Positions 1 through 64,000 of a stretch of DNA of 64,000 nt are shown here, piece by piece. Below the pieces are notes generated by a model. It was not told the origin of the DNA and made no database searches. It was given only the letters and a program-made list of their open reading frames with translations. Numbering within the stretch: the first letter of the stretch is position 1; the number at the start of each line of letters is the position of its first letter. The stretch is taken from contig NZ_JAKJHS010000003.1 in assembly GCF_021648825.1 (NCBI RefSeq), forward strand, positions 186,001-250,000, read 5' to 3'. This DNA is from Rhizobium halophilum. Lineage in GTDB: Bacteria; Pseudomonadota; Alphaproteobacteria; Rhizobiales; Rhizobiaceae. A program made the translations under genes and the position numbers.

Positions 1-2
1 AT

Positions 3-302
3 CCTGCACCGATCATGTTCCACCGGCGCGAGCTTGACGCGATCCTGCGGATCTACGGGCGCATGGTCGGCGAAGGGGAATGGAAGGACTACGCGATCGA
101 CCAGCTGAAGGATCGCGCGGTCTTTTCGGTGTTCAAGCGATCCGGCGAGATGCCGCTCTACCGCATCGAGAAGATCCCCAAGCTTGCCGCAAAGCAGGGC
201 GCTTACTCAGTGTCCAATACACATGGCATGATCCTGAAGCGTGGACATGAGTTGCCGCAGGTGCTCAAGGTCTTCGACAAGGCGCTGAAGCTGATCGACT
301 AG
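3..302 (+). CDS. DUF2794 family protein (5' end outside window)
   Basis: Small conserved alphaproteobacterial protein of unknown function; the sequence resembles the DUF2794 family. The frame is open to the left edge and family members usually carry some extra N-terminal residues, so the gene probably begins upstream; an internal ATG lies at 15. The visible 95-100 residues are soluble and basic, with the family core around FHRRELD, ILRIYGRM and the C-terminal VLKVFDKALK. Its stop codon interlocks with the stop of the convergent acetyltransferase gene, the two overlapping by a few bases. No function can be assigned from sequence. Confidence 0.8.
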   Translation, partial: PAPIMFHRRELDAILRIYGRMVGEGEWKDYAIDQLKDRAVFSVFKRSGEMPLYRIEKIPKLAAKQGAYSVSNTHGMILKRGHELPQVLKVFDKALKLID

Positions 303-856
303 ACGGCGTAGAGTGTGCCCGGATAGATCTGGTCGTCGGGCTCCGAGGCCGTGCCATCTCCAAGGGCGATCTGCATCAGTACCGTATCGAGCCAGCGGCC
401 GTGCTTGAAGCCGGTGCCCTTGAGGGTGCCGGAGAGCTCGAAGCCGAGCGCCTGGTGAAGCGCAATGGAAGCCGGGCTTGCACCACCGATAACGGCGACC
501 ATCTGGCGGAACCCGAGTTCGGTGGCGCGGCGCAGGAGTTCCGCCAGCAGAGCCTTCCCTATCCCCTTCCCGCGCGCGCTCCGCGCAAGGTAGATGGAAT
601 CCTCCACCAGCCATCGGTAAGCTGGCCTTGTGCGGAAGGCGGATACGTAGGCGTAGCCAACCAGAGTACCCTCGGCGTCCTCGGCCACGATGTAGGGGTA
701 TCCCTTCGCGATGATCGCGGCGAAACGTTCCGCCATCTCCAATTCGTCTGGAGGCGACAATTCGTAGCTCGCAGTGCCGTTGAGCACGCTGTCGGCGTAG
801 ATGTCAGTGATCTCGGCAAGATCGGCGGGGCGGGCGTCGCGGAGGGAAACGTGCAT
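299..856 (-). CDS. GNAT N-acetyltransferase, phosphinothricin acetyltransferase-like
   Basis: Acetyl-CoA dependent N-acetyltransferase of 185 residues covering a complete GNAT fold. The acetyl-CoA loop is visible as ARSARGKGIG near residues 93-102, followed by LLAELLRRATELGF. The opening RDARPADLAEITDIY and the GTASYEL/RPAYRWLVEDSIYL segments are typical of the phosphinothricin (PAT/Bar/YncA) subgroup, which acetylates phosphinothricin or methionine sulfone/sulfoximine. The substrate here is inferred only at subfamily level. It is convergent with the DUF2794 gene and stands alone on its strand. Confidence 0.85.
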   Translation of the reverse strand: MHVSLRDARPADLAEITDIYADSVLNGTASYELSPPDELEMAERFAAIIAKGYPYIVAEDAEGTLVGYAYVSAFRTRPAYRWLVEDSIYLARSARGKGIGKALLAELLRRATELGFRQMVAVIGGASPASIALHQALGFELSGTLKGTGFKHGRWLDTVLMQIALGDGTASEPDDQIYPGTLYAV

Positions 857-965
857 GGGAAGGCGTCTGGTTGCGGTTGGCGAAGCCTAGTCCGCGCCTT
901 GACCCCCGGCAACAAAAAAGGCGGAGCCGAAGCCCCGCCTTTTGGTGTCGAACAGACCTGTTCCG

Positions 966-1703
966 TTACTCGTTGCGGTTGCCCATGAACTGCAGGAGGA
1001 ACATGAACAGGTTGATGAAGTCGAGGTAGAGGGTGAGGGCGCCCATGATGGCCTTGCGGCCAGCAACCACGGCTTCGTCGCCTTCCCAGTACATTTCCTT
1101 GATCTTCTGCGTGTCGTAGGCGGTGAGGCCAGCGAAGATCAGCACACCGATCACCGAGATGGCGAAGCCCATCGCGGACGACTGCAGGAAGATGTTGACG
1201 ATCGACGCGATGATCAGGCCGAACAGACCCATGATCAGGAACGTGCCGAAGCCGGAAAGGTCCTTCTTCGTCGTGTAGCCGTAAAGCGACAGCGCGCCAA
1301 AGGAGGCGGCCGTCACAAAGAACGTCTGCACGATGCTCTGCCCGGTGAACACGATGAAGATCGAGGACAGGGAGAGGCCCATCAGGGCGGCATAGACCCA
1401 GAAGGTCGTCTGCGCGGCAGAGACGCTCATCTTGTTAATACGGAAGCTCAGGAAGAAGACCATGCCAAGCGGTGCGAGCATGATCACCCAACGGAGCGGG
1501 GATGCGAACAGAAGGTTCGCGAAGGCCGGGTTGGAGACCGCCAGAGCGTAGGTGCCGTAAGCAGCGACGCCGGTGATCGCCAAGCCGAGTGCCATAAGGT
1601 TGTAAACCTTGAGCATGTAGGCGCGAAGGCCCTCATCAATCATCGCGCCCGTCTGCGCGCGGTTTTGCGCCATACGGTTCTGGTAGTTGTGTAGGTCAGC
1701 CAT
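966..1703 (-). CDS. Bax inhibitor-1 / YccA family integral membrane protein
   Basis: Inner-membrane protein of 245 residues with about seven hydrophobic segments, matching the Bax inhibitor-1 (UPF0005) family. In bacteria such proteins are linked to membrane-protein quality control or ion leak; the role here is unproven. The chosen start (ATG at 1703) is preceded by GAGGAA at good spacing and begins MADLHNYQNRM. A longer open frame reaches 1850, but its extra 49 residues look non-coding. The C-terminus keeps the conserved acidic pattern after the last helix (YLDFINLFMFLLQFMGNRNE). Monocistronic. Confidence 0.9.
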   Translation of the reverse strand: MADLHNYQNRMAQNRAQTGAMIDEGLRAYMLKVYNLMALGLAITGVAAYGTYALAVSNPAFANLLFASPLRWVIMLAPLGMVFFLSFRINKMSVSAAQTTFWVYAALMGLSLSSIFIVFTGQSIVQTFFVTAASFGALSLYGYTTKKDLSGFGTFLIMGLFGLIIASIVNIFLQSSAMGFAISVIGVLIFAGLTAYDTQKIKEMYWEGDEAVVAGRKAIMGALTLYLDFINLFMFLLQFMGNRNE

Positions 1704-1906
1704 TGTTTCCTCATTAAGCTCCGTAATTGGTACGGTGTCGGGATCGAAATCCCAGGCGCCGCTGCGGAGCTCCAGCAAGCCTGCTTGAAATATGATGTGA
1801 TATCGCGCGCCGTACAAGTGTGCGGCACCGCAAATGCGACGATTCGACAAGGCCTCTACGCCTTCAAGTCGCTATTCTGACGCGGATGTGATCACGCCGC
1901 CGCTGT

Positions 1907-4446
1907 TTAGAGTTCCCGCAGCACCGGCGCCGCCTTCTGCCCGAGGATACGCCAGGTGCCGATCAGGCCGATCCCGACCGTCAGGACCAGCGCCGCCACA
2001 ATCGTCATCACCGCGACGTCGGGAAGGAAGACCGACTGCAGGTTCATGATCCGGCTCACGATATACCATGCCGATATGCCGCCGGCGGCAAGCGCGAAGA
2101 CGGCGGTTGCCGCACCAAGGATCACGTACTCGTAGCTGAAGGCGCGGATCAGGAGGCTGCGCGTGCCGCCCAGGGTCTTCAGAATCACGGCGTCATGGGT
2201 TCGGGCACGGTTGCCCGCCGCCAGTGCACCGGACAGAACCAGGACCGACGCCACCAGCGCCACCGCAGCTGCGGCGCGAATGGCGGTCGCCAGCTGGCCC
2301 ATCAACCGGTCGACGATGTCAATCGCGTCCTTCACCCTGACGCTGGTGATGGTCGGATAGGCGTTCGTCACGTCACGCAGGATGGCCGCCTCCTCGGCGG
2401 TCGACGCAGCGGGATCGCTGAGCGTTGCCAGCCAAGCATGCGGGGCGCCGCGGAAGGTGTTGGGTGAAAACACCATGACGAAGTTGATGGAGAGCGATTC
2501 CCACTCGACCTGCCGAAAGTTCGCGATGCGGGCTGTGATGTTTCGGCCGAGCACGTTGACGGTGACGGTGTCCCCGAGCTTCAGGCCAAGTTCACCGCCC
2601 TCTTCCGCCGAGAAAGAAACCAGCGGTTCGCCCTCGTAGTCCGCCGGCCACCAGTCGCCCTGGGTCAAGCTCGAGTTTTCCGGCAGGGTCTCCTCGTAGG
2701 TGATGCCGCGGTCGCCGCGGAGCACCCAGCGCCCGCCGGGCGGCACCTCGATCCGACTCACATCCTCACCGTTCAGTGCGGTGATCCGGCCGCGCAGCAT
2801 CGGGACCTGGTTGATCGTCCCGTCGGGGGAGTGGCGGCGGAGGATGTCGAGGAAGCCGTCGCGCTCACTGCTCTGGATGTCGACGAAGAAGAAGTTCGGT
2901 GCCTGCTCGGCCATGCGACCGGTTAGCTGGCGACGCAGGTTGCCGTCGATCAACGCGAGCGTCACCAGAAGGGCAAGCCCAAGTCCCAGTGAAAGGACCA
3001 CGGACGGCGTCAGCGCGCCGGGGCGGTGGATGTTGCCTATCGCCAGCCGTAGCGCCGGCGAATGAACCCGAGGACTGCGGCGGGCCAATGCCGCGATCCC
3101 CCAGGCGACGAGGCGCAAAAGCAGAAAGGCGAAGGCGACGGCACCAAGGAAGATGCTGGCGACGAAGCGATCTTCGGCGGTGAAGATGGCAATCGCTGCA
3201 AGCGCTGCAAGGGCTGCTGCGGCGGCCAGTACATAGGGCCAGGACGGCAGTCCGCTGCCTTCAAAGCTTTGCTCGCGAAACAGCGCCGTCGCGGGTACCT
3301 CCCGCGAATGGCCGAGCGGGAGGATCGAGAAGGCAAATGTGATCAGCACGCCAAACAGGGCCGCCGTGGCAAGCGCTCCGGGATAGAAGGCGATCTCGCG
3401 CGGGACCGGAAGGACGCCATCCAGGAAACGGATGGCAACGAAGGGGGCGATCGTGCCGATCACCAGGCCGATCAGGATGCCGACGGCCGCAAGAAGCAGG
3501 ATCTGGATCAGGTAGATCGTGGTTACGGTTCCGGCGGGCGCGCCGAGGCACTTGAATGTCGCGATCGTGGTTCGCTTGGAATCGAGATAGGCCCGCACAG
3601 CATTGGCCACGCCGACACCGCCGACGATCAGGGCCGTCAGGCCTACAAGGGTCAAGAACTGGGAGAAACGCTCGACATTCTCGGTGAGCGAGGGTGCAGC
3701 CCGATCGCTGGTGCGGATTGACCATCCGGCATTGGGGAAGTCTGATGCCGCTCGCGCCTGTATCGCTGCCGGCTGTTGTACACCGTCGAGCCTGATCTTG
3801 TAGGCGTGCTCCACGAGGCTTCCGGTTTGAACCAGCCCGGTGGCGACCAGCGCCTCACGGCTGATGAGCAGTCGCGGGGCGAAGCCGAATCCTTCCGAAG
3901 CCAGGTCCGGTTCGGATACGACGATGCCGGTCAGCCGCAGACGGGCGTTTCCGACCAGAACTTCGTCACCTAGCGCTACGCCCAGCCGGTCGAGAAGGAG
4001 CGGTGCCGCAACGACGCCGAAGACGTCGCCATCCTGCCGCAGAAGATCGTCGAGCGGCCGATCGGGCTGCGCCTCGAACGCGCCGTATAGGGGGTAGGCA
4101 TCATCCACGGCCTTCAGCTCAACGAGCCCCTGTTCGGATCCGTCGGTGACGCGCGCCATCGACCGCAGGCTTGTCGAGACCGAAATGTCGCCGAGGCTTT
4201 GGAGGAAGTTCATCTCCTGCGCTGTCGCTTCCCGATTGTCGAGTTCGAAACGGATGTCACCTGCGAGGATCTCCTGACCCTGGCTGGCAATGGCGCCCGT
4301 GATGGCCTGGGACACGGAGTTTACGGCCGCGATGGCACCGGTTCCGAGCGCGATGCAGGCCAGGAAAATGTGGAAGCCCGACAGGCCGCCGCGCATCTCG
4401 CGCAGGGCCAGTTTCCAGGAGATCGCAAGGTGCGAGCCGCCCCAGC

Positions 4447-4450
<4 letters not shown>
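1907..4450 (-). CDS. FtsX-like ABC transporter permease (YbbP type)
   Basis: Large inner-membrane permease of 847 residues belonging to the MacB/FtsX superfamily with two FtsX domains. It has an N-terminal signal-anchor helix, a long periplasmic domain, three helices near residues 260-390, further helices near 405-500, a second periplasmic domain and a final three-helix bundle (about 725-840). This is the architecture of E. coli YbbP. Its ATG overlaps the stop of the upstream ATPase by four bases (ATGA), so the two are translationally coupled. The pair is divergent from tesA, an arrangement conserved in many proteobacteria. The transported substrate is unknown; lipid or lipoprotein handling is a guess from the family. 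Confidence 0.9.
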
Positions 4451-5157
<707 letters not shown>

Positions 5158-5231
5158 CGAAAGCTTCCTATATTGGCTTGAACGCAAGGAGCGAGGCCGC
5201 ATGCGGCAGCGCAAGATCTAGGAAGCAAGCC

Positions 5232-5876
5232 TTGAGATTTAAAGCAATCCTCCTTCACGTCCTCGTCATGACGAGCCTCCTCGCCGCTCCCGTCGCGGCC
5301 CAGCAGGAGGAAATCCAGCTGGTCGGCTTCGGCGACAGCCTGATGGCCGGCTATCAGCTCGACCCTAACCAATCTTATCCGGCGCAGCTGGAGGCGGCGC
5401 TGAAGGCGAAGGGCTACAACGTGACCGTTGCCAATGCGGGTGTTTCGGGAGACACGACCTCCGCAGGGCTTTCCCGTGTTGACTGGTCGGTGCCGGACGG
5501 GACGGATGGGGTTATCCTCGAGCTCGGCGCCAACGATGCGCTGCGCGGCGTGCCGCCTGAGCAGACCGAGAAGAATCTCGACGCGATCATCAGTAGGCTC
5601 AAGGAGCGCGGGATCCCGGTGCTGCTGGCCGGCATGATGGCGCCGCCAAACATGGGGAGCCAATACTCCACCCGCTACAACGATATCTATCCGCGCCTAG
5701 CCGAGAAGCACGACCTTCCGCTCTACCCCTTCTTCCTGGATGGCGTCGTTGCCGCGGCGGGGACGCAGCTGGAGGATGGGATGCATCCGAACGCCCGCGG
5801 CGTCGGCATCATGGTGGAGCGATCGCTGCCGGCGGTAGAGCGCTTTATCGGGGAGATCCGGAACACGGCGAAATAA
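5232..5876 (+). CDS. tesA: Arylesterase / thioesterase I, SGNH hydrolase
   Basis: Periplasmic GDSL-type esterase of the TesA/TAP family, a multifunctional acyl-CoA thioesterase, lysophospholipase and arylesterase. A signal peptide (LLHVLVMTSLLAAPVAA) is followed by the catalytic block GFGDSLMAGY, block III GANDALRG and the catalytic Asp-His pair in DGMHPN. The likely start is TTG 5232, preceded by AGGAAG; a more upstream TTG at 5178 is also in frame. It is divergent from the YbbA/YbbP-like ABC operon with only 74 bp between the two TTG starts, the classic ybbA-tesA arrangement. Confidence 0.88.
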   Translation: MRFKAILLHVLVMTSLLAAPVAAQQEEIQLVGFGDSLMAGYQLDPNQSYPAQLEAALKAKGYNVTVANAGVSGDTTSAGLSRVDWSVPDGTDGVILELGANDALRGVPPEQTEKNLDAIISRLKERGIPVLLAGMMAPPNMGSQYSTRYNDIYPRLAEKHDLPLYPFFLDGVVAAAGTQLEDGMHPNARGVGIMVERSLPAVERFIGEIRNTAK

Positions 5877-5943
5877 TCGCTTGCGCGGAACCGGCACCCA
5901 TGATTCGCTATTGATAATCGCGAGAGATTCGAGGAGGTTCGCA

Positions 5944-6531
5944 ATGCCGAGACTTTTCACCGCCCTCGAAGTTCCGCGCAATGTCGCCATGAGCCTCTCG
6001 CTCCTACGGGGCGGACTTCCGGGCGCGCGCTGGATTGACGTCGAAAACTACCACATCACCCTGCGCTTCATCGGCGACGTGGACGGTCGCACGGCCGACG
6101 AGCTCGTCGATCGCCTGGATCGGATAGAACGACCGGAATTCCAGATCAGCCTCAACGGAATCGGCTCCTTCGGGTCGAAGAAGCCGCACTCGATCTGGGC
6201 GGGCGTTTCTCCGTCTCAGGAAATGTCGGCGCTGCAGGCGGAGATCGAGCGCATCTGCCAGAGGATCGGCTTGCCGGCGGATCCTCGCAAGTTCATGCCG
6301 CATGTTTCACTGGCACGGCTCAAGGCCTGTCGACTGGACGACGTCGTTCGATATCTTTCCGGCCGCGGCGACTTCCATACCCTTCCCTTCAAGGTTTCCC
6401 GCTTCGTCCTGATGTCCTCCAAGGAGTCCGTCGGAGGAGGCCCTTACCTCACGGAAGAAGGCTTCCCGTTGATGGAGGTTGGTGCCGGCACAAACAGATC
6501 CTCGATCGAGCCGATGAAAAGCTACGTCTGA
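5944..6531 (+). CDS. thpR: RNA 2',3'-cyclic phosphodiesterase (2'-5' RNA ligase family)
   Basis: Cytosolic enzyme of the LigT/ThpR 2H phosphoesterase superfamily, which hydrolyses 2',3'-cyclic phosphate RNA ends and can join 2'-5' links in vitro. Both catalytic H-x-T/S motifs are visible: HITLRFIG near residue 38 and HVSLARLK near residue 121. The start at 5944 is supported by GAGGAGG upstream and begins MPRLFTALEVP; the open frame extends further but without homology. The length of 195 residues is normal. It is followed 13 bp later by phhB on the same strand, so the two are probably cotranscribed. Confidence 0.9.
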   Translation: MPRLFTALEVPRNVAMSLSLLRGGLPGARWIDVENYHITLRFIGDVDGRTADELVDRLDRIERPEFQISLNGIGSFGSKKPHSIWAGVSPSQEMSALQAEIERICQRIGLPADPRKFMPHVSLARLKACRLDDVVRYLSGRGDFHTLPFKVSRFVLMSSKESVGGGPYLTEEGFPLMEVGAGTNRSSIEPMKSYV

Positions 6532-6544
6532 CGAGGAGGCCGGC

Positions 6545-6850
6545 ATGACCTATGAGAGGGTCGCTGCCGAAGATCTCGACCAGGTTCTGGCAGAGCTTCC
6601 TGGCTGGGAGTTGCGCCAGGATGGCAAGGCAATCACGAAAACGTTCAAGTTCCGCAACTTCGTCCAGGCCTTCGGCTTTATGACCGAGTCCGCCCTTGCG
6701 GCAGAGCGGCTGAACCACCATCCCGAATGGTTCAACGTCTACAACCGCGTTGACGTCACGCTCACCACGCACGCCGTTTCCGCTCTCACCAGCCACGACC
6801 TCGAGCTTGCGAAGGCCATGGATCGCGCCGCTCGCAGCCGCGGCAATTGA
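6545..6850 (+). CDS. phhB: Pterin-4a-carbinolamine dehydratase
   Basis: Small enzyme of 101 residues that dehydrates 4a-hydroxytetrahydrobiopterin and so recycles the pterin cofactor of phenylalanine hydroxylase. The PCD/DCoH signature is clear: GWELR, KTFKFRNFVQAFGFM, LNHHPEWFNVYNRVDVTL and the late TTHAVSALT segment, with the paired histidines present. GAGGAGG precedes the ATG. No phhA is visible nearby, so it may serve a general pterin-recycling role, as in other rhizobia. Confidence 0.93.
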   Translation: MTYERVAAEDLDQVLAELPGWELRQDGKAITKTFKFRNFVQAFGFMTESALAAERLNHHPEWFNVYNRVDVTLTTHAVSALTSHDLELAKAMDRAARSRGN

Positions 6851-6906
6851 AGTCTCGCCGCTGGCGCCCCAAATTGGTGGACGGTTCTACGGATGAGGAA
6901 TGCTTG

Positions 6907-7302
6907 ATGGACGACGTGAAGATCGGCGAGATCCTGCTGCCGGGGGACGAGAAAACCCAGGACCGGCGCGAGAAGCAGGTGCGGGCGAAGTTTTGGCCGA
7001 AGCTCAAACGCGCTGCCGGCTACATCCCGTTCAGTCGCGACCTCGTGGCCGCCTACTACTGTGCAATGGACCCGAAGACTCCAACGCGCGTCAGAGGCGT
7101 TCTGCTTGCCGCCCTCGCCTATTTCGTCCTGCCGCTCGATCTCCTTCCGGACGTATTCGCATTTGTGGGTTTCACCGATGACATGGCCGTGCTTGCGGCA
7201 GCGCTCAAGATGATCCAGGGGCATATTTCCGACCGGCATTACCTGGCGGCCGACAAGGCGCTTGCCGCCGACGACGATCTGGATGCAGCCCAGAAAACCT
7301 AG
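6907..7302 (+). CDS. DUF1232 (YkvA-like) membrane-associated protein
   Basis: Protein of 131 residues with the DUF1232 core PFSRDLVAAYYC, DPKTPTRVRGVLLAALAYFVLPLDLLPD and FVGFTDDMAVL, which forms a short hydrophobic hairpin. Function is unknown in the family. The start at 6907 has GAGGAA upstream; the frame can be read back to 6847, overlapping the phhB stop, but those residues are not conserved. It probably forms an operon tail with thpR and phhB. The 262 bp that follow, up to the IalB-like gene, hold no recognised gene but include the 12-bp palindrome TCAACCGGTTGA at 7307-7318. Confidence 0.85.
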   Translation: MDDVKIGEILLPGDEKTQDRREKQVRAKFWPKLKRAAGYIPFSRDLVAAYYCAMDPKTPTRVRGVLLAALAYFVLPLDLLPDVFAFVGFTDDMAVLAAALKMIQGHISDRHYLAADKALAADDDLDAAQKT

Positions 7303-7564
7303 TCGTTCAACCGGTTGAGGTTTCTGTGCGGGCGTGGCTTCGGGGTCGCGGACAAACTCTTGCCCAAATCGCCCTGTCAGTGAGAACCGACGCGCAGTTT
7401 CTCGGCCGCAGTCAGTGGATCCGGGGCATCCTGAGAGCTATCGACCTCAAAATGCCTCGCCGTTGACGGTTTGGTAACCGCAATTAAGTCAAATTAAACC
7501 GAATCGTGATGATGCCTGACCAGGCTTGCCTTTTTGGCGTAAAGTAGAGAAGCGGCAGGAGACC

Positions 7565-8068
7565 ATGTCTGTAAAAACCGTAGCAACCGCATTGGCATTC
7601 ATGCTGGCAGCCGCCAGCGCCGCATCCGCCCAGTCGCCGACGCGCATCCAGCAGTTCAAAGCCTGGGGCGCTTATTCCTACCAGTCCCCAAACGGCACCG
7701 TCTGCTATGTGCTGTCCGTGCCGACGGCCAAGGAGCCGGCAAACGTCGATCACGGCGATATCTTCTTCATCGTGTCGCAACGCCCGGGCCAGAACATCTC
7801 CTACGAGCCGCAGGCGATGATGGGCTACCCGCTGCAGTCGAACTCCAAGGTCAACGTCACCATCGACGGCAAGACCTTTGTGATGTTCACCAAGGACAAG
7901 GCGGCCTGGGTCGAGAATGCCGCGGAAGAGCCGGCGCTGGTCGCCGCCATGAAGGGCGGCTCGGAAATGACCGTCAAGGCGACTTCCGGGCGCGGTACGA
8001 GCACCTCCTACGCCTATTCGCTGTCCGGCATCTCGGCTGCGCTGAAGCAGATCGAGTCCTGCAAGTAA
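7565..8068 (+). CDS. Invasion-associated locus B (IalB) family exported protein
   Basis: Secreted protein of 167 residues with a cleavable signal peptide (ALAFMLAAASAASAQ) and the IalB fold seen widely in Rhizobiales. In Bartonella IalB is associated with erythrocyte invasion; in soil and plant bacteria the role is unknown and is probably periplasmic. Two cysteines (CYVLSVP near residue 47 and the terminal ESCK) could form a disulfide. The start at 7565 has GGCAGGAG upstream. A good rho-independent terminator follows at 8093-8119, so the gene is monocistronic. Confidence 0.87.
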   Translation: MSVKTVATALAFMLAAASAASAQSPTRIQQFKAWGAYSYQSPNGTVCYVLSVPTAKEPANVDHGDIFFIVSQRPGQNISYEPQAMMGYPLQSNSKVNVTIDGKTFVMFTKDKAAWVENAAEEPALVAAMKGGSEMTVKATSGRGTSTSYAYSLSGISAALKQIESCK

Positions 8069-8092
8069 GTTCGCCTCAGCCGAAGTGTTCAG

Positions 8093-8119
8093 AAGGCCGG
8101 TTTTGCGACCGGCCTTTCC
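8093..8119 (+). terminator. Rho-independent terminator after the IalB-like gene
   Basis: Perfect 8-bp stem AAGGCCGG / CCGGCCTT (8093-8100 with 8109-8116), loop TTTTGCGA, followed by a short T-rich run. It lies 24 bp after the IalB-like stop codon. Confidence 0.75.
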
Positions 8120-8274
8120 TGCGTCTTCAAGAATGGTGACGCAGCGCCGATTTGATGCTATGTGCGGCGCCAAAGATCGGCCGGCCTTGAGTGCCGGCAC
8201 GACAAACCTCAAGCCAAACATGCCCGACCAGCCCTCCGCCGCGGCGGGCGCATGCGTTCGAACAGGACAAGGTA

Positions 8275-9513
8275 ATGCCCGTTTCTGAAGCCGTTCTCGA
8301 TCCTGAGGTCAAGGCGCCGCTCGTCGCGCGACCCGAACTCCTGGGCGTCAAGCCGTCGCTGATCGGGCTCACGCGCGAGCAGATGGCCGAGGCGCTGAAG
8401 GAAAAAGGCGTGCCGGAAAAGCAGGTGCGCATGCGCGTCAGCCAGCTGTGGCACTGGCTTTATATCCGCGGCGTCTCAGATTTCGACGCGATGACCAATG
8501 TCGCCAAGGACATGCGGCAGATGCTCAAGGAGCATTTTACCATCGCCCGTCCCGAAGTGGTGGAGGAGCAGATCTCCAGCGACGGTACGCGCAAGTGGCT
8601 GCTGCGCTTTCCGCCGCGTGGCGCCGGTCGGCCGGTCGAGGTGGAAACGGTCTACATTCCAGAAGAAGGCCGCGGGACGCTCTGCATTTCCAGCCAGGTC
8701 GGCTGTTCGCTCACCTGTTCCTTCTGCCACACAGGGACCCAGCGTCTTGTGCGCAATCTGACAGCGGAGGAGATCCTGGCGCAGCTGCTTCTGGCGCGCG
8801 ACAGGCTCGGCGACTTCCCGGACCGGGACGTGCCGCAGGGGGCGATGATCCCGTCGAGCGACCGCAAGGTCACCAACATCGTGATGATGGGCATGGGCGA
8901 GCCGCTCTACAATTTCGAGGCGGTGAAGACGGCGCTGCTGATTGCGACGGACGGTGACGGGCTTTCGCTTTCCAAGCGCCGCGTGACCCTTTCTACTTCG
9001 GGCGTCGTTCCGGAAATCTACCGCACCGGCGAAGAGATCGGCGTGATGCTGGCAATCTCGCTGCACGCGGTGCGCGACGAGCTGCGCGACATGCTGGTGC
9101 CGATCAACAAGAAGTATCCGCTGAAGGAGCTGATCGAGGCCTGCCGCGCCTATCCTGGCCTTTCGAATGCCCGCCGCATCACTTTCGAATACGTGATGCT
9201 GAAGGACGTCAACGACAGCCTGGAAGATGCGAAGGAGCTGGTGAAGCTCCTGAAGGGCGTGCCGGCAAAGATCAACCTGATCCCGTTCAACCCGTGGCCG
9301 GGCACCAACTACCAGTGCTCCGACTGGGCGACGATCGAGAAGTTCGCCGACTTCATCAATCAGGCGGGCTATGCCTCGCCAATCCGCACCCCGCGCGGGC
9401 GCGACATTCTGGCGGCCTGCGGACAGCTAAAGTCGGAGTCGGAACGGATGCGCAAGACCGAACGCCTCGCCTTCGAGGCGATGATGATCGCCGGTCACGG
9501 CGAGGATGACTGA
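8275..9513 (+). CDS. rlmN: Dual-specificity 23S rRNA A2503 / tRNA A37 C2-methyltransferase
   Basis: Radical-SAM methyltransferase that methylates C2 of A2503 in 23S rRNA and A37 in some tRNAs, working in the cytosol on nascent RNA. The radical-SAM cluster motif C-x3-C-x2-C is at residues 144, 148 and 151 (CSLTCSFC). The glycine-rich SAM motif MGMGEPLYN follows, and the methyl-carrying cysteine near the C-terminus is in [10 protein letters not shown]. Length 412 residues is normal for alphaproteobacteria. Start ATG 8275 is preceded by AGGACAAGG; the frame remains open to 8191. Monocistronic. Confidence 0.95.
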
Positions 9514-9597
9514 TCGGCAGCGGATACAGAGATTCTGTTGATCTCTTCCGTCCGGGTCCATAAGAAGCGCGTGAGACACCATCATCTGGAGGAGATC

Positions 9598-10551
9598 ATG
9601 CGCGCTTTCATTCTCGCTCTTGCGACGGCGACCATCATGCTGCAGCCGGCAAAGGCCCAGGAGGCAACGGTTGCGGTGACGGCGATCGTCGAGCATCCCG
9701 CGCTCGACGCCGTCCGTGACGGCATCAAGGAAAAGCTTGCCGAAGCCGGATACAAGGAAGGAGAGAACCTGACCTTCCTGTACGAATCCGCTCAAGGCAA
9801 TCCCGGCACGGCGGCGCAGATCGCGCGCCAGTTCGTCGGCGAGGAGCCGACGGTGATCGTGCCGATCTCCACGCCCTCTGCGCAGGCGGTCGTTTCTGCG
9901 ACGCGCGACATTCCTGTGGTCTTCACGGCCGTCTCCGATCCCGTTGGCGCGCAGCTGATCAAGGACATGAAGGCGCCGGGCGGCAACGTCACGGGCATTT
10001 CCGACATGTCGCCGGTTGCCGACCATGTGGCGCTGATCAAGGAGATCACGCCGGAGGCAAAGTCCATCGGGTTCATCTACAACACGGCGGAAGCCAATTC
10101 GGTGTCGACGCTCGCCGCTCTCAAGGAAGAAGCCGCGAAAGCGGGCCTGGAGGTCATCGAGTCGGTTGCGACGAAGTCCGCCGAGGTTCAGGGTGCCGCC
10201 CGCGCGCTCGTCGGACGCGCCGATGTCATCTACATCCCGACCGACAACACCATCGTGTCTGCCTTCGAGGCGGCTGTGGGCGTGGCAGAGGAAGCCAAGC
10301 TGCCGCTTTACGCGGGGGACACGGATTCGGTTGCGCGCGGCGCGGTGGCCGCACTCGGCTTCAACTATTTCGACGTTGGCAAGCAGACGGGCGAGGTCGT
10401 GGTGCGGGTGCTGAAGGGTGAGGCACCGGGCGACATCCCCGTTTCCGTCGCAACCGGCACCGACCTCGTGATCAACAAGTCGGCAGCCGAGAAGATGGGC
10501 GTGACTTTCCCGGAATCGGTGCTGTCGCGGGCGACCCGCGTCGTCGAGTAA
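9598..10551 (+). CDS. ABC transporter substrate-binding protein (TrpX-like, PF04392 type)
   Basis: Periplasmic binding protein of 317 residues with signal peptide AFILALATATIMLQPAKAQ. The body matches the ABC_sub_bind family used by tryptophan/tyrosine-type importers (TrpXYZ): VAVTAIVEHPALDAVRDG, PIVFTAVSDPVGA-like and YIPTDNTIVSAF segments. GGAGGAG precedes the ATG. It is the first gene of a four-gene operon ending in tenA. The neighbour suggests a thiamine-derived or pyrimidine ligand rather than an aromatic amino acid, but this is inference; the family alone does not fix the substrate. Confidence 0.88.
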   Translation: MRAFILALATATIMLQPAKAQEATVAVTAIVEHPALDAVRDGIKEKLAEAGYKEGENLTFLYESAQGNPGTAAQIARQFVGEEPTVIVPISTPSAQAVVSATRDIPVVFTAVSDPVGAQLIKDMKAPGGNVTGISDMSPVADHVALIKEITPEAKSIGFIYNTAEANSVSTLAALKEEAAKAGLEVIESVATKSAEVQGAARALVGRADVIYIPTDNTIVSAFEAAVGVAEEAKLPLYAGDTDSVARGAVAALGFNYFDVGKQTGEVVVRVLKGEAPGDIPVSVATGTDLVINKSAAEKMGVTFPESVLSRATRVVE

Positions 10552-10639
10552 CAGAACCTAAGCAGCTGGATGCCTGACGTAGCGGGCGTCCAGCTATGAA
10601 GGCCAGCCGCCCTTGCGGCGGCCAGAGGGGAGAGCAAAG

Positions 10640-11524
10640 GTGCTCAGTCAAATCGCCTTCTGGGGCGCGGTCGAGCTCGGTCTCGTTTTTGCCTTCGTTG
10701 CCGTCGGCGTCCTTCTTGCCTTCCGCGTGCTCGACTTCCCCGACCTGACGGTGGACGGCTCGTTCCCGCTCGGCGCAGCGGTCACGGCCGTCCTCATCAC
10801 CAGCGGCGTCAATGCCTGGCTGGCAGCGGCGGTCGCGATGCTGGCGGGCGGAGGAGCCGGTCTGGTGACCGCCTTTCTCAATGTGCGGTTCCGGATCCTC
10901 AACCTGCTCGCGTCCATCCTGACGATGATCGCGCTGTTTTCGGTAAACCTCAGAGTGATGGGCAAGCCGAACGTCGCGCTGATCAACGCCGACACGATGC
11001 TGAGTCCCTTCTTTGGGCTGGGCCTGCGGGAGGTCTATGTCCGCCCGCTCTTCGTCGGCGTGCTCGTGATCCTCGCGGTCGTCTTCGTCTGGCGGTTCCT
11101 GGAGAGCGATGCTGGCCTCGCCATGCGCGCCACGGGCGCCAATCCGCGCATGGCGCGGGCGCAGGGGGTCGACACGCGCTGGCAGATCTATCTGGGACTG
11201 GCACTGTCGAACGCTCTGGTGGCGCTTGGCGGCGCGCTGTTTGCGCAGACGAACGGTTTTGCCGACGTGACTTCGGGCGTCGGCACGATCGTGGTCGGCC
11301 TTGCGGCCGTTATCATTGGCGAGACGCTGTTCGGCGCGCGCGGCATCCTGCTGGCGCTGATCGGCTGCGTCGTCGGCTCCATCCTTTATCGCATTGCGAT
11401 CCAAGTCGCTTTGTCGACGGACGTGTTGGGACTGAAGGCTTCGGACCTCAACCTCGTGACGGCGGTCCTGGTTGCGGTGGCGCTCGTCCTGCCGCGCCTG
11501 CGCCGTGGAGGAGCGACGTCGTGA
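10640..11524 (+). CDS. ABC transporter permease (TrpY-like, BPD_transp_2 family)
   Basis: Inner-membrane permease of 294 residues with eight or more hydrophobic helices, of the branched-chain-amino-acid/ribose permease superfamily (compare FRVLDFPDLTVDGSFPLGAA, typical of the TrpY/YtrF-like group). The GTG start at 10640 is preceded by GAGGGGAGAG. Its stop overlaps the GTG of the ATPase gene (GTGA), indicating coupling. It partners the substrate-binding protein encoded 88 bp upstream. Confidence 0.88.
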   Translation: MLSQIAFWGAVELGLVFAFVAVGVLLAFRVLDFPDLTVDGSFPLGAAVTAVLITSGVNAWLAAAVAMLAGGGAGLVTAFLNVRFRILNLLASILTMIALFSVNLRVMGKPNVALINADTMLSPFFGLGLREVYVRPLFVGVLVILAVVFVWRFLESDAGLAMRATGANPRMARAQGVDTRWQIYLGLALSNALVALGGALFAQTNGFADVTSGVGTIVVGLAAVIIGETLFGARGILLALIGCVVGSILYRIAIQVALSTDVLGLKASDLNLVTAVLVAVALVLPRLRRGGATS

Positions 11525-12315
11525 TCAATCTGAAGAACATCCACGTCACCTTTGGCAGAGGAACGCCGCTTCAGAAGGAGGCGCTCAAGGGCGTCGACCT
11601 CACGATCGAAGAGGGCTCCTTCGTTACCGTGATCGGCTCCAATGGAGCCGGCAAATCGACACTCCTTGGCGTTCTGGCGGGCGACGTGTTGCCGACGGAA
11701 GGGCAGGTGACGATCGGGACGGCTGACGTGACCCGCAAGCCGACGGCGGCGCGAGCGGGCCTCGTGGCGCGCGTCTTCCAGGATCCGCTGACCGGGAGCT
11801 GCGGTGCGCTGTCGATCGAGGAGAACCTGGCGCTGGCGGCAAGGCGCGGCGAACGGCGCGGGCTTGCGGCCGCACTCGGGCTGCAGCGGCGCGCGCTGTT
11901 TCGCGACCGCATCGCAGAACTCAACCTTGGCCTCGAGAACCGGATGAAGGACCGCATGGACCTGCTTTCCGGTGGACAGCGGCAGGCGGTTTCGCTGGTG
12001 ATGGCGACGCTGGCGGGGTCGGAGGTGCTGCTGCTCGACGAGCACACCGCAGCACTCGATCCCGGCATGGCAGAATTCATCATGAAGCTCACCCAGCGCG
12101 TCGTTTCCGAGCGGAAGCTGACGACGCTGATGGTGACCCACTCCATGCGTCAGGCGCTGGATTTCGGTCACCGTACGATCATGCTGCATGGCGGAGAGAT
12201 CGTCCTCGACGTCAGCGGCGACAGCCGCAAGGATCTGCAGGTCGAGGATCTGATCGCCATGTTCCGCAAGATGCGCGGCGAGACGCTGGACGACGATGCG
12301 CTTCTGATCGGCTAG
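11521..12315 (+). CDS. ABC transporter ATP-binding protein (TrpZ-like)
   Basis: ATPase of 264 residues that energises the importer encoded just upstream. Walker A GSNGAGKST is near residue 40, the signature LSGGQRQAVSLVMA near residue 144 and Walker B VLLLDEHTAALDP near residue 170. The Walker B region carries DEH rather than the commoner DEP, as seen in this subfamily. Starts with GTG overlapping the permease stop by four bases. The tenA gene follows 39 bp downstream. Confidence 0.9.
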   Translation: MINLKNIHVTFGRGTPLQKEALKGVDLTIEEGSFVTVIGSNGAGKSTLLGVLAGDVLPTEGQVTIGTADVTRKPTAARAGLVARVFQDPLTGSCGALSIEENLALAARRGERRGLAAALGLQRRALFRDRIAELNLGLENRMKDRMDLLSGGQRQAVSLVMATLAGSEVLLLDEHTAALDPGMAEFIMKLTQRVVSERKLTTLMVTHSMRQALDFGHRTIMLHGGEIVLDVSGDSRKDLQVEDLIAMFRKMRGETLDDDALLIG

Positions 12316-12354
12316 ATCCCTACAGGCGAAGAGCGCCTACACGACGGAGGAGAC

Positions 12355-13017
12355 ATGGCTAGCCCCTTCGAGGCCCTGAAAGCGCGCAGCGCTGAAGACT
12401 GGCAGCGCTACTGTGAGCATCGGTTCGTGCGGGAACTTGCCGCCGGAACACTGCCCGAAGCGTCTTTCAGGCACTACCTGAAGCAGGACTACCTGTTCCT
12501 CGTCCAGTTTGCCCGCGCCTGGGGCCTCGCGGTCTACAAGAGCCGGGATCTCGCGGAGATCCGGCAGGGCCTCGAAGCCCTGAAGGCCATCGTGGATGTG
12601 GAGATCGGCCTCCATGTTCGATATTGCGCCACCTGGGGGATCGACGAGACGGAACTGGCGGGACTGCCGGAATCCCGCGCAACCCTGGCCTATACGCGGT
12701 ATGTCCTCGATGCCGGGATGAGCGGCGATCTCCTCGATCTGCACGTCGCGCTGGCGCCTTGCATCATCGGCTATGGGGAGATCGCGCAGTGGATCCTGAG
12801 CCAGCCATCCACCAGGATCGCAGGCAATCCCTATTCCGACTGGATCGAGATGTATGCCGGAGAGGAATACCAGACGGCGGTGGCATCGGAACTCGACTGG
12901 TTGAACCAGCGGCTATCCCAAGTGGACAAGACGCGACTCGACCGGCTCTCCATCGTCTTCCGGGACGCGACGCGTCTGGAGGCTGATTTCTGGCAAATGG
13001 GCCTTGATCTGTCTTGA
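12355..13017 (+). CDS. tenA: TenA family thiaminase II / aminopyrimidine aminohydrolase
   Basis: Cytosolic TenA-type enzyme of 220 residues, which hydrolyses thiamine breakdown products (aminopyrimidines) or thiamine itself so that the HMP moiety can be salvaged. Key residues are visible: the substrate Asp in YLKQDYLFL (D45) and the active-site Cys in APCIIGYGE (C136), with a glutamate near the C-terminus. GGAGGAG precedes the ATG. It lies 39 bp after an ABC importer, so the operon may import and process a thiamine derivative. No TPP riboswitch is visible upstream of this operon. Confidence 0.9.
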   Translation: MASPFEALKARSAEDWQRYCEHRFVRELAAGTLPEASFRHYLKQDYLFLVQFARAWGLAVYKSRDLAEIRQGLEALKAIVDVEIGLHVRYCATWGIDETELAGLPESRATLAYTRYVLDAGMSGDLLDLHVALAPCIIGYGEIAQWILSQPSTRIAGNPYSDWIEMYAGEEYQTAVASELDWLNQRLSQVDKTRLDRLSIVFRDATRLEADFWQMGLDLS

Positions 13018-13025
13018 CTTAGGAC

Positions 13026-13667
13026 TCAGCGCGCCTGGGTCATGAAGATCTTGAAGGCGAAGACGGAGAAGACGCCGGCAAAGGTGTAGTCGATGCTGCG
13101 CAGAACCTTCGGGTTCGCCTGCAGCCAAGCCGCCAGCTTGTCCGCCAGCAGGATGACGACGACGTTGACCGGCGAGCCGACGAGGATGAAGAAGACGCCG
13201 AGAAAAATCAGCTTCTGCGTGACGTCCGGATCGCTTGCGGTGACGAACTGCGGCAGGAAGGTCATGAAGAAGATGATGACCTTGGGATTGAGCAGGTTCA
13301 CCCCCAGCCCGGTGGAGATGTTGGCGAGTGCCGATGCCTTTTGTCCGTCCACCCGTTCCACCGACAGACTGGATCCGGATCGCACCGCCTGGATGGCCAG
13401 CCAGAGCAGATAGCCGGCGCCGCCTGTCTTCAGGATGAAGAAGGCGGTTGGCGAAGCCGTGATCAGCGCAGAAATACCGAAGGCAACCAGAAGAGTATGG
13501 ATTAGGATGCCCGTCGAGGTTCCGACCACGACGAAAAGCGCTGGCCCGCGGCCCTGCGCCAGCGCGCGGCTGATCGACAGTGTCATGTCGGGACCGGGCG
13601 TGACCGCCAACAGCAGGCTGGCCGCCGTGAAGGCAAGTAGCGTCGGCAGGCTCGGCAGGAAATCCAT
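13026..13667 (-). CDS. LysE/RhtB family amino-acid exporter
   Basis: Inner-membrane protein of 213 residues with six hydrophobic segments. The LysE/RhtB signature TPGPDMTLSISRALAQGRGPAL is near residues 24-45, followed by GAGYLLWLAIQA and NLLNPKVIIFFMTFLPQFV. It probably effluxes a neutral or basic amino acid or derivative such as homoserine lactone; the substrate is not determinable. It is convergent with tenA with only 8 bp between the stop codons and no obvious terminator between them. Confidence 0.9.
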   Translation of the reverse strand: MDFLPSLPTLLAFTAASLLLAVTPGPDMTLSISRALAQGRGPALFVVVGTSTGILIHTLLVAFGISALITASPTAFFILKTGGAGYLLWLAIQAVRSGSSLSVERVDGQKASALANISTGLGVNLLNPKVIIFFMTFLPQFVTASDPDVTQKLIFLGVFFILVGSPVNVVVILLADKLAAWLQANPKVLRSIDYTFAGVFSVFAFKIFMTQAR

Positions 13668-13729
13668 GGGTAACTCGGAAAGCGGAGTATGAACAGTGCT
13701 TCCTTACTCCCGTTTCCCGCCGCTGCCAA

Positions 13730-14590
13730 TCATTCCCGCTGCGCGATGAATGCCTTCGACGCCTCCGCAAAATCTGGATGCCAGCGCGACAATGGCGGCC
13801 GGTTCTCGATGATGTCGCCGGCTGCCCAGAGGATGCGCCGCTCATCCGTCCTGCGGTCCACATCGTTGTCGGGGCAGAGGATGTAGAAATTGCCGCGGCC
13901 AAGGCTCTCCAGCATGTATTGGACTGTTTGATCGGGTGTCCACGCGCCTTCAGGCTTCTCCGTACGGCCATTCGCGGTCAGCGGAGTGAAGACGAAGCCG
14001 GGGATCAGCAGATGAGCGCTGACACGGCAGTTCTCGGTGCTGCGCAATTCATGCTGAAGCGCCTCGGTAAAGGCCTTCACACCCGCCTTGGAGACGTTGT
14101 AGGCGGGATCGCCCGGCGGCGTCGTGATGCCTTGCTTGGAGCCGGTGTTGATGATGAGCGAGGGCTCTCCATGAGCGATCATGCCGGGGCCGAAGATGCG
14201 GCTGCCGTTGATCACGCCCATCAGGTTGACGGCAAGCACGTTGTCCCAGTTGGACTGCGACCCGAAAAGGGAACTTCCCGGCTGAATGCCGGCATTGTTC
14301 ATGAGCACGTGGACGCGCCCGCACTTCTGCATGACCGCCCGCTCCAGCGACACCAGCTCACCGGGCTGCGAGACGTCGGTGCCGATCGGGGTGACATCCG
14401 CCTCGCCCCCTTCGGCTATGGCTGCGACTTCGCGGCAGGCGCTGGCCAATGCCTCGCCTTCCAGGTCGGCCAGCACCACGCACAGGCCCAGTTCGGCGAA
14501 ACGCTTTGCGGCGGCAAGGCCGATGCCCGAGGCGGCACCGGTGACGACGGCCACGTTACCCTTCTTCAAGGCGGGATGAATGTCGGCCAT
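13730..14590 (-). CDS. Short-chain dehydrogenase/reductase
   Basis: NAD(P)-dependent oxidoreductase of 286 residues, longer than the ~250 of minimal SDRs. The Rossmann motif TGAASGIG is near residue 18, NNAG near 98, and the catalytic YNVSK lies in GDPAYNVSKAGVKAF. The start at 14590 has AGGAGAG upstream; the open frame to 14641 lacks conserved sequence. The C-terminal DNDVDRRTDERRILWAAGDI resembles an unassigned proteobacterial SDR subfamily. Substrate unknown. Divergent from argG. Confidence 0.87.
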   Translation of the reverse strand: MADIHPALKKGNVAVVTGAASGIGLAAAKRFAELGLCVVLADLEGEALASACREVAAIAEGGEADVTPIGTDVSQPGELVSLERAVMQKCGRVHVLMNNAGIQPGSSLFGSQSNWDNVLAVNLMGVINGSRIFGPGMIAHGEPSLIINTGSKQGITTPPGDPAYNVSKAGVKAFTEALQHELRSTENCRVSAHLLIPGFVFTPLTANGRTEKPEGAWTPDQTVQYMLESLGRGNFYILCPDNDVDRRTDERRILWAAGDIIENRPPLSRWHPDFAEASKAFIAQRE

Positions 14591-14774
14591 GGGGCCTCTC
14601 CTTTGCTCGCTCTCTGCCAGCCGGCGAATCTGGTGCAGCATCAGAACCCGTCAACATGACAAGCGTGCCACATCGGGCGTCACATCTTGCACGACAGGGC
14701 AAACTGGCTAAAAGTGCCGCGCATCCCAAGCCTCTTGGCGCAAGCGCCAGCATCCCGAACGGACCAAAGACATC

Positions 14775-15998
14775 ATGGCACTCCCCAAAGACGTGAAGAA
14801 AGTCGTTCTCGCCTATTCCGGCGGACTTGACACCTCGATCATCCTCAAGTGGCTGCAGACCGAACTCGGCGCCGAAGTCGTCACCTTCACCGCCGACCTG
14901 GGTCAGGGCGAGGAGCTCGAGCCCGCACGTAAGAAGGCAGAGATGCTGGGGATCAAGGAGATCTTCATCGAGGACGTGCGCGAGGAGTTTGTTCGCGACT
15001 TCGTCTTCCCGATGTTCCGCGCCAATGCGGTCTATGAAGGCGTCTACCTGCTCGGCACCTCCATCGCTCGCCCGCTGATCTCCAAGCATCTGATCGAGAT
15101 CGCGAAGAAGACCGGCGCAGACGCGATCGCGCACGGCGCGACCGGCAAGGGCAACGACCAGGTTCGCTTTGAGCTTTCCGCCTATGCGCTGAACCCGGAC
15201 ATCAAGATCATCGCGCCCTGGCGCGACTGGGCGTTCAAGAGCCGCACCGATCTTCTGAACTTCGCCGAGCAGCACCAGATCCCGGTGGCGAAGGACAAGA
15301 AGGGTGAGGCGCCCTTCTCGGTCGACGCCAACCTGCTGCACTCCTCCTCCGAGGGCAAGGTGCTCGAGGATCCCTCCGTCGAGGCGCCGGAATATGTGCA
15401 CATGCGCACGATCTCGCCGGAAGCTGCCCCGGACAAGGCGACGGTCATCAAGGTCGGCTTCGAAAAGGGCGATGCCGTCTCCATCAACGGCGTGCGCATG
15501 AGCCCGGCGACGCTGCTGGCGGCTCTGAACGACTACGGCCGCGACAATGGCATCGGCCGTCTCGATCTCGTGGAAAACCGCTTCGTCGGCATGAAGTCGC
15601 GCGGCGTCTACGAGACGCCCGGCGGCACGATCCTCTTGTCGGCGCACCGGGCAATCGAGTCGATCACCCTCGACCGGGGCGCCGCGCACCTCAAGGACGA
15701 GCTGATGCCGCGCTATGCGGAACTCATCTACTACGGCTTCTGGTTCTCGCCGGAGCGCGAAATGCTGCAGGCTGCCATCGACCGGAGCCAGGAGCATGTC
15801 GAGGGTGAGGTCACGCTGAAGCTCTACAAGGGCAATGTCATGGTCATCGGCCGCGAATCTGAGAAGTCGCTTTATTCCGACCAGCTCGTCACCTTCGAGG
15901 ACGACCAGGGTGCCTATGACCAGAAGGATGCGGCGGGTTTCATCAAGCTCAACGCGCTGCGCCTGCGCACGCTCGGCAAGCGCAACCTGAAGGGCTGA
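14775..15998 (+). CDS. argG: Argininosuccinate synthase
   Basis: Enzyme of 407 residues that condenses citrulline and aspartate with ATP to argininosuccinate, the penultimate step of arginine synthesis. The ATP pyrophosphatase P-loop AYSGGLDTS is at residues 13-21; other conserved blocks are [13 protein letters not shown], the aspartate/citrulline segment APWRDW and [14 protein letters not shown]. Length and motifs are normal. An inverted repeat TGGCGC-AA-GCGCCA at 14736-14749 lies between the divergent SDR and argG. A strong terminator follows. The opposite strand is open for almost 490 codons here, but that frame is a codon-bias shadow. Confidence 0.97.
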
Positions 15999-16017
15999 TC
16001 GCAGCTCCCGGATTTGC

Positions 16018-16050
16018 AAACCCGCTCTCGCTGATGCGAGGGCGGGTATT
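16018..16050. terminator. Bidirectional terminator between argG and the MFS gene
   Basis: Twelve-bp stem ACCCGCTCTCGC / GCGAGGGCGGGT (16020-16031 with 16036-16047, one wobble), loop TGAT, with T-rich sequence on the + side and AAA on the other. It sits in the 52 bp between two convergent genes and can serve both. Confidence 0.75.
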
Positions 16051-17262
16051 TCATGCCCGCCGATCGAGCGCCAGATAGGCGAGGTAGCTGCCGACGGCCA
16101 TGAACTCCATGAACGGGATCACCGTGCCAAAGGACAGCAGGGGCGATCCGATCAGGGCCGCAGCGAGGCCGCCGAGAAAGCCGCAGCCCATTTGGATGAA
16201 GCCCATCATCGCCGACGCTGATCCTGCGATATGCGGGAAGGGCGCCATGCCGACCGTGATGATGTGCGGGCTGACGAAGGCGATGCCGAAGGTGCAAATG
16301 CCGACGGGGAGCATGATCGACAGAAAGCTCGCCGGTAGAAGTGCAACCGACAGTGCCATGACAACACCGCCCGTTGCCGAAAAGCAGAGGCCGATGACGA
16401 CGGCGCGGTGGCCCGAGATCCCGTGCGAAACCTTTCGGAGCACGAGCGAGCCGGCGAGGTAGGAGCCGGTCTGGACCAGCATGCCAAGTCCGAACTCTGT
16501 GGGAGTCAGGCCCACCTCGCCGATCAGCACGAAAGGCAGCATGGTGGACTGCGCATACAGCGCGCCGATGGAGCCGCCGATGACGAGGGAGGCGAGCGTG
16601 AAGTGCGGATTGGACAGGACTTCCCCATAGCCCCTGACCAGCCTGGCCGGGCGAAGCCGGGTGCGATCCGGCGTCGTTGTCTCGCGCAGGAAGAGGGCGA
16701 CGCTGCCGATGGAGATCACGCCGAAGCCGAGCATCAGCAGGAAGACCGATTTCCAGCCGAAGGCGGCAAGCGAAAGGCCGCCGAGTGTCGGCCCGAGCGC
16801 CGGCGCCACCGTCAGCATGATGGCGATCAGGTTCATGATGCTCGCCGCTTCCTTGCCGACGAACTGGTCTCGAACCACCGCACGGGCGACCGTGATGCCG
16901 ACCGAGGCGCCGATGCCCTGGATCAGGCGGCCGGCCAGGATCAGCTCGATGCTCGGTGCCATGGCGGCGATAACGGAGCCGAGGAGGTAGACCAGCAGGA
17001 AGCCGATGGTGGAGGCCTTGCGCCCGAACGCGTCTGAGGCCGGCCCAGCGAGAAGCTGCGCGACGGCAAAGCCGGCGAAATAGAGCGAAAGCGACATCTT
17101 GATTGCGCTCTCGGTGGTCGAGAAGGCTTGCACGAGTTCCGGCATGGCTGGGGTGTAGATCGCCATGGAAACGGGGCCGAGCGCGGTCAAGAGTGCGCCG
17201 AGAAGCGATGTCCGGCGCGCAGTCATTATCGGTGTCGGAAGAAGATTGTCGGCTTTCATCAT
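16051..17262 (-). CDS. MFS multidrug transporter, Bcr/CflA family
   Basis: Twelve-helix drug:H+ antiporter of about 403 residues. The Bcr/CflA hallmarks are PVSMAIYTPAMPEL in helix 1, the helix 2-3 loop GPASDAFGRKAST, and the antiporter motif C-like segment GPTLGGL in helix 5. Likely exports drugs or metabolites such as sulfonamide, bicyclomycin or cysteine; the substrate is not fixed. The start is uncertain: ATG 17262 or 17259 (MMKADNLL) or 17226 (MTARRTS), none with a strong ribosome site; the frame stays open to 17400. Divergent from the M3 peptidase gene. Confidence 0.88.
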   Translation of the reverse strand: MMKADNLLPTPIMTARRTSLLGALLTALGPVSMAIYTPAMPELVQAFSTTESAIKMSLSLYFAGFAVAQLLAGPASDAFGRKASTIGFLLVYLLGSVIAAMAPSIELILAGRLIQGIGASVGITVARAVVRDQFVGKEAASIMNLIAIMLTVAPALGPTLGGLSLAAFGWKSVFLLMLGFGVISIGSVALFLRETTTPDRTRLRPARLVRGYGEVLSNPHFTLASLVIGGSIGALYAQSTMLPFVLIGEVGLTPTEFGLGMLVQTGSYLAGSLVLRKVSHGISGHRAVVIGLCFSATGGVVMALSVALLPASFLSIMLPVGICTFGIAFVSPHIITVGMAPFPHIAGSASAMMGFIQMGCGFLGGLAAALIGSPLLSFGTVIPFMEFMAVGSYLAYLALDRRA

Positions 17263-17506
17263 GTGCCAGGGGCGGCGAAGGCGAGCTTGCCGGTTTAGCT
17301 TCGTCTTGTCCGGGTGCAAGCGGTGCTGCAGGCGAACGGCTGAGGGAGAGATACTCCCTTTCCAGCGCAGGGCAAGACGTGCGGCGGAGCCGTGCATCAA
17401 GATGAGCGGATTTCGGCTTGGCTGGTTGTACGGATCGGCTAACTTCCCAGATAAACGTCATCGCCATTGCCGGCGCTTTCGAGCGCCCGTTACGAAGGAT
17501 CCTTGT

Positions 17507-19594
17507 ATGCCGCAGCTTCACATCAACCCTGCCCTGATCGACTGGACCGGGCATGCGGGCCTGCCGCGCTTCGACCTGGTGAAGGACGAGGATTTTGCCG
17601 GCGCCTTCGACGCGGCGATGGCCAAGCACGACGCGGAGATCAACGACATCACCTGTGACCCGCGCGAGCCGACGATGGAAAACACCATCGTCGCATTGGA
17701 GATCGCCGGCGACGAGCTGTCTCGGATCTCGGCGCTGTTCTGGAACAAGGCGGGTGCCCATACCAACGAAGTGATCCAGGCACTGGAGCGGGAGATCGCG
17801 CCGAAGATGTCGCGGCACTATTCGAAGATCGCGATGAACGAGGCGCTGTTCAAGCGGGTCGACGATCTCTGGGAAAAACGCGATACGCTTGGTCTTTCGG
17901 TCGAGGAGGAGCGGGTTCTCGAGCGCCACTGGAAGGGTTTCGTACGCACGGGCGCGAAGCTTGCGAAGCCGGAACAGGAACGGCTGGCGGCGATCAATGA
18001 GAAGCTCGCAGGCCTTGGCGCCCAATTCGGGCAGAACGTGCTCGCCGACGAGAAGAGCTGGGAGCTTCATCTCTCGGAGGAGGCTGATCTTGCTGGCCTT
18101 CCTTCTTTCCTTAGAGATGCGATGGCCTCGGCCGCGCGGGATCGCGGACATGAGGATGGCTATGTGGTGACGCTGTCGCGTTCGATCATCGAGCCCTTCC
18201 TGACCTTTTCCGAGCGCCGGGACCTGCGCGAGCAGGCGTTCACCGCCTGGACCGCACGTGGCGCAAATGGCGGCGCGACGGACAATCTTGCGATCGTGAA
18301 GGAAACGCTGGCACTGCGCGCCGAGCGAGCCCAACTACTCAGCTATGACAGCTTTGCTGCCTTCAAGCTCGACAACACCATGGCGAAGACGCCGGAGGCG
18401 GTAAACCACTTGCTGATGACGGTCTGGGAGAAGGCACGGAACCGCGCTCTGGAAGAAGAGGCAAGCCTTGCCGGATTGATTGCGGAAGAGGGCGGCAATC
18501 ACGAGGTGATGCCCTGGGACTGGCGCTTTTATGCCGAGAAGCTGCGGCACCGCACTTTCAACTTCTCGGAATCCGAGCTGAAGCCTTACCTGCAGCTGGA
18601 AAAGATCATCGAGGCCTGCTTCGAAGTGGCAGGGCGGCTCTTCGGCATCCGGGCGATCGAAGTCAACGATGTGCCGGCCTATCACCCGGATGTGCGGGTT
18701 TTCGAGATCCGCGACGAGGACAACAACCTCAAGGCACTCTTCCTTGGCGACTATTTTGCCCGGTCCTCCAAGCGCTCCGGCGCTTGGATGAGCTCGTTCC
18801 AGTCGCAGCACAAGCTGGCGCTGAAGAACGGCCGGCAAGGCGAGATCCCGATCATCTACAATGTCTGCAACTTCGCCAAGCCCGCGGCGGGCAGGCCGGC
18901 ACTGCTGTCGCTCGACGATGCGCGCACCCTCTTCCACGAGTTCGGGCATGCGCTGCACGGCATGCTTTCGAACGTCACCTACCCGTCCGTCTCCGGGACG
19001 GGTGTCGCCCGCGATTTCGTCGAACTGCCCTCGCAGCTCTACGAGCACTGGCTCACGGTGCCGGAGATCCTCGAGAAATACGCGGTCCACTACGAGGCCG
19101 GCGAGCCGATGCCGAAGGCCTTGCTGGACAAGGTTCTGGCGGCGCGAACCTTCAATGCCGGCTTTGCCACGGTGGAGTTCACCTCCTCGGCCCTCGTCGA
19201 CATGGCCTTTCACACGCGTGGTGGAGTGGAGGATCCCATGGCGGTGCAGGCGCAGGTTCTGAAGGAGATACGCATGCCGCAGTCCATCGCCATGCGTCAT
19301 GCGACCCCGCATTTCCAGCACGTCTTCTCCGGCGACGGCTATTCGGCAGGCTACTATTCCTACATGTGGTCTGAAGTTCTCGATGCCGATGCCTTTGCGG
19401 CTTTCGAGGAGGTGGGTAACGCCTTCGACCCGGTCATGGCGCGCAAGCTGAAGAACAACATCTACTCGGTGGGTGGCTCCCTCGATCCCGAAGACGCCTA
19501 CAATGCCTTCCGCGGAAAGCTCCCTGATCCGGAAGCAATGTTGAAGAAGAAGGGTCTGGCGATGGTGGAGGAGCTGTCCGGCAGCGACGCTTGA
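17507..19594 (+). CDS. M3 family oligopeptidase (oligopeptidase A / dipeptidyl carboxypeptidase type)
   Basis: Zinc metallopeptidase of 695 residues that degrades short peptides in the cytoplasm. The zinc motif HEFGH is at residues 477-481 (RTLFHEFGHALHGML), with the third ligand Glu about 28 residues on (FVELPSQLYEHWL); substrate-binding GDGYSAGYYSYMWSEVLDAD lies near the C-terminus. This is characteristic of PrlC/Dcp enzymes. No signal peptide is seen at the chosen start (ATG 17507, MPQLHINPALIDW). An open frame extends to 17165 but crosses the divergent MFS gene and is not coding. Confidence 0.93.
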   Translation: MPQLHINPALIDWTGHAGLPRFDLVKDEDFAGAFDAAMAKHDAEINDITCDPREPTMENTIVALEIAGDELSRISALFWNKAGAHTNEVIQALEREIAPKMSRHYSKIAMNEALFKRVDDLWEKRDTLGLSVEEERVLERHWKGFVRTGAKLAKPEQERLAAINEKLAGLGAQFGQNVLADEKSWELHLSEEADLAGLPSFLRDAMASAARDRGHEDGYVVTLSRSIIEPFLTFSERRDLREQAFTAWTARGANGGATDNLAIVKETLALRAERAQLLSYDSFAAFKLDNTMAKTPEAVNHLLMTVWEKARNRALEEEASLAGLIAEEGGNHEVMPWDWRFYAEKLRHRTFNFSESELKPYLQLEKIIEACFEVAGRLFGIRAIEVNDVPAYHPDVRVFEIRDEDNNLKALFLGDYFARSSKRSGAWMSSFQSQHKLALKNGRQGEIPIIYNVCNFAKPAAGRPALLSLDDARTLFHEFGHALHGMLSNVTYPSVSGTGVARDFVELPSQLYEHWLTVPEILEKYAVHYEAGEPMPKALLDKVLAARTFNAGFATVEFTSSALVDMAFHTRGGVEDPMAVQAQVLKEIRMPQSIAMRHATPHFQHVFSGDGYSAGYYSYMWSEVLDADAFAAFEEVGNAFDPVMARKLKNNIYSVGGSLDPEDAYNAFRGKLPDPEAMLKKKGLAMVEELSGSDA

Positions 19595-19639
19595 TCGACC
19601 GCGCATAGCTGCCATTCGCCTGCGATTTCCCGCTCCCCC

Positions 19640-19655
19640 TTTCGCAAATGCGAAA
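19640..19655. promoter_or_regulatory. Perfect inverted repeat upstream of typA
   Basis: TTTCGCA-AA-TGCGAAA, arms of 7 bp around a 2-bp centre, 75 bp before the typA start. The centre is too small for a terminator loop, so a protein operator is the more natural reading. No regulator can be named. Confidence 0.4.
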
Positions 19656-19730
19656 AACAGGGTATGAGCGCGCCAACGAGAACATTGGCGCCTCTATTCC
19701 GTTTCGCGCCCTGAACCAGAGATCCAAAAT

Positions 19731-21551
19731 ATGAAACTTCGCAACATCGCGATCATCGCGCACGTTGACCATGGAAAAACGACGCTCGTTGACGAGTTGT
19801 TGAAGCAGTCCGGCTCCTTCCGCGAAAATCAGCGCGTTGCCGAGCGCGTGATGGATTCCAACGACCTCGAAAAGGAACGTGGCATCACCATTCTGGCGAA
19901 GGCAACTTCGGTCGAATGGAAGGGCGTACGGATCAACATTGTCGATACCCCCGGCCACGCCGACTTCGGTGGTGAGGTCGAGCGTATTCTGTCCATGGTG
20001 GATGGCGCGATCGTTCTCGTAGACTCCTCTGAAGGACCGATGCCGCAGACCAAGTTCGTGGTTTCCAAGGCCCTCAAGGTCGGCCTTCGTCCGATCGTGG
20101 CGATCAACAAGATCGACCGTCCGGACGGCCGGCACGAGGAAGTCATCAACGAGGTCTTCGATCTCTTTGCCAACCTCGACGCAACCGACGAACAGCTCGA
20201 CTTCCCGATCCTATACGGTTCGGGCCGCGATGGCTGGATGAATGTCAATCCGGAAGGCCCGAAGGATCAGGGTCTTGCGCCGCTGCTCGATCTGGTACTG
20301 GAACATGTACCGGAGCCGACGGTCGAAGAAGGCCCGTTCCGCATGATCGGGACAATCCTCGAAGCCAACAACTTCCTGGGCCGTATCATCACCGGCCGCA
20401 TTGCTTCTGGCTCCATCAAGCCGAACCAGGCCGTCAAGGTCTTGGGCCAGGACGGTCGCACGATCGAGACAGGCCGCATTTCCAAGATCCTTGCCTTCCG
20501 CGGCATTGAGCGGACGGCAATCGAAGAGGCTCACGCAGGCGACATCGTTGCCATTGCAGGCCTCTCCAAAGGCACGGTTGCTGATACCTTCTGTGATCCT
20601 TCTGTTACCGAAGCCATGACGGCGCAGCCGATCGATCCGCCGACCGTGACGATGTCCTTTATCGTAAACGACAGCCCGCTGGCCGGCACCGAGGGCGACA
20701 AGGTAACAAGCCGCGTTATCCGCGATCGCCTGCTCAAGGAAGCTGAAGGCAACGTCGCGCTGAAAATTGAGGAAGCCGAGGGCAAGGACTCGTTCTACGT
20801 TTCCGGCCGAGGCGAACTGCAGCTCGCCGTTCTGATCGAAACCATGCGCCGCGAAGGGTTCGAACTGGCCGTTTCACGTCCGCGCGTCGTCATGCACAAG
20901 GACGAAGCCGGCAATCTGATGGAGCCGATCGAGGAAGTCGTCGTCGACGTCGACGAGGAGCATTCCGGCGTCGTGGTCCAGAAGATGTCCGAGCGCAAAG
21001 CCGAGATGACGGAACTACGTCCATCGGGTGGCAACCGCGTTCGCCTGAAGTTCCTGGCGCCGACGCGGGGTCTGATCGGCTATCAGTCCGAACTGCTGAC
21101 CGACACGCGCGGCACGGCGATCATGAACCGCCTGTTCCACGACTACCAGCCCTACAAGGGGCCGATTGGCGGCCGCACCAATGGCGTTCTGTTGTCGAAC
21201 GGCTCGGGAGAGGCCGTCGCCTATGCCATGTTCAACCTGGAAGACCGCGGTCCGATGATCATCGAGCCGGGCGAGAAGGTCTACCAGGGCATGATTATCG
21301 GCATCCACTCTCGTGACAACGATCTTGAAGTGAACGTGCTGAAGGGCAAGCAGCTGACCAACATCCGTGCCGCCGGCAAGGACGAGGCGGTCAAGCTGAC
21401 CCCGCCGATCCGCATGACGCTCGACCGGGCGCTGTCGTGGATTCAGGACGACGAGTTGATGGAAGTCACGCCGAAGTCGATCCGTCTTCGCAAGATGTAC
21501 CTCGATCCGAATGATCGCAAGCGATTCGACAAGGCAAAACTAGCCGGCTGA
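19731..21551 (+). CDS. typA: Ribosome-binding translational GTPase TypA/BipA
   Basis: GTPase of 606 residues related to EF-G and LepA, which binds 70S ribosomes and supports 50S assembly and stress adaptation. G1 is AHVDHGKTT (residues 11-19), G2 RGITI, G3 DTPGHADF and G4 NKIDRPDGR, followed by the EF-Tu domain 2, the EF-G domain III/V folds and the TypA-specific C-terminal domain ([24 protein letters not shown]). In Sinorhizobium typA is known to matter for growth under acid, cold or detergent stress and for symbiosis in some hosts. A clear terminator follows; an inverted repeat lies upstream. Confidence 0.97.
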
Positions 21552-21573
21552 ACGCAGTCGAGCGCGTAGAGTG

Positions 21574-21600
21574 AACCCGGCCAACAAGCCGGGTTTTTCT
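21574..21600 (+). terminator. Rho-independent terminator after typA
   Basis: Eight-bp stem AACCCGGC / GCCGGGTT (21574-21581 with 21588-21595), loop CAACAA, followed by TTTTCTTTT. It lies 22 bp after the typA stop. Confidence 0.9.
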
Positions 21601-21747
21601 TTTGTGTCCTTAATCGAGGCAGGGTTGTGGAAGAGGTTAAAAAGGCGTTAACGTAGATATCGGAGCGTCAGAACCGTCACTGGGGAAAGATGTTCCGATG
21701 GAGTATCATGTCTCGCGCTACCCGATGATTGGGTCCAGAGTGACGTT

Positions 21748-22257
21748 ATGAAGACGTTGTCAATAGATGTTCGGCCCGCGGAGCCGAACGACGCCTATGC
21801 CATATCGGAGGCCCACCGCGTTTCGTGGACGCAAGCCTACGCCGGTCTCATCCCGCACAGGCCCCTGACGCAGATGATCGAGCGCCGTGGCGAGACCTGG
21901 TGGCGCAAGGCGACGCGCGGCCCTGCAACGCTTCTCGTGCTCGATGTTGCCGGGAGCATTGCAGGTTATGCGACGATCGGGCTCAATCGCGCCAAGGCGC
22001 TTCCCTATGATGGCGAAGTCTACGAGATCTACCTCCGCCCCGAATTCCAGGGCATAGGACTGGGTCGACGCCTCTTCGGTGAAAGCAGACGGCTTCTGAA
22101 GTCGCTCGGCTGCAGCGGCCTTGTCGTCTGGTGCCTCGAGGACAGTGAGCACGCCTCCCGCTTCTTTCGTCGCCATGGCGGTCTGGACATGGTCGAGGGA
22201 ATGGAGGACTTCGGCGGGACCGCTCTTCGCAAGATCGGCTTCGTCTGGCCGCGCTAG
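21748..22257 (+). CDS. GNAT family N-acetyltransferase
   Basis: Acetyltransferase of 169 residues with the GNAT fold. The acetyl-CoA binding loop is [15 protein letters not shown] near residues 97-111, followed by AWC-like [23 protein letters not shown]. Similar proteins are often annotated as RimI-like or generic GNAT; no substrate can be assigned. It has its own upstream region of about 150 bp after the typA terminator, and ppa follows 101 bp after it. Confidence 0.87.
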
Positions 22258-22358
22258 CAGCGCAGCATCTCCGTCCTCCGCAGACGAAAGGCGTGTTGCC
22301 TCTCGTCACGTTTCCCAGTATCGAAGCGGCCATCGTCAAACCTCATCCGGGGACAAGA

Positions 22359-22892
22359 ATGCGCATCGATGCTATTTCCATAGGAAAGAACCCGCCCGAA
22401 GACGTCAACGTCATTGTTGAGGTCCCGGTCGGTGGCCATCCGATCAAGTACGAGATGGATAAGGAGGCCGGCGCACTGATCGTCGACCGCTTCCTTTATA
22501 CGCCGATGACCTATCCCGGGAACTACGGTTTCGTGCCGCACACGCTGTCCGAAGACGGCGACCCGATCGACGTTCTCATCTGCAACACTCGTCCGCTGGT
22601 GCCGGGCTGCGTCATCAACGTGCGCCCGATCGGCGTGATGGTCATGGAGGACGATGGTGGCAAGGATGAAAAGATCATTGCCGTGCCGGTGCCCAAGCTG
22701 ACCCGTCGCTACGACAAGATCGAGAACTACAGCGACCTGCCGGAGATCACGCTCAAGCAGATCGAACATTTCTTCGAGCACTACAAGGATCTGGAGCCCG
22801 GCAAGTGGGTCAAGATCGGCGGCTGGCAGGATGTCGGCGTTGCCAAGACCCTGATCGTCGAGGCGATTGAGCGGTACAAGGCCGAGAAATAA
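22359..22892 (+). CDS. ppa: Inorganic pyrophosphatase (family I)
   Basis: Soluble Mg-dependent enzyme of 177 residues that hydrolyses pyrophosphate and so drives biosynthetic reactions. Family I signature [10 protein letters not shown] carries the metal-binding aspartates; upstream conserved blocks are [15 protein letters not shown] and [11 protein letters not shown]. Start ATG 22359 begins [12 protein letters not shown]. The stop codon abuts that of the convergent DUF167 gene with no intervening base. Confidence 0.96.
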
Positions 22893-23207
22893 TCAGAGAC
22901 GACCAAGCGTCTCGAGTTTCGCACACACGTCCTCCGGTTCGCCATCGAGCCGGAGGATTTTCTTTCTGCTGGTCTCGCCGGAAAGGATGGTCAACGCGCT
23001 CTTCGGCACTCGAAGGCGTTTCGCCAGAAGCGCGATCAGCGCCTTGCTGGCCTTGCCACCTTCGGGCACCGCCGTCACCCGCACCCTCAGATAGAGCGCG
23101 CCGTCGTCAGCCTTCTCCATGCCGTCGACAGCGTCACGGCCTGCCGCCGGCGTTAGCCTCACCGAAAGGCGGACGTGATCCTCATGACGGCTAAAGGCGT
23201 GGCTCAC
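22893..23207 (-). CDS. DUF167 (YggU) family protein
   Basis: Small conserved protein of 104 residues of unknown function; the family core [42 protein letters not shown] and [10 protein letters not shown] is complete. In many proteobacteria YggU follows YggT, as here: its start overlaps the yggT stop by four bases (ATGA). The 3' end abuts the ppa stop, so the two convergent transcripts must overlap or stop very tightly. Confidence 0.92.
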
Positions 23208-23494
23208 GCAAAGAGCGGGTAGATGCTCGTCCAGAGCAGCGAACGCAGGAAGAAGATGATCAGCAACACGATGATTGGCGAGATGTCGATCCCGCCGAGA
23301 TCAGGCATGATGCGCCTGATCGGCCGCAGCACCGGTTCCGTCACATTGTAGAGGAAGCTACCGATCGCGTTGACGAACTGGTTGCTCGAATTGATGACGT
23401 TGAAGGCGTAGAGCCACGAGAAGATGGCGCTTCCGATCAGCACCCAAGTATAGAGGCTCAGGGCAAGGTCAATCGTCTGGAACAGCGCGAGCAT
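23204..23494 (-). CDS. YggT family integral membrane protein
   Basis: Protein of 96 residues with two hydrophobic segments separated by the family motif [32 protein letters not shown]. YggT proteins are linked to osmotic or potassium uptake suppression and to cell-division clusters in other bacteria; the role here is not established. GGAGAC precedes ATG 23494; a frame extends to 23578 without homology. It is coupled to the DUF167 gene. Confidence 0.92.
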
Positions 23495-23628
23495 TCGGGT
23501 CTCCATTTCTAGTTGACAGACATGTAGACATTGGGGGACTAACGAGCAAGTGCCGTGCCTGCACAGGATCCGAAACATGTTTAACGGGTATCTTGGATCC
23601 TGTTCGGCGTGTTGAAAGTCCCTCTTCG

Positions 23629-24864
23629 ATGTCCATCTCCACCCCTGGTGATCGGTTCGCGGCCTTCCGGCACGCCTCCTACGCCCGTTTCTTCACCTCC
23701 CGCTTCCTCGCCGCTTTTGCCATCCAGATCATCAGCGTCTCGGTCGGCTGGCAGATGTATGACCAGACGGGCAGCGCCCTTTATCTGGGCTTGATCGGGC
23801 TCTTCCAGTTCTTGCCGTCGTTGCTCCTGATCCTCGTCACCGGCTCGGTCGCCGACCGGTACAATCGGCGGGCGATCGTAGCAATATGCATGGGGGTGGG
23901 TTCAACCTGTGCGCTGGCCCTGCTCGCCTTGACGCTTGCTGACCTGTTCATCCCGTGGCTGGTTTTCGCAATCCTGACGGTCTTCGGCATCGAGCGGGCC
24001 TTCATGGGGCCGGCAGTGCAGTCGCTTGCTCCCAACCTCGTTCCCGAACGCGACCTCGCAAATGCCATCGCTTGGAATTCCTCCTCCTGGCAGACCGCGT
24101 CGATCGTCGGACCGGTCGCCGGCGGCCTGCTGTACGGTGTCAGCGCCGTCGCAGCCTATTCGGTCGCGCTCGGCATGATGGTGCTGGCGGCCCTGCTGGT
24201 TCTACTGATCCCGAAGCCCACCCAGCGGACGCGATCGCGAACCGTCAGCTGGGGGGAGATCCTCGCGGGCTTTCGCTTCATCGGTAGGGAAAAGGTGGTG
24301 CTGGGGGCGATATCTCTCGACCTGTTCGCTGTCCTTCTCGGCGGCGCAGTAGCTTTGATGCCGATCTTTGCCCGCGATATCCTGGTTCTCGGACCCTGGG
24401 GTCTTGGTCTTCTGCGCGCAGCTCCCGGAATCGGGGCGGTTGCGGTCGCGCTCTGGCTTGCCTTCTACCCGATCCGGCATAGGGCCGGCGCAGCGATGTT
24501 CGTCGGCGTTGCTCTGTTCGGCGCCGGCACCGTTACCTTCGGGCTCTCAGAAACCACCTGGCTTTCCATTGCCGCGCTGATGCTGATGGGTGCCTCCGAC
24601 ATGATCTCCGTCTATGTACGTGAAACACTGATCGTGCTGTGGACGCCGGACGAGGTGCGTGGCCGCGTCAATGCGGTCAACATGGTGTTTGTCGGAGCGT
24701 CCAACGAACTGGGAGAGTTCCGCGCGGGTACAATGGCATCGATCTTTGGTGCGGTGCCGGCGGTCGTCATCGGCGGCGTCGGAACACTTGCTGTGGCGGC
24801 GATATGGGCAATGGGGTTCCCCCAGTTGCGCAAGATCGACACGTTGGATGCGCCGCCCCGCTGA
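23629..24864 (+). CDS. MFS transporter (EntS/enterobactin-exporter-like subgroup)
   Basis: Major facilitator protein of 411 residues with about twelve hydrophobic helices. The opening [22 protein letters not shown], the loop [14 protein letters not shown] between helices 2 and 3, and the [18 protein letters not shown] region match the MFS_3/EntS-like group of exporters. Substrate unknown. The gene is intact and its 3' end marks the left edge of the block containing IS debris. Confidence 0.87.
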
Positions 24865-25561
24865 CGCTGGTGAGCCATTCATCCGACGGGCCGTCCGTGG
24901 GTGGTTTATGCGCTGGAGTGGCGGCGGCGGACGCCAGCGCGGCCATGCGGTCCCGGCTGACATGCCAACTGATTGATGGTCTCGGAGGCTCCCAGTCGAC
25001 TGCTTCCGGTCCTTCCGCTGAGCGCTGCTTGTTCGCGTCCACCTTGATCAGGCTCGCATCGACGGCGAAGCCTTCGCCGCCGACAAGGTCTTCTTCGATA
25101 CAACGTCCTACTGTCGTTTCGAACAGTTCGCGCAGCAGATCGCTCTTGCGGAACGACCATGCCGGTTCTTGGAGAAGGTCGAGTGGACCGGGACATCGCC
25201 TTCAAGGCCAAGGCTGCAAAACCAGCGATAGGCGAGGTTCAGATGTATCTCCTCACACAGCCAACGCTGCGAACGGATTCCGAAGCAGTAACCAACGATC
25301 AGCATGCGGATCCTCAGTTCCGGATCGACGCAATTCAACGTGCGAACACCGAGTGGTTCACGAACCGTCGGTGCACGATGGCGACGGTGACGCGGGACCA
25401 TCAATGGGTCGATAGCCGAACCGCGCGTCGAAGAAGGAGGCTTGGTTAAAAATGTGATCTTGAGATGTGGCCGTTGCGCTGCGCCAGGTACGCACCTGGT
25501 TTCGAAGCGGCCAGACGTCGAGGCCTCATAACCGTTTCCAGCTTTTCATATGAGCGGCGGC
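24865..25561. other. Gene-poor stretch holding a decayed transposase
   Basis: About 700 bp without an intact gene. The middle (24989-25404) holds a transposase fragment on the minus strand, described separately. The remainder shows no recognised coding or RNA feature; open frames here are short and arginine-rich. It forms the left border of the phosphodiesterase/ABC operon. Confidence 0.6.
24989..25404 (-). pseudogene. Truncated, frameshifted transposase remnant (DUF772, IS1182/IS5-like)
   Basis: Minus-strand translation gives an N-terminal transposase portion: DPELRIRMLIVGYCFGIRS, LCEEIHLNLAYRWFC and HSTFSKNRHGR. After a one-base loss near 25150 the next frame continues with CIEEDLVGGEGFAVDASLI and DANKQRSAEG up to VDWE near 24989. 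These are the DUF772 domain and first catalytic-Asp region of IS1182/IS5-type transposases common in rhizobia. The N-terminus before DPEL is degenerate and the whole C-terminal two thirds is missing. No terminal inverted repeats were identified. Confidence 0.85.
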
Positions 25562-26362
25562 TCAAGGTCCTGCGCAGATTACCGCCTGCGCTGTCGGAAC
25601 CTCTCCTACGTCAACGGAAAAGGCATGGAAGCCACGCTTGCTCAGCGTGACGATGCGGTAGCAGGGATGACCGCCGGTCCAGAGCGGTGCGGGAGCGTCG
25701 AGATCGGTGATGAAGCGGTGGGCGCAGGCCTGGCCGGAACTAAAGGCGATGCCCTCCGCGGTCGTTCCTGCAAGCAGCACATGGATGTGGCCGAAGACGA
25801 TGTGGCGGACGCCCGCCGGATGAGCCGTCAACCGCTGCATGAGCCGTCCGCCGTCATGCATCCCGATATGCTCAAAGTGCGCAATGCCACAATCCATCGG
25901 CGGATGATGGATGAAGACAGTCACCGGCTGCTCACCCGCCCCTTCCAGAGCATTCTCAAGCCATCCAAGACGGTCCTTGCCATACATTCCTCCGATGGTC
26001 CTAGGCTCGTGGCTGTCCAGAAACAGCAACCGTCCATAAGGTGTGTCCAGAGCCGATTGGATGAAGCCTTGGTCGTCCACCGGATGGTCGGAAAAAGCTG
26101 CACGGAAGTTGCGCCGGTCGTCGTGATTGCCTAGCAGAAGGCGCATTTCGAAGGGCACGGGCGCCAGGATGTCCTTCAGCAGGGTATAGGCTTCCGGATC
26201 GCCGAAGTTGCAGAGGTCACCGGTCATGACACCCAGGTCGGCATCGGAATGCTTCTCGATGATATCGGCCACCGCGGCACGAAGCTGTTTCTCAGGATCA
26301 ACGCCGTTAACGACCATGCCAGGGGGCATGAGGTGGGTGTCTGTGATCTGGATGATCTTCAT
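25562..26362 (-). CDS. Class III phosphodiesterase (CpdA/GpdQ-like metallophosphoesterase)
   Basis: Binuclear-metal phosphodiesterase of 266 residues, cytosolic (no signal peptide). All five family motifs are present in order: DTH (D8/H10), GDLCN, GNHDD, HHPP and GHIHV. This matches class III cyclic-nucleotide phosphodiesterases and GpdQ-type glycerophosphodiesterases. It is the last gene of an operon with a UgpBAEC-like importer, starting 69 bp after the binding-protein gene. The context favours hydrolysis of an imported phosphodiester, such as a glycerophosphodiester, over cAMP turnover; that is inference. The block is flanked by IS remnants. Confidence 0.9.
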   Translation of the reverse strand: MKIIQITDTHLMPPGMVVNGVDPEKQLRAAVADIIEKHSDADLGVMTGDLCNFGDPEAYTLLKDILAPVPFEMRLLLGNHDDRRNFRAAFSDHPVDDQGFIQSALDTPYGRLLFLDSHEPRTIGGMYGKDRLGWLENALEGAGEQPVTVFIHHPPMDCGIAHFEHIGMHDGGRLMQRLTAHPAGVRHIVFGHIHVLLAGTTAEGIAFSSGQACAHRFITDLDAPAPLWTGGHPCYRIVTLSKRGFHAFSVDVGEVPTAQAVICAGP

Positions 26363-26431
26363 TCGAGCTTTCCTGCATTACGAAATTGCGGGGTGCTTGG
26401 CCCCGCAATTCCAATTGCCTTCGCTATGGCT

Positions 26432-27724
26432 TCAGTTCATCAGAGCGTTGGTCTGCTCGACTAGCTGCTTCAGTCCATCTTCCGGCGATACTTCGCCTCG
26501 CATCACAGTGCCGATGATGTCGCGCTGCGTGCGCCAGATGCGAACGGAGTCACCACCTGGATAGCCAGCCCAGGGAAGCGAGCGATCCGCCTGCAGCGAG
26601 GCCGTCTTCACATTCGGATGTTCTGCGTAATAGGGCTCAAGATAATTTGGGCCGGTGGCGAGCTTGTTGGTGGGCAGATAGCCGGTGATGCGAACGATGG
26701 TGTTCTGCGCTTCCGGACCCGTGACCCACTTCAGGTACTTCCAGGCCGCATCCTGCTTGGCCTCGTCCTGGGTGAGGATGACGGCCGAATTGCCGCCCGT
26801 CGGAACGCCGCCTTCGTCCTTGTTGTCCAGCGGGAAAGTCGCCGTCTTCAGCGGGAAACGGTCGCCGACGAGCCCCTCGATCGTCTGGACATGGGCTGGC
26901 GTGGAGAAGATGAAGCCGGTAAGTCCCGCACCGAACTGCTGGCGCGACTGGTCCCAGTCGAGCAGGCTTTGACCGCCTTCGGTGACGAACTGGCGCGTCA
27001 GCTTCAGTGCGTTGAGGCCGATCTCGTTGTCGAAGGCGACCGTCTTGGTTCTCTCGTCGACGAGCTTGCCGCCCTGCTGGAAGATCAGCGCCTGCCACAG
27101 CCAGTCGTCCGGCCAGCCATTGATGTCATAGCCCATGCCGGCGATCTTCGGATCGAGCGCATGGATCTTCTTGGCAAGCTCGATCAGCTCCGGGAAGGTC
27201 TTCGGCATGTTGTCCGGGTCGCTGCCTGCCTTCTTCACCAGGTCGGCGTTGATGTACATGATCGGCGAAGAGGCATTGACCGGCAGGCCGTATTGCTTGC
27301 CGTCGATCTGGCCGAGCGCCACCATCTTGGGCGAGTAGTTCTTGTCGAGGAAGGACTGACCGCCTTCTGCCTCGATGAACGGCGTGAGGTCCGTAATCTG
27401 GTCGCGCGGAGCGAGCGCATGCACGAGTTCCGCCGTCAGGTTGTAGCCGGAGAAGTAGACATCCGGAAGGTTGCCGGTCACGGCGGCGCGCAGAACCTGC
27501 TGCTGGCCTTCATTGTAGCCTGCGGCCGGAGCAAGGAAGTTGATCTTGATGTCCGGGTTGTTCTTCATGAATTCATCGGCCAGTGGCTGATGGAATTTTG
27601 TGAAGCCCGGCAGGTTGTACAGAACTTCGAGCGTGATCTCGTCGGCGAAGACGGGCTTTGCAAGTCCCGACAAGGCAAGCGTGGCGACAAGCCCGCTCAT
27701 GAGTGTACGACGGTAGAGCTTCAT
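26432..27724 (-). CDS. ABC transporter substrate-binding protein (UgpB-like, family 1)
   Basis: Periplasmic solute-binding protein of 430 residues with signal peptide MSGLVATLALSGLAKPVFA. The body is a family-1 extracellular binding protein: EVLYNLPGFTKFHQPLADEF, FFSGYNLTAEL-like, INADLVKKAGSDPDNMPKTF and the late KYLKWVTGPEAQNTIV. Relatives bind sn-glycerol-3-phosphate, glycerophosphodiesters or sugars. The start at 27724 has GGAG upstream. It lies 40 bp after the UgpE-like permease gene and precedes the phosphodiesterase gene. Confidence 0.9.
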   Translation of the reverse strand: MKLYRRTLMSGLVATLALSGLAKPVFADEITLEVLYNLPGFTKFHQPLADEFMKNNPDIKINFLAPAAGYNEGQQQVLRAAVTGNLPDVYFSGYNLTAELVHALAPRDQITDLTPFIEAEGGQSFLDKNYSPKMVALGQIDGKQYGLPVNASSPIMYINADLVKKAGSDPDNMPKTFPELIELAKKIHALDPKIAGMGYDINGWPDDWLWQALIFQQGGKLVDERTKTVAFDNEIGLNALKLTRQFVTEGGQSLLDWDQSRQQFGAGLTGFIFSTPAHVQTIEGLVGDRFPLKTATFPLDNKDEGGVPTGGNSAVILTQDEAKQDAAWKYLKWVTGPEAQNTIVRITGYLPTNKLATGPNYLEPYYAEHPNVKTASLQADRSLPWAGYPGGDSVRIWRTQRDIIGTVMRGEVSPEDGLKQLVEQTNALMN

Positions 27725-27764
27725 GATGATCTCCATCATTGGTGGGAGGGTGAGGTGGAAAGAC

Positions 27765-28586
27765 TTACTTGACGCCGGTCATGGTGATGCCTGCGATGAA
27801 GTGACGACGTGCAAGAAGGAAGCAGACGATCATCGGTGCCGTGATCAGGGCAGCACCGGCCATCAGGGCGCCGTAGTTTGCGCCCGATTCAACGTCCGAG
27901 AAAAACAGCATGCCGAGCGGCGGCGGAGCGAGATTGATGTCCGTCACCACGATCATCGGCCAGTAGAGATCGTTCCAGTGAGCGACGACCGAGAACACGG
28001 AGAAGGCGGCCAGCGACGGCAACGAGCCGCGCAGAACGAGGCCCCAGCAGATTTCCATCTCGGAAAACCCATCCATGCGCGCCGCCTCGATGATCTCGTC
28101 CGGATAGCTGCGGAAGGATTGGTGGAAAAGGAAGATGGCGAAGACCGACAGGAAAAACGGGGCCATCATCGCAAAGTAGGTGTTCAGCAGATCAAGCTTC
28201 GCAAGGCCCACGAAAAGCGGCAGCGCAAGTGCCTGGATGGGCACGCAGAGCGCCGCGATCACCAGGGTGAGAAGAAGCTTGCGGCCGGGGAAATTCAGCT
28301 TGGCCAGCGCATAGGCCGCCGGGACGGCGGTTGCGACCTGTACAATGAGGATGCCGAGGCAGACGATCAGGCCATTCAGCATGAAGCGCATCATCGGAAC
28401 CTGACTGGCGGCACGCTCATAATTCACGGCCATGTCGAACTGCTTCGGGATCGGCCAGAGCGAAACGTCGAAGATTTCGGCCGGCGAGCGGATCGACGTC
28501 AGGAACATCCAGTAGAACGGCAGCAGGACGATGAAGGCACCGGCGCCAAGCACGAGGTGAGGCAGGAATTGACGAACTCTAGCCAT
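27765..28586 (-). CDS. ABC transporter permease (UgpE/MalG-like)
   Basis: Inner-membrane permease of 273 residues, six helices. The EAA loop that contacts the ATPase is EIIEAARMDGFSEMEICWGLVLRGSLPSL-like, near residues 165-195. The C-terminus GITMTGVK is typical of UgpE/MalG. Its start lies at the stop of the preceding UgpA-like permease gene, so the two are coupled. Works with the neighbouring UgpA-like permease, UgpC-like ATPase and binding protein. Confidence 0.92.
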   Translation of the reverse strand: MARVRQFLPHLVLGAGAFIVLLPFYWMFLTSIRSPAEIFDVSLWPIPKQFDMAVNYERAASQVPMMRFMLNGLIVCLGILIVQVATAVPAAYALAKLNFPGRKLLLTLVIAALCVPIQALALPLFVGLAKLDLLNTYFAMMAPFFLSVFAIFLFHQSFRSYPDEIIEAARMDGFSEMEICWGLVLRGSLPSLAAFSVFSVVAHWNDLYWPMIVVTDINLAPPPLGMLFFSDVESGANYGALMAGAALITAPMIVCFLLARRHFIAGITMTGVK

Positions 28587-29515
28587 CAGTAGTGGACCTT
28601 CCGGTCGAGATGGAGCGTCTGGCCGATTGACAGGACAAGAATGATGACGAGGAAGATCAGCGTCAGCGCCGCCGCATAGCCTGTGTTGGAATACTCGAAG
28701 CCCTCAAGGTAGAGGTCAAAGAGCAGCGTTTCGGAGCCAAAGCGACCTTTGGTCAGCACGGCGACGGTCTCGAAGACTTTGAAGGCGGAAATAGACGTCG
28801 TCACCACAACGAAGAGGGTCGTCGGCCCGAGCATCGGCCAGGTCACGGTGACGAAGCGGTCGAACGGATGGCGCGCTCCGTCCAGACGTGCGGCTTCATA
28901 AAGATCTTTGGGGATTGCCGTCAGCCCGGCAAGAAAGAGCACCATGTTGAAGCCAAGGATCTGCCAGACACCGATCATCGCCATGGTCGGAATGAGGAGC
29001 GTGGGGTTGGACAGGAACGCAACCGGCTCGAAGCCCAGCCATTTGATGGCGGCGTTAACGGGACCGATCGATGGATGCAGCAGGAATTGCCAGACGGTCG
29101 CCATGGCGACCAGGGTCGCCGTGACAGGCAGGAAATAGGCGGCTTCCCAAAAGGCACGGCTGCGCTTGCGGCCGTGGACGAGAAGCGCCAGGCCGAGGGC
29201 GAGGAAGACGCCAAGCGGAATGACGATTACCGCGTAGATAACGGTATTCTTCAGCGACCGCAGGAAGACCGGATCATCGAAGGCTTTGGCGAAGTTCTCC
29301 AGGGCGATGAAGCGCGTCGAAAGCGCGCCCAGTTGGTAATCGGTCAAGGAGAAGCCGGCGAGAACCACGACTGGGATAATGTAGATTGCAGCGAGCAGCA
29401 GGACGGCAGGCGCAACGAAAAGAAGCGCTTTCCACATCATCCGGCGCTCGCCCTTCGAGCGTACCCTCGTTCCTCGTCCGGCGGCCGCTGAGCTCGCTTC
29501 CAGGATCAGCGTCAT
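28586..29515 (-). CDS. ABC transporter permease (UgpA/MalF-like)
   Basis: Inner-membrane permease of 309 residues with a cytosolic N-terminal tail of about 27 residues, then six helices. The EAA loop is DLYEAARLDGARHPFDRFVTV-like near residue 207. The ATG overlaps the stop of the ATPase gene by four bases (ATGA). It is the second gene of the phosphodiesterase operon and pairs with the UgpE-like permease to form the channel. Confidence 0.92.
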   Translation of the reverse strand: MTLILEASSAAAGRGTRVRSKGERRMMWKALLFVAPAVLLLAAIYIIPVVVLAGFSLTDYQLGALSTRFIALENFAKAFDDPVFLRSLKNTVIYAVIVIPLGVFLALGLALLVHGRKRSRAFWEAAYFLPVTATLVAMATVWQFLLHPSIGPVNAAIKWLGFEPVAFLSNPTLLIPTMAMIGVWQILGFNMVLFLAGLTAIPKDLYEAARLDGARHPFDRFVTVTWPMLGPTTLFVVVTTSISAFKVFETVAVLTKGRFGSETLLFDLYLEGFEYSNTGYAAALTLIFLVIILVLSIGQTLHLDRKVHY

Positions 29516-30654
29516 GCCGCCACCCGGTCAGTCGGGAAGGCCGCAAGCCGCGATCCGTCACGGCCGAAAAGATGGGCGCGCTCCGGCGGGAAAGACACAT
29601 ATATGACGTCGTCGGAATTGACGGCAACAGGCGCACCTATGGAGAGTCGAAAGGTTACCGGCAGCGCCTCGTCCGCCTGAAGGTGACCATGAACAAAACG
29701 GTCGGCGCCGTGCGTTTCCGTGCGCTGCACCCGAAGCGGCAGACCTTCCGGAGTGATGCTCACATCCTCCGCACGCACACCAAGGGTGGCCGGTCCGGCA
29801 TTGTGACCTGCCGCAGCAAGCCCAAGCGCCTGACCGAAGAGGCTCACGCTTCCGTTGGGCAACACCTCGACCGGCACGAGATTGATCGAAGGCGTGCCAA
29901 TGAAGCGGGCAACCGTCAGGGTCGCCGGATGCTCATAAAGCTCGCTAGGCGTCCCGAGCTGCTCGATCCGCCCCTCGCTCATCAGCGCGATGCGGTCCGA
30001 CATGGTCATCGCTTCGGTCTGGTCGTGGGTGACATAGATGAAGGTGGCACCCAGGCGGCGATGCAGTGCCGCCAGCTCGTTGCGCATATGGGCCCGGAGC
30101 TTGGCGTCGAGATTGGACAAGGGCTCGTCCATCAGGAAAGCGGCGGGAGAACGCACAAGTGCTCGGGCAAGCGCTACGCGCTGGCGCTGGCCGCCAGAAA
30201 GCTGGGCGGGCTTGCGGTCAAGCAGGTGGGAGATATGCAGCGTTTCTGCCGCCTGCTCGACGCTCTTGTTGATCTCCCGCAGGACCTCTGCAGAGGCCGC
30301 GAGTGCTCCAATCAGCGGCAGGCGACTCGCCAGCGAAAGGCGCCGCATCCGAAGTGGCGTCGCGATGTTCTGGCGCACGCTCATATGCGGGTACAGAGCG
30401 TAGGACTGGAACACCATCGCAAGATTTCGCGCGCTTGGGTCAAGCTCTGTCACATCGGCACCACCGATCGCGACGCTCCCACGGTCCGGCCGCTCCAGCC
30501 CCGCAATGATCCTGAGGAGCGTGGACTTGCCGCAGCCCGACATCCCGACGAGCGACAGGAACTCCCCCGGCTTCACGGACAGATCGATGTTCTTCAAAAC
30601 ATCGTCTGCGCCGAAGCCTTTGCCTATACCGGTGAGTTCGACAGATTTCTGCAT
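29512..30654 (-). CDS. ABC transporter ATP-binding protein (UgpC/MalK-like)
   Basis: First gene of the five-gene operon: a 380-residue ATPase of the CUT1/UgpC type with a C-terminal TOBE/MalK regulatory domain. Walker [10 protein letters not shown] is near residue 38, the signature [15 protein letters not shown] near 151, and Walker [14 protein letters not shown] follows. An insertion of some 20 residues ([18 protein letters not shown] region) lies between the Q-loop and the signature and is unusual for UgpC. The upstream region (30655-30842) should carry the operon promoter, but no box could be recognised. Confidence 0.92.
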
Positions 30655-31066
30655 TGCACTACTCCTGGGCCGGAGCGGCTAATGGAGCGCGCGGATGACA
30701 GCGCAACGACACATCCGTGAACGTTAGATGACGTATCGCCAGTTTCTCAAATGGGAGCGTTGCAGATCAGGAGGAAAGAGAGACGCCTCAAGATAGATTG
30801 GTTGATCATTGTCGACTCATGGAAAGCCGGACGGTAGCAATCTCATTCACTAGACTGGCGGGTATCCGCGAACTCTAAGCCCGCCCGCAAAACGAACCGC
30901 TGCAATGGGAGCATCGCTGACGAAGCCGACTGCTCCCCAGCATAAGCGAAGCGGCGCCCGCCCAGGTAGATGCCACCTCCCAGAACGCCCACGGTTCCGT
31001 CGTAGAAGGATCTAGCCGGTGATGTAAGGTTAACTTGGGAGACGATTTCAGGAATGCCTATCTCGG
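30655..31066. other. Upstream region of the ABC operon, otherwise empty
   Basis: About 410 bp between the ATPase start and the first IS6 fragment. A minus-strand frame is open through 30843-31066, continuing from the IS fragment in a shifted frame, but it resembles no known protein. The operon promoter should lie within 30655-30842; no consensus was recognised. Confidence 0.5.
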
Positions 31067-31412
31067 TCAAACCGCTGCCCCGATGATCGTTTTCCAATGT
31101 ACCATCGCTGAAAGGCGATGCAGGTGAAGGTCGATAGCTGAGCGTTTGGAGCGGGGGGCGACGAAGAGGTTGCGGATCGCGGAGAAGACGCAGACGAAAC
31201 GTTGCAGTGCTCCCGGTGAACGGAACCGCTGCATGACCCGCTCCCGTTTCCGCAGCGGGAGGTGCGAGTTCTCGGCAGGGTCGCTTGATCCCTTGTGAGA
31301 GCGATGTTCGACAGTTGGCATCAGCTGCCGTGCGGCACCATAGGAGCGGAGCTTGTCCGTGACGATCCGCTTTGGCAGGCAACCCTGGGTTCTTCATCAG
31401 CCTGCCCAGCAG
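31067..31412 (-). pseudogene. IS6-family transposase remnant, C-terminal part
   Basis: Minus-strand frames give RIVTDKLRSYGAARQ, VEHRSHKGSSDPAENSHLPL, RKRERVMQRFRSPGALQRF and APRSKRSAIDLHLHRL. This is the C-terminal third of the rhizobial IS6 subgroup that carries a DKLRSYGAAR segment and the catalytic Glu in AENSHLPLRKRER. A frameshift near 31380 separates GRLMKNPG from the rest. The N-terminal half is absent. Confidence 0.85.
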
Positions 31413-31501
31413 ACGGCTATGCATATTGTATTTGGTCGGAATGTGACGAGGTTGGGAAGCTACGTGCCATGGCATTCTCGCCGGCGCACCCAGCTAATTC
31501 A

Positions 31502-31855
31502 TGTTCAGCGAGATTTTTGATGGGCGATTTCAAAGGGCGGCAGTTTTAGGGCGAGGTCATCTTGTGGGCGGTTCGCTGGTATTGCCGGTACGGGGTGAGC
31601 TAACGTGATCTGGAGCAAATGATGGGCGAACGGGGCGTGGCTGTGGATCATTCCACGATCTACCGCTGGGTCCAGAAATATGCGCCTGATTGAAAAACGG
31701 CTGCGTTGGCATTGGCGCCGACCGCAATCGACGATTTGGCGCTTCGATGTAACCTATGTGAAGGTCCATGGCAGATGGACATATCTGTACCGGGCTGTCG
31801 ACAGGTTCGGCATCACGATCGATTCTATCTGTCGCCGCAAGAGGTCGCCGGGCTG
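31502..31855 (+). pseudogene. IS6-family transposase remnant, N-terminal part (different subgroup)
   Basis: Plus-strand frames give the start MFSEIFDGRF, then in shifted frames ILWAVRWYCRYGVS (interrupted by a stop), RDLEQMMGERGVAVDHSTIYRWVQKYAPD (stop again), RWHWRRPQSTIWRFDVTYVKV with the first catalytic Asp, and GRWTYLYRAVDRFG, then FYLSP after another shift. Multiple stops and frameshifts show long decay. It ends abruptly near 31855, about 125 bp before thiN. It belongs to a different IS6 subgroup from the adjacent inverted fragment. Confidence 0.85.
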
Positions 31856-31979
31856 CCATCAGCAGGCGGCAGGGGCCATCTGCATTGCGACTTTGTCCGT
31901 CAGTTCGGCGGACACGTAGGGTGGCGGCTTAACCTTAAGTGGCTTTGCCTGGGCCGAGCTTTGGGCTAAGGGCTGCCTC

Positions 31980-32633
31980 ATGACCCCTTCGATCTTCACC
32001 ATACTGCTAGGCGGCGAACTCACCGTGACCGATCGTGTTCGGGAGGCGATCGTCGGAAGCCGCTTCATCGCCGCCGACAGTGGCATGCGTCATGCCCACC
32101 CTCTGGGGGTCGTGCCGGAGCTATGGGTGGGCGATTTTGATTCCGCACCAGCGGCGCTCCTGAAGGCGTGGCCACAGGTGGAGCGTCAACCCTACGCCGC
32201 CGCGAAAAACGAGACGGACGGAGAGATTGCGACGGCCGAAGCAATCGCTCGAGGCGCGAGTCGTCTGGTACTGGCGGGAGCGCTCGGCGGCGAGCGAGGC
32301 GATCACGCGCTTCAGCATCTCCTGCATGGACTGAGCCTCGCCGAGCGGGGGCTGGACGTACTTCTGACGTCGGGCTCGGAAGAAGCAACTCCGCTGATGG
32401 CGGGGCGGCCGCTTCGGCTCGATCTGCCACGCGGTTCGCTGTTCTCGGTGATTGGATTCTCCGATCTTGAGGGTCTGACAATTGGCAACGCCCGTTACCC
32501 TCTCGACCGCTTCTCTTTGCGGTTCGGCTCCTCACGCACCATATCAAATGTCGCTGAGGGCTCCGTTCGCGTTTCCCTCGATCAGGGCAGGGCGATGGTC
32601 CTTGCTCGCCCTTATGACATGACTGGAGCCTGA
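31980..32633 (+). CDS. thiN: Thiamine diphosphokinase
   Basis: Cytosolic kinase of 217 residues that converts thiamine plus ATP to TPP and AMP in one step, the activation route for imported thiamine. Key motifs are ADSGMRHA, the GDFDS block (residues 51-55) and NETDGEIATAEA, all typical of bacterial thiamine pyrophosphokinase. No TPP riboswitch lies before it, unlike thiBPQ 3 kb downstream. Its upstream neighbour is an IS remnant, so its promoter region may have been altered. The ABC-F gene starts 4 bp after its stop. Confidence 0.92.
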   Translation: MTPSIFTILLGGELTVTDRVREAIVGSRFIAADSGMRHAHPLGVVPELWVGDFDSAPAALLKAWPQVERQPYAAAKNETDGEIATAEAIARGASRLVLAGALGGERGDHALQHLLHGLSLAERGLDVLLTSGSEEATPLMAGRPLRLDLPRGSLFSVIGFSDLEGLTIGNARYPLDRFSLRFGSSRTISNVAEGSVRVSLDQGRAMVLARPYDMTGA

Positions 32634-32637
32634 AGCC

Positions 32638-34467
32638 TTGGCACCACCGATCCTTAAACTCGACGACATCCGACTAAGCTTTGGAGGGACGCCCCTTTTG
32701 GCGGGCGCTGGCCTGCAAGTGGAACTGGGGGACCGGATCTGCCTCGTCGGCCGCAACGGCTCCGGCAAGTCAACGCTGATGAAGATTGCGGCCGGCTTGG
32801 TTGAGCCGCAATCCGGCGAAGTGTTCCGTCATCCGGCGTCGACGATACGCTATCTGGAGCAGGCTCCCGACTTTGCAGGCCACACGACCGTGCAGGCCTA
32901 TGCCGAGGCCGGACTTGCGCCCGGAGATGACGCGTATAGGGTGACCTATCTGCTGGAGCATCTGGGGCTCACGGGTGAGGAGGATCCTGCCAGGCTTTCC
33001 GGTGGCGAGGCGCGACGCGCAGCGCTTGCCCGCGTCATGGCACCAGAGCCGGACATCCTGATGCTCGATGAGCCGACCAATCATCTCGATCTGCCGACGA
33101 TCGAGTGGCTGGAAGAGGAACTCAGGAAGACCCGCAGTGCGCTCGTTCTGATCTCGCACGACCGGCGTTTCCTGGAAAAGGTCTCCACTGCGACCGTCTG
33201 GCTCGATCGCGGCGTCTCACGCCGCCTCGACCGCGGCTTCGGCCATTTCGAAAGCTGGCGGGACGAGGTGCTGGAAGCAGAGGAGCTGGAGCAGCACAAA
33301 CTCGGCAAGGCAATCGAGCGCGAGGAACACTGGTTGCGTTACGGGGTGACGGCACGACGCAAACGCAATGTACGCCGCCTCGGGGAACTACAGACAATGC
33401 GCTCGGCTTATCGTGGCCACCAGGGTCCGCAGGGGTCGGTACAGGCAAAGGTTTCCGAGGCGCAGGAATCGGGGAAATTGGTCATTGAGGCCGAAGCAAT
33501 CACGAAGAGCTATGAAGGCCGGGCGATCGTTTCTTCCTTCTCGATGCGCGTTCATCGGGGTGACCGGATCGGTTTGGTCGGTCCGAACGGCGCCGGCAAG
33601 ACGACTTTGTTGAAGATGCTGATCGGAGAGCTTGAACCGGACTCCGGCACGGTCGGGCTGGGGACCAATCTCGACATCGCGACGCTGGATCAGAAACGCG
33701 AAGACCTGAACCCCGAAGACACGCTATCCCATTACCTGACAGATGGACGAGGCGAGACGCTGCTGGTCAACGGTGAGCAACGTCATGTGGCCGGCTACAT
33801 GAAGGACTTCTTGTTCCAGCCGGAGCAGATCCGAACCCCGATCAAGAACCTCTCGGGCGGCGAACGGGCAAGGCTGATGCTGGCGCGCATCATGGCCAAG
33901 CCCTCAAACCTCCTGATCCTTGACGAGCCGACCAACGATCTCGACCTAGAAACGCTAGATCTCTTGCAGGAGATCGTGTCGGGCTACAACGGTACCGTCA
34001 TCCTTGTCAGCCACGACCGCGACTTCCTGGATCGCACCGTAACCTCCACACTTGCTCCCGCCAGTCCCGAGACACCCGACGGTCGCTGGATCGAATATGC
34101 CGGTGGCTATTCTGACATGCTAACGCAACGCAAGGGGGCCCAGGACGAACGGCGGCGACTGGGAAAACAGGAGAAATCGCGGTCGGATGCAACACCCACC
34201 GCCCCCGAAGCTGGGAAGAACAAGAGCAAGCTCTCGTTCAAGCAGAAGTTCGCGCTGGAGAATCTCCCTCAGGAGATGGCAAAGGCGGAGGCGGATATTG
34301 CAGCACGGGAACAGAAAATGGCGGACCCGGCTCTCTTCACAAAGGATCCCACAGGCTTCAACAGGCTCGCCAAGGAGTTGGAGAAGCTGCGCGAAGATCT
34401 GACGCGAATGGAAGAGGAATGGCTGGAACTGGAGATGCTGCGCGAAGAGATCGAGGGAGCGGGTTAA
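32638..34467 (+). CDS. ABC-F family ATPase (Uup-like)
   Basis: Soluble duplicated ABC protein of 609 residues without membrane segments. The first module has Walker A GRNGSGKST near residue 39 and LSGGEARRAALARVM near 121; the second has GPNGAGKTT near 315 and LSGGERARLMLARIM. The linker and a highly charged C-terminal coiled coil (about residues 515-609) match Uup, which acts on translating ribosomes or branched DNA. The start is TTG 32638, placed just after the thiN stop, implying translational coupling. Confidence 0.9.
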   Translation: MAPPILKLDDIRLSFGGTPLLAGAGLQVELGDRICLVGRNGSGKSTLMKIAAGLVEPQSGEVFRHPASTIRYLEQAPDFAGHTTVQAYAEAGLAPGDDAYRVTYLLEHLGLTGEEDPARLSGGEARRAALARVMAPEPDILMLDEPTNHLDLPTIEWLEEELRKTRSALVLISHDRRFLEKVSTATVWLDRGVSRRLDRGFGHFESWRDEVLEAEELEQHKLGKAIEREEHWLRYGVTARRKRNVRRLGELQTMRSAYRGHQGPQGSVQAKVSEAQESGKLVIEAEAITKSYEGRAIVSSFSMRVHRGDRIGLVGPNGAGKTTLLKMLIGELEPDSGTVGLGTNLDIATLDQKREDLNPEDTLSHYLTDGRGETLLVNGEQRHVAGYMKDFLFQPEQIRTPIKNLSGGERARLMLARIMAKPSNLLILDEPTNDLDLETLDLLQEIVSGYNGTVILVSHDRDFLDRTVTSTLAPASPETPDGRWIEYAGGYSDMLTQRKGAQDERRRLGKQEKSRSDATPTAPEAGKNKSKLSFKQKFALENLPQEMAKAEADIAAREQKMADPALFTKDPTGFNRLAKELEKLREDLTRMEEEWLELEMLREEIEGAG

Positions 34468-34517
34468 CCATCCGTTATCCATAACGGCAGCCTTTCAGCG
34501 GGTTCCGCCGGCGGAAC

Positions 34518-34542
34518 GGAACATTAGCTGCAGACCCTCGTT
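34518..34542 (+). promoter_or_regulatory. RpoE2/EcfG-type general-stress promoter for the response regulator
   Basis: GGAAC at 34518-34522 and CGTT at 34539-34542 with exactly 16 bp between, the alphaproteobacterial general-stress consensus. It lies 67 bp before the ATG at 34610. Confidence 0.8.
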
Positions 34543-34609
34543 CGGTGACCAGTGCCATTCTGATACAACAGAACCGCACGACGCAGCAAACCCGCAGGAG
34601 AGGTTTCAC

Positions 34610-35059
34610 ATGCTGGCAAATGTATCGAGTCGTCGGCTTTCCCCGCAACCGCCGGAGCAGCGTATTCTCATCGTTGAAGACGAATTCCTTATTGCGTTGG
34701 ATGTTGCCGACACTGTCGAGGCGATGGGCCTTCAGGTGGCCGGTCTTGCCAGCGGACGAAGCCACGCGCTGGCACTGGCGCAGGCCGCGGATATCGCCTT
34801 CGTCGACGTCAACCTCGCCGACGGGCGCACCGGACCGGCTTTGGGGCAGGAGTTGGCGAGCAAGTACGGCCTGACGGTCATCTACATGACGGCGAATCCC
34901 GAGGAAGTGGAGAGGATCGCAACCGGGCCGCTGGGCGTGCTGACGAAGCCTGTCATGCCGCATGTCGTAGAACAATCGATCGGTTACGCGGTTGCCAGCC
35001 GAATGGGCGGCATCGCCCCTGTCCCACGCGAACTGCGCGTGTTCCAACGTCCCCACTAG
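34610..35059 (+). CDS. Single-domain response regulator (CheY-like receiver)
   Basis: Receiver-only protein of 149 residues with no output domain. All phosphorylation residues are present: the acidic triad in VEDE (23-25), the phospho-acceptor D66 in AFVDVNLAD, T94 in YMTAN and K113 in LTKPVMP. About 15 extra residues precede the fold. It has no adjacent histidine kinase. The general-stress promoter directly upstream suggests it is induced by RpoE2 and could tune the stress phosphorelay, as known single-domain regulators do in other alphaproteobacteria; that role is inference. Confidence 0.9.
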   Translation: MLANVSSRRLSPQPPEQRILIVEDEFLIALDVADTVEAMGLQVAGLASGRSHALALAQAADIAFVDVNLADGRTGPALGQELASKYGLTVIYMTANPEEVERIATGPLGVLTKPVMPHVVEQSIGYAVASRMGGIAPVPRELRVFQRPH

Positions 35060-35111
35060 TCTTCGCCGACCCGCATGCGCTTGCCAACGTTCGGGGAGCC
35101 CGCTATTGCTA

Positions 35112-35208
35112 GAGCCGATCTAACGGGGTGCCGCTCGATGCGGCTGAGAGGCGATGCCAACCCGCGGAACCTGATCCGGCTAAGACCGGCGGAGGGATTA
35201 GACGGCTC
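35112..35208 (+). ncRNA. TPP riboswitch (THI element) controlling thiBPQ
   Basis: The canonical TPP aptamer is visible: GGGGTGC at 35125-35131, the CTGAGA core at 35143-35148, then AACCTGATCCGG and the 3' GGCGGAGGGA. The P1 stem is unusually easy to see: GAGCCG-A-TCTAA (35112-35123) pairs with TTAGACGGCTC (35198-35208), eleven pairs with one bulged A. It lies 45 bp ahead of the thiB ATG. With TPP bound it should repress import genes, probably at translation in this group. Confidence 0.95.
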
Positions 35209-35253
35209 CTGATTCACGCCGACCTCCCTCTTCAAGCAATGTGTGGAGGCGCA

Positions 35254-36261
35254 ATGTATAAGTCCTACCTTTTCCTCCCCTTTGTATTCAGCTTTGCCTT
35301 TACCCATGTCGCGGCGGCGCAAGACAAATCTCTTACGATCTACACCTATGAGAGCTTCACGGCTGAATGGGGCCCAGGTCCGAAGGTCAAGGAGGAATTC
35401 GAGAAGACCTGCGACTGCATGGTCAACTTCGTCAGTGTCGCTGACGGCGTCGCTCTGCTGTCGAGGCTGAAGCTTGAAGGTGAGGCAACGGACGCCGACC
35501 TTGCTCTCGGTCTCGATACGAATATTGCGGCAGAAGCGAAAGCCACCGGCCTGTTCGAGGAGCATAGGGTAGATATCGCCGCAGTCGAGGTTCCCGGCGC
35601 CTACCGCGACGATGTGTTCGTTCCCTATGACTACGGCCATTTCGCGCTGGTTTATGATACCGAGGTCTTGTCGGCGCCACCGTCCAGTATGAAGGAGCTT
35701 GTGGAAGGCGACCCGGCGCAGAAGATCGTTATCCAGGATCCACGCACCTCGACGCCTGGCCTGGGATTTCTTCTTTGGGTGAAGTCGGTCTATGGAGATC
35801 AGGCGCCCGAGGCATGGCGTAAGCTGCGCCAGCGCATCCTGACGGTAACGCCGGGCTGGTCGGAGGCCTATGGACTCCTCACAAAGGGCGAGGTGCCCAT
35901 GGTTCTTTCCTATACCACATCCCCCGCCTACCATATGGTTGCCGAAGGCACGGAAAGATATCAGGCAGCATCCTTCGCCGAGGGCCATTATATCCAGATT
36001 GAGCTCGTGGGCCTGCTGAAGACGTCCGATAGCAAGGAGCTGGCGCGTCAATTCCTACAGTTTGTGACAACACCGGCTTTCCAAAATGTGATACCAACCA
36101 ACAATTGGATGATGCCCGCTGCAGCAATGTCCGAGCCATTGCCCGAGGCATTCAGCCGGCTCGTCAAGCCGCAAAAGACCTTCCTCATGGACCCACAGCA
36201 CGTGGCCGACAATCGCCATGCCTGGATTGACGAATGGCTTGCGGCCATGAGTGGGCAATAG
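35254..36261 (+). CDS. thiB: Thiamine ABC transporter, substrate-binding protein
   Basis: Periplasmic thiamine/TPP-binding protein of 335 residues with signal peptide [20 protein letters not shown]. ThiB features visible include [17 protein letters not shown], the tail of the first lobe in FEKTCDC, and [13 protein letters not shown]; the paired cysteines near residue 52 are typical. The start ATG 35254 has GGAGG upstream; an ATG at 35239 is less well placed. First gene of thiBPQ under the TPP riboswitch. Confidence 0.95.
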
Positions 36262-36268
36262 AGTCGCC

Positions 36269-37897
36269 ATGCTGACACCGCGGGAGCGGCGATTAGGCGT
36301 CGCTGGCGGCGCAATTGCTCTGGCAGCCGTCCTGGCCTTCATGATGTTGGCCCTTCTGGCTCTTCTCGCCTTCCCATCCGCGCCACCCGGCGGTACGATC
36401 GTCACAGCCTACACGTGGCAAATCCTGCAGTTCACGCTCCTTCAGGCAGCTCTCTCGACGGCACTTTCCGTCCTGCTGGCAGTTCCGGTGGCGCTGGCAC
36501 TGGCGCGCCGTCCGAATTTTCCTCTGCGGACATGGATCCTGCGCCTGATGGTACTGCCGATGGGCTTGCCTGTCCTTGTGGTGGCCTTGGGGCTGATTGC
36601 GGTGTGGGGACGGCAGGGCGTCGCCAACAGCCTGTTGATGATCCTCGGCATGGACCAACCGATCAGCATATACGGCTTGGGCGGCATTCTGCTGGCCCAC
36701 GTCTTCTTCAACCTTCCGCTTGCATGTCGGCTTGCAGTGGCGGCGCTAGACCGGCTACCGGGTGAGTACTGGAAGCTTGCCGGCAGCCTCGGCATGGGCC
36801 CTCTCTCCGTTCTTCGGTTCCTGGAGTGGCCGGCGATCGCCCGCGTCCTCCCAGGCATCAGCAGCCTTGTCTTTATGCTGTGTGCCACCAGCTTCACCAT
36901 CGTCCTCGTCTTGGGCGGCGGCCCGGCGGCGACAACACTCGAAGTGGCAATCTACCAGTCGCTGCGCTTTGATTTTGATCCTCCCAGAGCGATCGCACTC
37001 TCCCTGCTACAGGTCGCCGTGACCGCATCCGTTCTCTGCCTTCTCGGCCTGATCGGATCAACCGATCCTACCGGAAGCAGTTCGAGCGCACCAAGCCGAC
37101 GCTACGATGGAACGAGCCTTGCCGCCCGTCTTTGGGATGCCCTTGTTGTCCTGCTAAGCGTCTTTTTCCTGCTACTGCCGCTGGCGGCCATCGTTATTGA
37201 AGGCTTGCAGGCAGATCTCGGTCGGCTGCTGACCAGTGACGCCTTCATCGAAGCAGCGACGAGCAGCGCCATAATTGCCGTTGCCTCAGCCGTACTGGCT
37301 CTGAGCGCCTCCACCCTCCTCATCCGAGGACGCCTGGCCGCGATCGACAGCCGCAGGCCCGGCGTAGCAGCCGTTGCCTACCGGCAGCTTCTCGGGGCTT
37401 CCTCGTTGCTCGTCCTGCTCGTGCCACCGGTGGTTCTCGGTACCGGCTGGTTTCTGTTGCTAAGACCATTGGGCGAGGTGGCGCGATTCGCCCCCATTCT
37501 CATCGTAGCAATCAACGCGCTCATGGCCCTGCCCTTCGTCATGCGAGTACTTGAGCCAACGTGGGAGGCCCATCACGCCAGAACCACCCGTTTGGTTGCC
37601 AGCCTTGGCTTACGCGGGTTCCGGAAATTCTGGTACGTTGACCGTCCAATCCTTGTGAAGCCTGCCGCGCTGGCACTCTCCTTTGCCATGGCACTTTCCC
37701 TGGGAGACCTCGGAGCGATCGCGCTCTTCGGATCGAACGACCTGGTTACGCTCCCCTGGTTGCTCTACAGCCGTCTCTCGAGCTACCGCACGGCCGACGC
37801 CGACGGATTGGCGCTGATCCTGGGCATGATCTGCCTGGCGTTAACAGTCACCGGCACTTTCCACCAAACCGACAGGAGCCGGCGTGCAGCAGACTGA
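36269..37897 (+). CDS. thiP: Thiamine ABC transporter, permease
   Basis: Permease of about 542 residues formed of two fused six-helix halves, as is usual for ThiP and FbpB-type importers. EAA-like loops occur in each half: LPGEYWKLAGSLGMGPLSVL near residue 165 and HHARTTRLVASLGLRGFRKF near 440. I chose ATG 36269, eight bases after the thiB stop; an in-frame GTG at 36251 overlapping thiB is an alternative. The 3' end overlaps thiQ by 14 bp. Confidence 0.93.
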   Translation: MLTPRERRLGVAGGAIALAAVLAFMMLALLALLAFPSAPPGGTIVTAYTWQILQFTLLQAALSTALSVLLAVPVALALARRPNFPLRTWILRLMVLPMGLPVLVVALGLIAVWGRQGVANSLLMILGMDQPISIYGLGGILLAHVFFNLPLACRLAVAALDRLPGEYWKLAGSLGMGPLSVLRFLEWPAIARVLPGISSLVFMLCATSFTIVLVLGGGPAATTLEVAIYQSLRFDFDPPRAIALSLLQVAVTASVLCLLGLIGSTDPTGSSSSAPSRRYDGTSLAARLWDALVVLLSVFFLLLPLAAIVIEGLQADLGRLLTSDAFIEAATSSAIIAVASAVLALSASTLLIRGRLAAIDSRRPGVAAVAYRQLLGASSLLVLLVPPVVLGTGWFLLLRPLGEVARFAPILIVAINALMALPFVMRVLEPTWEAHHARTTRLVASLGLRGFRKFWYVDRPILVKPAALALSFAMALSLGDLGAIALFGSNDLVTLPWLLYSRLSSYRTADADGLALILGMICLALTVTGTFHQTDRSRRAAD

Positions 37898-38606
37898 ACC
37901 AGGCCCGAATATTCACCTGAAGGAGATTCATTTGACTCTGGGAGCGTCCCGCTTCCACTTCGAGGGCTTGATCCGCGGCGGTCGTATCACAGCGGTCATC
38001 GGGCCTTCCGGCTCCGGGAAAACAACCCTGCTGAATACGGTGGCGGGCTACGATCAACCGGACTCCGGGAAGCTTGTCTTCGACGGCGAAAGCATGGCGG
38101 CGAAGCATCCTGCCCAACGGCCGGTCTCGATGATTTTCCAAGAGCACAATCTGTTCGGTCACCTGGATCTCTTTACCAATATCGGGCTCGGCATTCACCC
38201 CGCGCTCAAACTAGACAAGGACGCGCGCCTTGCCGTCTCTGCCGCATTGGCGCGGGTAGGTCTTGGGGGGATGGAGCGGAGGAAGCCAGCGACCCTTTCT
38301 GGCGGGGAAAAGCAGAGGGCGGCATTCGCCCGGGCGTTGGTTCGCAACAAGCCGGTACTGCTCATGGATGAACCCTTCGCGGCACTGGATCCAGGTCTTC
38401 GCCTCACCATGGCTTCGCTGTTGAGGGATCTGCATCACGAAACCATGAGCACGGTGCTGATTGTCACTCATGATCCCGACGAAGTGCGGCGCCTGGCACA
38501 GGACGTTATCTTCGTCGAGAACGGTCGCATCGTCTTTCATTCAGAGGCCGCCGATCTTCTCGCGCAGCCGCACCTCCCTGCCATTGCGCAATTCCTGAAA
38601 GGCTAG
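37884..38606 (+). CDS. thiQ: Thiamine ABC transporter, ATP-binding protein
   Basis: ATPase of 240 residues that powers thiamine uptake. Walker A GPSGSGKTT is near residue 39, the signature LSGGEKQRAAFARAL near 138 and Walker B VLLMDEPFAALDP near 158. The GTG start at 37884 has AGGAG upstream and overlaps the thiP end. Last gene of the riboswitch-controlled operon. The next 196 bp, up to the M48 gene, show no clear terminator. Confidence 0.95.
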   Translation: MQQTEPGPNIHLKEIHLTLGASRFHFEGLIRGGRITAVIGPSGSGKTTLLNTVAGYDQPDSGKLVFDGESMAAKHPAQRPVSMIFQEHNLFGHLDLFTNIGLGIHPALKLDKDARLAVSAALARVGLGGMERRKPATLSGGEKQRAAFARALVRNKPVLLMDEPFAALDPGLRLTMASLLRDLHHETMSTVLIVTHDPDEVRRLAQDVIFVENGRIVFHSEAADLLAQPHLPAIAQFLKG

Positions 38607-38802
38607 TTCTGCTGCCACAATTTGGTCGTGCCATAGTGGCATCGCAGCAACAGCACCTCGCTGGTTGCATCGGGGGCTCCTATTTAGAACAGAAGCCCTG
38701 TGATCGTGGCGTCGGAATCGCTAAATCGTCAGGCATGCTGGCATTGTCTTTCCCGCTTCATTCGGATCGGGCGAGCGGCGGATCGGATAGCGAATCTTGG
38801 TG

Positions 38803-40341
38803 ATGACACATCGCATTAGGACGATGAGCCCGCATTGGTCACTGCTAGCGCCTTCTGCTGCGTGGACTGGCGGCATCCGCAGAACGAGCGTGTGGGCGCT
38901 CGTTCTGGCCGCTAGCCTTGCCTTGTCCAGCTGCCAGTCTGTTCTCGATCAGGCCTATCAGCCGAATGTAGCCCCCTCCAAATCTCCGCAGATTGTCGAC
39001 GAGGTCCAGAAGAATGACCCTCGTGCGCAGATGGGCGCACGGGAACATCCACGGATCGTCGCCAGCTATGGTGGCGAGTATCACGACGCCAAGACGGAAA
39101 GGCTGGTCGCTCGCATCGCCGGCGCACTTACCGCCGTATCGGAGAACCCTAACCAGTCCTACCGCATCACCATTCTTGACTCCCCGGCGATCAATGCATT
39201 TGCCTTGCCAGGCGGTTATCTCTACGTGACGCGCGGGTTGCTGGCCCTGGCCAATAATGCGTCCGAAGTTGCGGCGGTGCTATCGCACGAAATGGCGCAC
39301 GTGACTGCGAACCACGGCATTGAACGGCAACGGCGGGAAGAGGCGGAAGTCATCGCCAGCCGTGTGGTGGCTGAGGTTCTTTCCAGCGATTTGGCCGGCA
39401 AGCAGGCTCTCGCACGTGGAAAACTCCGTCTTGCCGCCTTCTCCCGGCAACAGGAACTTCAGGCAGACGTCATCGGCATCCGAATGCTGGGCGAAGCTGG
39501 CTATGATCCCTATGCCGCCCCACGGTTCCTCGATTCCATGGCCGCTTACGCCCGCTTCTCCTCGGCCGACCCGGACACCGATCAAAGCCTCGACTTCCTC
39601 TCAAGCCACCCGAACGCGCCGCAGCGCTTAGAGCTTGCGCGGCGTCATGCGCGGGCACAAGGGATGGAAGGCAAGGTCGGCGACAGAGGCCGTGATTACT
39701 ACATCGAAGGCATCGACGGCCTGCTCTATGGCGACAGTCCCGACGAAGGCTTCGTGCGTGGCCAGACCTTCCTGCATGGTAAATTGGGGATTCGTTTCGA
39801 TGTCCCCGCCGATTTCCGGATCGACAACAAGGTAGATGCCGTTCTTGCAACCGGACCCGAGGACACCGCTATCCGTTTTGACGGCGTCGATGCCGGCGAG
39901 ACTGACAGTTTGACCAATTACTTGACGAGTGGCTGGGTGGCTGGGTTGCTCCCTGAAACCGTCCGTGAAACGACGGTGAATGGTCTGCCTGCCGCGACGG
40001 CGCGCGCAACTGCGGATCGCTGGGAGTTTGACGTGACGGTCGTCCGCCTAAACGATCAAATCTTCCGCTTCTTGACTGCGGTGCCTAAAGGGAGCACGCG
40101 CCTTGAGCCGGTGGCGACGGTGTTGAAGTCGACTTTCAGGAAGATGACGCCCCAAGAAATCGCGTCACTTAAGCCGCTGCGGGTTCGCGTGGTAACGGTT
40201 GGACCAAGGGATACGCTGACAACGCTAGCTGCACGGATGATGGGCACCGACCGCAAGCTCGACCTGTTCAAGCTAATCAATGCCATGCCTGCCGGAGCCT
40301 CGCTGGCTCCAGGCCAGCGGGTCAAGTTGATCACTGAATAG
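38803..40341 (+). CDS. M48 family metallopeptidase, lipoprotein with C-terminal LysM-like domain
   Basis: Envelope zinc peptidase of about 512 residues related to BepA/YfgC and LoiP. It has an N-terminal lipobox (LALSSC near residue 45), the zinc motif HEMAH at residues 162-166 and the third ligand region QELQADVIGI. A central domain of unknown function follows, and a C-terminal LysM-like module (VVTVGPRDTLTTLAARMMG to APGQRVKLI). Such proteins degrade or refold misassembled outer-membrane proteins. The start is uncertain among TTG 38797, ATG 38803 and ATG 38824. It is convergent with rpoH2, only 3 bp apart. Confidence 0.87.
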   Translation: MTHRIRTMSPHWSLLAPSAAWTGGIRRTSVWALVLAASLALSSCQSVLDQAYQPNVAPSKSPQIVDEVQKNDPRAQMGAREHPRIVASYGGEYHDAKTERLVARIAGALTAVSENPNQSYRITILDSPAINAFALPGGYLYVTRGLLALANNASEVAAVLSHEMAHVTANHGIERQRREEAEVIASRVVAEVLSSDLAGKQALARGKLRLAAFSRQQELQADVIGIRMLGEAGYDPYAAPRFLDSMAAYARFSSADPDTDQSLDFLSSHPNAPQRLELARRHARAQGMEGKVGDRGRDYYIEGIDGLLYGDSPDEGFVRGQTFLHGKLGIRFDVPADFRIDNKVDAVLATGPEDTAIRFDGVDAGETDSLTNYLTSGWVAGLLPETVRETTVNGLPAATARATADRWEFDVTVVRLNDQIFRFLTAVPKGSTRLEPVATVLKSTFRKMTPQEIASLKPLRVRVVTVGPRDTLTTLAARMMGTDRKLDLFKLINAMPAGASLAPGQRVKLITE

Positions 40342-40344
40342 ATT

Positions 40345-41208
40345 TCAACCTACGACCGCCATTTGCGGATTTGCCGAAACAAGTGCGGATTTCAGCTTTT
40401 CGATCGCGCGGCTTTCGATCTGCCGCACACGCTCCTTAGAGATCCCGAGTTCCGCACCCAGTGCCTCAAGCGTTGCACCGTCGTCCGTAAGGCGGCGAGC
40501 TCGAATGATCTTCTTCTCCCGCTCGTTCAGCTTTGTGAGAGCGCCTTGTAGCCAACGGAGGCGTCTTTCGCCATCGATCATTCCGGACACCTGTTCATCT
40601 GGCAAGGGTTCGGCACTAGCGAGAAGATCGAGCCGCTCACCACTGTCGGAGTCGCCCGCAATAGACGGTGCTTGCAAGGATGCGTCATTGCCAGAGAGTC
40701 GGGCGTCCATCGTCTGAACGTCAGCAACACTCACTCCAAGCGCTGCTGCAATCTCTTCATGGATGGCGCGTGAGGTCAGATTGCTGTCACCGCGCGCAAG
40801 CTTCGCACGCAGGCGGCGCAGATTGAAGAAAAGCGCCTTCTGGGCCGAGCTGGTGCCGCCACGCACGATCGACCAGTTGCGTAGGATATAATCTTGCATC
40901 GATGCGCGTATCCACCAGCTGGCATAGGTGGAAAAACGAACATCCCGCGCCGGTTCAAATCTTGCCGCAGCCTCGAGAAGCCCTACGTAGCCCTCTTGTA
41001 CAAGATCGCTCATCGGCAGCCCGAAGCCACGGAACTTGGACGCCATGGCAATCACCAACCGCATGTGGGCGAGCGCGATCTGGTTGCGCGCATCCTGGTC
41101 CTGATCGTCTTTCCAGCGGACCGCAAGATCCCGTTCCTCCTCGCGTGCGAGATACGGAGCAGACATAGCGATTTTGATCATATTGCGGTCGGCGGACATG
41201 GCTTTCAT
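40345..41208 (-). CDS. rpoH2: RNA polymerase sigma factor RpoH2 (sigma-32 family)
   Basis: Sigma-32 type factor of 287 residues. Region 2 contains ALAHMRLVIAMASKFRGFG, the core-binding DLVQEGYVGLLEAAARF and FSTYASWWIRASMQDYIL; region 4 has the helix-turn-helix TLEALGAELGISKERVRQIESRAIEKL. The divergence of the RpoH box and the size favour RpoH2 over RpoH1, in line with its neighbours. The start at 41208 has GGAGAACACA upstream. A perfect RpoE2-type promoter lies 194 bp upstream on this strand, leaving a long leader of about 185 nt. In S. meliloti rpoH2 is known to be RpoE2-dependent. Confidence 0.92.
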   Translation of the reverse strand: MKAMSADRNMIKIAMSAPYLAREEERDLAVRWKDDQDQDARNQIALAHMRLVIAMASKFRGFGLPMSDLVQEGYVGLLEAAARFEPARDVRFSTYASWWIRASMQDYILRNWSIVRGGTSSAQKALFFNLRRLRAKLARGDSNLTSRAIHEEIAAALGVSVADVQTMDARLSGNDASLQAPSIAGDSDSGERLDLLASAEPLPDEQVSGMIDGERRLRWLQGALTKLNEREKKIIRARRLTDDGATLEALGAELGISKERVRQIESRAIEKLKSALVSANPQMAVVG

Positions 41209-41401
41209 TGTGTTCTCCGTGAGCTTTGGGAACTCTGCAAGGCAACGCGCCACCTTCTCGCCAAGTGGCACAAACTACATTTCCTTGCTTGGTCCCCTTT
41301 TTGTTCCCCGAGCACTTGCCCTATCCAGGCCGCTCTCTATCTCTGATGGTAACCTCAAAAAATATTCTGACCGGCAGAAATGTTCGCCGTTCCGGCGGGT
41401 T

Positions 41402-41426
41402 AACGTCCGACAAAGAAAATGGTTCC
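41402..41426 (-). promoter_or_regulatory. RpoE2/EcfG-type general-stress promoter for rpoH2
   Basis: Read on the minus strand: GGAAC at 41426-41422 and CGTT at 41405-41402 with 16 bp between. It lies 194 bp from the rpoH2 start and overlaps no gene; the carD terminator is immediately upstream. Confidence 0.85.
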
Positions 41427-41429
41427 AAA

Positions 41430-41453
41430 GAAAAACCCGGCGCAAGGCCGGGT
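41430..41453 (-). terminator. Rho-independent terminator after carD
   Basis: Read on the minus strand: stem ACCCGGC / GCCGGGT (41453-41447 with 41441-41435), loop CTTGC, then TTTTT. It is about 30 bp after the carD stop and insulates carD from the rpoH2 promoter. Confidence 0.9.
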
Positions 41454-41483
41454 CTTCTTTGATTGCTCAGCGGTTGGAAGGGC

Positions 41484-42053
41484 TTATGCCGCCTCCTCCT
41501 GGGCTTCGTCTTCTTCTACCGTCTTCCCACGCTTAGGGCCCTTGGCAAGATTGGTTTCCACCAGTCGAACAGCTTCTGTGTCGGACATCTTGTTTACGGC
41601 AGCGATCTCGCGGGCCATACGGTCGAGTGCGGCTTCATAGAGCTGGCGTTCGGAATAAGACTGCTCCGGCTGGTTCTCGGCGCGGTAAAGGTCGCGCACC
41701 ACCTCGGCAATCGAGATCAGGTCGCCAGAATTGATCTTCGCATCATACTCCTGCGCACGACGGGACCACATGGTGCGCTTGACGCGCGCCTTGCCTTGAA
41801 CCACCTTCAATGCGCGCTCGACGAAATCCGTCTCTGAGAGCTTCCGCATACCGATGCTGACTGCTTTGGTAACAGGCACCTTCAGCCGCATCTTATCCTT
41901 GTCGAAATCGATCACAAAAAGCTCGAGCTTCATGCCCGCCACTTCTTGCTCCTCGATCGCGGTGATCATCCCGACGCCATGGGCCGGATACACGATCGCT
42001 TCGCCGGTCTTGAATCCCTGGCGCGCCGAAGATTTTTTCTGCTGGGTCGTCAT
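41484..42053 (-). CDS. carD: CarD/CdnL family transcriptional regulator
   Basis: RNA-polymerase-binding regulator of 189 residues that stabilises open complexes at rRNA and other promoters. The RID domain comes first (FKTGEAIVYPAHGVGMITAIEEQE), then a helical DNA-binding domain with the conserved Trp region MWSRRAQEYDAKINSGDLISIAEVVRDLY. A short acidic tail ends the protein (VEEDEAQEEAA). The start at 42053 (MTTQQKKSSARQG) begins where homology begins; the frame stays open to 42203. Followed by a strong terminator. Confidence 0.93.
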   Translation of the reverse strand: MTTQQKKSSARQGFKTGEAIVYPAHGVGMITAIEEQEVAGMKLELFVIDFDKDKMRLKVPVTKAVSIGMRKLSETDFVERALKVVQGKARVKRTMWSRRAQEYDAKINSGDLISIAEVVRDLYRAENQPEQSYSERQLYEAALDRMAREIAAVNKMSDTEAVRLVETNLAKGPKRGKTVEEDEAQEEAA

Positions 42054-42422
42054 TCGTCTAACAAACTCCCTGTTACGCACCCGGTTTACGACCGGGGCCG
42101 GGTCAGGCAGGCCCGGATGAGACGGGGGAAACCGTCGGGTCACTCGATACTGGTCCAACCAACGTGCGCGAAAAACAGCTCGATCGCAGGAGCGACGACA
42201 CAAAACTCAGTGTGATGTCACGGAGACCGCGTATTTTGATCTGTTGCTTTCGTGATGTTTTTTGGGCACACGAGTGCCGCCTTGTGGAACAGTTCTTGAG
42301 GTCTACCACAAAAAAGTGCCGAAATCAATAATTTGCTTTTGTATGCGGCGAATCAGCATCAGTCATCGACAGGATAATGCCCTTGCTGCATACCCCGGTG
42401 AACCGGCTGCCCCGAAGGCCGG
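42054..42422. other. Intergenic region upstream of carD and downstream of fdxA
   Basis: About 370 bp with no recognised gene. It should hold the carD promoter. A GC hairpin ACCGGC/GCCGGT (about 42400-42422) directly after the fdxA stop lacks a T-run, so I do not call it a terminator. No sigma-factor consensus was recognised. Confidence 0.5.
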
Positions 42423-42761
42423 TCAGTCGCCCGCTCCGGGCTCTGACGAAAAGAACTGCTCGAACTTTCCCGTAACGCCATCCATTTCCTTGGCCTCGGG
42501 CATGGGCTCGCGCTTGACTGTGATGTTTGGCCAGACCTGCGCGTACTCAGCGTTGACCTTCAGCCACTTGTCGAGCCCCGGCTCGGTGTCCGGCTTGATG
42601 GCTTCCGCAGGACATTCAGGCTCGCAGACGCCGCAATCGATGCATTCGTCCGGGTGGATAACGAGAAAGTTCTCACCCTCGTAGAAGCAGTCAACAGGGC
42701 AGACTTCGACACAATCGGTGTACTTGCAGCGAACACAATTGTCGGTGACGACGTAGGTCAT
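42423..42761 (-). CDS. fdxA: 7Fe ferredoxin FdxA
   Basis: Seven-iron ferredoxin of 112 residues, carrying one [3Fe-4S] and one [4Fe-4S] cluster for low-potential electron transfer. Cysteine motifs are [18 protein letters not shown] (residues 9-26) and [12 protein letters not shown] (about 40-51); the C-terminal extension [20 protein letters not shown] is standard for FdxA. GGAG precedes ATG 42761. Electron partners are not predictable from the neighbourhood. It probably follows the helicase and S4 genes in one transcript, though a 221-bp gap allows its own promoter. Confidence 0.94.
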
Positions 42762-42982
42762 GCGGCACTCCAGGATATCGCGAACGGCCGGGACAAGTGT
42801 GGGAAGTGCGGAGCCCGGCAAAGGCATCTCCGGCCACGACAGCCGATGCGCCTGTTTTGAACGTGACGTAGAACCTTTCAATGCGCCTTGCAAGGATAAA
42901 GCTTCCACCGAAACGCCTGTATCGGAAGCATTTTTCCTCTAAGTGGATCCTCAGCAAGCACGGGCCGGATCGTGTGCCCTCT

Positions 42983-43348
42983 TCAGGGGATGCCGCCTCG
43001 TCCATGAGGACGCAAGCGGCGTTGTGCCCGCTCGAAGGGAGTCAGCCTCGGTTGGTCTTTGTCCGTAGAGAGTTGCTCGTACAGTTGGCGAGCTTCTTCA
43101 TAGGGACCGCGTCGAATGCCACATCCTCGCACGAGCAGACATACATCTCCACGCTCAAGCAGAAGTTCGATCTTGTCACCCACTCGGACAAGATGACGGG
43201 GCTGGGCAACGGGATTGCCGTTGATCATGACGCCACCCGCCGAAACAAGCGACTGCGCAAGCGAACGCGATCTCACGATCCGTGCAAAGAAGAGCCACTT
43301 GTCGATGCGCTGCTGCGTCCCGCCCAGTGGCTGCTCTTCAACCGTCAT
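42983..43348 (-). CDS. S4-domain RNA-binding protein (Hsp15/HslR-like)
   Basis: RNA-binding protein of 121 residues. The S4 domain spans IDKWLFFARIVRSRSLAQSLVSAGGVMINGNP and RVGDKIELLLE (residues 15-68), as in heat-shock protein Hsp15, which binds free 50S subunits with stalled tRNA. A basic C-terminal tail follows. It starts 2 bp after the helicase stop on the same strand, so the two are translationally coupled. This pairing with a Suv3-like helicase is conserved in rhizobia. Confidence 0.9.
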   Translation of the reverse strand: MTVEEQPLGGTQQRIDKWLFFARIVRSRSLAQSLVSAGGVMINGNPVAQPRHLVRVGDKIELLLERGDVCLLVRGCGIRRGPYEEARQLYEQLSTDKDQPRLTPFERAQRRLRPHGRGGIP

Positions 43349-43350
43349 GG

Positions 43351-46300
43351 CTACTTCTTCATCTGCTCCTTGAGAGCCGCAAGCTTTGCGAAAGGAGAAT
43401 CCGGATCCATTGGCTTTTCCTTCCGAGGAGGCTTGCTCTCGAAGCGAGCCGGCTGCGGCGCTTTGCCGCGATCCTGGCGTTCGCTCCGTTCAGGACGACC
43501 CGGCCGTTCCGACTTGCCCTCAGAGCGGCGGTTCTCCCGGCTGGGACGACCACCTTGGCGCGGTCCACGCTCACCATTGTCTCCGCGCTCCTCTCCCCGC
43601 CCGCCAGGGCGCCTGTCGCTTTGCTGGGAACGTCCACCACGCTGGTTCTCGTTGCGACCACCCGGCCGCCAGAGCAGAACCGGCTTAGGCGTCTCCGCCT
43701 CTGTCATTTCGGCTGCGGGCTTTTCCGTCTTTTGCGTCTCTTGATCACCCGCTACTACCTCGGCAACAGCCTGAGTTGCTTCGCCGGCATCAGCGACGGC
43801 TTCCGAGCTGGCAGTCGTGTTCTCTGCAGCGAACGCTTCCGCGCTGTCCTTCGGTGCTTCGGTTGCATCAGGCTGAGCCTCTGCTCGCGCCGGATCCTGC
43901 GCCGACAGGAAGGCTGTCGCCTCTGCCGCATCAACGCTGTCGGCGCGGTAGCCAAGACCCTTCAGGATCTCTTCCATATCGTCGGGCGTTGCACCGAGGA
44001 TTGACAGCATAGACGTCGTCGCGACAAAGCGGCGGCCGTCATAGGCCCCTTCAGGGCGCGGCGACGTACCGGGCTTCCACTGCAGAAGCGGGCGGATCAG
44101 GTCCGCCAGCCGCTCCAGGATATCAATGCGTACGGCACGCTTGCCGAGGAAACGGAAGCCTGCGAGCTTATAAAACATGCGCTCGAAGCTCGGGTCTGCG
44201 ACAACCGAGGTGCGGCCGGCGGCAAGCGCCGGGATGAGCTCGCCATACCCCGGCTTGTCCAGACCATCGTTCTTAAGAGCCCAAAGAAGTGTGATCAGCT
44301 CTGCCGGCGCTGGCTTCAGCAACGCGGGCATGAAGATATGGTAGGCGCCAAATCGGATGCCATAACGGCGCATGGAGGCTCTACTATCCTGGTCGAGCGA
44401 CTTTACGTCGTCGGCGACATCACGGCGGAAGAGAACGCCGAGGTTCTCGACGATCTGGAAAGCAAGACCTTTGGCGAGCCCCTGCAGATCCTCTGCCCGC
44501 GAAAGATCGTCAAGCGGCTTGAGCACGGTCGCGATGTGGTGATTGATGAAGCGCTCAATCCGAGCCTGGACATGATCCCGTGCATTGCCGGTCAACTGCT
44601 CATCCGCGAGCAAAATGGCGCGGGGACGCATAATATGATCGCTGCTCGCAAGCCGAGCAACCGGGTCTCCCAACCAGCGAACGAAGCCGTCGGACCCAAG
44701 CGCGAGGTCGCCATTGCCGGACGCGTAAAGACGTGCCGCCCGCGCTTCGAACTCGAGCGCGAGAGCTTTGTATGCTGCGCCTTGGACGGCTTTCGCATCC
44801 GGGCCCTCGGCACCGGCGATCGGCGTAAACCGAAAACCGGCCAATTGCCCGACGTGATGACCTTCCACGAAGACATCACCATTCACACTGATTTCAGCTT
44901 CCAGCATCGCATTCTCTCTCAGGCGCTTCATGAGCACAGATGTCCTGCGGTCAACGAACCGTTTCGTCAACCGTTCATGTAGTGCGTCCGACAGCCTGTC
45001 CTCAATTTCTCTCGTCTTTTCCTGCCAGTGTGTCGGATCGGCAAGCCAACCAGGGCGGTTGGAGACATAGGTCCACGTGCGGATCTGAGCGATACGGGCA
45101 GACAAAGTATCGATCTCGCCATCCGTCCGATCCGCCCGCCTAACCTGCTCGGACATAAAATCCTCGTTGACTGAGCCGAAGCGAACGAGATCCGAGAAAA
45201 GCGTCGAAATGAGGTCCGCATGCTGAGCAGGCGCGATGCGGCGATAATCCGGAAGTGCGCAGGCCTCCCACAGCTTCTCCACCCGATCCGGTGAGGTCGC
45301 GGCATCAATGATCTCAGGATAGCGAGATAAATAGTCGAGGGCCTGACTATCCGTGGCCGGGAGCGCGCGTGTGAGGCCGGGCACCGCCGGTGCCACCTCC
45401 AAGCTGGAGCGCAAATTGCGGATGGAGGAGAAGTCGAGCGCCTTGGAGCGCCACTGCAGAACCTTGACCTCGTCGAACTCGTGGGTTTCGATGCGCTCCA
45501 CCAGTTCCTCGTCGAGCGGCTGGACCTGCCCGGTGACGCCGAAAGTCCCGTCGCGGACGTGGCGCCCGGCACGGCCGGCGATCTGACCCATTTCTGCAGG
45601 ATTCAGGTTGCGGAACTGAAAGCCATCGAATTTGCGATCTTGCGCGAAGGCAACGTGGTCGACATCGAGGTTGAGGCCCATGCCGATCGCATCCGTCGCA
45701 ACCAGATATTCGACATCACCTTCCTGATAGAGACCCACCTGCGCGTTGCGTGTGCGAGGACTGAGTGCGCCCAGCACCACTGCCGCGCCGCCACGCTGGC
45801 GCCGGATCAATTCAGCAATCGCATAGACTTCATCGGCAGAGAAGGCGACGATGGCAGTGCGTTGCGGCAATCGCGTAATCTTCTTCTGCCCCGCATAGAA
45901 GAGCTGCGACATGCGCGGCCGCTCGATCACGCTGATGCCCGGAAGCAGTCTCTCGAGGATCCTTCGCATCGTGCCGGCACCCAGCAGCAGTGTCTCCTCA
46001 CGACCCCGAAGGTGCATGATGCGATCGGTAAAGATATGGCCGCGCTCCAGATCAGCAGCCAATTGTACCTCATCGATCGCGACAAAGGCTGCCTTGGTCT
46101 CCCGAGGCATGGCCTCGACAGTGCAGACGGAGAACCGCGCGCCTGGCGGGCTAATCTTTTCTTCCCCGGTCACCAGCGCAACGGCAGAGGCGCCCACCTT
46201 CTCTACTACGCGGGTATAGACTTCGCGGGCAAGCAGCCGCAGCGGCAACCCAATGACGCCGCTGCCGTGAGCCACCATGCGTTCTATAGCGTAGTGCGTC

Positions 46301-46395
46301 TTGCCGGTATTTGTCGGCCCGAGCACGGCGGTGACGCCACGCCCGCTAAGCATCATGGGCTGAAAGTTCAAAGCTGGATCCGTATGAATAAACAC
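43351..46395 (-). CDS. Suv3-like DExH RNA helicase with Arg/Gly-rich tail
   Basis: Putative ATP-dependent RNA helicase of about 1014 residues related to mitochondrial Suv3. Motif I GPTNTGKTH is near residue 26, motif II is IDEVQLAADLERGH, and the RecA2 motif QIAGRAGRHVRDG lies near residue 275. After a long helical and DUF-type middle comes a low-complexity tail of about 200 residues rich in Ala/Glu and then Arg/Gly/Pro (EENRR, GGRGEERGDNGERG types), which may bind RNA. The start is uncertain: GTG 46395 has AGG upstream; TTG 46425 and ATG 46356 are alternatives. Coupled to the S4 protein gene. Confidence 0.88.
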   Translation of the reverse strand: MFIHTDPALNFQPMMLSGRGVTAVLGPTNTGKTHYAIERMVAHGSGVIGLPLRLLAREVYTRVVEKVGASAVALVTGEEKISPPGARFSVCTVEAMPRETKAAFVAIDEVQLAADLERGHIFTDRIMHLRGREETLLLGAGTMRRILERLLPGISVIERPRMSQLFYAGQKKITRLPQRTAIVAFSADEVYAIAELIRRQRGGAAVVLGALSPRTRNAQVGLYQEGDVEYLVATDAIGMGLNLDVDHVAFAQDRKFDGFQFRNLNPAEMGQIAGRAGRHVRDGTFGVTGQVQPLDEELVERIETHEFDEVKVLQWRSKALDFSSIRNLRSSLEVAPAVPGLTRALPATDSQALDYLSRYPEIIDAATSPDRVEKLWEACALPDYRRIAPAQHADLISTLFSDLVRFGSVNEDFMSEQVRRADRTDGEIDTLSARIAQIRTWTYVSNRPGWLADPTHWQEKTREIEDRLSDALHERLTKRFVDRRTSVLMKRLRENAMLEAEISVNGDVFVEGHHVGQLAGFRFTPIAGAEGPDAKAVQGAAYKALALEFEARAARLYASGNGDLALGSDGFVRWLGDPVARLASSDHIMRPRAILLADEQLTGNARDHVQARIERFINHHIATVLKPLDDLSRAEDLQGLAKGLAFQIVENLGVLFRRDVADDVKSLDQDSRASMRRYGIRFGAYHIFMPALLKPAPAELITLLWALKNDGLDKPGYGELIPALAAGRTSVVADPSFERMFYKLAGFRFLGKRAVRIDILERLADLIRPLLQWKPGTSPRPEGAYDGRRFVATTSMLSILGATPDDMEEILKGLGYRADSVDAAEATAFLSAQDPARAEAQPDATEAPKDSAEAFAAENTTASSEAVADAGEATQAVAEVVAGDQETQKTEKPAAEMTEAETPKPVLLWRPGGRNENQRGGRSQQSDRRPGGRGEERGDNGERGPRQGGRPSRENRRSEGKSERPGRPERSERQDRGKAPQPARFESKPPRKEKPMDPDSPFAKLAALKEQMKK

Positions 46396-46639
46396 TCGCC
46401 TGCTTGCGAGACCGCACTTGACCAAGGGCAGAGATGGCTATGTTGCAAAGCCTTGGCAAGTGAAGGCCGCTTTTTCTCTAGAGAATAAAGCGGCACGCAC
46501 ATCAGAACAAATACGAACGAAACGGCGACGAATCGCGGACTTGCGGTCTTCCGTTTTTGTTCTGTTGGAGCAGCCGCAACGCCGCAGCGGCCTCTCTTTG
46601 AATGGTCGAAACGATCATATTCTGTCGCAATGCCCTCTT

Positions 46640-46664
46640 GGAACCAAACGGAAGAAGAAGCGTT
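46640..46664 (+). promoter_or_regulatory. RpoE2/EcfG-type general-stress promoter for the DUF3309 gene
   Basis: GGAAC at 46640-46644 and CGTT at 46661-46664 with 16 bp between, 43 bp before the ATG at 46708. The rest of the 46396-46707 region, which is also upstream of the helicase, shows no other recognised element. Confidence 0.85.
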
Positions 46665-46707
46665 TGTTCCCGCATCCTGTAAGAAACCGGGATCGGAGAA
46701 AACACGC

Positions 46708-46863
46708 ATGCTCGGAACGGTGTTGCTGGTCGTCCTCATCCTGCTCCTGATTGGCGCTTTGCCGAATTGGGGCTACAGCCGCGGATGGGGCTATGGGCCA
46801 TCGGGAGGACTTGGACTGGTCCTCGTCATCGTCATCATCCTCCTGCTCATGGGCAGGTTCTAA
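46708..46863 (+). CDS. DUF3309 family small membrane protein
   Basis: Tiny protein of 51 residues with two hydrophobic segments (LGTVLLVVLILLLIGALP and GLGLVLVIVIILLLMGRF) around a Gly/Tyr/Trp-rich turn, the DUF3309 pattern. Function unknown; members are common in general-stress regulons. It is preceded by a perfect GGAAC-N16-CGTT promoter and followed 33 bp later by a glycine-zipper lipoprotein gene, with which it is probably cotranscribed. The frame is open upstream to 46630, but that would cross the promoter. Confidence 0.85.
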   Translation: MLGTVLLVVLILLLIGALPNWGYSRGWGYGPSGGLGLVLVIVIILLLMGRF

Positions 46864-46896
46864 GTTTAGCGTTCACCAAACGGGAAGGAACACGTC

Positions 46897-47151
46897 ATGA
46901 AAAAGATCTTGCTCGCAGGCGCCTTGATCGGCTCTCTCGCATCCTGCACCTCTACCGAGCGTGGCACGGCCATCGGCGCCGGCACGGGTGCCGTTATCGG
47001 CGGTGTCGCTACCAACAGCTGGGGCGGCGCGGCCGTCGGCGCTGTTGCAGGCGGTGCAGTGGGTGCTCTCGTTGGTGCGTCGCAGGAGCGTAGTGGCTAC
47101 TGCGTCTATCGCGACCGCTACGGCCGGACCTACGAAGCCCGTTGCCGCTAA
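46897..47151 (+). CDS. Glycine-zipper lipoprotein (YMGG/Rickettsia 17-kDa-like)
   Basis: Small envelope protein of 84 residues. A lipoprotein signal (LLAGALIGSLASC, cysteine near residue 17) is followed by glycine-zipper repeats GAGTGAVIGGVATNSWGGAAVGAVAGGAVGALVG, which are membrane-inserting, and a C-terminal YCVYRDRYGRTYEARC segment with two cysteines. It belongs to the widespread 17-kDa-type surface antigen group. It is likely in one stress-induced operon with the DUF3309 gene. A bidirectional terminator follows. Confidence 0.87.
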   Translation: MKKILLAGALIGSLASCTSTERGTAIGAGTGAVIGGVATNSWGGAAVGAVAGGAVGALVGASQERSGYCVYRDRYGRTYEARCR

Positions 47152-47169
47152 GCCGCAGCATAGAACTCC

Positions 47170-47196
47170 AAAAGGCGCCTTAGCGGCGCCTTTTTT
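47170..47196. terminator. Bidirectional terminator between the glycine-zipper gene and phaB
   Basis: Perfect stem AAAGGCGCC / GGCGCCTTT (47171-47179 with 47185-47193), loop TTAGC, T-runs on both strands. Serves the + strand lipoprotein gene and the - strand phaB gene. Confidence 0.92.
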
Positions 47197-47201
47197 CATG
47201 C

Positions 47202-47930
47202 TTAACCGGCGTAATACTGCCCCCCGTTCGCGGTGAGCGTGGATCCGGTAATGAACCCCGCATCGGTTGAGGCAAGGAAGACGACACAACGAGCAATCTC
47301 TTCCGGCTCTCCTAGTCTTCCCACTGGAATCTGCGGAAGAATCCGCTCTTTCAGCACATTCTCAGGAACCGCCTTCACCATCTCTGTTGCTATATAGCCG
47401 GGGCAAATTGCGTTGACGGTGATGTTCTTGGCTGCACCTTCTTGCGCCAGGGCCTTGGTGAACCCGAGATCTCCGGCCTTGGCCGCCGAGTAATTGACCT
47501 GCCCCATCTGCCCTTTCTGGCCGTTGATGGATGATATGTTGATGATGCGCCCAAAATTTCTGTCACGCATTCCGCTCCAGACCCTATGGGTCATGTTGAA
47601 TAGACCGCTGAGGTTGGTGGAGATCACCTCGTTCCACTGCTCCGGTGTCATCTTGTGAAACATAGCGTCTCGCGTGATACCGGCATTGTTGACGAGGACC
47701 TCGACGGGACCGATTTCGTTCTCCACCTGACCGACACCGTCGGCACAAGCCTGGTAACTTGAAACATCCCATTTGAAGACCGGAATGCCGGTCACCTCCC
47801 CGAATGCTTGCGCCTTTTCCTCGTTGCCTGCGTAATTGGCCGCGACCTTATAGCCAGCCGCATTCAGCGCCACGCAGATCGCGGCACCTATGCCCCGTGT
47901 ACCCCCCGTCACCAAAGCAACTTTACTCAT
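47202..47930 (-). CDS. phaB: Acetoacetyl-CoA reductase
   Basis: NADPH-dependent SDR of 242 residues that reduces acetoacetyl-CoA to (R)-3-hydroxybutyryl-CoA, the second step of poly-3-hydroxybutyrate synthesis. The dinucleotide motif TGGTRGIG is near residue 8, NNAG near 87, and the catalytic triad is in INISSINGQKGQMGQVNYSAAKAG. PhaB-specific QMGQVNYSAAKAG and the ending TANGGQYYAG are conserved. It lies 71 bp after phaA on the same strand. The synthase phaC is not in the window. Confidence 0.96.
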   Translation of the reverse strand: MSKVALVTGGTRGIGAAICVALNAAGYKVAANYAGNEEKAQAFGEVTGIPVFKWDVSSYQACADGVGQVENEIGPVEVLVNNAGITRDAMFHKMTPEQWNEVISTNLSGLFNMTHRVWSGMRDRNFGRIINISSINGQKGQMGQVNYSAAKAGDLGFTKALAQEGAAKNITVNAICPGYIATEMVKAVPENVLKERILPQIPVGRLGEPEEIARCVVFLASTDAGFITGSTLTANGGQYYAG

Positions 47931-48001
47931 CGAGCCTCCTCCCTTCAGGCGGTTCCGACCGGCCCCGAGAGGCCCGACGCACTCTCATCATCCCGTAGGC
48001 G

Positions 48002-49183
48002 CTACATCGCCTCCACGCACATCGCGACGCCCATGCCGCCGCCGATGCACAAGGTTGCCAAGCCCTTGCGGGAACCGCGGCGCTTCATCTCGAACACCAA
48101 CGTATTCAAGATGCGGGCGCCAGAAGCCCCGATTGGATGTCCAATCGCAATGGCACCGCCGTTGACGTTGACGATGGAGGGATCCCAGCCCAGTTCCTTG
48201 TTGACCGCACAGGCCTGCGCGGCAAAGGCTTCGTTCGCCTCGACGAGGTCAAGATCGCTTGCCTTCCAGCCGGCCTTGTCCAGTGCCTTTCGCGACGCGG
48301 GAATCGGACCAGTGCCCATGACTTGCGGGTCGACTCCGGCCGTTGCCCAGGAAACGATCCGCACCAGTGGAGTGATACCCCGACGGGACGCCTCCTCCTC
48401 CGTCATCAGCACCGCGGCAGCAGCTCCGTCGTTGATACCCGAAGCGTTGCCGGCGGTCACGGTGCCGTCCTTGTCGAAGGCCGGGCGGAGTTTGGCCATG
48501 TTGTCGAGCGTCGCGCCGATGCGAATGTACTCGTCGGCATCAACGGTGACATCGCCCTTTCTCCCCTTGACGACGAATGGAATGATCTCGTCCTTGAACC
48601 TGCCGGCAGCTTGAGCTGCCTCAGCTTTGTTTTGCGAGGCGACTGCAAAGTTATCCTGCTCGTCGCGCGAAAGCTGCCACTGGCGGGCGATGTTCTCGGC
48701 AGTGATGCCCATGTGGTAGCCGTAGAAGGCGTCGGTAAGGCCATCTTTGATCATAGTGTCGATCATTTTCATGTCGCCCATCTTCACGCCGTTACGCAGA
48801 TGCGCGCAATGCGGCGCCATCGACATGGACTCCTGCCCACCGGCAACGACAATGCGCGCATCACCCAAAGCGATCTGCTGCATCGCCAGCGCAACGGCGC
48901 GCAAGCCGGAGCCGCAGAGCTGGTTGACGCCCCAGGCCGTTGCCTCCTGCGGCACCCCCGCCTTCATTGCCGCCTGTCTTGCGGGATTCTGGCCCTCTCC
49001 CGCCGGCAGGACCTGCCCCAGGATGACCTCGTCGACCTCGTCGGAGCTGACCTTCGCTCGCTCGAGAGCTCCCCGCACAGCGGCGGCGCCAAGCTCATGA
49101 GCGGGAACATTGGCAAAGGCACCATTGAATGAGGCAACGGCGGTACGGGCTGCGGCGGCTATGACGATTGATGACTGGCTCAT
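48002..49183 (-). CDS. phaA: Acetyl-CoA acetyltransferase (beta-ketothiolase)
   Basis: Biosynthetic thiolase of 393 residues that condenses two acetyl-CoA to acetoacetyl-CoA, the first step of PHB synthesis. The acyl-acceptor Cys is in [11 protein letters not shown] near residue 89, the catalytic His in [11 protein letters not shown] near 349 and the second Cys in [11 protein letters not shown] near 379. GAGGAAG precedes ATG 49183. It heads the phaA-phaB operon and is divergent from the repressor gene phaR across 225 bp. Confidence 0.97.
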
Positions 49184-49408
49184 GGCGCTTCCTCGATTTT
49201 GTTGTGGTGAAACACTGGCAGGCGTCACATCCGGAGTCAAACGCGTAAGAACCCGGAGGTGACGCAGGTCAAGGCCTTACGATCCTTGGCTGCGCAGCAT
49301 GGCCCACACCGCGATGCACAAAACGACATTGTCAGTCCCGCATTTTTGGGCTTACAGTTTGTCAGGGAGAGCCCATCCGTATGAATGCACGGCTCCGAGG
49401 AGGCAAAC
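49184..49408. promoter_or_regulatory. Divergent phaA / phaR promoter region with a PhaR-like palindrome
   Basis: The 225-bp region holds the palindrome GCTGCGCAGC at 49289-49298. PhaR proteins elsewhere bind TGC/GCA-rich palindromes of the CTGC-Nx-GCAG kind, so this could be an operator for autoregulation and phaAB control. The match is to a loose motif. Confidence 0.35.
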
Positions 49409-49984
49409 ATGGCCAAGAACGAAGGCGAAACCATCATAAAAAAATACGCCAACCGGCGCCTCTACAATACGGGCACAAGCACGTATGTGACGCTGGAAGA
49501 CCTCGCAAAGATGGTGAAGAAAGGGGAGGAATTTGTTGTTCAGGACGCGAAGACCGGGGCCGACATCACCCACTCTGTGCTGACACAGATTATCTTCGAG
49601 CAGGAATCGAAAACAGGAAATACGCTTCTGCCAATTTCATTTCTGCGGCAGTTGATCTCCTACTATGGAGATCAGATGCAAATGGTGGTCCCGACCTTTC
49701 TCGAGCATTCCATGCACGCCTTCGCCGATCAGCAGGTGCAGATGCGCGAGCAGATGACGCGAGCTTTCGGTGAGACGCCGCTCACGAAGAACCTGCAGGC
49801 ACCTATGCAATTGATGGAAGAACAGGTTCGCCGCAACACGGAGATGTTTCGCCAGGCGATGCAGATGTTCTCGCCCTTCGGTGCTCAGGGCGCCGCGACC
49901 AATGAAAAGACAAGCGACCCTAAAGATCTTGACGAGCTGAAGGAACAGCTGCGGGCCTTGCAGAGCCGGATCGATAGCCTCTAA
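49409..49984 (+). CDS. phaR: Polyhydroxyalkanoate synthesis repressor PhaR
   Basis: DNA- and PHB-granule-binding repressor of 191 residues that represses phasin and PHB genes when polymer is absent. The N-terminal PHB/PHA accumulation DNA-binding domain starts IIKKYANRRLYNTGTSTYVT; the middle PHB_acc segment is FLRQLISYYGDQMQMVVPTFLEHSM, and a C-terminal helical and coiled region ends DELKEQLRALQSRIDSL. GGAGGCAAAC precedes ATG 49409. In rhizobia this protein (also AniA) influences carbon flow and exopolysaccharide. Confidence 0.95.
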   Translation: MAKNEGETIIKKYANRRLYNTGTSTYVTLEDLAKMVKKGEEFVVQDAKTGADITHSVLTQIIFEQESKTGNTLLPISFLRQLISYYGDQMQMVVPTFLEHSMHAFADQQVQMREQMTRAFGETPLTKNLQAPMQLMEEQVRRNTEMFRQAMQMFSPFGAQGAATNEKTSDPKDLDELKEQLRALQSRIDSL

Positions 49985-50004
49985 CAGATCGACAACTGCG
50001 CAAC

Positions 50005-50034
50005 AAAAAAGGCCGGTAACCCGGCCCCTTTTTT
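50005..50034. terminator. Bidirectional terminator between phaR and rpmF
   Basis: Stem GGCCGG / CCGGCC (50011-50016 with 50021-50026), loop TAAC, flanked by AAAAAA on the left and TTTTTT on the right, so it works for both convergent genes. Confidence 0.92.
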
Positions 50035-50048
50035 ACATAAGAAAACGC

Positions 50049-50234
50049 TTACGCGCTTTCCTTTGGCGTCAGCACCTGACGACCGCGATACATCCCCGTC
50101 TTAAGGTCGATGTGGTGCGGGCGGCGCAACTCGCCGGAGTTCTTGTCTTCGACATAGGTCGGGTTCTTCAGCGCGTCTGCCGAACGGCGCATACCGCGTT
50201 TCGACGGGCTTGTTTTTCTCTTGGGTACAGCCAT
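50049..50234 (-). CDS. rpmF: 50S ribosomal protein L32
   Basis: Ribosomal protein of 61 residues, basic, starting [22 protein letters not shown]. It is the alphaproteobacterial form without the zinc cysteines. The start at 50234 is set by the universal MAVPKRK opening. Short transcription unit closed by the terminator shared with phaR; upstream (50235-50378) is its promoter region. Confidence 0.97.
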
Positions 50235-50378
50235 TCTCGTTACTCCACTTTCGTGCGAAAGCATCGTCCCCGGCAAATCAAGCCGAAATGGACAAGCCTT
50301 AATATCGGAAATTGGGCCGGCTTATACATGTTGATCGGGCACTTGACCAGTCCCCACGGCAAAAAATCCGTAACGCTG

Positions 50379-51026
50379 TCAAGCCTCGTCTTCAGCCACT
50401 ACCCAGGTTTCCGCAAGGGCCGCCTCCCGCCACTTCAGCCAGGCTGGATGGCTCTGCACGGCCTCCATGTAACCTAGCACCTCGCGATCGTCTACGAGGT
50501 CATAAACATCGAAGCGGTTCACGACCGGGGCGAACATGGCATCGGCAGCTGAAAAGGTCCCGAAGAGGTAAGGGCCGCCGGACCTGTCACGGCACTCTTT
50601 CCAGATCGAGGAGATGCGCTCGACATCCTCCGTGACACCCGCAGGAAGGTCTATGGAGCGTCGTGGCCGCCGGAAGTTCATTGGGCAGGCGTTGCGCAGC
50701 GCCCCGAAACCTCCCAGCATTTCCATGGAGATCGAACGTGCAACGGCTCTATCAGACGCAGCAGTAGGCCAGACCGGATGATCGGGGAAGAGTTCCGCCA
50801 CATACTCAATGATTGCCAGCGATTCCCAGACCCGCAGTTCACCGTGATGCAGGGCGGGAACCCGGGCTGTGGGAGACACCTCACTGAAGCGTGGGTTCCC
50901 TGCCGGGAAATCGAACGGGATCACAAATTCTTTGAACGGAATGCCGGCAGCCGTCATGGCAACCCAAGGGCGGAAGGACCAGGAAGAGTAGTTCTTGTTG
51001 CCGATATAGAGGATCAGGTCACTCAT
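50379..51026 (-). CDS. Glutathione S-transferase family protein
   Basis: Cytosolic GST of 215 residues. The thioredoxin-like domain has LYIGNKNYSSWSFRPWVAM, with the Ser/Tyr region that can contact glutathione, then ARVPALHHGELRVWESLAIIEYV (residues about 58-80), the GSH-binding cis-Pro and ES motif. The C-terminal all-helical domain includes FSAADAMFAPVVNRF. The NKNYSSWS opening marks a subgroup common in proteobacteria, related to YfcG/zeta-like proteins. GGAG precedes ATG 51026. Substrate unknown. Confidence 0.9.
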   Translation of the reverse strand: MSDLILYIGNKNYSSWSFRPWVAMTAAGIPFKEFVIPFDFPAGNPRFSEVSPTARVPALHHGELRVWESLAIIEYVAELFPDHPVWPTAASDRAVARSISMEMLGGFGALRNACPMNFRRPRRSIDLPAGVTEDVERISSIWKECRDRSGGPYLFGTFSAADAMFAPVVNRFDVYDLVDDREVLGYMEAVQSHPAWLKWREAALAETWVVAEDEA

Positions 51027-51099
51027 GCGCATCTCCACCTTTCAACAATGAAGTGGGATAGCGCCACAATTTGGCTCCGACCAATGAAAAGAGGAGAAC

Positions 51100-51843
51100 T
51101 CACCCATAAATGCAGGTGATGTACTCTCCCGAACTTCTTGCCCTACGCTCCACGACGCCAGCCAGCCGCTGCATGCCTTTGCCGGGCTTGCTTGCGACAC
51201 GGGTGGTCGGATTGGGGAGCGAGACGGCAAGCAATGCTGCCTGGCGTCGCGTCAACTCCTTCGCCGAAACACCGAAATGGTGCTGGGCGGCGGCCTCGGC
51301 CCCGTAGATGCCAGGCCCCCATTCGGCAATGTTGAGATATATCTCCATCATCCGCCGTTTCGACCAGACGAAATCCGCGGTGATTGCCAACGGCAGTTCC
51401 AGCACCTTGCGGACAAAGAAGCGGCCGTTCCAGAGAAACAAGTTCTTCGCCGTCTGCATCGGGATGGTGCTTGCGCCGCGAGTGGTTTCACCCTCGAGTG
51501 CTTCTTGCACCACCACCTTCATTTCACCCCAATCGACGCCGCCATGGCGACAGAACTGCCCATCCTCCGACATCATCACTGCCTGCACGAGGTTGGGAGA
51601 GATCTCGTCGAGGCTGACCCAGCGCCGGTCAAAGCCTTGCAGTTTCAGGAGATCCGCCAGCATCAACGTCGATACCGGATGCACGAAGGCGGCCGCATAG
51701 ACCAGAATCAGCAGGTATGGGGCGGCGAGCAGAGCCAGACCAAGAAGTATCAGTCGGCGGAAGATGCGCCGGATTGGCGAACGCCCCCGGTTCCTTGCAC
51801 GCGTATGTCGCTCGTTTACGAACTCGTCCGGCTCGGCTTCCAC
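51100..51843 (-). CDS. mtgA: Monofunctional peptidoglycan transglycosylase
   Basis: GT51 glycosyltransferase of 247 residues that polymerises lipid II into glycan strands, anchored by a single N-terminal helix ([21 protein letters not shown], about residues 31-51). The catalytic glutamate lies in [19 protein letters not shown]; other blocks are [17 protein letters not shown] and [20 protein letters not shown]. No transpeptidase domain, hence monofunctional. Divergent from ispA with 125 bp between starts. Confidence 0.95.
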
Positions 51844-51968
51844 GCTCGCCCTCTTGCTTAGATCCGCTTCTTAGACGCTGCAGCCGGGCATTGCCAGTGA
51901 AAGGAGCAAGACAGATTGGGGAGCGAAGCAGCGTTGCCTACAAAAGCGCAGCATGCCAAAGAGCAAGA

Positions 51969-52883
51969 ATGACCCGACCAACCGATGTGTTTGAGCAACG
52001 CCTGACAAACTGCGCCAGCGCAACCGAAGCGCTTCTCGCGGCCCTGCTGAGCGACACTTGCCAGCCAGACGAAACCATCCGCCCGGCAAACCTTATGGCC
52101 GCCATCCGGCACGGTGCGCTCAACGGCGGCAAGCGTCTGAGACCTTTTCTCGTGATGGAAAGCGCGGTCATGCTTGGTGGTCAGGGTGAGGCTGCGGCGC
52201 GCGTAGGCGCAGCATTGGAATGCATCCATTGCTACTCACTCATTCATGACGATCTGCCGGCCATGGACGATGACGATATGCGTCGCGGGCAGCCGACGGT
52301 TCATAAAGCCTTCGACGAGGCTTCGGCTATCCTGGCCGGCGATAGCCTCCTGACCTATGCCTTCGACATCATAGCAGCGCCTGAAACGGATCTTTCCGAT
52401 CGGCAGAAAACCGAACTCGTCCTGGCACTTGCGCGCTCGGCAGGCCTTGGCGGCATGGCCGGTGGGCAAGCCCTCGATCTCGCCGCCGAGATCACTCCGC
52501 CGGACGAAGCTGGGATCGTGACTTTGCAGGCCATGAAGACCGGTGCGCTGCTTCGCTTTGCTTGCGAAGCGGGCGCTGTCGTCGCGGGCGCCGGAGCAGC
52601 CGACCGCCAGCAGCTACGCCACTTCGGAGAAACGATCGGGCTCGCTTTCCAGCTTGCCGATGATCTCCTGGACGTGAAGGCAGACGCGCAAACCATGGGC
52701 AAGGCAACCGGCAAGGACGCCGCTCGTGGCAAAGGAACCCTGGTTTCTTTGAAGGGTATTACCTGGGCGGAGGAACGGCTTGACGCAATTGCCGAGGAGG
52801 CCGTGGGGCTGCTTTCGCCATACGGAGAGCGCGCCACCATCCTGCAGGACGCCGCGCGCTTCATCGCCAATCGAAAGAACTGA
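51969..52883 (+). CDS. ispA: Polyprenyl (farnesyl/geranyl) diphosphate synthase
   Basis: Short-chain trans-prenyltransferase of 304 residues that condenses IPP and DMAPP into FPP/GPP for quinones and undecaprenyl phosphate. First aspartate-rich motif DDLPAMDDDDMRRG is near residue 95 and the second, QLADDLLDVKAD, near 231; the GGKRLRPFLV start of helix B is intact. The start is ATG 51969, after an open stretch overlapping the divergent mtgA gene. Complements ispG in the same region for isoprenoid synthesis. Confidence 0.93.
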   Translation: MTRPTDVFEQRLTNCASATEALLAALLSDTCQPDETIRPANLMAAIRHGALNGGKRLRPFLVMESAVMLGGQGEAAARVGAALECIHCYSLIHDDLPAMDDDDMRRGQPTVHKAFDEASAILAGDSLLTYAFDIIAAPETDLSDRQKTELVLALARSAGLGGMAGGQALDLAAEITPPDEAGIVTLQAMKTGALLRFACEAGAVVAGAGAADRQQLRHFGETIGLAFQLADDLLDVKADAQTMGKATGKDAARGKGTLVSLKGITWAEERLDAIAEEAVGLLSPYGERATILQDAARFIANRKN

Positions 52884-52963
52884 CGGACGCGGCGCTTAAG
52901 GCGCTACTCTACCCGCAGAAAGTCCTGGCGAACCGCCGTAGCGCGGCCCGCCAGACTCTGTCT

Positions 52964-53620
52964 TTACTGCGAGATGGGTGCGATCAGCACTTCAACGCGG
53001 CGGTTCTGCGCGCGTCCTTCCGGCGTCGCATTGGACGCAATCGGCTGCGACGGACCGAAGCCGAGCGTCGACATACGGCGTTGGTCGACTCCGCGGCCTG
53101 CCAGGTAATTGGCAACCGAAGCGGCGCGTCGCTCAGAAAGACCCTGATTATGGGCAAGGCTTCCGGTCGAGTCGGTATGGCCATTGACGTCGATCAGCGT
53201 CTTGTTGAACTTGTTCAGCACGATCGCAACGGAATCAAGCGTCGCATAGAACGGCGGGATCACCTGGTCCTGATCGGTGGCGAAGGTGACATTGGACGGC
53301 ATGTTGAGGACGATACGATCGCCCATGCGCGTCACGGAAACGCCTGTGCCTTGTAGCTGCGCCCGCAGTTCGGATTCTTGCTGGTCCATGTAGTTGCCGA
53401 TCGCGCCGCCGGCGAGACCACCGATCGCGGCTCCGATCAACGCGTTGCGGCCCTTGTCACCGCCGCCAATCACCAGGCCACCGAGCGCGCCCAGTCCGGC
53501 GCCAATGGCAGCACCGCCGGCCGTGTTGGATACTTTCTGTTGGCCGGTATACGGATCGGTTGTGGTGCAGCCGGAAAGATAGGTTGCGGCCAGCGCAACA
53601 AGTGCGAATTTCTTGATCAT
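52964..53620 (-). CDS. OmpA-family lipoprotein with glycine zipper
   Basis: Outer-membrane lipoprotein of 218 residues. The lipobox ALAATYLSGC gives acylation at Cys 18; a glycine-zipper segment follows (AAIGAGLGALGGLVIGGGDKGRNALIGAAIGG, about residues 35-70), then a C-terminal OmpA/MotB peptidoglycan-binding domain with FATDQDQVIPPFYATLDSVA, NGHTDSTGSLAHNQGLSERRA and QNRRVEV. It anchors the outer membrane to peptidoglycan. It lies 39 bp downstream of ispG and is probably cotranscribed. Confidence 0.92.
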   Translation of the reverse strand: MIKKFALVALAATYLSGCTTTDPYTGQQKVSNTAGGAAIGAGLGALGGLVIGGGDKGRNALIGAAIGGLAGGAIGNYMDQQESELRAQLQGTGVSVTRMGDRIVLNMPSNVTFATDQDQVIPPFYATLDSVAIVLNKFNKTLIDVNGHTDSTGSLAHNQGLSERRAASVANYLAGRGVDQRRMSTLGFGPSQPIASNATPEGRAQNRRVEVLIAPISQ

Positions 53621-53658
53621 GCGAATCGAATTCCCCGTCGTCATTGATGGACGGTGAT

Positions 53659-54945
53659 TTACCATAAATTACGGCAATAGCGGGACCTGATACCTTTTTC
53701 CGCCGCGCTTCTCTGTCCGAAGCGCTGTTCGATATAATCGATCACCAGCTTCTCGAAGTCTGCGGCGATATCCGGACCGCGGAGCGTCATCGCCTTCTTT
53801 CCGTCGATGAAGACGGGCGCGGCCGGCGTTTCACCGGTGCCTGGCAAGGAAATCCCGATATCCGCGTGCTTGCTTTCGCCGGGACCGTTGACGATGCAGC
53901 CCATGACGGCAACGTTGAGCGCCTCGACGCCCGGATATTTTTCCCGCCACACCGGCATGTTCTTGCGCAGGTCGTCCTGGATCCGTTGCGCCAGTTCCTG
54001 GAAAACGGTGGATGTGGTTCGGCCGCAACCGGGGCAGGCGGCGACGACGGGCACGAACTGGCGGAAACCCATGACCTGCAAGATTTCCTGGGCAACCTGT
54101 ACTTCCCGCGTGCGGTCACCATTCGGTTCCGGCGTCAGCGACACGCGGATTGTATCCCCAATGCCGTGCTGAAGCACATAACCCATGGCCGCAGACGAAG
54201 CGACGATACCCTTGGATCCCATGCCCGCTTCGGTCAAACCGAGATGCAGTGCATGATTGGAGCGTTGCGCAAGCATGGAGTAAACCGCAATCAGGTCCTG
54301 CACCTGGCTGACCTTGGCGGAAAGGATGATCCGGTTGCGCGCAAGTCCGATGCTTTCCGCAAGCTCGGCAGAAATTAGCGCGGACTGGACGATCGCTTCG
54401 TGCATAACCTGCCGTGCCGAAAGCGGCGAGCCTTCCAGAGCATTGCGATCCATAAGCGTCGTCAACAGATCCTGATCGAGGGAGCCCCAATTCACGCCGA
54501 TACGGACCGGCTTGTCGTAGCGGATCGCCATCTCGATGATATCTGCGAACTGCTTGTCTTTCTTGTCCTTGAAGCCAACATTGCCCGGGTTGATGCGATA
54601 TTTGGCCAGCGCCTCGGCACAGGCCGGATGATCGGCGAGAAGCTTGTGTCCGATATAGTGAAAGTCCCCGACCAGCGGCACATCCATGCCGAGCCTCAGC
54701 AGGCGCTCGCGGATCTTCGGCACGGCTGCGGCACTTTCGTCGCGATCCACGGTGATCCGAACAATCTCCGACCCCGCCTTGTAGAGCGAGGCAACCTGCG
54801 CCACCGTCGCATCGATATCGGCCGTGTCGGTGTTGGTCATCGACTGGACAACCACGGGCGCACCGCCCCCAACGATTACGCCTCCAACGTCAACGGCAAC
54901 CGTTGCCTTGCGCGGCTTCGGATCATACTCAATCGGTGTGGACAT
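53659..54945 (-). CDS. ispG: 4-hydroxy-3-methylbut-2-en-1-yl diphosphate synthase
   Basis: Iron-sulfur enzyme of 428 residues catalysing the penultimate step of the MEP isoprenoid pathway. N-terminal TIM-barrel blocks include [28 protein letters not shown] and [10 protein letters not shown]; the three cysteine ligands of the 4Fe-4S cluster sit in ACPGCGRTT near residue 305 and in [17 protein letters not shown] near 348. The length is slightly over the E. coli enzyme, with a C-terminal extension ending in a basic tail. Followed by the OmpA lipoprotein gene. Confidence 0.96.
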
Positions 54946-55034
54946 GGGGCTCTCGCGTCTAAAAACGTGCCTTTCAGGTGGATGATGCCATGGCCAATGT
55001 CAACCTTTGGGAGGCTCGCTCACGTCTGGTTGAG

Positions 55035-56222
55035 TCAGTCGTGCCGGACACCGTCCGCATGTCTGGCAAGCGGCGAAAGCAACAAGACGACGAGATGCAG
55101 CACCGAGAGTGCTACGAAGATCAGGGCGAGACCACTGTACTCGGCAATGAAGCCGATCGCGGACGGCGCAAGCAGGATTCCGGAATAGCCCATCGTGGTC
55201 ACGACAGACAGTCCGACGCCTGCTCTCAAGCCCGGTAGATTTCCTGCTGCGGAGAATACGATCGGGACGAGGTTCGAGATACCAAGGCCTGCCAATGCAA
55301 AGCCGAGGATGGCAACCGTGTGGCTTGGAGCAAGGCCGGCGGTGATCAGTCCCGTGATAGAGATGACGGCACAGACGCGAAGCGTCAGAACCGCCCCGAA
55401 GCGGTCGCGGACGAGATCACCCGCGAAGCGCATGATTGCCATGGTGAGCGAGAAGGCGGCGAAGGCGAAGCCCGATGCGGTGACCGAGGAGCCGAGTTCC
55501 TGGCGCAGGTAGAGCGCGCTCCAGTCGATCACCGCCCCCTCCGGGATCATGCAGAAGAGCGCCATCAGGCCAAGCAGCCAGGGGAGCGGTGAACGAGGCA
55601 GGCGCAGACGTTCCTGCACTTCCTCCGGATGCGGCGCGTCGCGCAGGATCATCGACCAGGCTAAAGCCACCATGATCGCGGCCACGACCGTAACGAGGAC
55701 AGCATGGCTCGTCACGCCCATTCGCTCGATCAGGAACCCGCCGCTCGCAGCGCCGATCAAGCCGCCAAGGCTCCAGAAGGCGTGGCATGAGGACATGATC
55801 GCCCGTCTCATATGTCTTTCGACGGCAACCGCATTGGCATTCATCGCGACGTCCATCGCCCCGATCAAACCGCCAAAGAAGAAAATCGCGACCGCACCCG
55901 ACCAGATACTTCCGGCCCAGGTCAGGAACAGCAATGTGGGGACCGCGAGAAGCGCAGCCGTCTTGGAGACTGCACTGGAGCCATAGCGGGCGATCTGGGC
56001 CCCCGCGATCGGCATCATCACCAGCGAGCCAAGCCCGAAGACCAGGATCATGATGCCGAGGGAGCTTTCAGACAGGCCGAGGCGGCTGGCAAATTCCGGG
56101 ATCTTCGGCGCCCACGCCCCGACGAGAAAGCCGTTCATGAGAAAGAGCAAGGCAACGCCGCCGCGCTCGCGCGTGATCATCTGCGTCGTGGGGGTAACGG
56201 GGTTTTCCTGAAGCATGTCCAT
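55035..56222 (-). CDS. MFS transporter (YfcJ/FucP-like)
   Basis: Twelve-helix major facilitator of about 395 residues. The beginning VALLFLMNGFLVGAWAPKIPEFASRLGLSESSLG and the GLIGAMDVAMNANAVAVERHMRRAIMSSCHAFWSLGG block resemble the MFS group often annotated as fucose permease-like or YbjJ. Substrate unknown. GGAAG precedes the start; ATG 56222 and 56216 are both plausible. Monocistronic, upstream of ispG and downstream of pyc on the same strand. Confidence 0.87.
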   Translation of the reverse strand: MDMLQENPVTPTTQMITRERGGVALLFLMNGFLVGAWAPKIPEFASRLGLSESSLGIMILVFGLGSLVMMPIAGAQIARYGSSAVSKTAALLAVPTLLFLTWAGSIWSGAVAIFFFGGLIGAMDVAMNANAVAVERHMRRAIMSSCHAFWSLGGLIGAASGGFLIERMGVTSHAVLVTVVAAIMVALAWSMILRDAPHPEEVQERLRLPRSPLPWLLGLMALFCMIPEGAVIDWSALYLRQELGSSVTASGFAFAAFSLTMAIMRFAGDLVRDRFGAVLTLRVCAVISITGLITAGLAPSHTVAILGFALAGLGISNLVPIVFSAAGNLPGLRAGVGLSVVTTMGYSGILLAPSAIGFIAEYSGLALIFVALSVLHLVVLLLSPLARHADGVRHD

Positions 56223-56333
56223 CTTCCGCGTCTGCAATCGCGGGGAACCTATTTAAATCGATTGAAATAGCAAGCCGCAGCTCTCCGCCGCGGTGTCACG
56301 TTTTGTTATGGATGATCCACAAGGTGATCGTCC

Positions 56334-59300
56334 CTATTCGCTGAAGACCACGAGCAGGTCCTTGGCGTCGATTTGATCTCCCGCGCTGACCAAAACCTCT
56401 GCAAGTGTCCCGTCTCGCTCGGCGTGTAACGCTGTCTCCATCTTCATCGCTTCGATCGAAAGGAGGATGTCGCCCGCCTTGACCGCCTGCCCCGCCGAAA
56501 CCGCGACCGTCGAGATCACACCCGGCATCGGTGCCCCCAGATGGTTGGCATTGGCTGTGTCTGCCTTACGCCGCGCAGCAGATCCTGTCGCTCCATGTGA
56601 CCTGTCAGGTACCTTGATGCGGCGCGGCTGGCCGTTCAGTTCGAAGAAGGCAGTGACCATACCCTTGCTGTCCGTGCCGCTGGTGGCCTGGTTGACGATC
56701 ACCAGCGTCTTGCCGCGTTCGATATCGGCAAACAGTTCCTCGCCATCCGAAAGCCCGTAGAAATAGGCGGGGGTCGGAAGCACTGAGACAGGCCCGTAGC
56801 TTTCGATGGCCTGGGCAAAATCAGTGAAGACCTTGGGATACATAAGATAGGACGCGAACTCGAAGTCATCGACAGGGCGCTCAAGTTTCTCCTCGATCGC
56901 CCGCCGCTCCGCGTCGAGGTCGGCATCGGCCAGCAAGGCGCCCGGACGATCCGTATAGGGCTTCTCGCCCTTCAGCGCCTTCTTCTGCAGGGCCTCCGGC
57001 CAGCCACCTGGCGGCTGTCCCAGATCACCCTTCAGCATCGAAACAACCGACTCCGGGAAGGCGATATCCCTTTCCGGATTTTCGACGTCGGCGACCGTTA
57101 GATCCTGGCTCACCATCATCAGCGCCATATCGCCCACAACCTTGGAGGACGGGGTCACCTTGACAATGTCGCCGAACATCTGGTTGGCATCCGCATAGGT
57201 CTGGGCCACCCGGTGCCAGCGGTTCTCCAGCCCTAGCGAGCGCGCCTGCTCCTTCAGGTTGGTGAATTGTCCGCCCGGCATCTCATGGAGATAGACTTCC
57301 GATGCTGGGCCTTTGAGATCACTCTCGAAGGCCGCATACTGGTTACGCACCGCTTCCCAATAGAACGAAATGCGGCGGATCCATTCCGGATCAAGGCCAG
57401 GATCGCGCTCCGAACTGGCAAGCGCCTCCACGATCGATCCGAGGCAGGGTTGCGATGTCGTTCCGGAGAAGGCGTCCATGGCAGCGTCAACGATGTCCAC
57501 CCCCGCATCGACGGCTGCAAGGACGGTCGCCGCGGAGATACCCGATGTGTCGTGGGTATGGAAATGGATGGGCAAATCTGTTGCTTCGCGCAGGGCCTTG
57601 AACAGGATGCGCGCCGCCGCCGGTTTCAAGAGGCCGGCCATGTCCTTGACTGCGATAATATGCGCCCCCGCCCTTTCCAGTTCCGCTGCAAGCGAGGTGT
57701 AGTATTTCAGATCATATTTCGGCCGCGCACTGTTGAGGAGGTCACCGGTATAGCAGATGGTCGCCTGGCAGATCCGGTTTTCCTCCTGGACCGCATCCAT
57801 GGAGACACGCATGTTCTCCACCCAATTGAGGCAATCAAAGACGCGGAAGACGTCGATGCCACCCCGCGCTGCCTGTCGGACGAAGTATTTCACGACATTG
57901 TCGGGGTAATTCTTGTAGCCGACGCCGTTGGCTCCACGCAGAAGCATCTGCAGCAGAAGATTGGGAGCTCCTTCCCGCACCAGCGCCAGCCGCTCCCACG
58001 GATCCTCTGTCAGGAAGCGCATCGACACGTCGAAGGTCGCGCCACCCCAGCATTCCAGCGAGAAGAGGTTCGGAAGAGCGCGCGCATATACGTCGGCAAC
58101 ACGCGCAATGTCATAGGTTCGCATCCGGGTCGCAAGGAGCGACTGATGGCCGTCGCGCATGGTTGTATCGGTCATGAGGACGCGATTTTCGCTGCGTATC
58201 CACTCGGCGAACTTGCGCGGACCGAGCCGGTCCAGCATCTGCTTGGTGCCGTCTGGAACTGGCACGTTGATGTAAGGCACGACCGGCTTTGCCGCCTGCG
58301 GGGACGGCATCGGACGCCCCTTTACCTCCGGATGTCCGTTCACGCTGACATCGGCAAGATAGGTTAGCAGCTTGGTGGCGCGGTCCTGTCGCTTGACCTG
58401 GGCGAAGAGCTCCGGCGTCGAATCGATGAACTTCGTGGTGTAGGAATTGTCGCGGAAGCTTGGATGGCCGATGATGGCTTCCAGGAAGGTGAGGTTGGTT
58501 GCGACGCCGCGGATGCGGAACTCGCGCAATGCGCGGTCCATGCGGCTGATTGCCTCCTGTGGCGTGCTGCCAGACGCGGTCACCTTTACGAGGAGCGGAT
58601 CGTAGTACCTCGTTATGATCGCCCCGGTATAGGCGGTGCCCCCGTCGAGACGGATGCCGAAGCCGGCCGCTGAACGATAAGCCGTGATGCGGCCATAGTC
58701 GGGTATGAAGTTCTGCTCTGGGTCTTCGGTCGTGATGCGGCATTGGAGGGCGTGGCCGTTGAGGCGGATATCCTCCTGGCGGGGAACGCCTGACTCGGCA
58801 GTACCGATCGCCGCACCTTCGAGGATGTGGATCTGCGCCTTTACGATGTCGATCCCGGTGACGACCTCCGTCACCGTGTGCTCGACCTGAATGCGTGGAT
58901 TGACCTCGATGAAGTAGAACCTGCCCGTATCAGCATCCATCAGGTACTCGACGGTGCCGGCTCCGATGTAGTTCGTCGCCCTGGCGATCTTCAGCGAGTA
59001 GTCGGCAAGTTCCTGTCGCTGCGCGTCGGAGAGATATGGCGCCGGTGCGCGCTCGACGACCTTCTGGTTACGTCGCTGGATGGAGCAGTCGCGCTCGAAG
59101 AGGTGGACGACGTTGCCATGCGTGTCGCCAAGGATCTGGCTCTCCACGTGCCGCGCCCGCTCGACAAGCTTCTCAAGATAAACCTCGTCCTTTCCGAAGG
59201 CCGCCTTGGCTTCGCGCTTCGCCTCCGTGACTTCCTTGGCGAGATCAGCTTGGGAGCGGATGACGCGCATGCCGCGGCCACCCCCACCCCAGGATGCCTT

Positions 59301-59795
59301 CAGCATCACCGGATAGCCGACCTCGGCCGCCATACGCGCCACTTCCGCCATGTCGTCCGGCAGGGGCTCCGTTGCAGGCACCACCGGAACTCCGACCGAA
59401 ACCGCCAGATTGCGGGCAGCCACCTTATTGCCAAGGCGAAGCATTGTATCGGCGGTGGGCCCGATGAAGATGATGCCTGCATCGTTGCAGGCCTCTACGA
59501 ATTCGGGACTTTCCGACAACAGGCCATATCCGGGATGGATTGCATCGGCACCAGAGAGTTTTGCCACCCGAATGACTTCGGGGATCGATAAGTAGCTTTC
59601 TATCGGTCCAAGGTCCCGCTCCAGATGCGGCCCGCGGCCGACCTGATAGCTTTCGTCTGCCTTGAACCGGTGCAGCGACAGCTTGTCTTCTTCTGCCCAG
59701 ATCGCGACGGTCTTGATGCCGAGCTCGTTCGCCGCACGGAACACGCGGATGGCGATCTCGGACCGATTGGCCACCAGAATCTTCGAAATGGGCAA
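56334..59795 (-). CDS. pyc: Pyruvate carboxylase
   Basis: Anaplerotic enzyme of 1153 residues that carboxylates pyruvate to oxaloacetate, in one chain. Domain order is biotin carboxylase (residues 1-460; ATP-grasp SWGGGGRGMRVI, VEVNPRIQVEHTVTE), carboxyltransferase TIM barrel from about 535 (DTTMRDGHQSLLATRMR, FDCLNWVENMRVSMD, HFHTHDTSG), and a C-terminal biotinyl domain with the biotin Lys in IEAMKMETALHA near 1115. The length is standard. Upstream of it, divergent space of about 107 bp separates it from a LuxR-type gene. Pyruvate carboxylase supports growth on sugars in rhizobia. Confidence 0.97.
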   Translation of the reverse strand: MPISKILVANRSEIAIRVFRAANELGIKTVAIWAEEDKLSLHRFKADESYQVGRGPHLERDLGPIESYLSIPEVIRVAKLSGADAIHPGYGLLSESPEFVEACNDAGIIFIGPTADTMLRLGNKVAARNLAVSVGVPVVPATEPLPDDMAEVARMAAEVGYPVMLKASWGGGGRGMRVIRSQADLAKEVTEAKREAKAAFGKDEVYLEKLVERARHVESQILGDTHGNVVHLFERDCSIQRRNQKVVERAPAPYLSDAQRQELADYSLKIARATNYIGAGTVEYLMDADTGRFYFIEVNPRIQVEHTVTEVVTGIDIVKAQIHILEGAAIGTAESGVPRQEDIRLNGHALQCRITTEDPEQNFIPDYGRITAYRSAAGFGIRLDGGTAYTGAIITRYYDPLLVKVTASGSTPQEAISRMDRALREFRIRGVATNLTFLEAIIGHPSFRDNSYTTKFIDSTPELFAQVKRQDRATKLLTYLADVSVNGHPEVKGRPMPSPQAAKPVVPYINVPVPDGTKQMLDRLGPRKFAEWIRSENRVLMTDTTMRDGHQSLLATRMRTYDIARVADVYARALPNLFSLECWGGATFDVSMRFLTEDPWERLALVREGAPNLLLQMLLRGANGVGYKNYPDNVVKYFVRQAARGGIDVFRVFDCLNWVENMRVSMDAVQEENRICQATICYTGDLLNSARPKYDLKYYTSLAAELERAGAHIIAVKDMAGLLKPAAARILFKALREATDLPIHFHTHDTSGISAATVLAAVDAGVDIVDAAMDAFSGTTSQPCLGSIVEALASSERDPGLDPEWIRRISFYWEAVRNQYAAFESDLKGPASEVYLHEMPGGQFTNLKEQARSLGLENRWHRVAQTYADANQMFGDIVKVTPSSKVVGDMALMMVSQDLTVADVENPERDIAFPESVVSMLKGDLGQPPGGWPEALQKKALKGEKPYTDRPGALLADADLDAERRAIEEKLERPVDDFEFASYLMYPKVFTDFAQAIESYGPVSVLPTPAYFYGLSDGEELFADIERGKTLVIVNQATSGTDSKGMVTAFFELNGQPRRIKVPDRSHGATGSAARRKADTANANHLGAPMPGVISTVAVSAGQAVKAGDILLSIEAMKMETALHAERDGTLAEVLVSAGDQIDAKDLLVVFSE

Positions 59796-59902
59796 GGTAG
59801 ATCTCCTCCATCAACCGCAGCAATGCTGCACTGCAAGGCGAACCTAGCCACTTGGGGGGCGAAGTCAATTTCTACGTTCTGCTAGACTGTCGGGCCCGAT
59901 GA

Positions 59903-60643
59903 TCAGGCAACGAGACCTCGGCGCAGCGCGAGGGCGACGACATGCAGCCGGTTTTTTGCCTCCATCTTTTCTTGCAAGCCGTTGATATACCAATCGACCG
60001 TATGGCTGGAGATCCCCAGTTCGCGAGCAATCTCGCTGGAAGTCAATCCCTCTGCGAGATGGCGCACGACATCCAATTCCCGCTTCGTCAGGGGAGGTTC
60101 CGCCGCCTCAGCCTTCTCAAGACCCAAAGGGTATCCACGTAGCTCCAAGTGGCGCAAAAGCGCGCTGCGGGTGGCCGCGTCGAAGAGCGCCAGTTCAGTA
60201 GCCGACAGATCGATTGGCCTGCCGCTGACAAGAAGGCTACCGAGCAGACCAGTGCGACCATGAACGGGAAAGACATATCCATCACTCATGCCGTGCTTGG
60301 CAGCATCTTGTATCATGCGCTGCAGGCGGCCGCGACGAGGCTGGTTGCGAAGCGCAAACACGGCATCCCGGATGCGATAAGGCTTTTCTGCGACACGGAG
60401 CAGCCGCACGACGGGATCGACGGTGGAGTATTTCTTGGCCCGATAAATCTTCGTCCACTCTTCCGGCCACCGATGAGCGAGGGTCACTTCTTCTTCTCTC
60501 AGGAGCTTCGGCTGCAGTGCGAGGCGATAGAAAAGAAAGCCATAGCTGTCGATCATTGATTCAAACTGAAGATCGAGGTGGCGCGCGCTCTTGGCCTCTC
60601 CTCCAGCAACTGCCAAAAGCTCCATGATGAGGTGAATGCCCAA
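59903..60643 (-). CDS. LuxR-family transcriptional regulator with autoinducer-binding domain
   Basis: Regulator of about 246 residues. The N-terminal autoinducer-binding domain retains W63, Y67, Y72, D76 and P77, matching conserved AHL-pocket residues, but the position corresponding to the usual Trp after the PF motif holds Ile91 (KPYRI). The C-terminal LuxR helix-turn-helix is LTKRELDVVRHLAEGLTSSEIARELGISSHTVDWYI (about 184-219). No luxI-type synthase is adjacent, so it is a solo LuxR. The start is TTG 60643 (GGAGG upstream) or ATG 60625. It lies between pyc and ndvA. Confidence 0.88.
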   Translation of the reverse strand: MGIHLIMELLAVAGGEAKSARHLDLQFESMIDSYGFLFYRLALQPKLLREEEVTLAHRWPEEWTKIYRAKKYSTVDPVVRLLRVAEKPYRIRDAVFALRNQPRRGRLQRMIQDAAKHGMSDGYVFPVHGRTGLLGSLLVSGRPIDLSATELALFDAATRSALLRHLELRGYPLGLEKAEAAEPPLTKRELDVVRHLAEGLTSSEIARELGISSHTVDWYINGLQEKMEAKNRLHVVALALRRGLVA

Positions 60644-60944
60644 AGCTGCCCCGCCTCCAGATCAGCGTAGTGAATCAGAATATGGACTATCGTATTCGTC
60701 GATATTCCAGCCGTAACCTTACCGATAGTTGAAGCTGTTCTGCGAAATCTTGCAGTCTCTCTCGGCCAGAATGTTCGATAGACGCCGTCTTCCGACGAGG
60801 CTTTATCGATCGTATCGCGGGGATGCGGGAAACCTTCTGTGGCTGCCGGCATTTCTCAAGCGATCCGCTCGGGCCCTTCTCAGCCGTTGACGCGGCTCCC
60901 GCGTTAAGGCAGCAGGACGTAGAGAAAAGAAAAGGTTCCGCTAG
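60644..60944. other. Divergent upstream region of luxR-type gene and ndvA
   Basis: 301 bp without a recognised gene; presumably it carries both promoters. No conserved sigma boxes, lux-box dyad or RNA motif could be recognised. Confidence 0.5.
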
Positions 60945-62711
60945 GTGACGTTGTTTCAAATCTATACGCGTGCGCTTGGTTATCTGGCCGAGAAGCGCCT
61001 TCGCGTTACGATGGTTGTGATCGCCAACATCATTCTGGCCATCATCACCATTGCCGAACCGATCCTCTTCGGGCGCATCATTGATGCGATATCGTCGGGA
61101 GGGGACGTGCTCTCGGTTTTGCTGCTCTGGGCGGGCTTCGGTGTTTTCAATACGGTGGCTTATGTTCTGGTGGCGCGCGAAGCTGATCGGCTTGCGCATG
61201 GCCGCCGCGCCTCGCTCCTTACGGAGGCATTTGGGCGCATCATCTCAATGCCATTGTCTTGGCATCATCAGCGAGGCACGTCGAACGCACTTCATACACT
61301 GCTACGCGCCGCCGAGACGCTATTTGGCCTTTGGCTCGAATTCATGCGCACGCATCTGGCCACAGCCGTCGCGCTCCTGCTCCTGATACCTACTGCCTTT
61401 TCTATGGACACCCGCCTCAGTGCAGTCCTGGTCGCTCTAAGCGTTGCTTACTGGTTCATCGGCAAGATGGTGATGAAGAGGACAAAGGAGGGGCAGGCTC
61501 TAGTAGAGGGACACTATCACACCGTCTTTTCCCACGTGAGCGACTCCATCAGTAACGTGTCGGTGTTGCACAGCTACAACCGAATCGAAGCGGAAACCCG
61601 CGCGCTACACGACTACACGAGAAATCTCCTGAAGGTGCAGTATCCGGTGCTAGACTGGTGGGCACTGGCCAGCGCATTAAACCGCACCGCCTCCACGGTT
61701 TCGCTGATGGTCATCCTCGTCATTGGAACCATTCTGGTACAGCAGGGCGAGCTTCGGGTTGGCGAAGTCATTGCGTTCATCGGCTTCGCCAATCTGCTGA
61801 TTGGGCGGCTTGACCAGATGCGGCAGTTTGCGACGCAGATCTTCGAGGCGCGCGCCAAGCTGGAGGACTTCTACAGGCTTGAGGATGCGGTGGAGGAGCG
61901 CGAGGAGCCCCTGGGCATCGCTGAACTGCAAGGCGTGAGAGGGGATGTCGAGTTCCGAAACGTCTCCTTCGATTTTGCTACCACCGCACAGGGCGTCCAC
62001 GACATCTCCTTCCGTGCCGCAGCAGGCGAGACCGTGGCGATCGTCGGACCAACGGGAGCCGGCAAGACGACGCTGGTCAACCTGCTGCAGCGCGTCTACG
62101 ACCCGAAGGAGGGCCAGATCCTGATAGACGGCACCGACATCGCCAAGGTGTCGCGACGCTCGCTTCGCCATTCGATCGCAACGGTGTTCCAGGACGCCGG
62201 CCTCCTCAACCGGTCTATCAGTGAAAACATCAGCCTCGGCCGCGAGAACGCCAGCGAGGAGGAGATCGTTCAGGCGGCGGAAGCTGCCGCGGCGACTGAT
62301 TTCATCGAAAGCCGCTTGACCGGTTACCATACGGCAGTGGGTGAGCGCGGCAACCAGTTATCGGGTGGCGAGCGCCAGCGGATAGCGATCGCCCGCGCGA
62401 TCCTCAAAAACGCGCCAATTCTCGTGCTCGACGAAGCCACCAGCGCATTGGACGTTGAAACGGAGGCGCGGGTCAAAGCGGCAATAGACAGGCTGCGGCG
62501 AAACCGTACGACGTTCATCATAGCGCACCGTCTCTCAACGATACGAGATGCGCACAAAGTGATCTTCCTCGACAATGGCCGCGTCACGGAGATGGGTTCG
62601 TTTGACGAACTGAGCAAGAGCGGTGGACGCTTTACGGCGCTTCTGAAGGCGAGTGGCATCCTGGCGGAGAGCGACGCATCCAAAGATGCGCCGCCCGAAC
62701 CGGTTGTTTGA
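60945..62711 (+). CDS. ndvA: Cyclic beta-1,2-glucan exporter, ABC transporter NdvA
   Basis: Inner-membrane ABC half-transporter of 588 residues that exports cyclic beta-1,2-glucan to the periplasm, needed for osmotic adaptation and nodule invasion in rhizobia. N-terminal six-helix domain (residues about 20-300), then ATPase: Walker A GPTGAGKTT near 368, signature LSGGERQRIAIARAIL near 471, Walker B ILVLDEATSALD near 493. GTG start at 60945. It is convergent with ndvB, which makes the glucan substrate; the same convergent ndvA/ndvB (chvA/chvB) pairing is known in Sinorhizobium and Agrobacterium. Confidence 0.96.
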   Translation: MTLFQIYTRALGYLAEKRLRVTMVVIANIILAIITIAEPILFGRIIDAISSGGDVLSVLLLWAGFGVFNTVAYVLVAREADRLAHGRRASLLTEAFGRIISMPLSWHHQRGTSNALHTLLRAAETLFGLWLEFMRTHLATAVALLLLIPTAFSMDTRLSAVLVALSVAYWFIGKMVMKRTKEGQALVEGHYHTVFSHVSDSISNVSVLHSYNRIEAETRALHDYTRNLLKVQYPVLDWWALASALNRTASTVSLMVILVIGTILVQQGELRVGEVIAFIGFANLLIGRLDQMRQFATQIFEARAKLEDFYRLEDAVEEREEPLGIAELQGVRGDVEFRNVSFDFATTAQGVHDISFRAAAGETVAIVGPTGAGKTTLVNLLQRVYDPKEGQILIDGTDIAKVSRRSLRHSIATVFQDAGLLNRSISENISLGRENASEEEIVQAAEAAAATDFIESRLTGYHTAVGERGNQLSGGERQRIAIARAILKNAPILVLDEATSALDVETEARVKAAIDRLRRNRTTFIIAHRLSTIRDAHKVIFLDNGRVTEMGSFDELSKSGGRFTALLKASGILAESDASKDAPPEPVV

Positions 62712-62718
62712 CCTGGAC

Positions 62719-62763
62719 CCTCACCGGCGAAAGGCCGCTACAGCGTTCCCTTCGTCGGCGAGG
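62719..62763. terminator. Possible shared hairpin between ndvA and ndvB
   Basis: CCTCACCGGCGAA (62719-62731) pairs with TTCGTCGGCGAGG (62751-62763) over 13 positions with one mismatch and one wobble, loop of 19 nt, followed by TTACCTT. No long T-run, so the terminator role is tentative. Confidence 0.35.
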
Positions 62764-62771
62764 TTACCTTA

Positions 62772-64000
62772 TCAAAGATCGGCGGCCTCCAGAACCGGAC
62801 GAGACGGCGCTGCCTCCAAGGTGAAGCCTGAAATTCCGACCCGCTGTCCGTTTACGGTCACGACAGGCTCGCCCGCATCCCTTTTGACCTCGATTTGATG
62901 GGGTACGCCATCAATCGCCATCTCTGCTTTGAAGCCGGTCCACTCCGAAGGCAAGGCCGGTCGAACCCACAGCCGATTGCCTTCCTTGCGGATGCCGAAA
63001 ATGCCTTCGACAGCGGCGCGGTAGAGCCAGCCGGCGGACCCGGTATACCAAGTCCAGCCTCCCCGCCCGGTCAGACTGCCGGCACCGTAAACATCTGCAG
63101 CCACCACGTAGGGTTCGACTCGGTAACGCTCGGCGGCCAAGGCATCGAGGCTGTGATTGATCGGATTGAGCATCTGGAAGCAGCGCCATGCTTCATCGGC
63201 GCGTCCGAGCCGCGCCAGTGCCAGGACCACCCAGGTTGCGGCATGGGTGTATTGACCGCCATTTTCCCGAACTCCCGGCGGATAGGCCTTGATATACCCG
63301 GGGTCGAGCGGCGTGCTGGAGAGGGGTGGCGTGAAGAGGCGAATAATCTGCGCCTGCTCATCCACGAGTTCCGAAACAACCGCGTCCATGGCCTGGCCGG
63401 ACCGCGTCTCGCTGCCGATACCGGAGAGCACGCTCCACGACTGAGACAGGGAATCGATGCGGCACTCCTTGTTCTGCTCGGAACCGAGAGGCGAACCATC
63501 GTCGAAATATCCCCGGCGATAATAGTTGCCATCCCAACCCGCGCTTTCCAGCGCCTGCTTCAGCTTTTCGACATGCGCCGACCACCGGTCGAGACGCGTC
63601 GCGTCCCCGCGTCGGCTGGCGTGGTCCTTGAACGCCTCCAGCGTCCCTGCCAAAAACCAGCCCAGCCAAACGCTCGTTCCACGGCCTCCGATCCCGACCC
63701 GGTTCATTCCATCGTTCCAGTCGCCGCCGAGCATCAGGGGCAGATCCTGTTCCCCCGTCCGCTCGATCGCTAGATCGAGAGCCCTCGCGGCATGCTCATA
63801 GAGACTCGCGGTCTCACTCGAGACCTGCGGCTCAAAGAACGCGTCGTGTTGCTTTGCCTCCACAACGGGTCCCACGAGGAAGGGCAGTTGTTCGTCCAGA
63901 AGAGTATCATCGCCGGTCGTGCGGATGTACTCGTCAATCGCGTGAGCCAGCCAAACGACATCGTCGGAGATCCTAGTCCGGACGCCGGCGCCCGTGTCCG
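62772..64000 (-). CDS. ndvB: Cyclic beta-1,2-glucan synthase NdvB (C-terminal part; 5' end outside window)
   Basis: The last roughly 409 residues of the very large (about 2,800 residues) integral-membrane glucan synthase; the frame is open to the right edge. The visible part is the GH94 glycoside phosphorylase domain that controls cyclic glucan chain length: ISDDVVWLAHAIDEYI, the catalytic Asp in MLGGDWNDGMNRVG, VWLGWFLAGTLEAF, VRENGGQYTHAATWVVLALARLG and YTGSAGWLYRAAVEGI. Convergent with ndvA with 60 bp between. Confidence 0.95.
   Translation of the reverse strand, partial: DTGAGVRTRISDDVVWLAHAIDEYIRTTGDDTLLDEQLPFLVGPVVEAKQHDAFFEPQVSSETASLYEHAARALDLAIERTGEQDLPLMLGGDWNDGMNRVGIGGRGTSVWLGWFLAGTLEAFKDHASRRGDATRLDRWSAHVEKLKQALESAGWDGNYYRRGYFDDGSPLGSEQNKECRIDSLSQSWSVLSGIGSETRSGQAMDAVVSELVDEQAQIIRLFTPPLSSTPLDPGYIKAYPPGVRENGGQYTHAATWVVLALARLGRADEAWRCFQMLNPINHSLDALAAERYRVEPYVVAADVYGAGSLTGRGGWTWYTGSAGWLYRAAVEGIFGIRKEGNRLWVRPALPSEWTGFKAEMAIDGVPHQIEVKRDAGEPVVTVNGQRVGISGFTLEAAPSRPVLEAADL

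Follow-up and report, generated by a model that had tools for sequence, protein, structure and literature searches.

To our knowledge, the switching off of the stress response and the sharing of one PhyR by many HWE/HisKA2 kinases are known mainly from Caulobacter and Sphingomonas. In Caulobacter, the single-domain regulator LovR is under the control of SigT, forms an operon with the kinase LovK and acts with it as a phosphate sink in vitro, and it has been proposed to give negative feedback (excerpts of PMC5964349). According to the portions of PMC6599016 that we draw on, EcfG control extends, after exposure to a stress mix, to PkrB and a second single-domain regulator of Sphingomonas melonis, and EcfG-controlled feedback in this organism includes NepR2. 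A motif called FATGUY is carried by MrrA, SdrG, Mext_0407 and Sma0114; the first two are phosphorylated by HWE/HisKA2 kinases, and these two and Mext_0407 have roles in the general stress response (PMC5964349, in part). In Rhizobium etli CFN42, the motif of EcfG1 was determined as GGAAC-N16-CGTT (excerpt of PMC3892343), and tiling arrays of ecfG1, ecfG2 and double mutants exist for this strain.

The whole stretch of DNA analysed here, a window of 64 kb (C23:186001-250000), contains a gene that can be compared by description with these systems. Like LovR, its product is a single-domain receiver under EcfG-class control, in our case as read from the promoter sequence only, and it resembles PkrB of S. 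melonis Fr1, a single-domain regulator under EcfG control (PMC6599016, in part). However, the window gene has no adjacent LOV/HWE kinase of the LovK kind, and while PkrB is associated with the kinase PakB, no kinase is found near the window receiver. With MrrA, SdrG, Mext_0407 and Sma0114 it shares the single-domain architecture but not the FATGUY motif. The initial annotation considered that a connection of this gene to the stress pathway would be new. This holds for the present family but not in kind, LovR and the S. melonis regulators being precedents (excerpts of PMC5964349 and PMC6599016). We found no publication on this receiver family in the openly licensed literature, and the family seems not yet to have been studied; supplementary tables may list the gene as an EcfG target. 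What is new is a single-domain regulator behind an EcfG promoter that resembles PhyR, is an orphan and occurs in all congeners examined. It is also found in many Rhizobium genomes, and the promoter-linked receiver is a specific candidate, simple to delete, for feedback control in soil bacteria and root symbionts.

The gene, its promoter and their conservation

The features of the window are listed in Table 1. The perfect GGAAC-N16-CGTT element described in the initial annotation lies exactly where it had been placed, with 67 bases between CGTT and the ATG, and it is preceded by a C and followed by an A as in nearly all orthologues. The upstream neighbour reads as an ABC-F-type ATPase ORF ending at 34467, the downstream neighbour as a thiamine-type ABC transporter operon, both names being our readings of the sequence.

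Table 1. Coordinates of the receiver gene and of other features in the 64-kb window
Feature	Position	Strand	Basis
EcfG-type promoter GGAAC-N16-CGTT	34518..34542	+	sequence, orthologue comparison, published R. etli motif (PMC3892343, excerpt)
GGAAC box	34518..34522	+	
CGTT box, after a spacer of 16 bases	34539..34542	+	
AGGAG, plausible ribosome-binding site	34596..34600	+	by eye from sequence
149-aa single-domain response regulator, PhyR-receiver type, NCBIfam NF009972 (PRK13435.1-3)	34610..35059	+	ATG at 34610, stop codon ends at 35059
D66 codon, predicted phosphoryl acceptor	34805..34807	+	invariant in 45 aligned sequences
TPP riboswitch, precedes the ABC transporter genes	35114..35214	+	Rfam RF00059, 71.8 bits
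Sigma-32 factor	40345..41271	-	NF005693, 485 bits
Second strict N16 site, upstream of the sigma-32 factor	41426..41402	-	
Third strict N16 site, 43 bases before the 51-aa ORF	46640..46664	+	
51-aa hydrophobic ORF	46708..46863	+	start codon chosen by us

A motif match in a single genome was rejected as proof of a promoter, because the counts do not stand out from chance: the strict N16 motif, with 76 sites in this genome, is barely above its reversed pattern with 61, while the N15-18 motif gives 198 sites and its reversed pattern 321. One match thus proves little and the case rests on the orthologues, which were picked by protein similarity only (80 kept of 102 relatives found). A strict site located between -155 and -60 is present in 78 of these 80 wider relatives, with a spacer of N16 in 74 and N17 in 4; only L063 and L088 depart from this, with one-mismatch sites. 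The background is very different: in the 513,158 bases of the 80 loci only 3 further strict N16/N17 sites are found elsewhere on the plus strand and 2 on the minus strand, and widening the spacer to N15/N18 adds 2 plus-strand and 31 minus-strand sites, the latter all N15.

The same picture is obtained within the genus, where the receiver gene was detected in 57/57 genomes (E 1e-30) and the strict promoter in 56 of them (counting the best copy in 56 genomes, and G204 examined as L144); the remaining one, L207, carries GGAAC-N16-CGGT, a single mismatch. The flanking C and A were not used in selecting the strict sites, and still a C precedes GGAAC in 53 of 55 strict congener sites and an A follows in all 55. 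Second copies of the gene behave differently, L256 (46% identity) being without a site and L257 (50% identity) having one with a mismatch. The R. etli CFN42 orthologue, RHE_RS24090 at 18952-19392 of p42e, has a strict N16 site 78 bp before its ATG. By comparison, we examined six further receiver-only genes of the window's own genome, and none has a strict site upstream. The conservation across orthologues is far beyond chance, and orthologues lacking the promoter, which the initial annotation had named as grounds for abandoning the idea, are accordingly rare. Judged from these comparisons, the link of the promoter to the EcfG pathway is strongly supported, and we infer that the gene would be transcribed by EcfG.

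The genomic setting is less constant than the promoter. The ABC-F-type gene lies upstream of the receiver gene in the window, as it does in 17 of the 80 loci; among the remaining 63, the receiver gene is near a second common gene (an alpha-2-macroglobulin-family gene in the R. johnstonii record and likewise in R. etli) in 57 and near neither in 6. Downstream genes vary among the loci, no single neighbour is common to all 80 neighbourhoods, and the promoter is retained in both upstream settings. To judge from this gene order, promoter and receiver are a self-contained unit that moves as one.

In two of the loci the reading frame is interrupted and the promoter kept. In Rhizobium sp. R634 (L045:3001) the frame stops 8 codons after the start of the match, in Aliirhizobium terrae (L084:3001-3437) after 87 codons; these copies have possibly decayed or contain sequencing errors.

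A free-standing receiver of the PhyR type

As noted in the initial annotation, the protein is receiver-only and has all the phosphorylation residues. Pfam PF00072 covers residues 19-120 of the 149 with no other recognisable part, and E23, D24, D66, T94 and K113 are each invariant in 45 aligned sequences. It belongs to NCBIfam NF009972, matching with 176.1 bits over residues 1-146 where the curated whole-protein cut-off is 119 bits. The PhyR model NF006623 comes next (E 1.5e-21 on the receiver part, below the whole-protein cut-off of that model), and the best paralogue in its own genome is PhyR, with 35% identity over residues 4-128. In a sequence search of the PDB, ranks 1-8 are all PhyR proteins, followed at rank 9 by 2lpm, which we take to be Sma0114, and at rank 14 by SdrG. 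Entry 2n9u had been considered as a LovR structure and was discarded, since it is the PhyR receiver of E. litoralis. A model predicted with 45 family sequences (mean pLDDT 87.0, pTM 0.82) shows a receiver fold in which helix 4 is not clear, and the ten PDB chains that rank highest in the fold comparison all belong to PhyR (six entries); since TM-scores alone do not separate PhyR from ordinary receivers, this ranking partly reflects sequence.

The resemblance to the PhyR receiver thus extends over the best sequence matches, the best-ranked fold matches, the E-D/D/T/K active site and a mostly aliphatic residue three positions before the Lys. However, PhyR has an N-terminal sigma-like output domain, and the window protein, which lacks it, is therefore not a PhyR; nor is its gene located at the phyR-nepR-ecfG locus. 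Two positions after the acceptor Asp the window protein has N while 17 of 21 PhyR-type rows have Q, and two after the Thr the orphan family has mostly N where 19 of 21 PhyR-type rows have F or Y. PhyR-type is used here for rows with a receiver beyond residue 100 of an open frame longer than 230 aa; among them, the NCBIfam PhyR cut-off is passed for PhyR of this genome. These two positions were rejected as a signature of the orphan family because a sister clade is mostly N/N as well. By sequence and predicted fold the window protein is a PhyR-type receiver, and the clade of such free-standing receivers is Rhizobiaceae-centred. The interpretation in terms of the EcfG pathway put forward in the initial annotation is thereby borne out in part, namely by the conserved promoter of the orthologues and by PhyR receivers as nearest solved relatives.

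That the best-ranked solved structures are PhyR receivers would also be compatible with a decoy, a free receiver that pairs with the receiver or the sigma-like domain of PhyR and blocks NepR capture with no need for a phosphate drain. PhyR itself works via contacts between its own receiver and its sigma-like domain, which would favour such pairing. Yet mean identity to PhyR-type receivers is only ~34% over the domain, and we regard this arrangement as quite improbable.

Membership in the FATGUY group of MrrA and SdrG, defined by PFxFATG(G/Y), was rejected: the window protein has IYMTANPEE at this site, and the FATGUY receivers of its own genome branch apart. This bears on the possibility of a positive relay, in which the receiver would collect phosphoryl groups from several HWE/HisKA2 kinases and pass them via a PhyT-like phosphotransferase to PhyR, the EcfG promoter closing a positive loop. 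The relays SdrG-PhyT-PhyR and MrrA-PhyK-PhyR are known in related bacteria (excerpts of PMC5898713 and PMC5964349), and a 337-aa HWE-type kinase adjoins phyR in this genome. On the other hand, the motif that marks MrrA and SdrG is missing from the window receiver, and the genome has better candidates in its own FATGUY-like receivers (C13:27667-28050 and C22:3677-4306). The tree places the window receiver outside these, with the reservation that they form long branches. A relay of this kind appears unlikely.

Beyond the receiver fold there is a conserved C-terminal tail (residues ~138-146, consensus VPxxxxVF). The ABC-F-linked group has it, as do many Rhizobium orthologues, whereas others lack it.

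A tail conserved past the fold in many orthologues could serve an output function, the phosphorylated receiver binding a target outside the core pathway, for instance in motility, biofilm or envelope, so that its production by EcfG would tie stress to other behaviour. Indeed, effects on motility and biofilm genes are also known for SdrG of S. melonis, and effects on attachment for LovK/LovR of Caulobacter (PMC6599016 and PMC5964349, in part). However, part of the clade does without the tail and no neighbour gene accompanies the receiver in all neighbourhoods, which makes this reading about as doubtful as the relay.

Kinases and the possible role of the receiver

The absence of a partner kinase nearby, also pointed out in the initial annotation, is confirmed by profile searches. 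None of the 58 HATPase_c matches of the genome falls within the window, the nearest one on contig C23 being ~118 kb away from it, and none of its 14 HWE and 11 HisKA_2 matches is on this contig. No HWE kinase was found in the window or in the 80 related loci with their 3-kb flanks.

The situation is different in the sister clade, which belongs to the same NCBI subfamily (NF009972) and has the same active-site residues at ~40-47% identity. NF009972 members over the cut-off occur in 34 of 247 genomes of the GTDB family and in 4 of 387 across the class; being present in all congeners and in few family genomes, the gene is therefore genus-wide rather than family-wide. Among the 30 best family census loci (L141-L170; flanks of 1.5 kb in census loci), 12 have an HWE kinase tail-to-tail with the receiver (L155, L157-L161, L164-L168, L170), and of 28 loci beyond the family, 4 (L171-L174) have an HWE kinase beside it on the same strand. 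This neighbouring kinase distinguishes the sister clade from the window copy, which has no dedicated one, and we consider the sister receivers, of this NCBI subfamily or close to it, and their HWE kinases a candidate two-component pair. Since the kinase adjoins the sister receivers, this type of receiver goes with HWE kinases. Of the 34 genomes over the NF009972 cut-off, which the search covered, 23 have an orthologue of the sister kinase (at least 430 bits); it is absent here, where the best match, as in ten further genomes, reaches at most 171 bits. In the one sister kinase scanned, PAS domains were called. The LOV motif N-C/S-R-F/V-L/M-Q was not found in the parts of 12 sister kinases inside the loci; these kinases extend past the loci (open frames of ~640 aa and more) and a LOV domain further upstream is possible. 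A class-wide search with a blue-light kinase model matched a single one of 387 genomes (E 1e-100) and turned up no LovR.

The promoter does not cleanly split the two sides and is not exclusive to the orphan one. A strict site is present in 14 of the 30 census loci, 10/14 on the orphan side and 4/16 on the sister side (L155, L157, L158 and L169, some of them oddly placed), while L143 and L152-L154 of the orphan side have only one-mismatch sites. In a tree of 79 receivers (near-duplicates L141, L142, L148, L149 and L150 dropped, 17 of 45 A1 rows used, 12 rows ungrouped), the kinase-neighbour group and the promoter group require one change each; support is modest, 81/85 for the former and a weak 74/15 for the promoter clade, and 19 of the 21 PhyR-type rows form a separate clade.

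Which kinases might serve the orphan receivers was approached through helix alpha-1, where we take positions 27, 28, 31 and 35 to be specificity-determining. At these positions, 0.49 of the pairs between the orphan clade and PhyR-type receivers agree, compared with 0.06 for pairs of the orphan clade and the sister clade, a difference reached by random position sets in 0.2% of draws; the value is 1.1% for a five-position set and 5.7% for the whole helix. A first residue set had been picked after the residue table was seen, and rows L173 and L174 of the kinase group and L175, L176 and L193 of the PhyR group were dropped. The comparison is only suggestive of a kinase specificity of the orphan clade like that of PhyR.

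In the reading that we prefer, with a probability of roughly 0.45, the orphan PhyR-type receiver is induced by EcfG and damps PhyR by draining phosphoryl groups from HWE/HisKA2 kinases, giving LovR-like feedback without a LovK. Stress would free EcfG and the receiver would be made; its D66 would accept phosphoryl groups from the HWE/HisKA2 kinases that feed PhyR, or from the HWE-type kinase adjacent to phyR, and the receiver would lose them again. Competition with PhyR could then shorten or limit PhyR activation, so that the response is damped or reset or the flow rerouted. Phosphorylation by these kinases, competition with PhyR and the negative sign are all inferred, and by analogy with the described systems it is plausible that the receiver serves as a phosphate sink or in feedback. 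An opposite sign is conceivable, because SdrG and MrrA, the single-domain regulators of this pathway studied in most detail, are positive relays (PMC5898713 and PMC5964349, in part). Brake or relay, the receiver is probably a built-in part of the stress response.

Further EcfG-type sites in the window and the genome

Further strict sites in the window and the genome serve as positive controls for the motif. All three strict sites of the window have an N16 spacer, none having N17, and one of the three is that of the receiver gene. The sigma-32 gene behind the second site is likely rpoH2 under EcfG control; the EcfG1 regulon of R. etli includes rpoH2 (excerpt of PMC3892343). The small ORF behind the third site has no NCBIfam match at E 1e-5. 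Elsewhere in the genome, strict sites are found upstream of phyR (C1:686478-687272, minus strand) and of a second sigma gene (C1:722700-723206, minus strand), which we read as EcfG-like. Adjoining ecfG is a 143-aa receiver-like ORF on the minus strand (L131:6178-6609, corresponding to G000:C1:688177-688608). Its acidic pair is degenerate (VDREY), it matches no NCBIfam model at E 1e-5, and a strict EcfG site is missing within 300 bp; to judge by its position and sequence, it may represent a further small regulator belonging to the stress locus.
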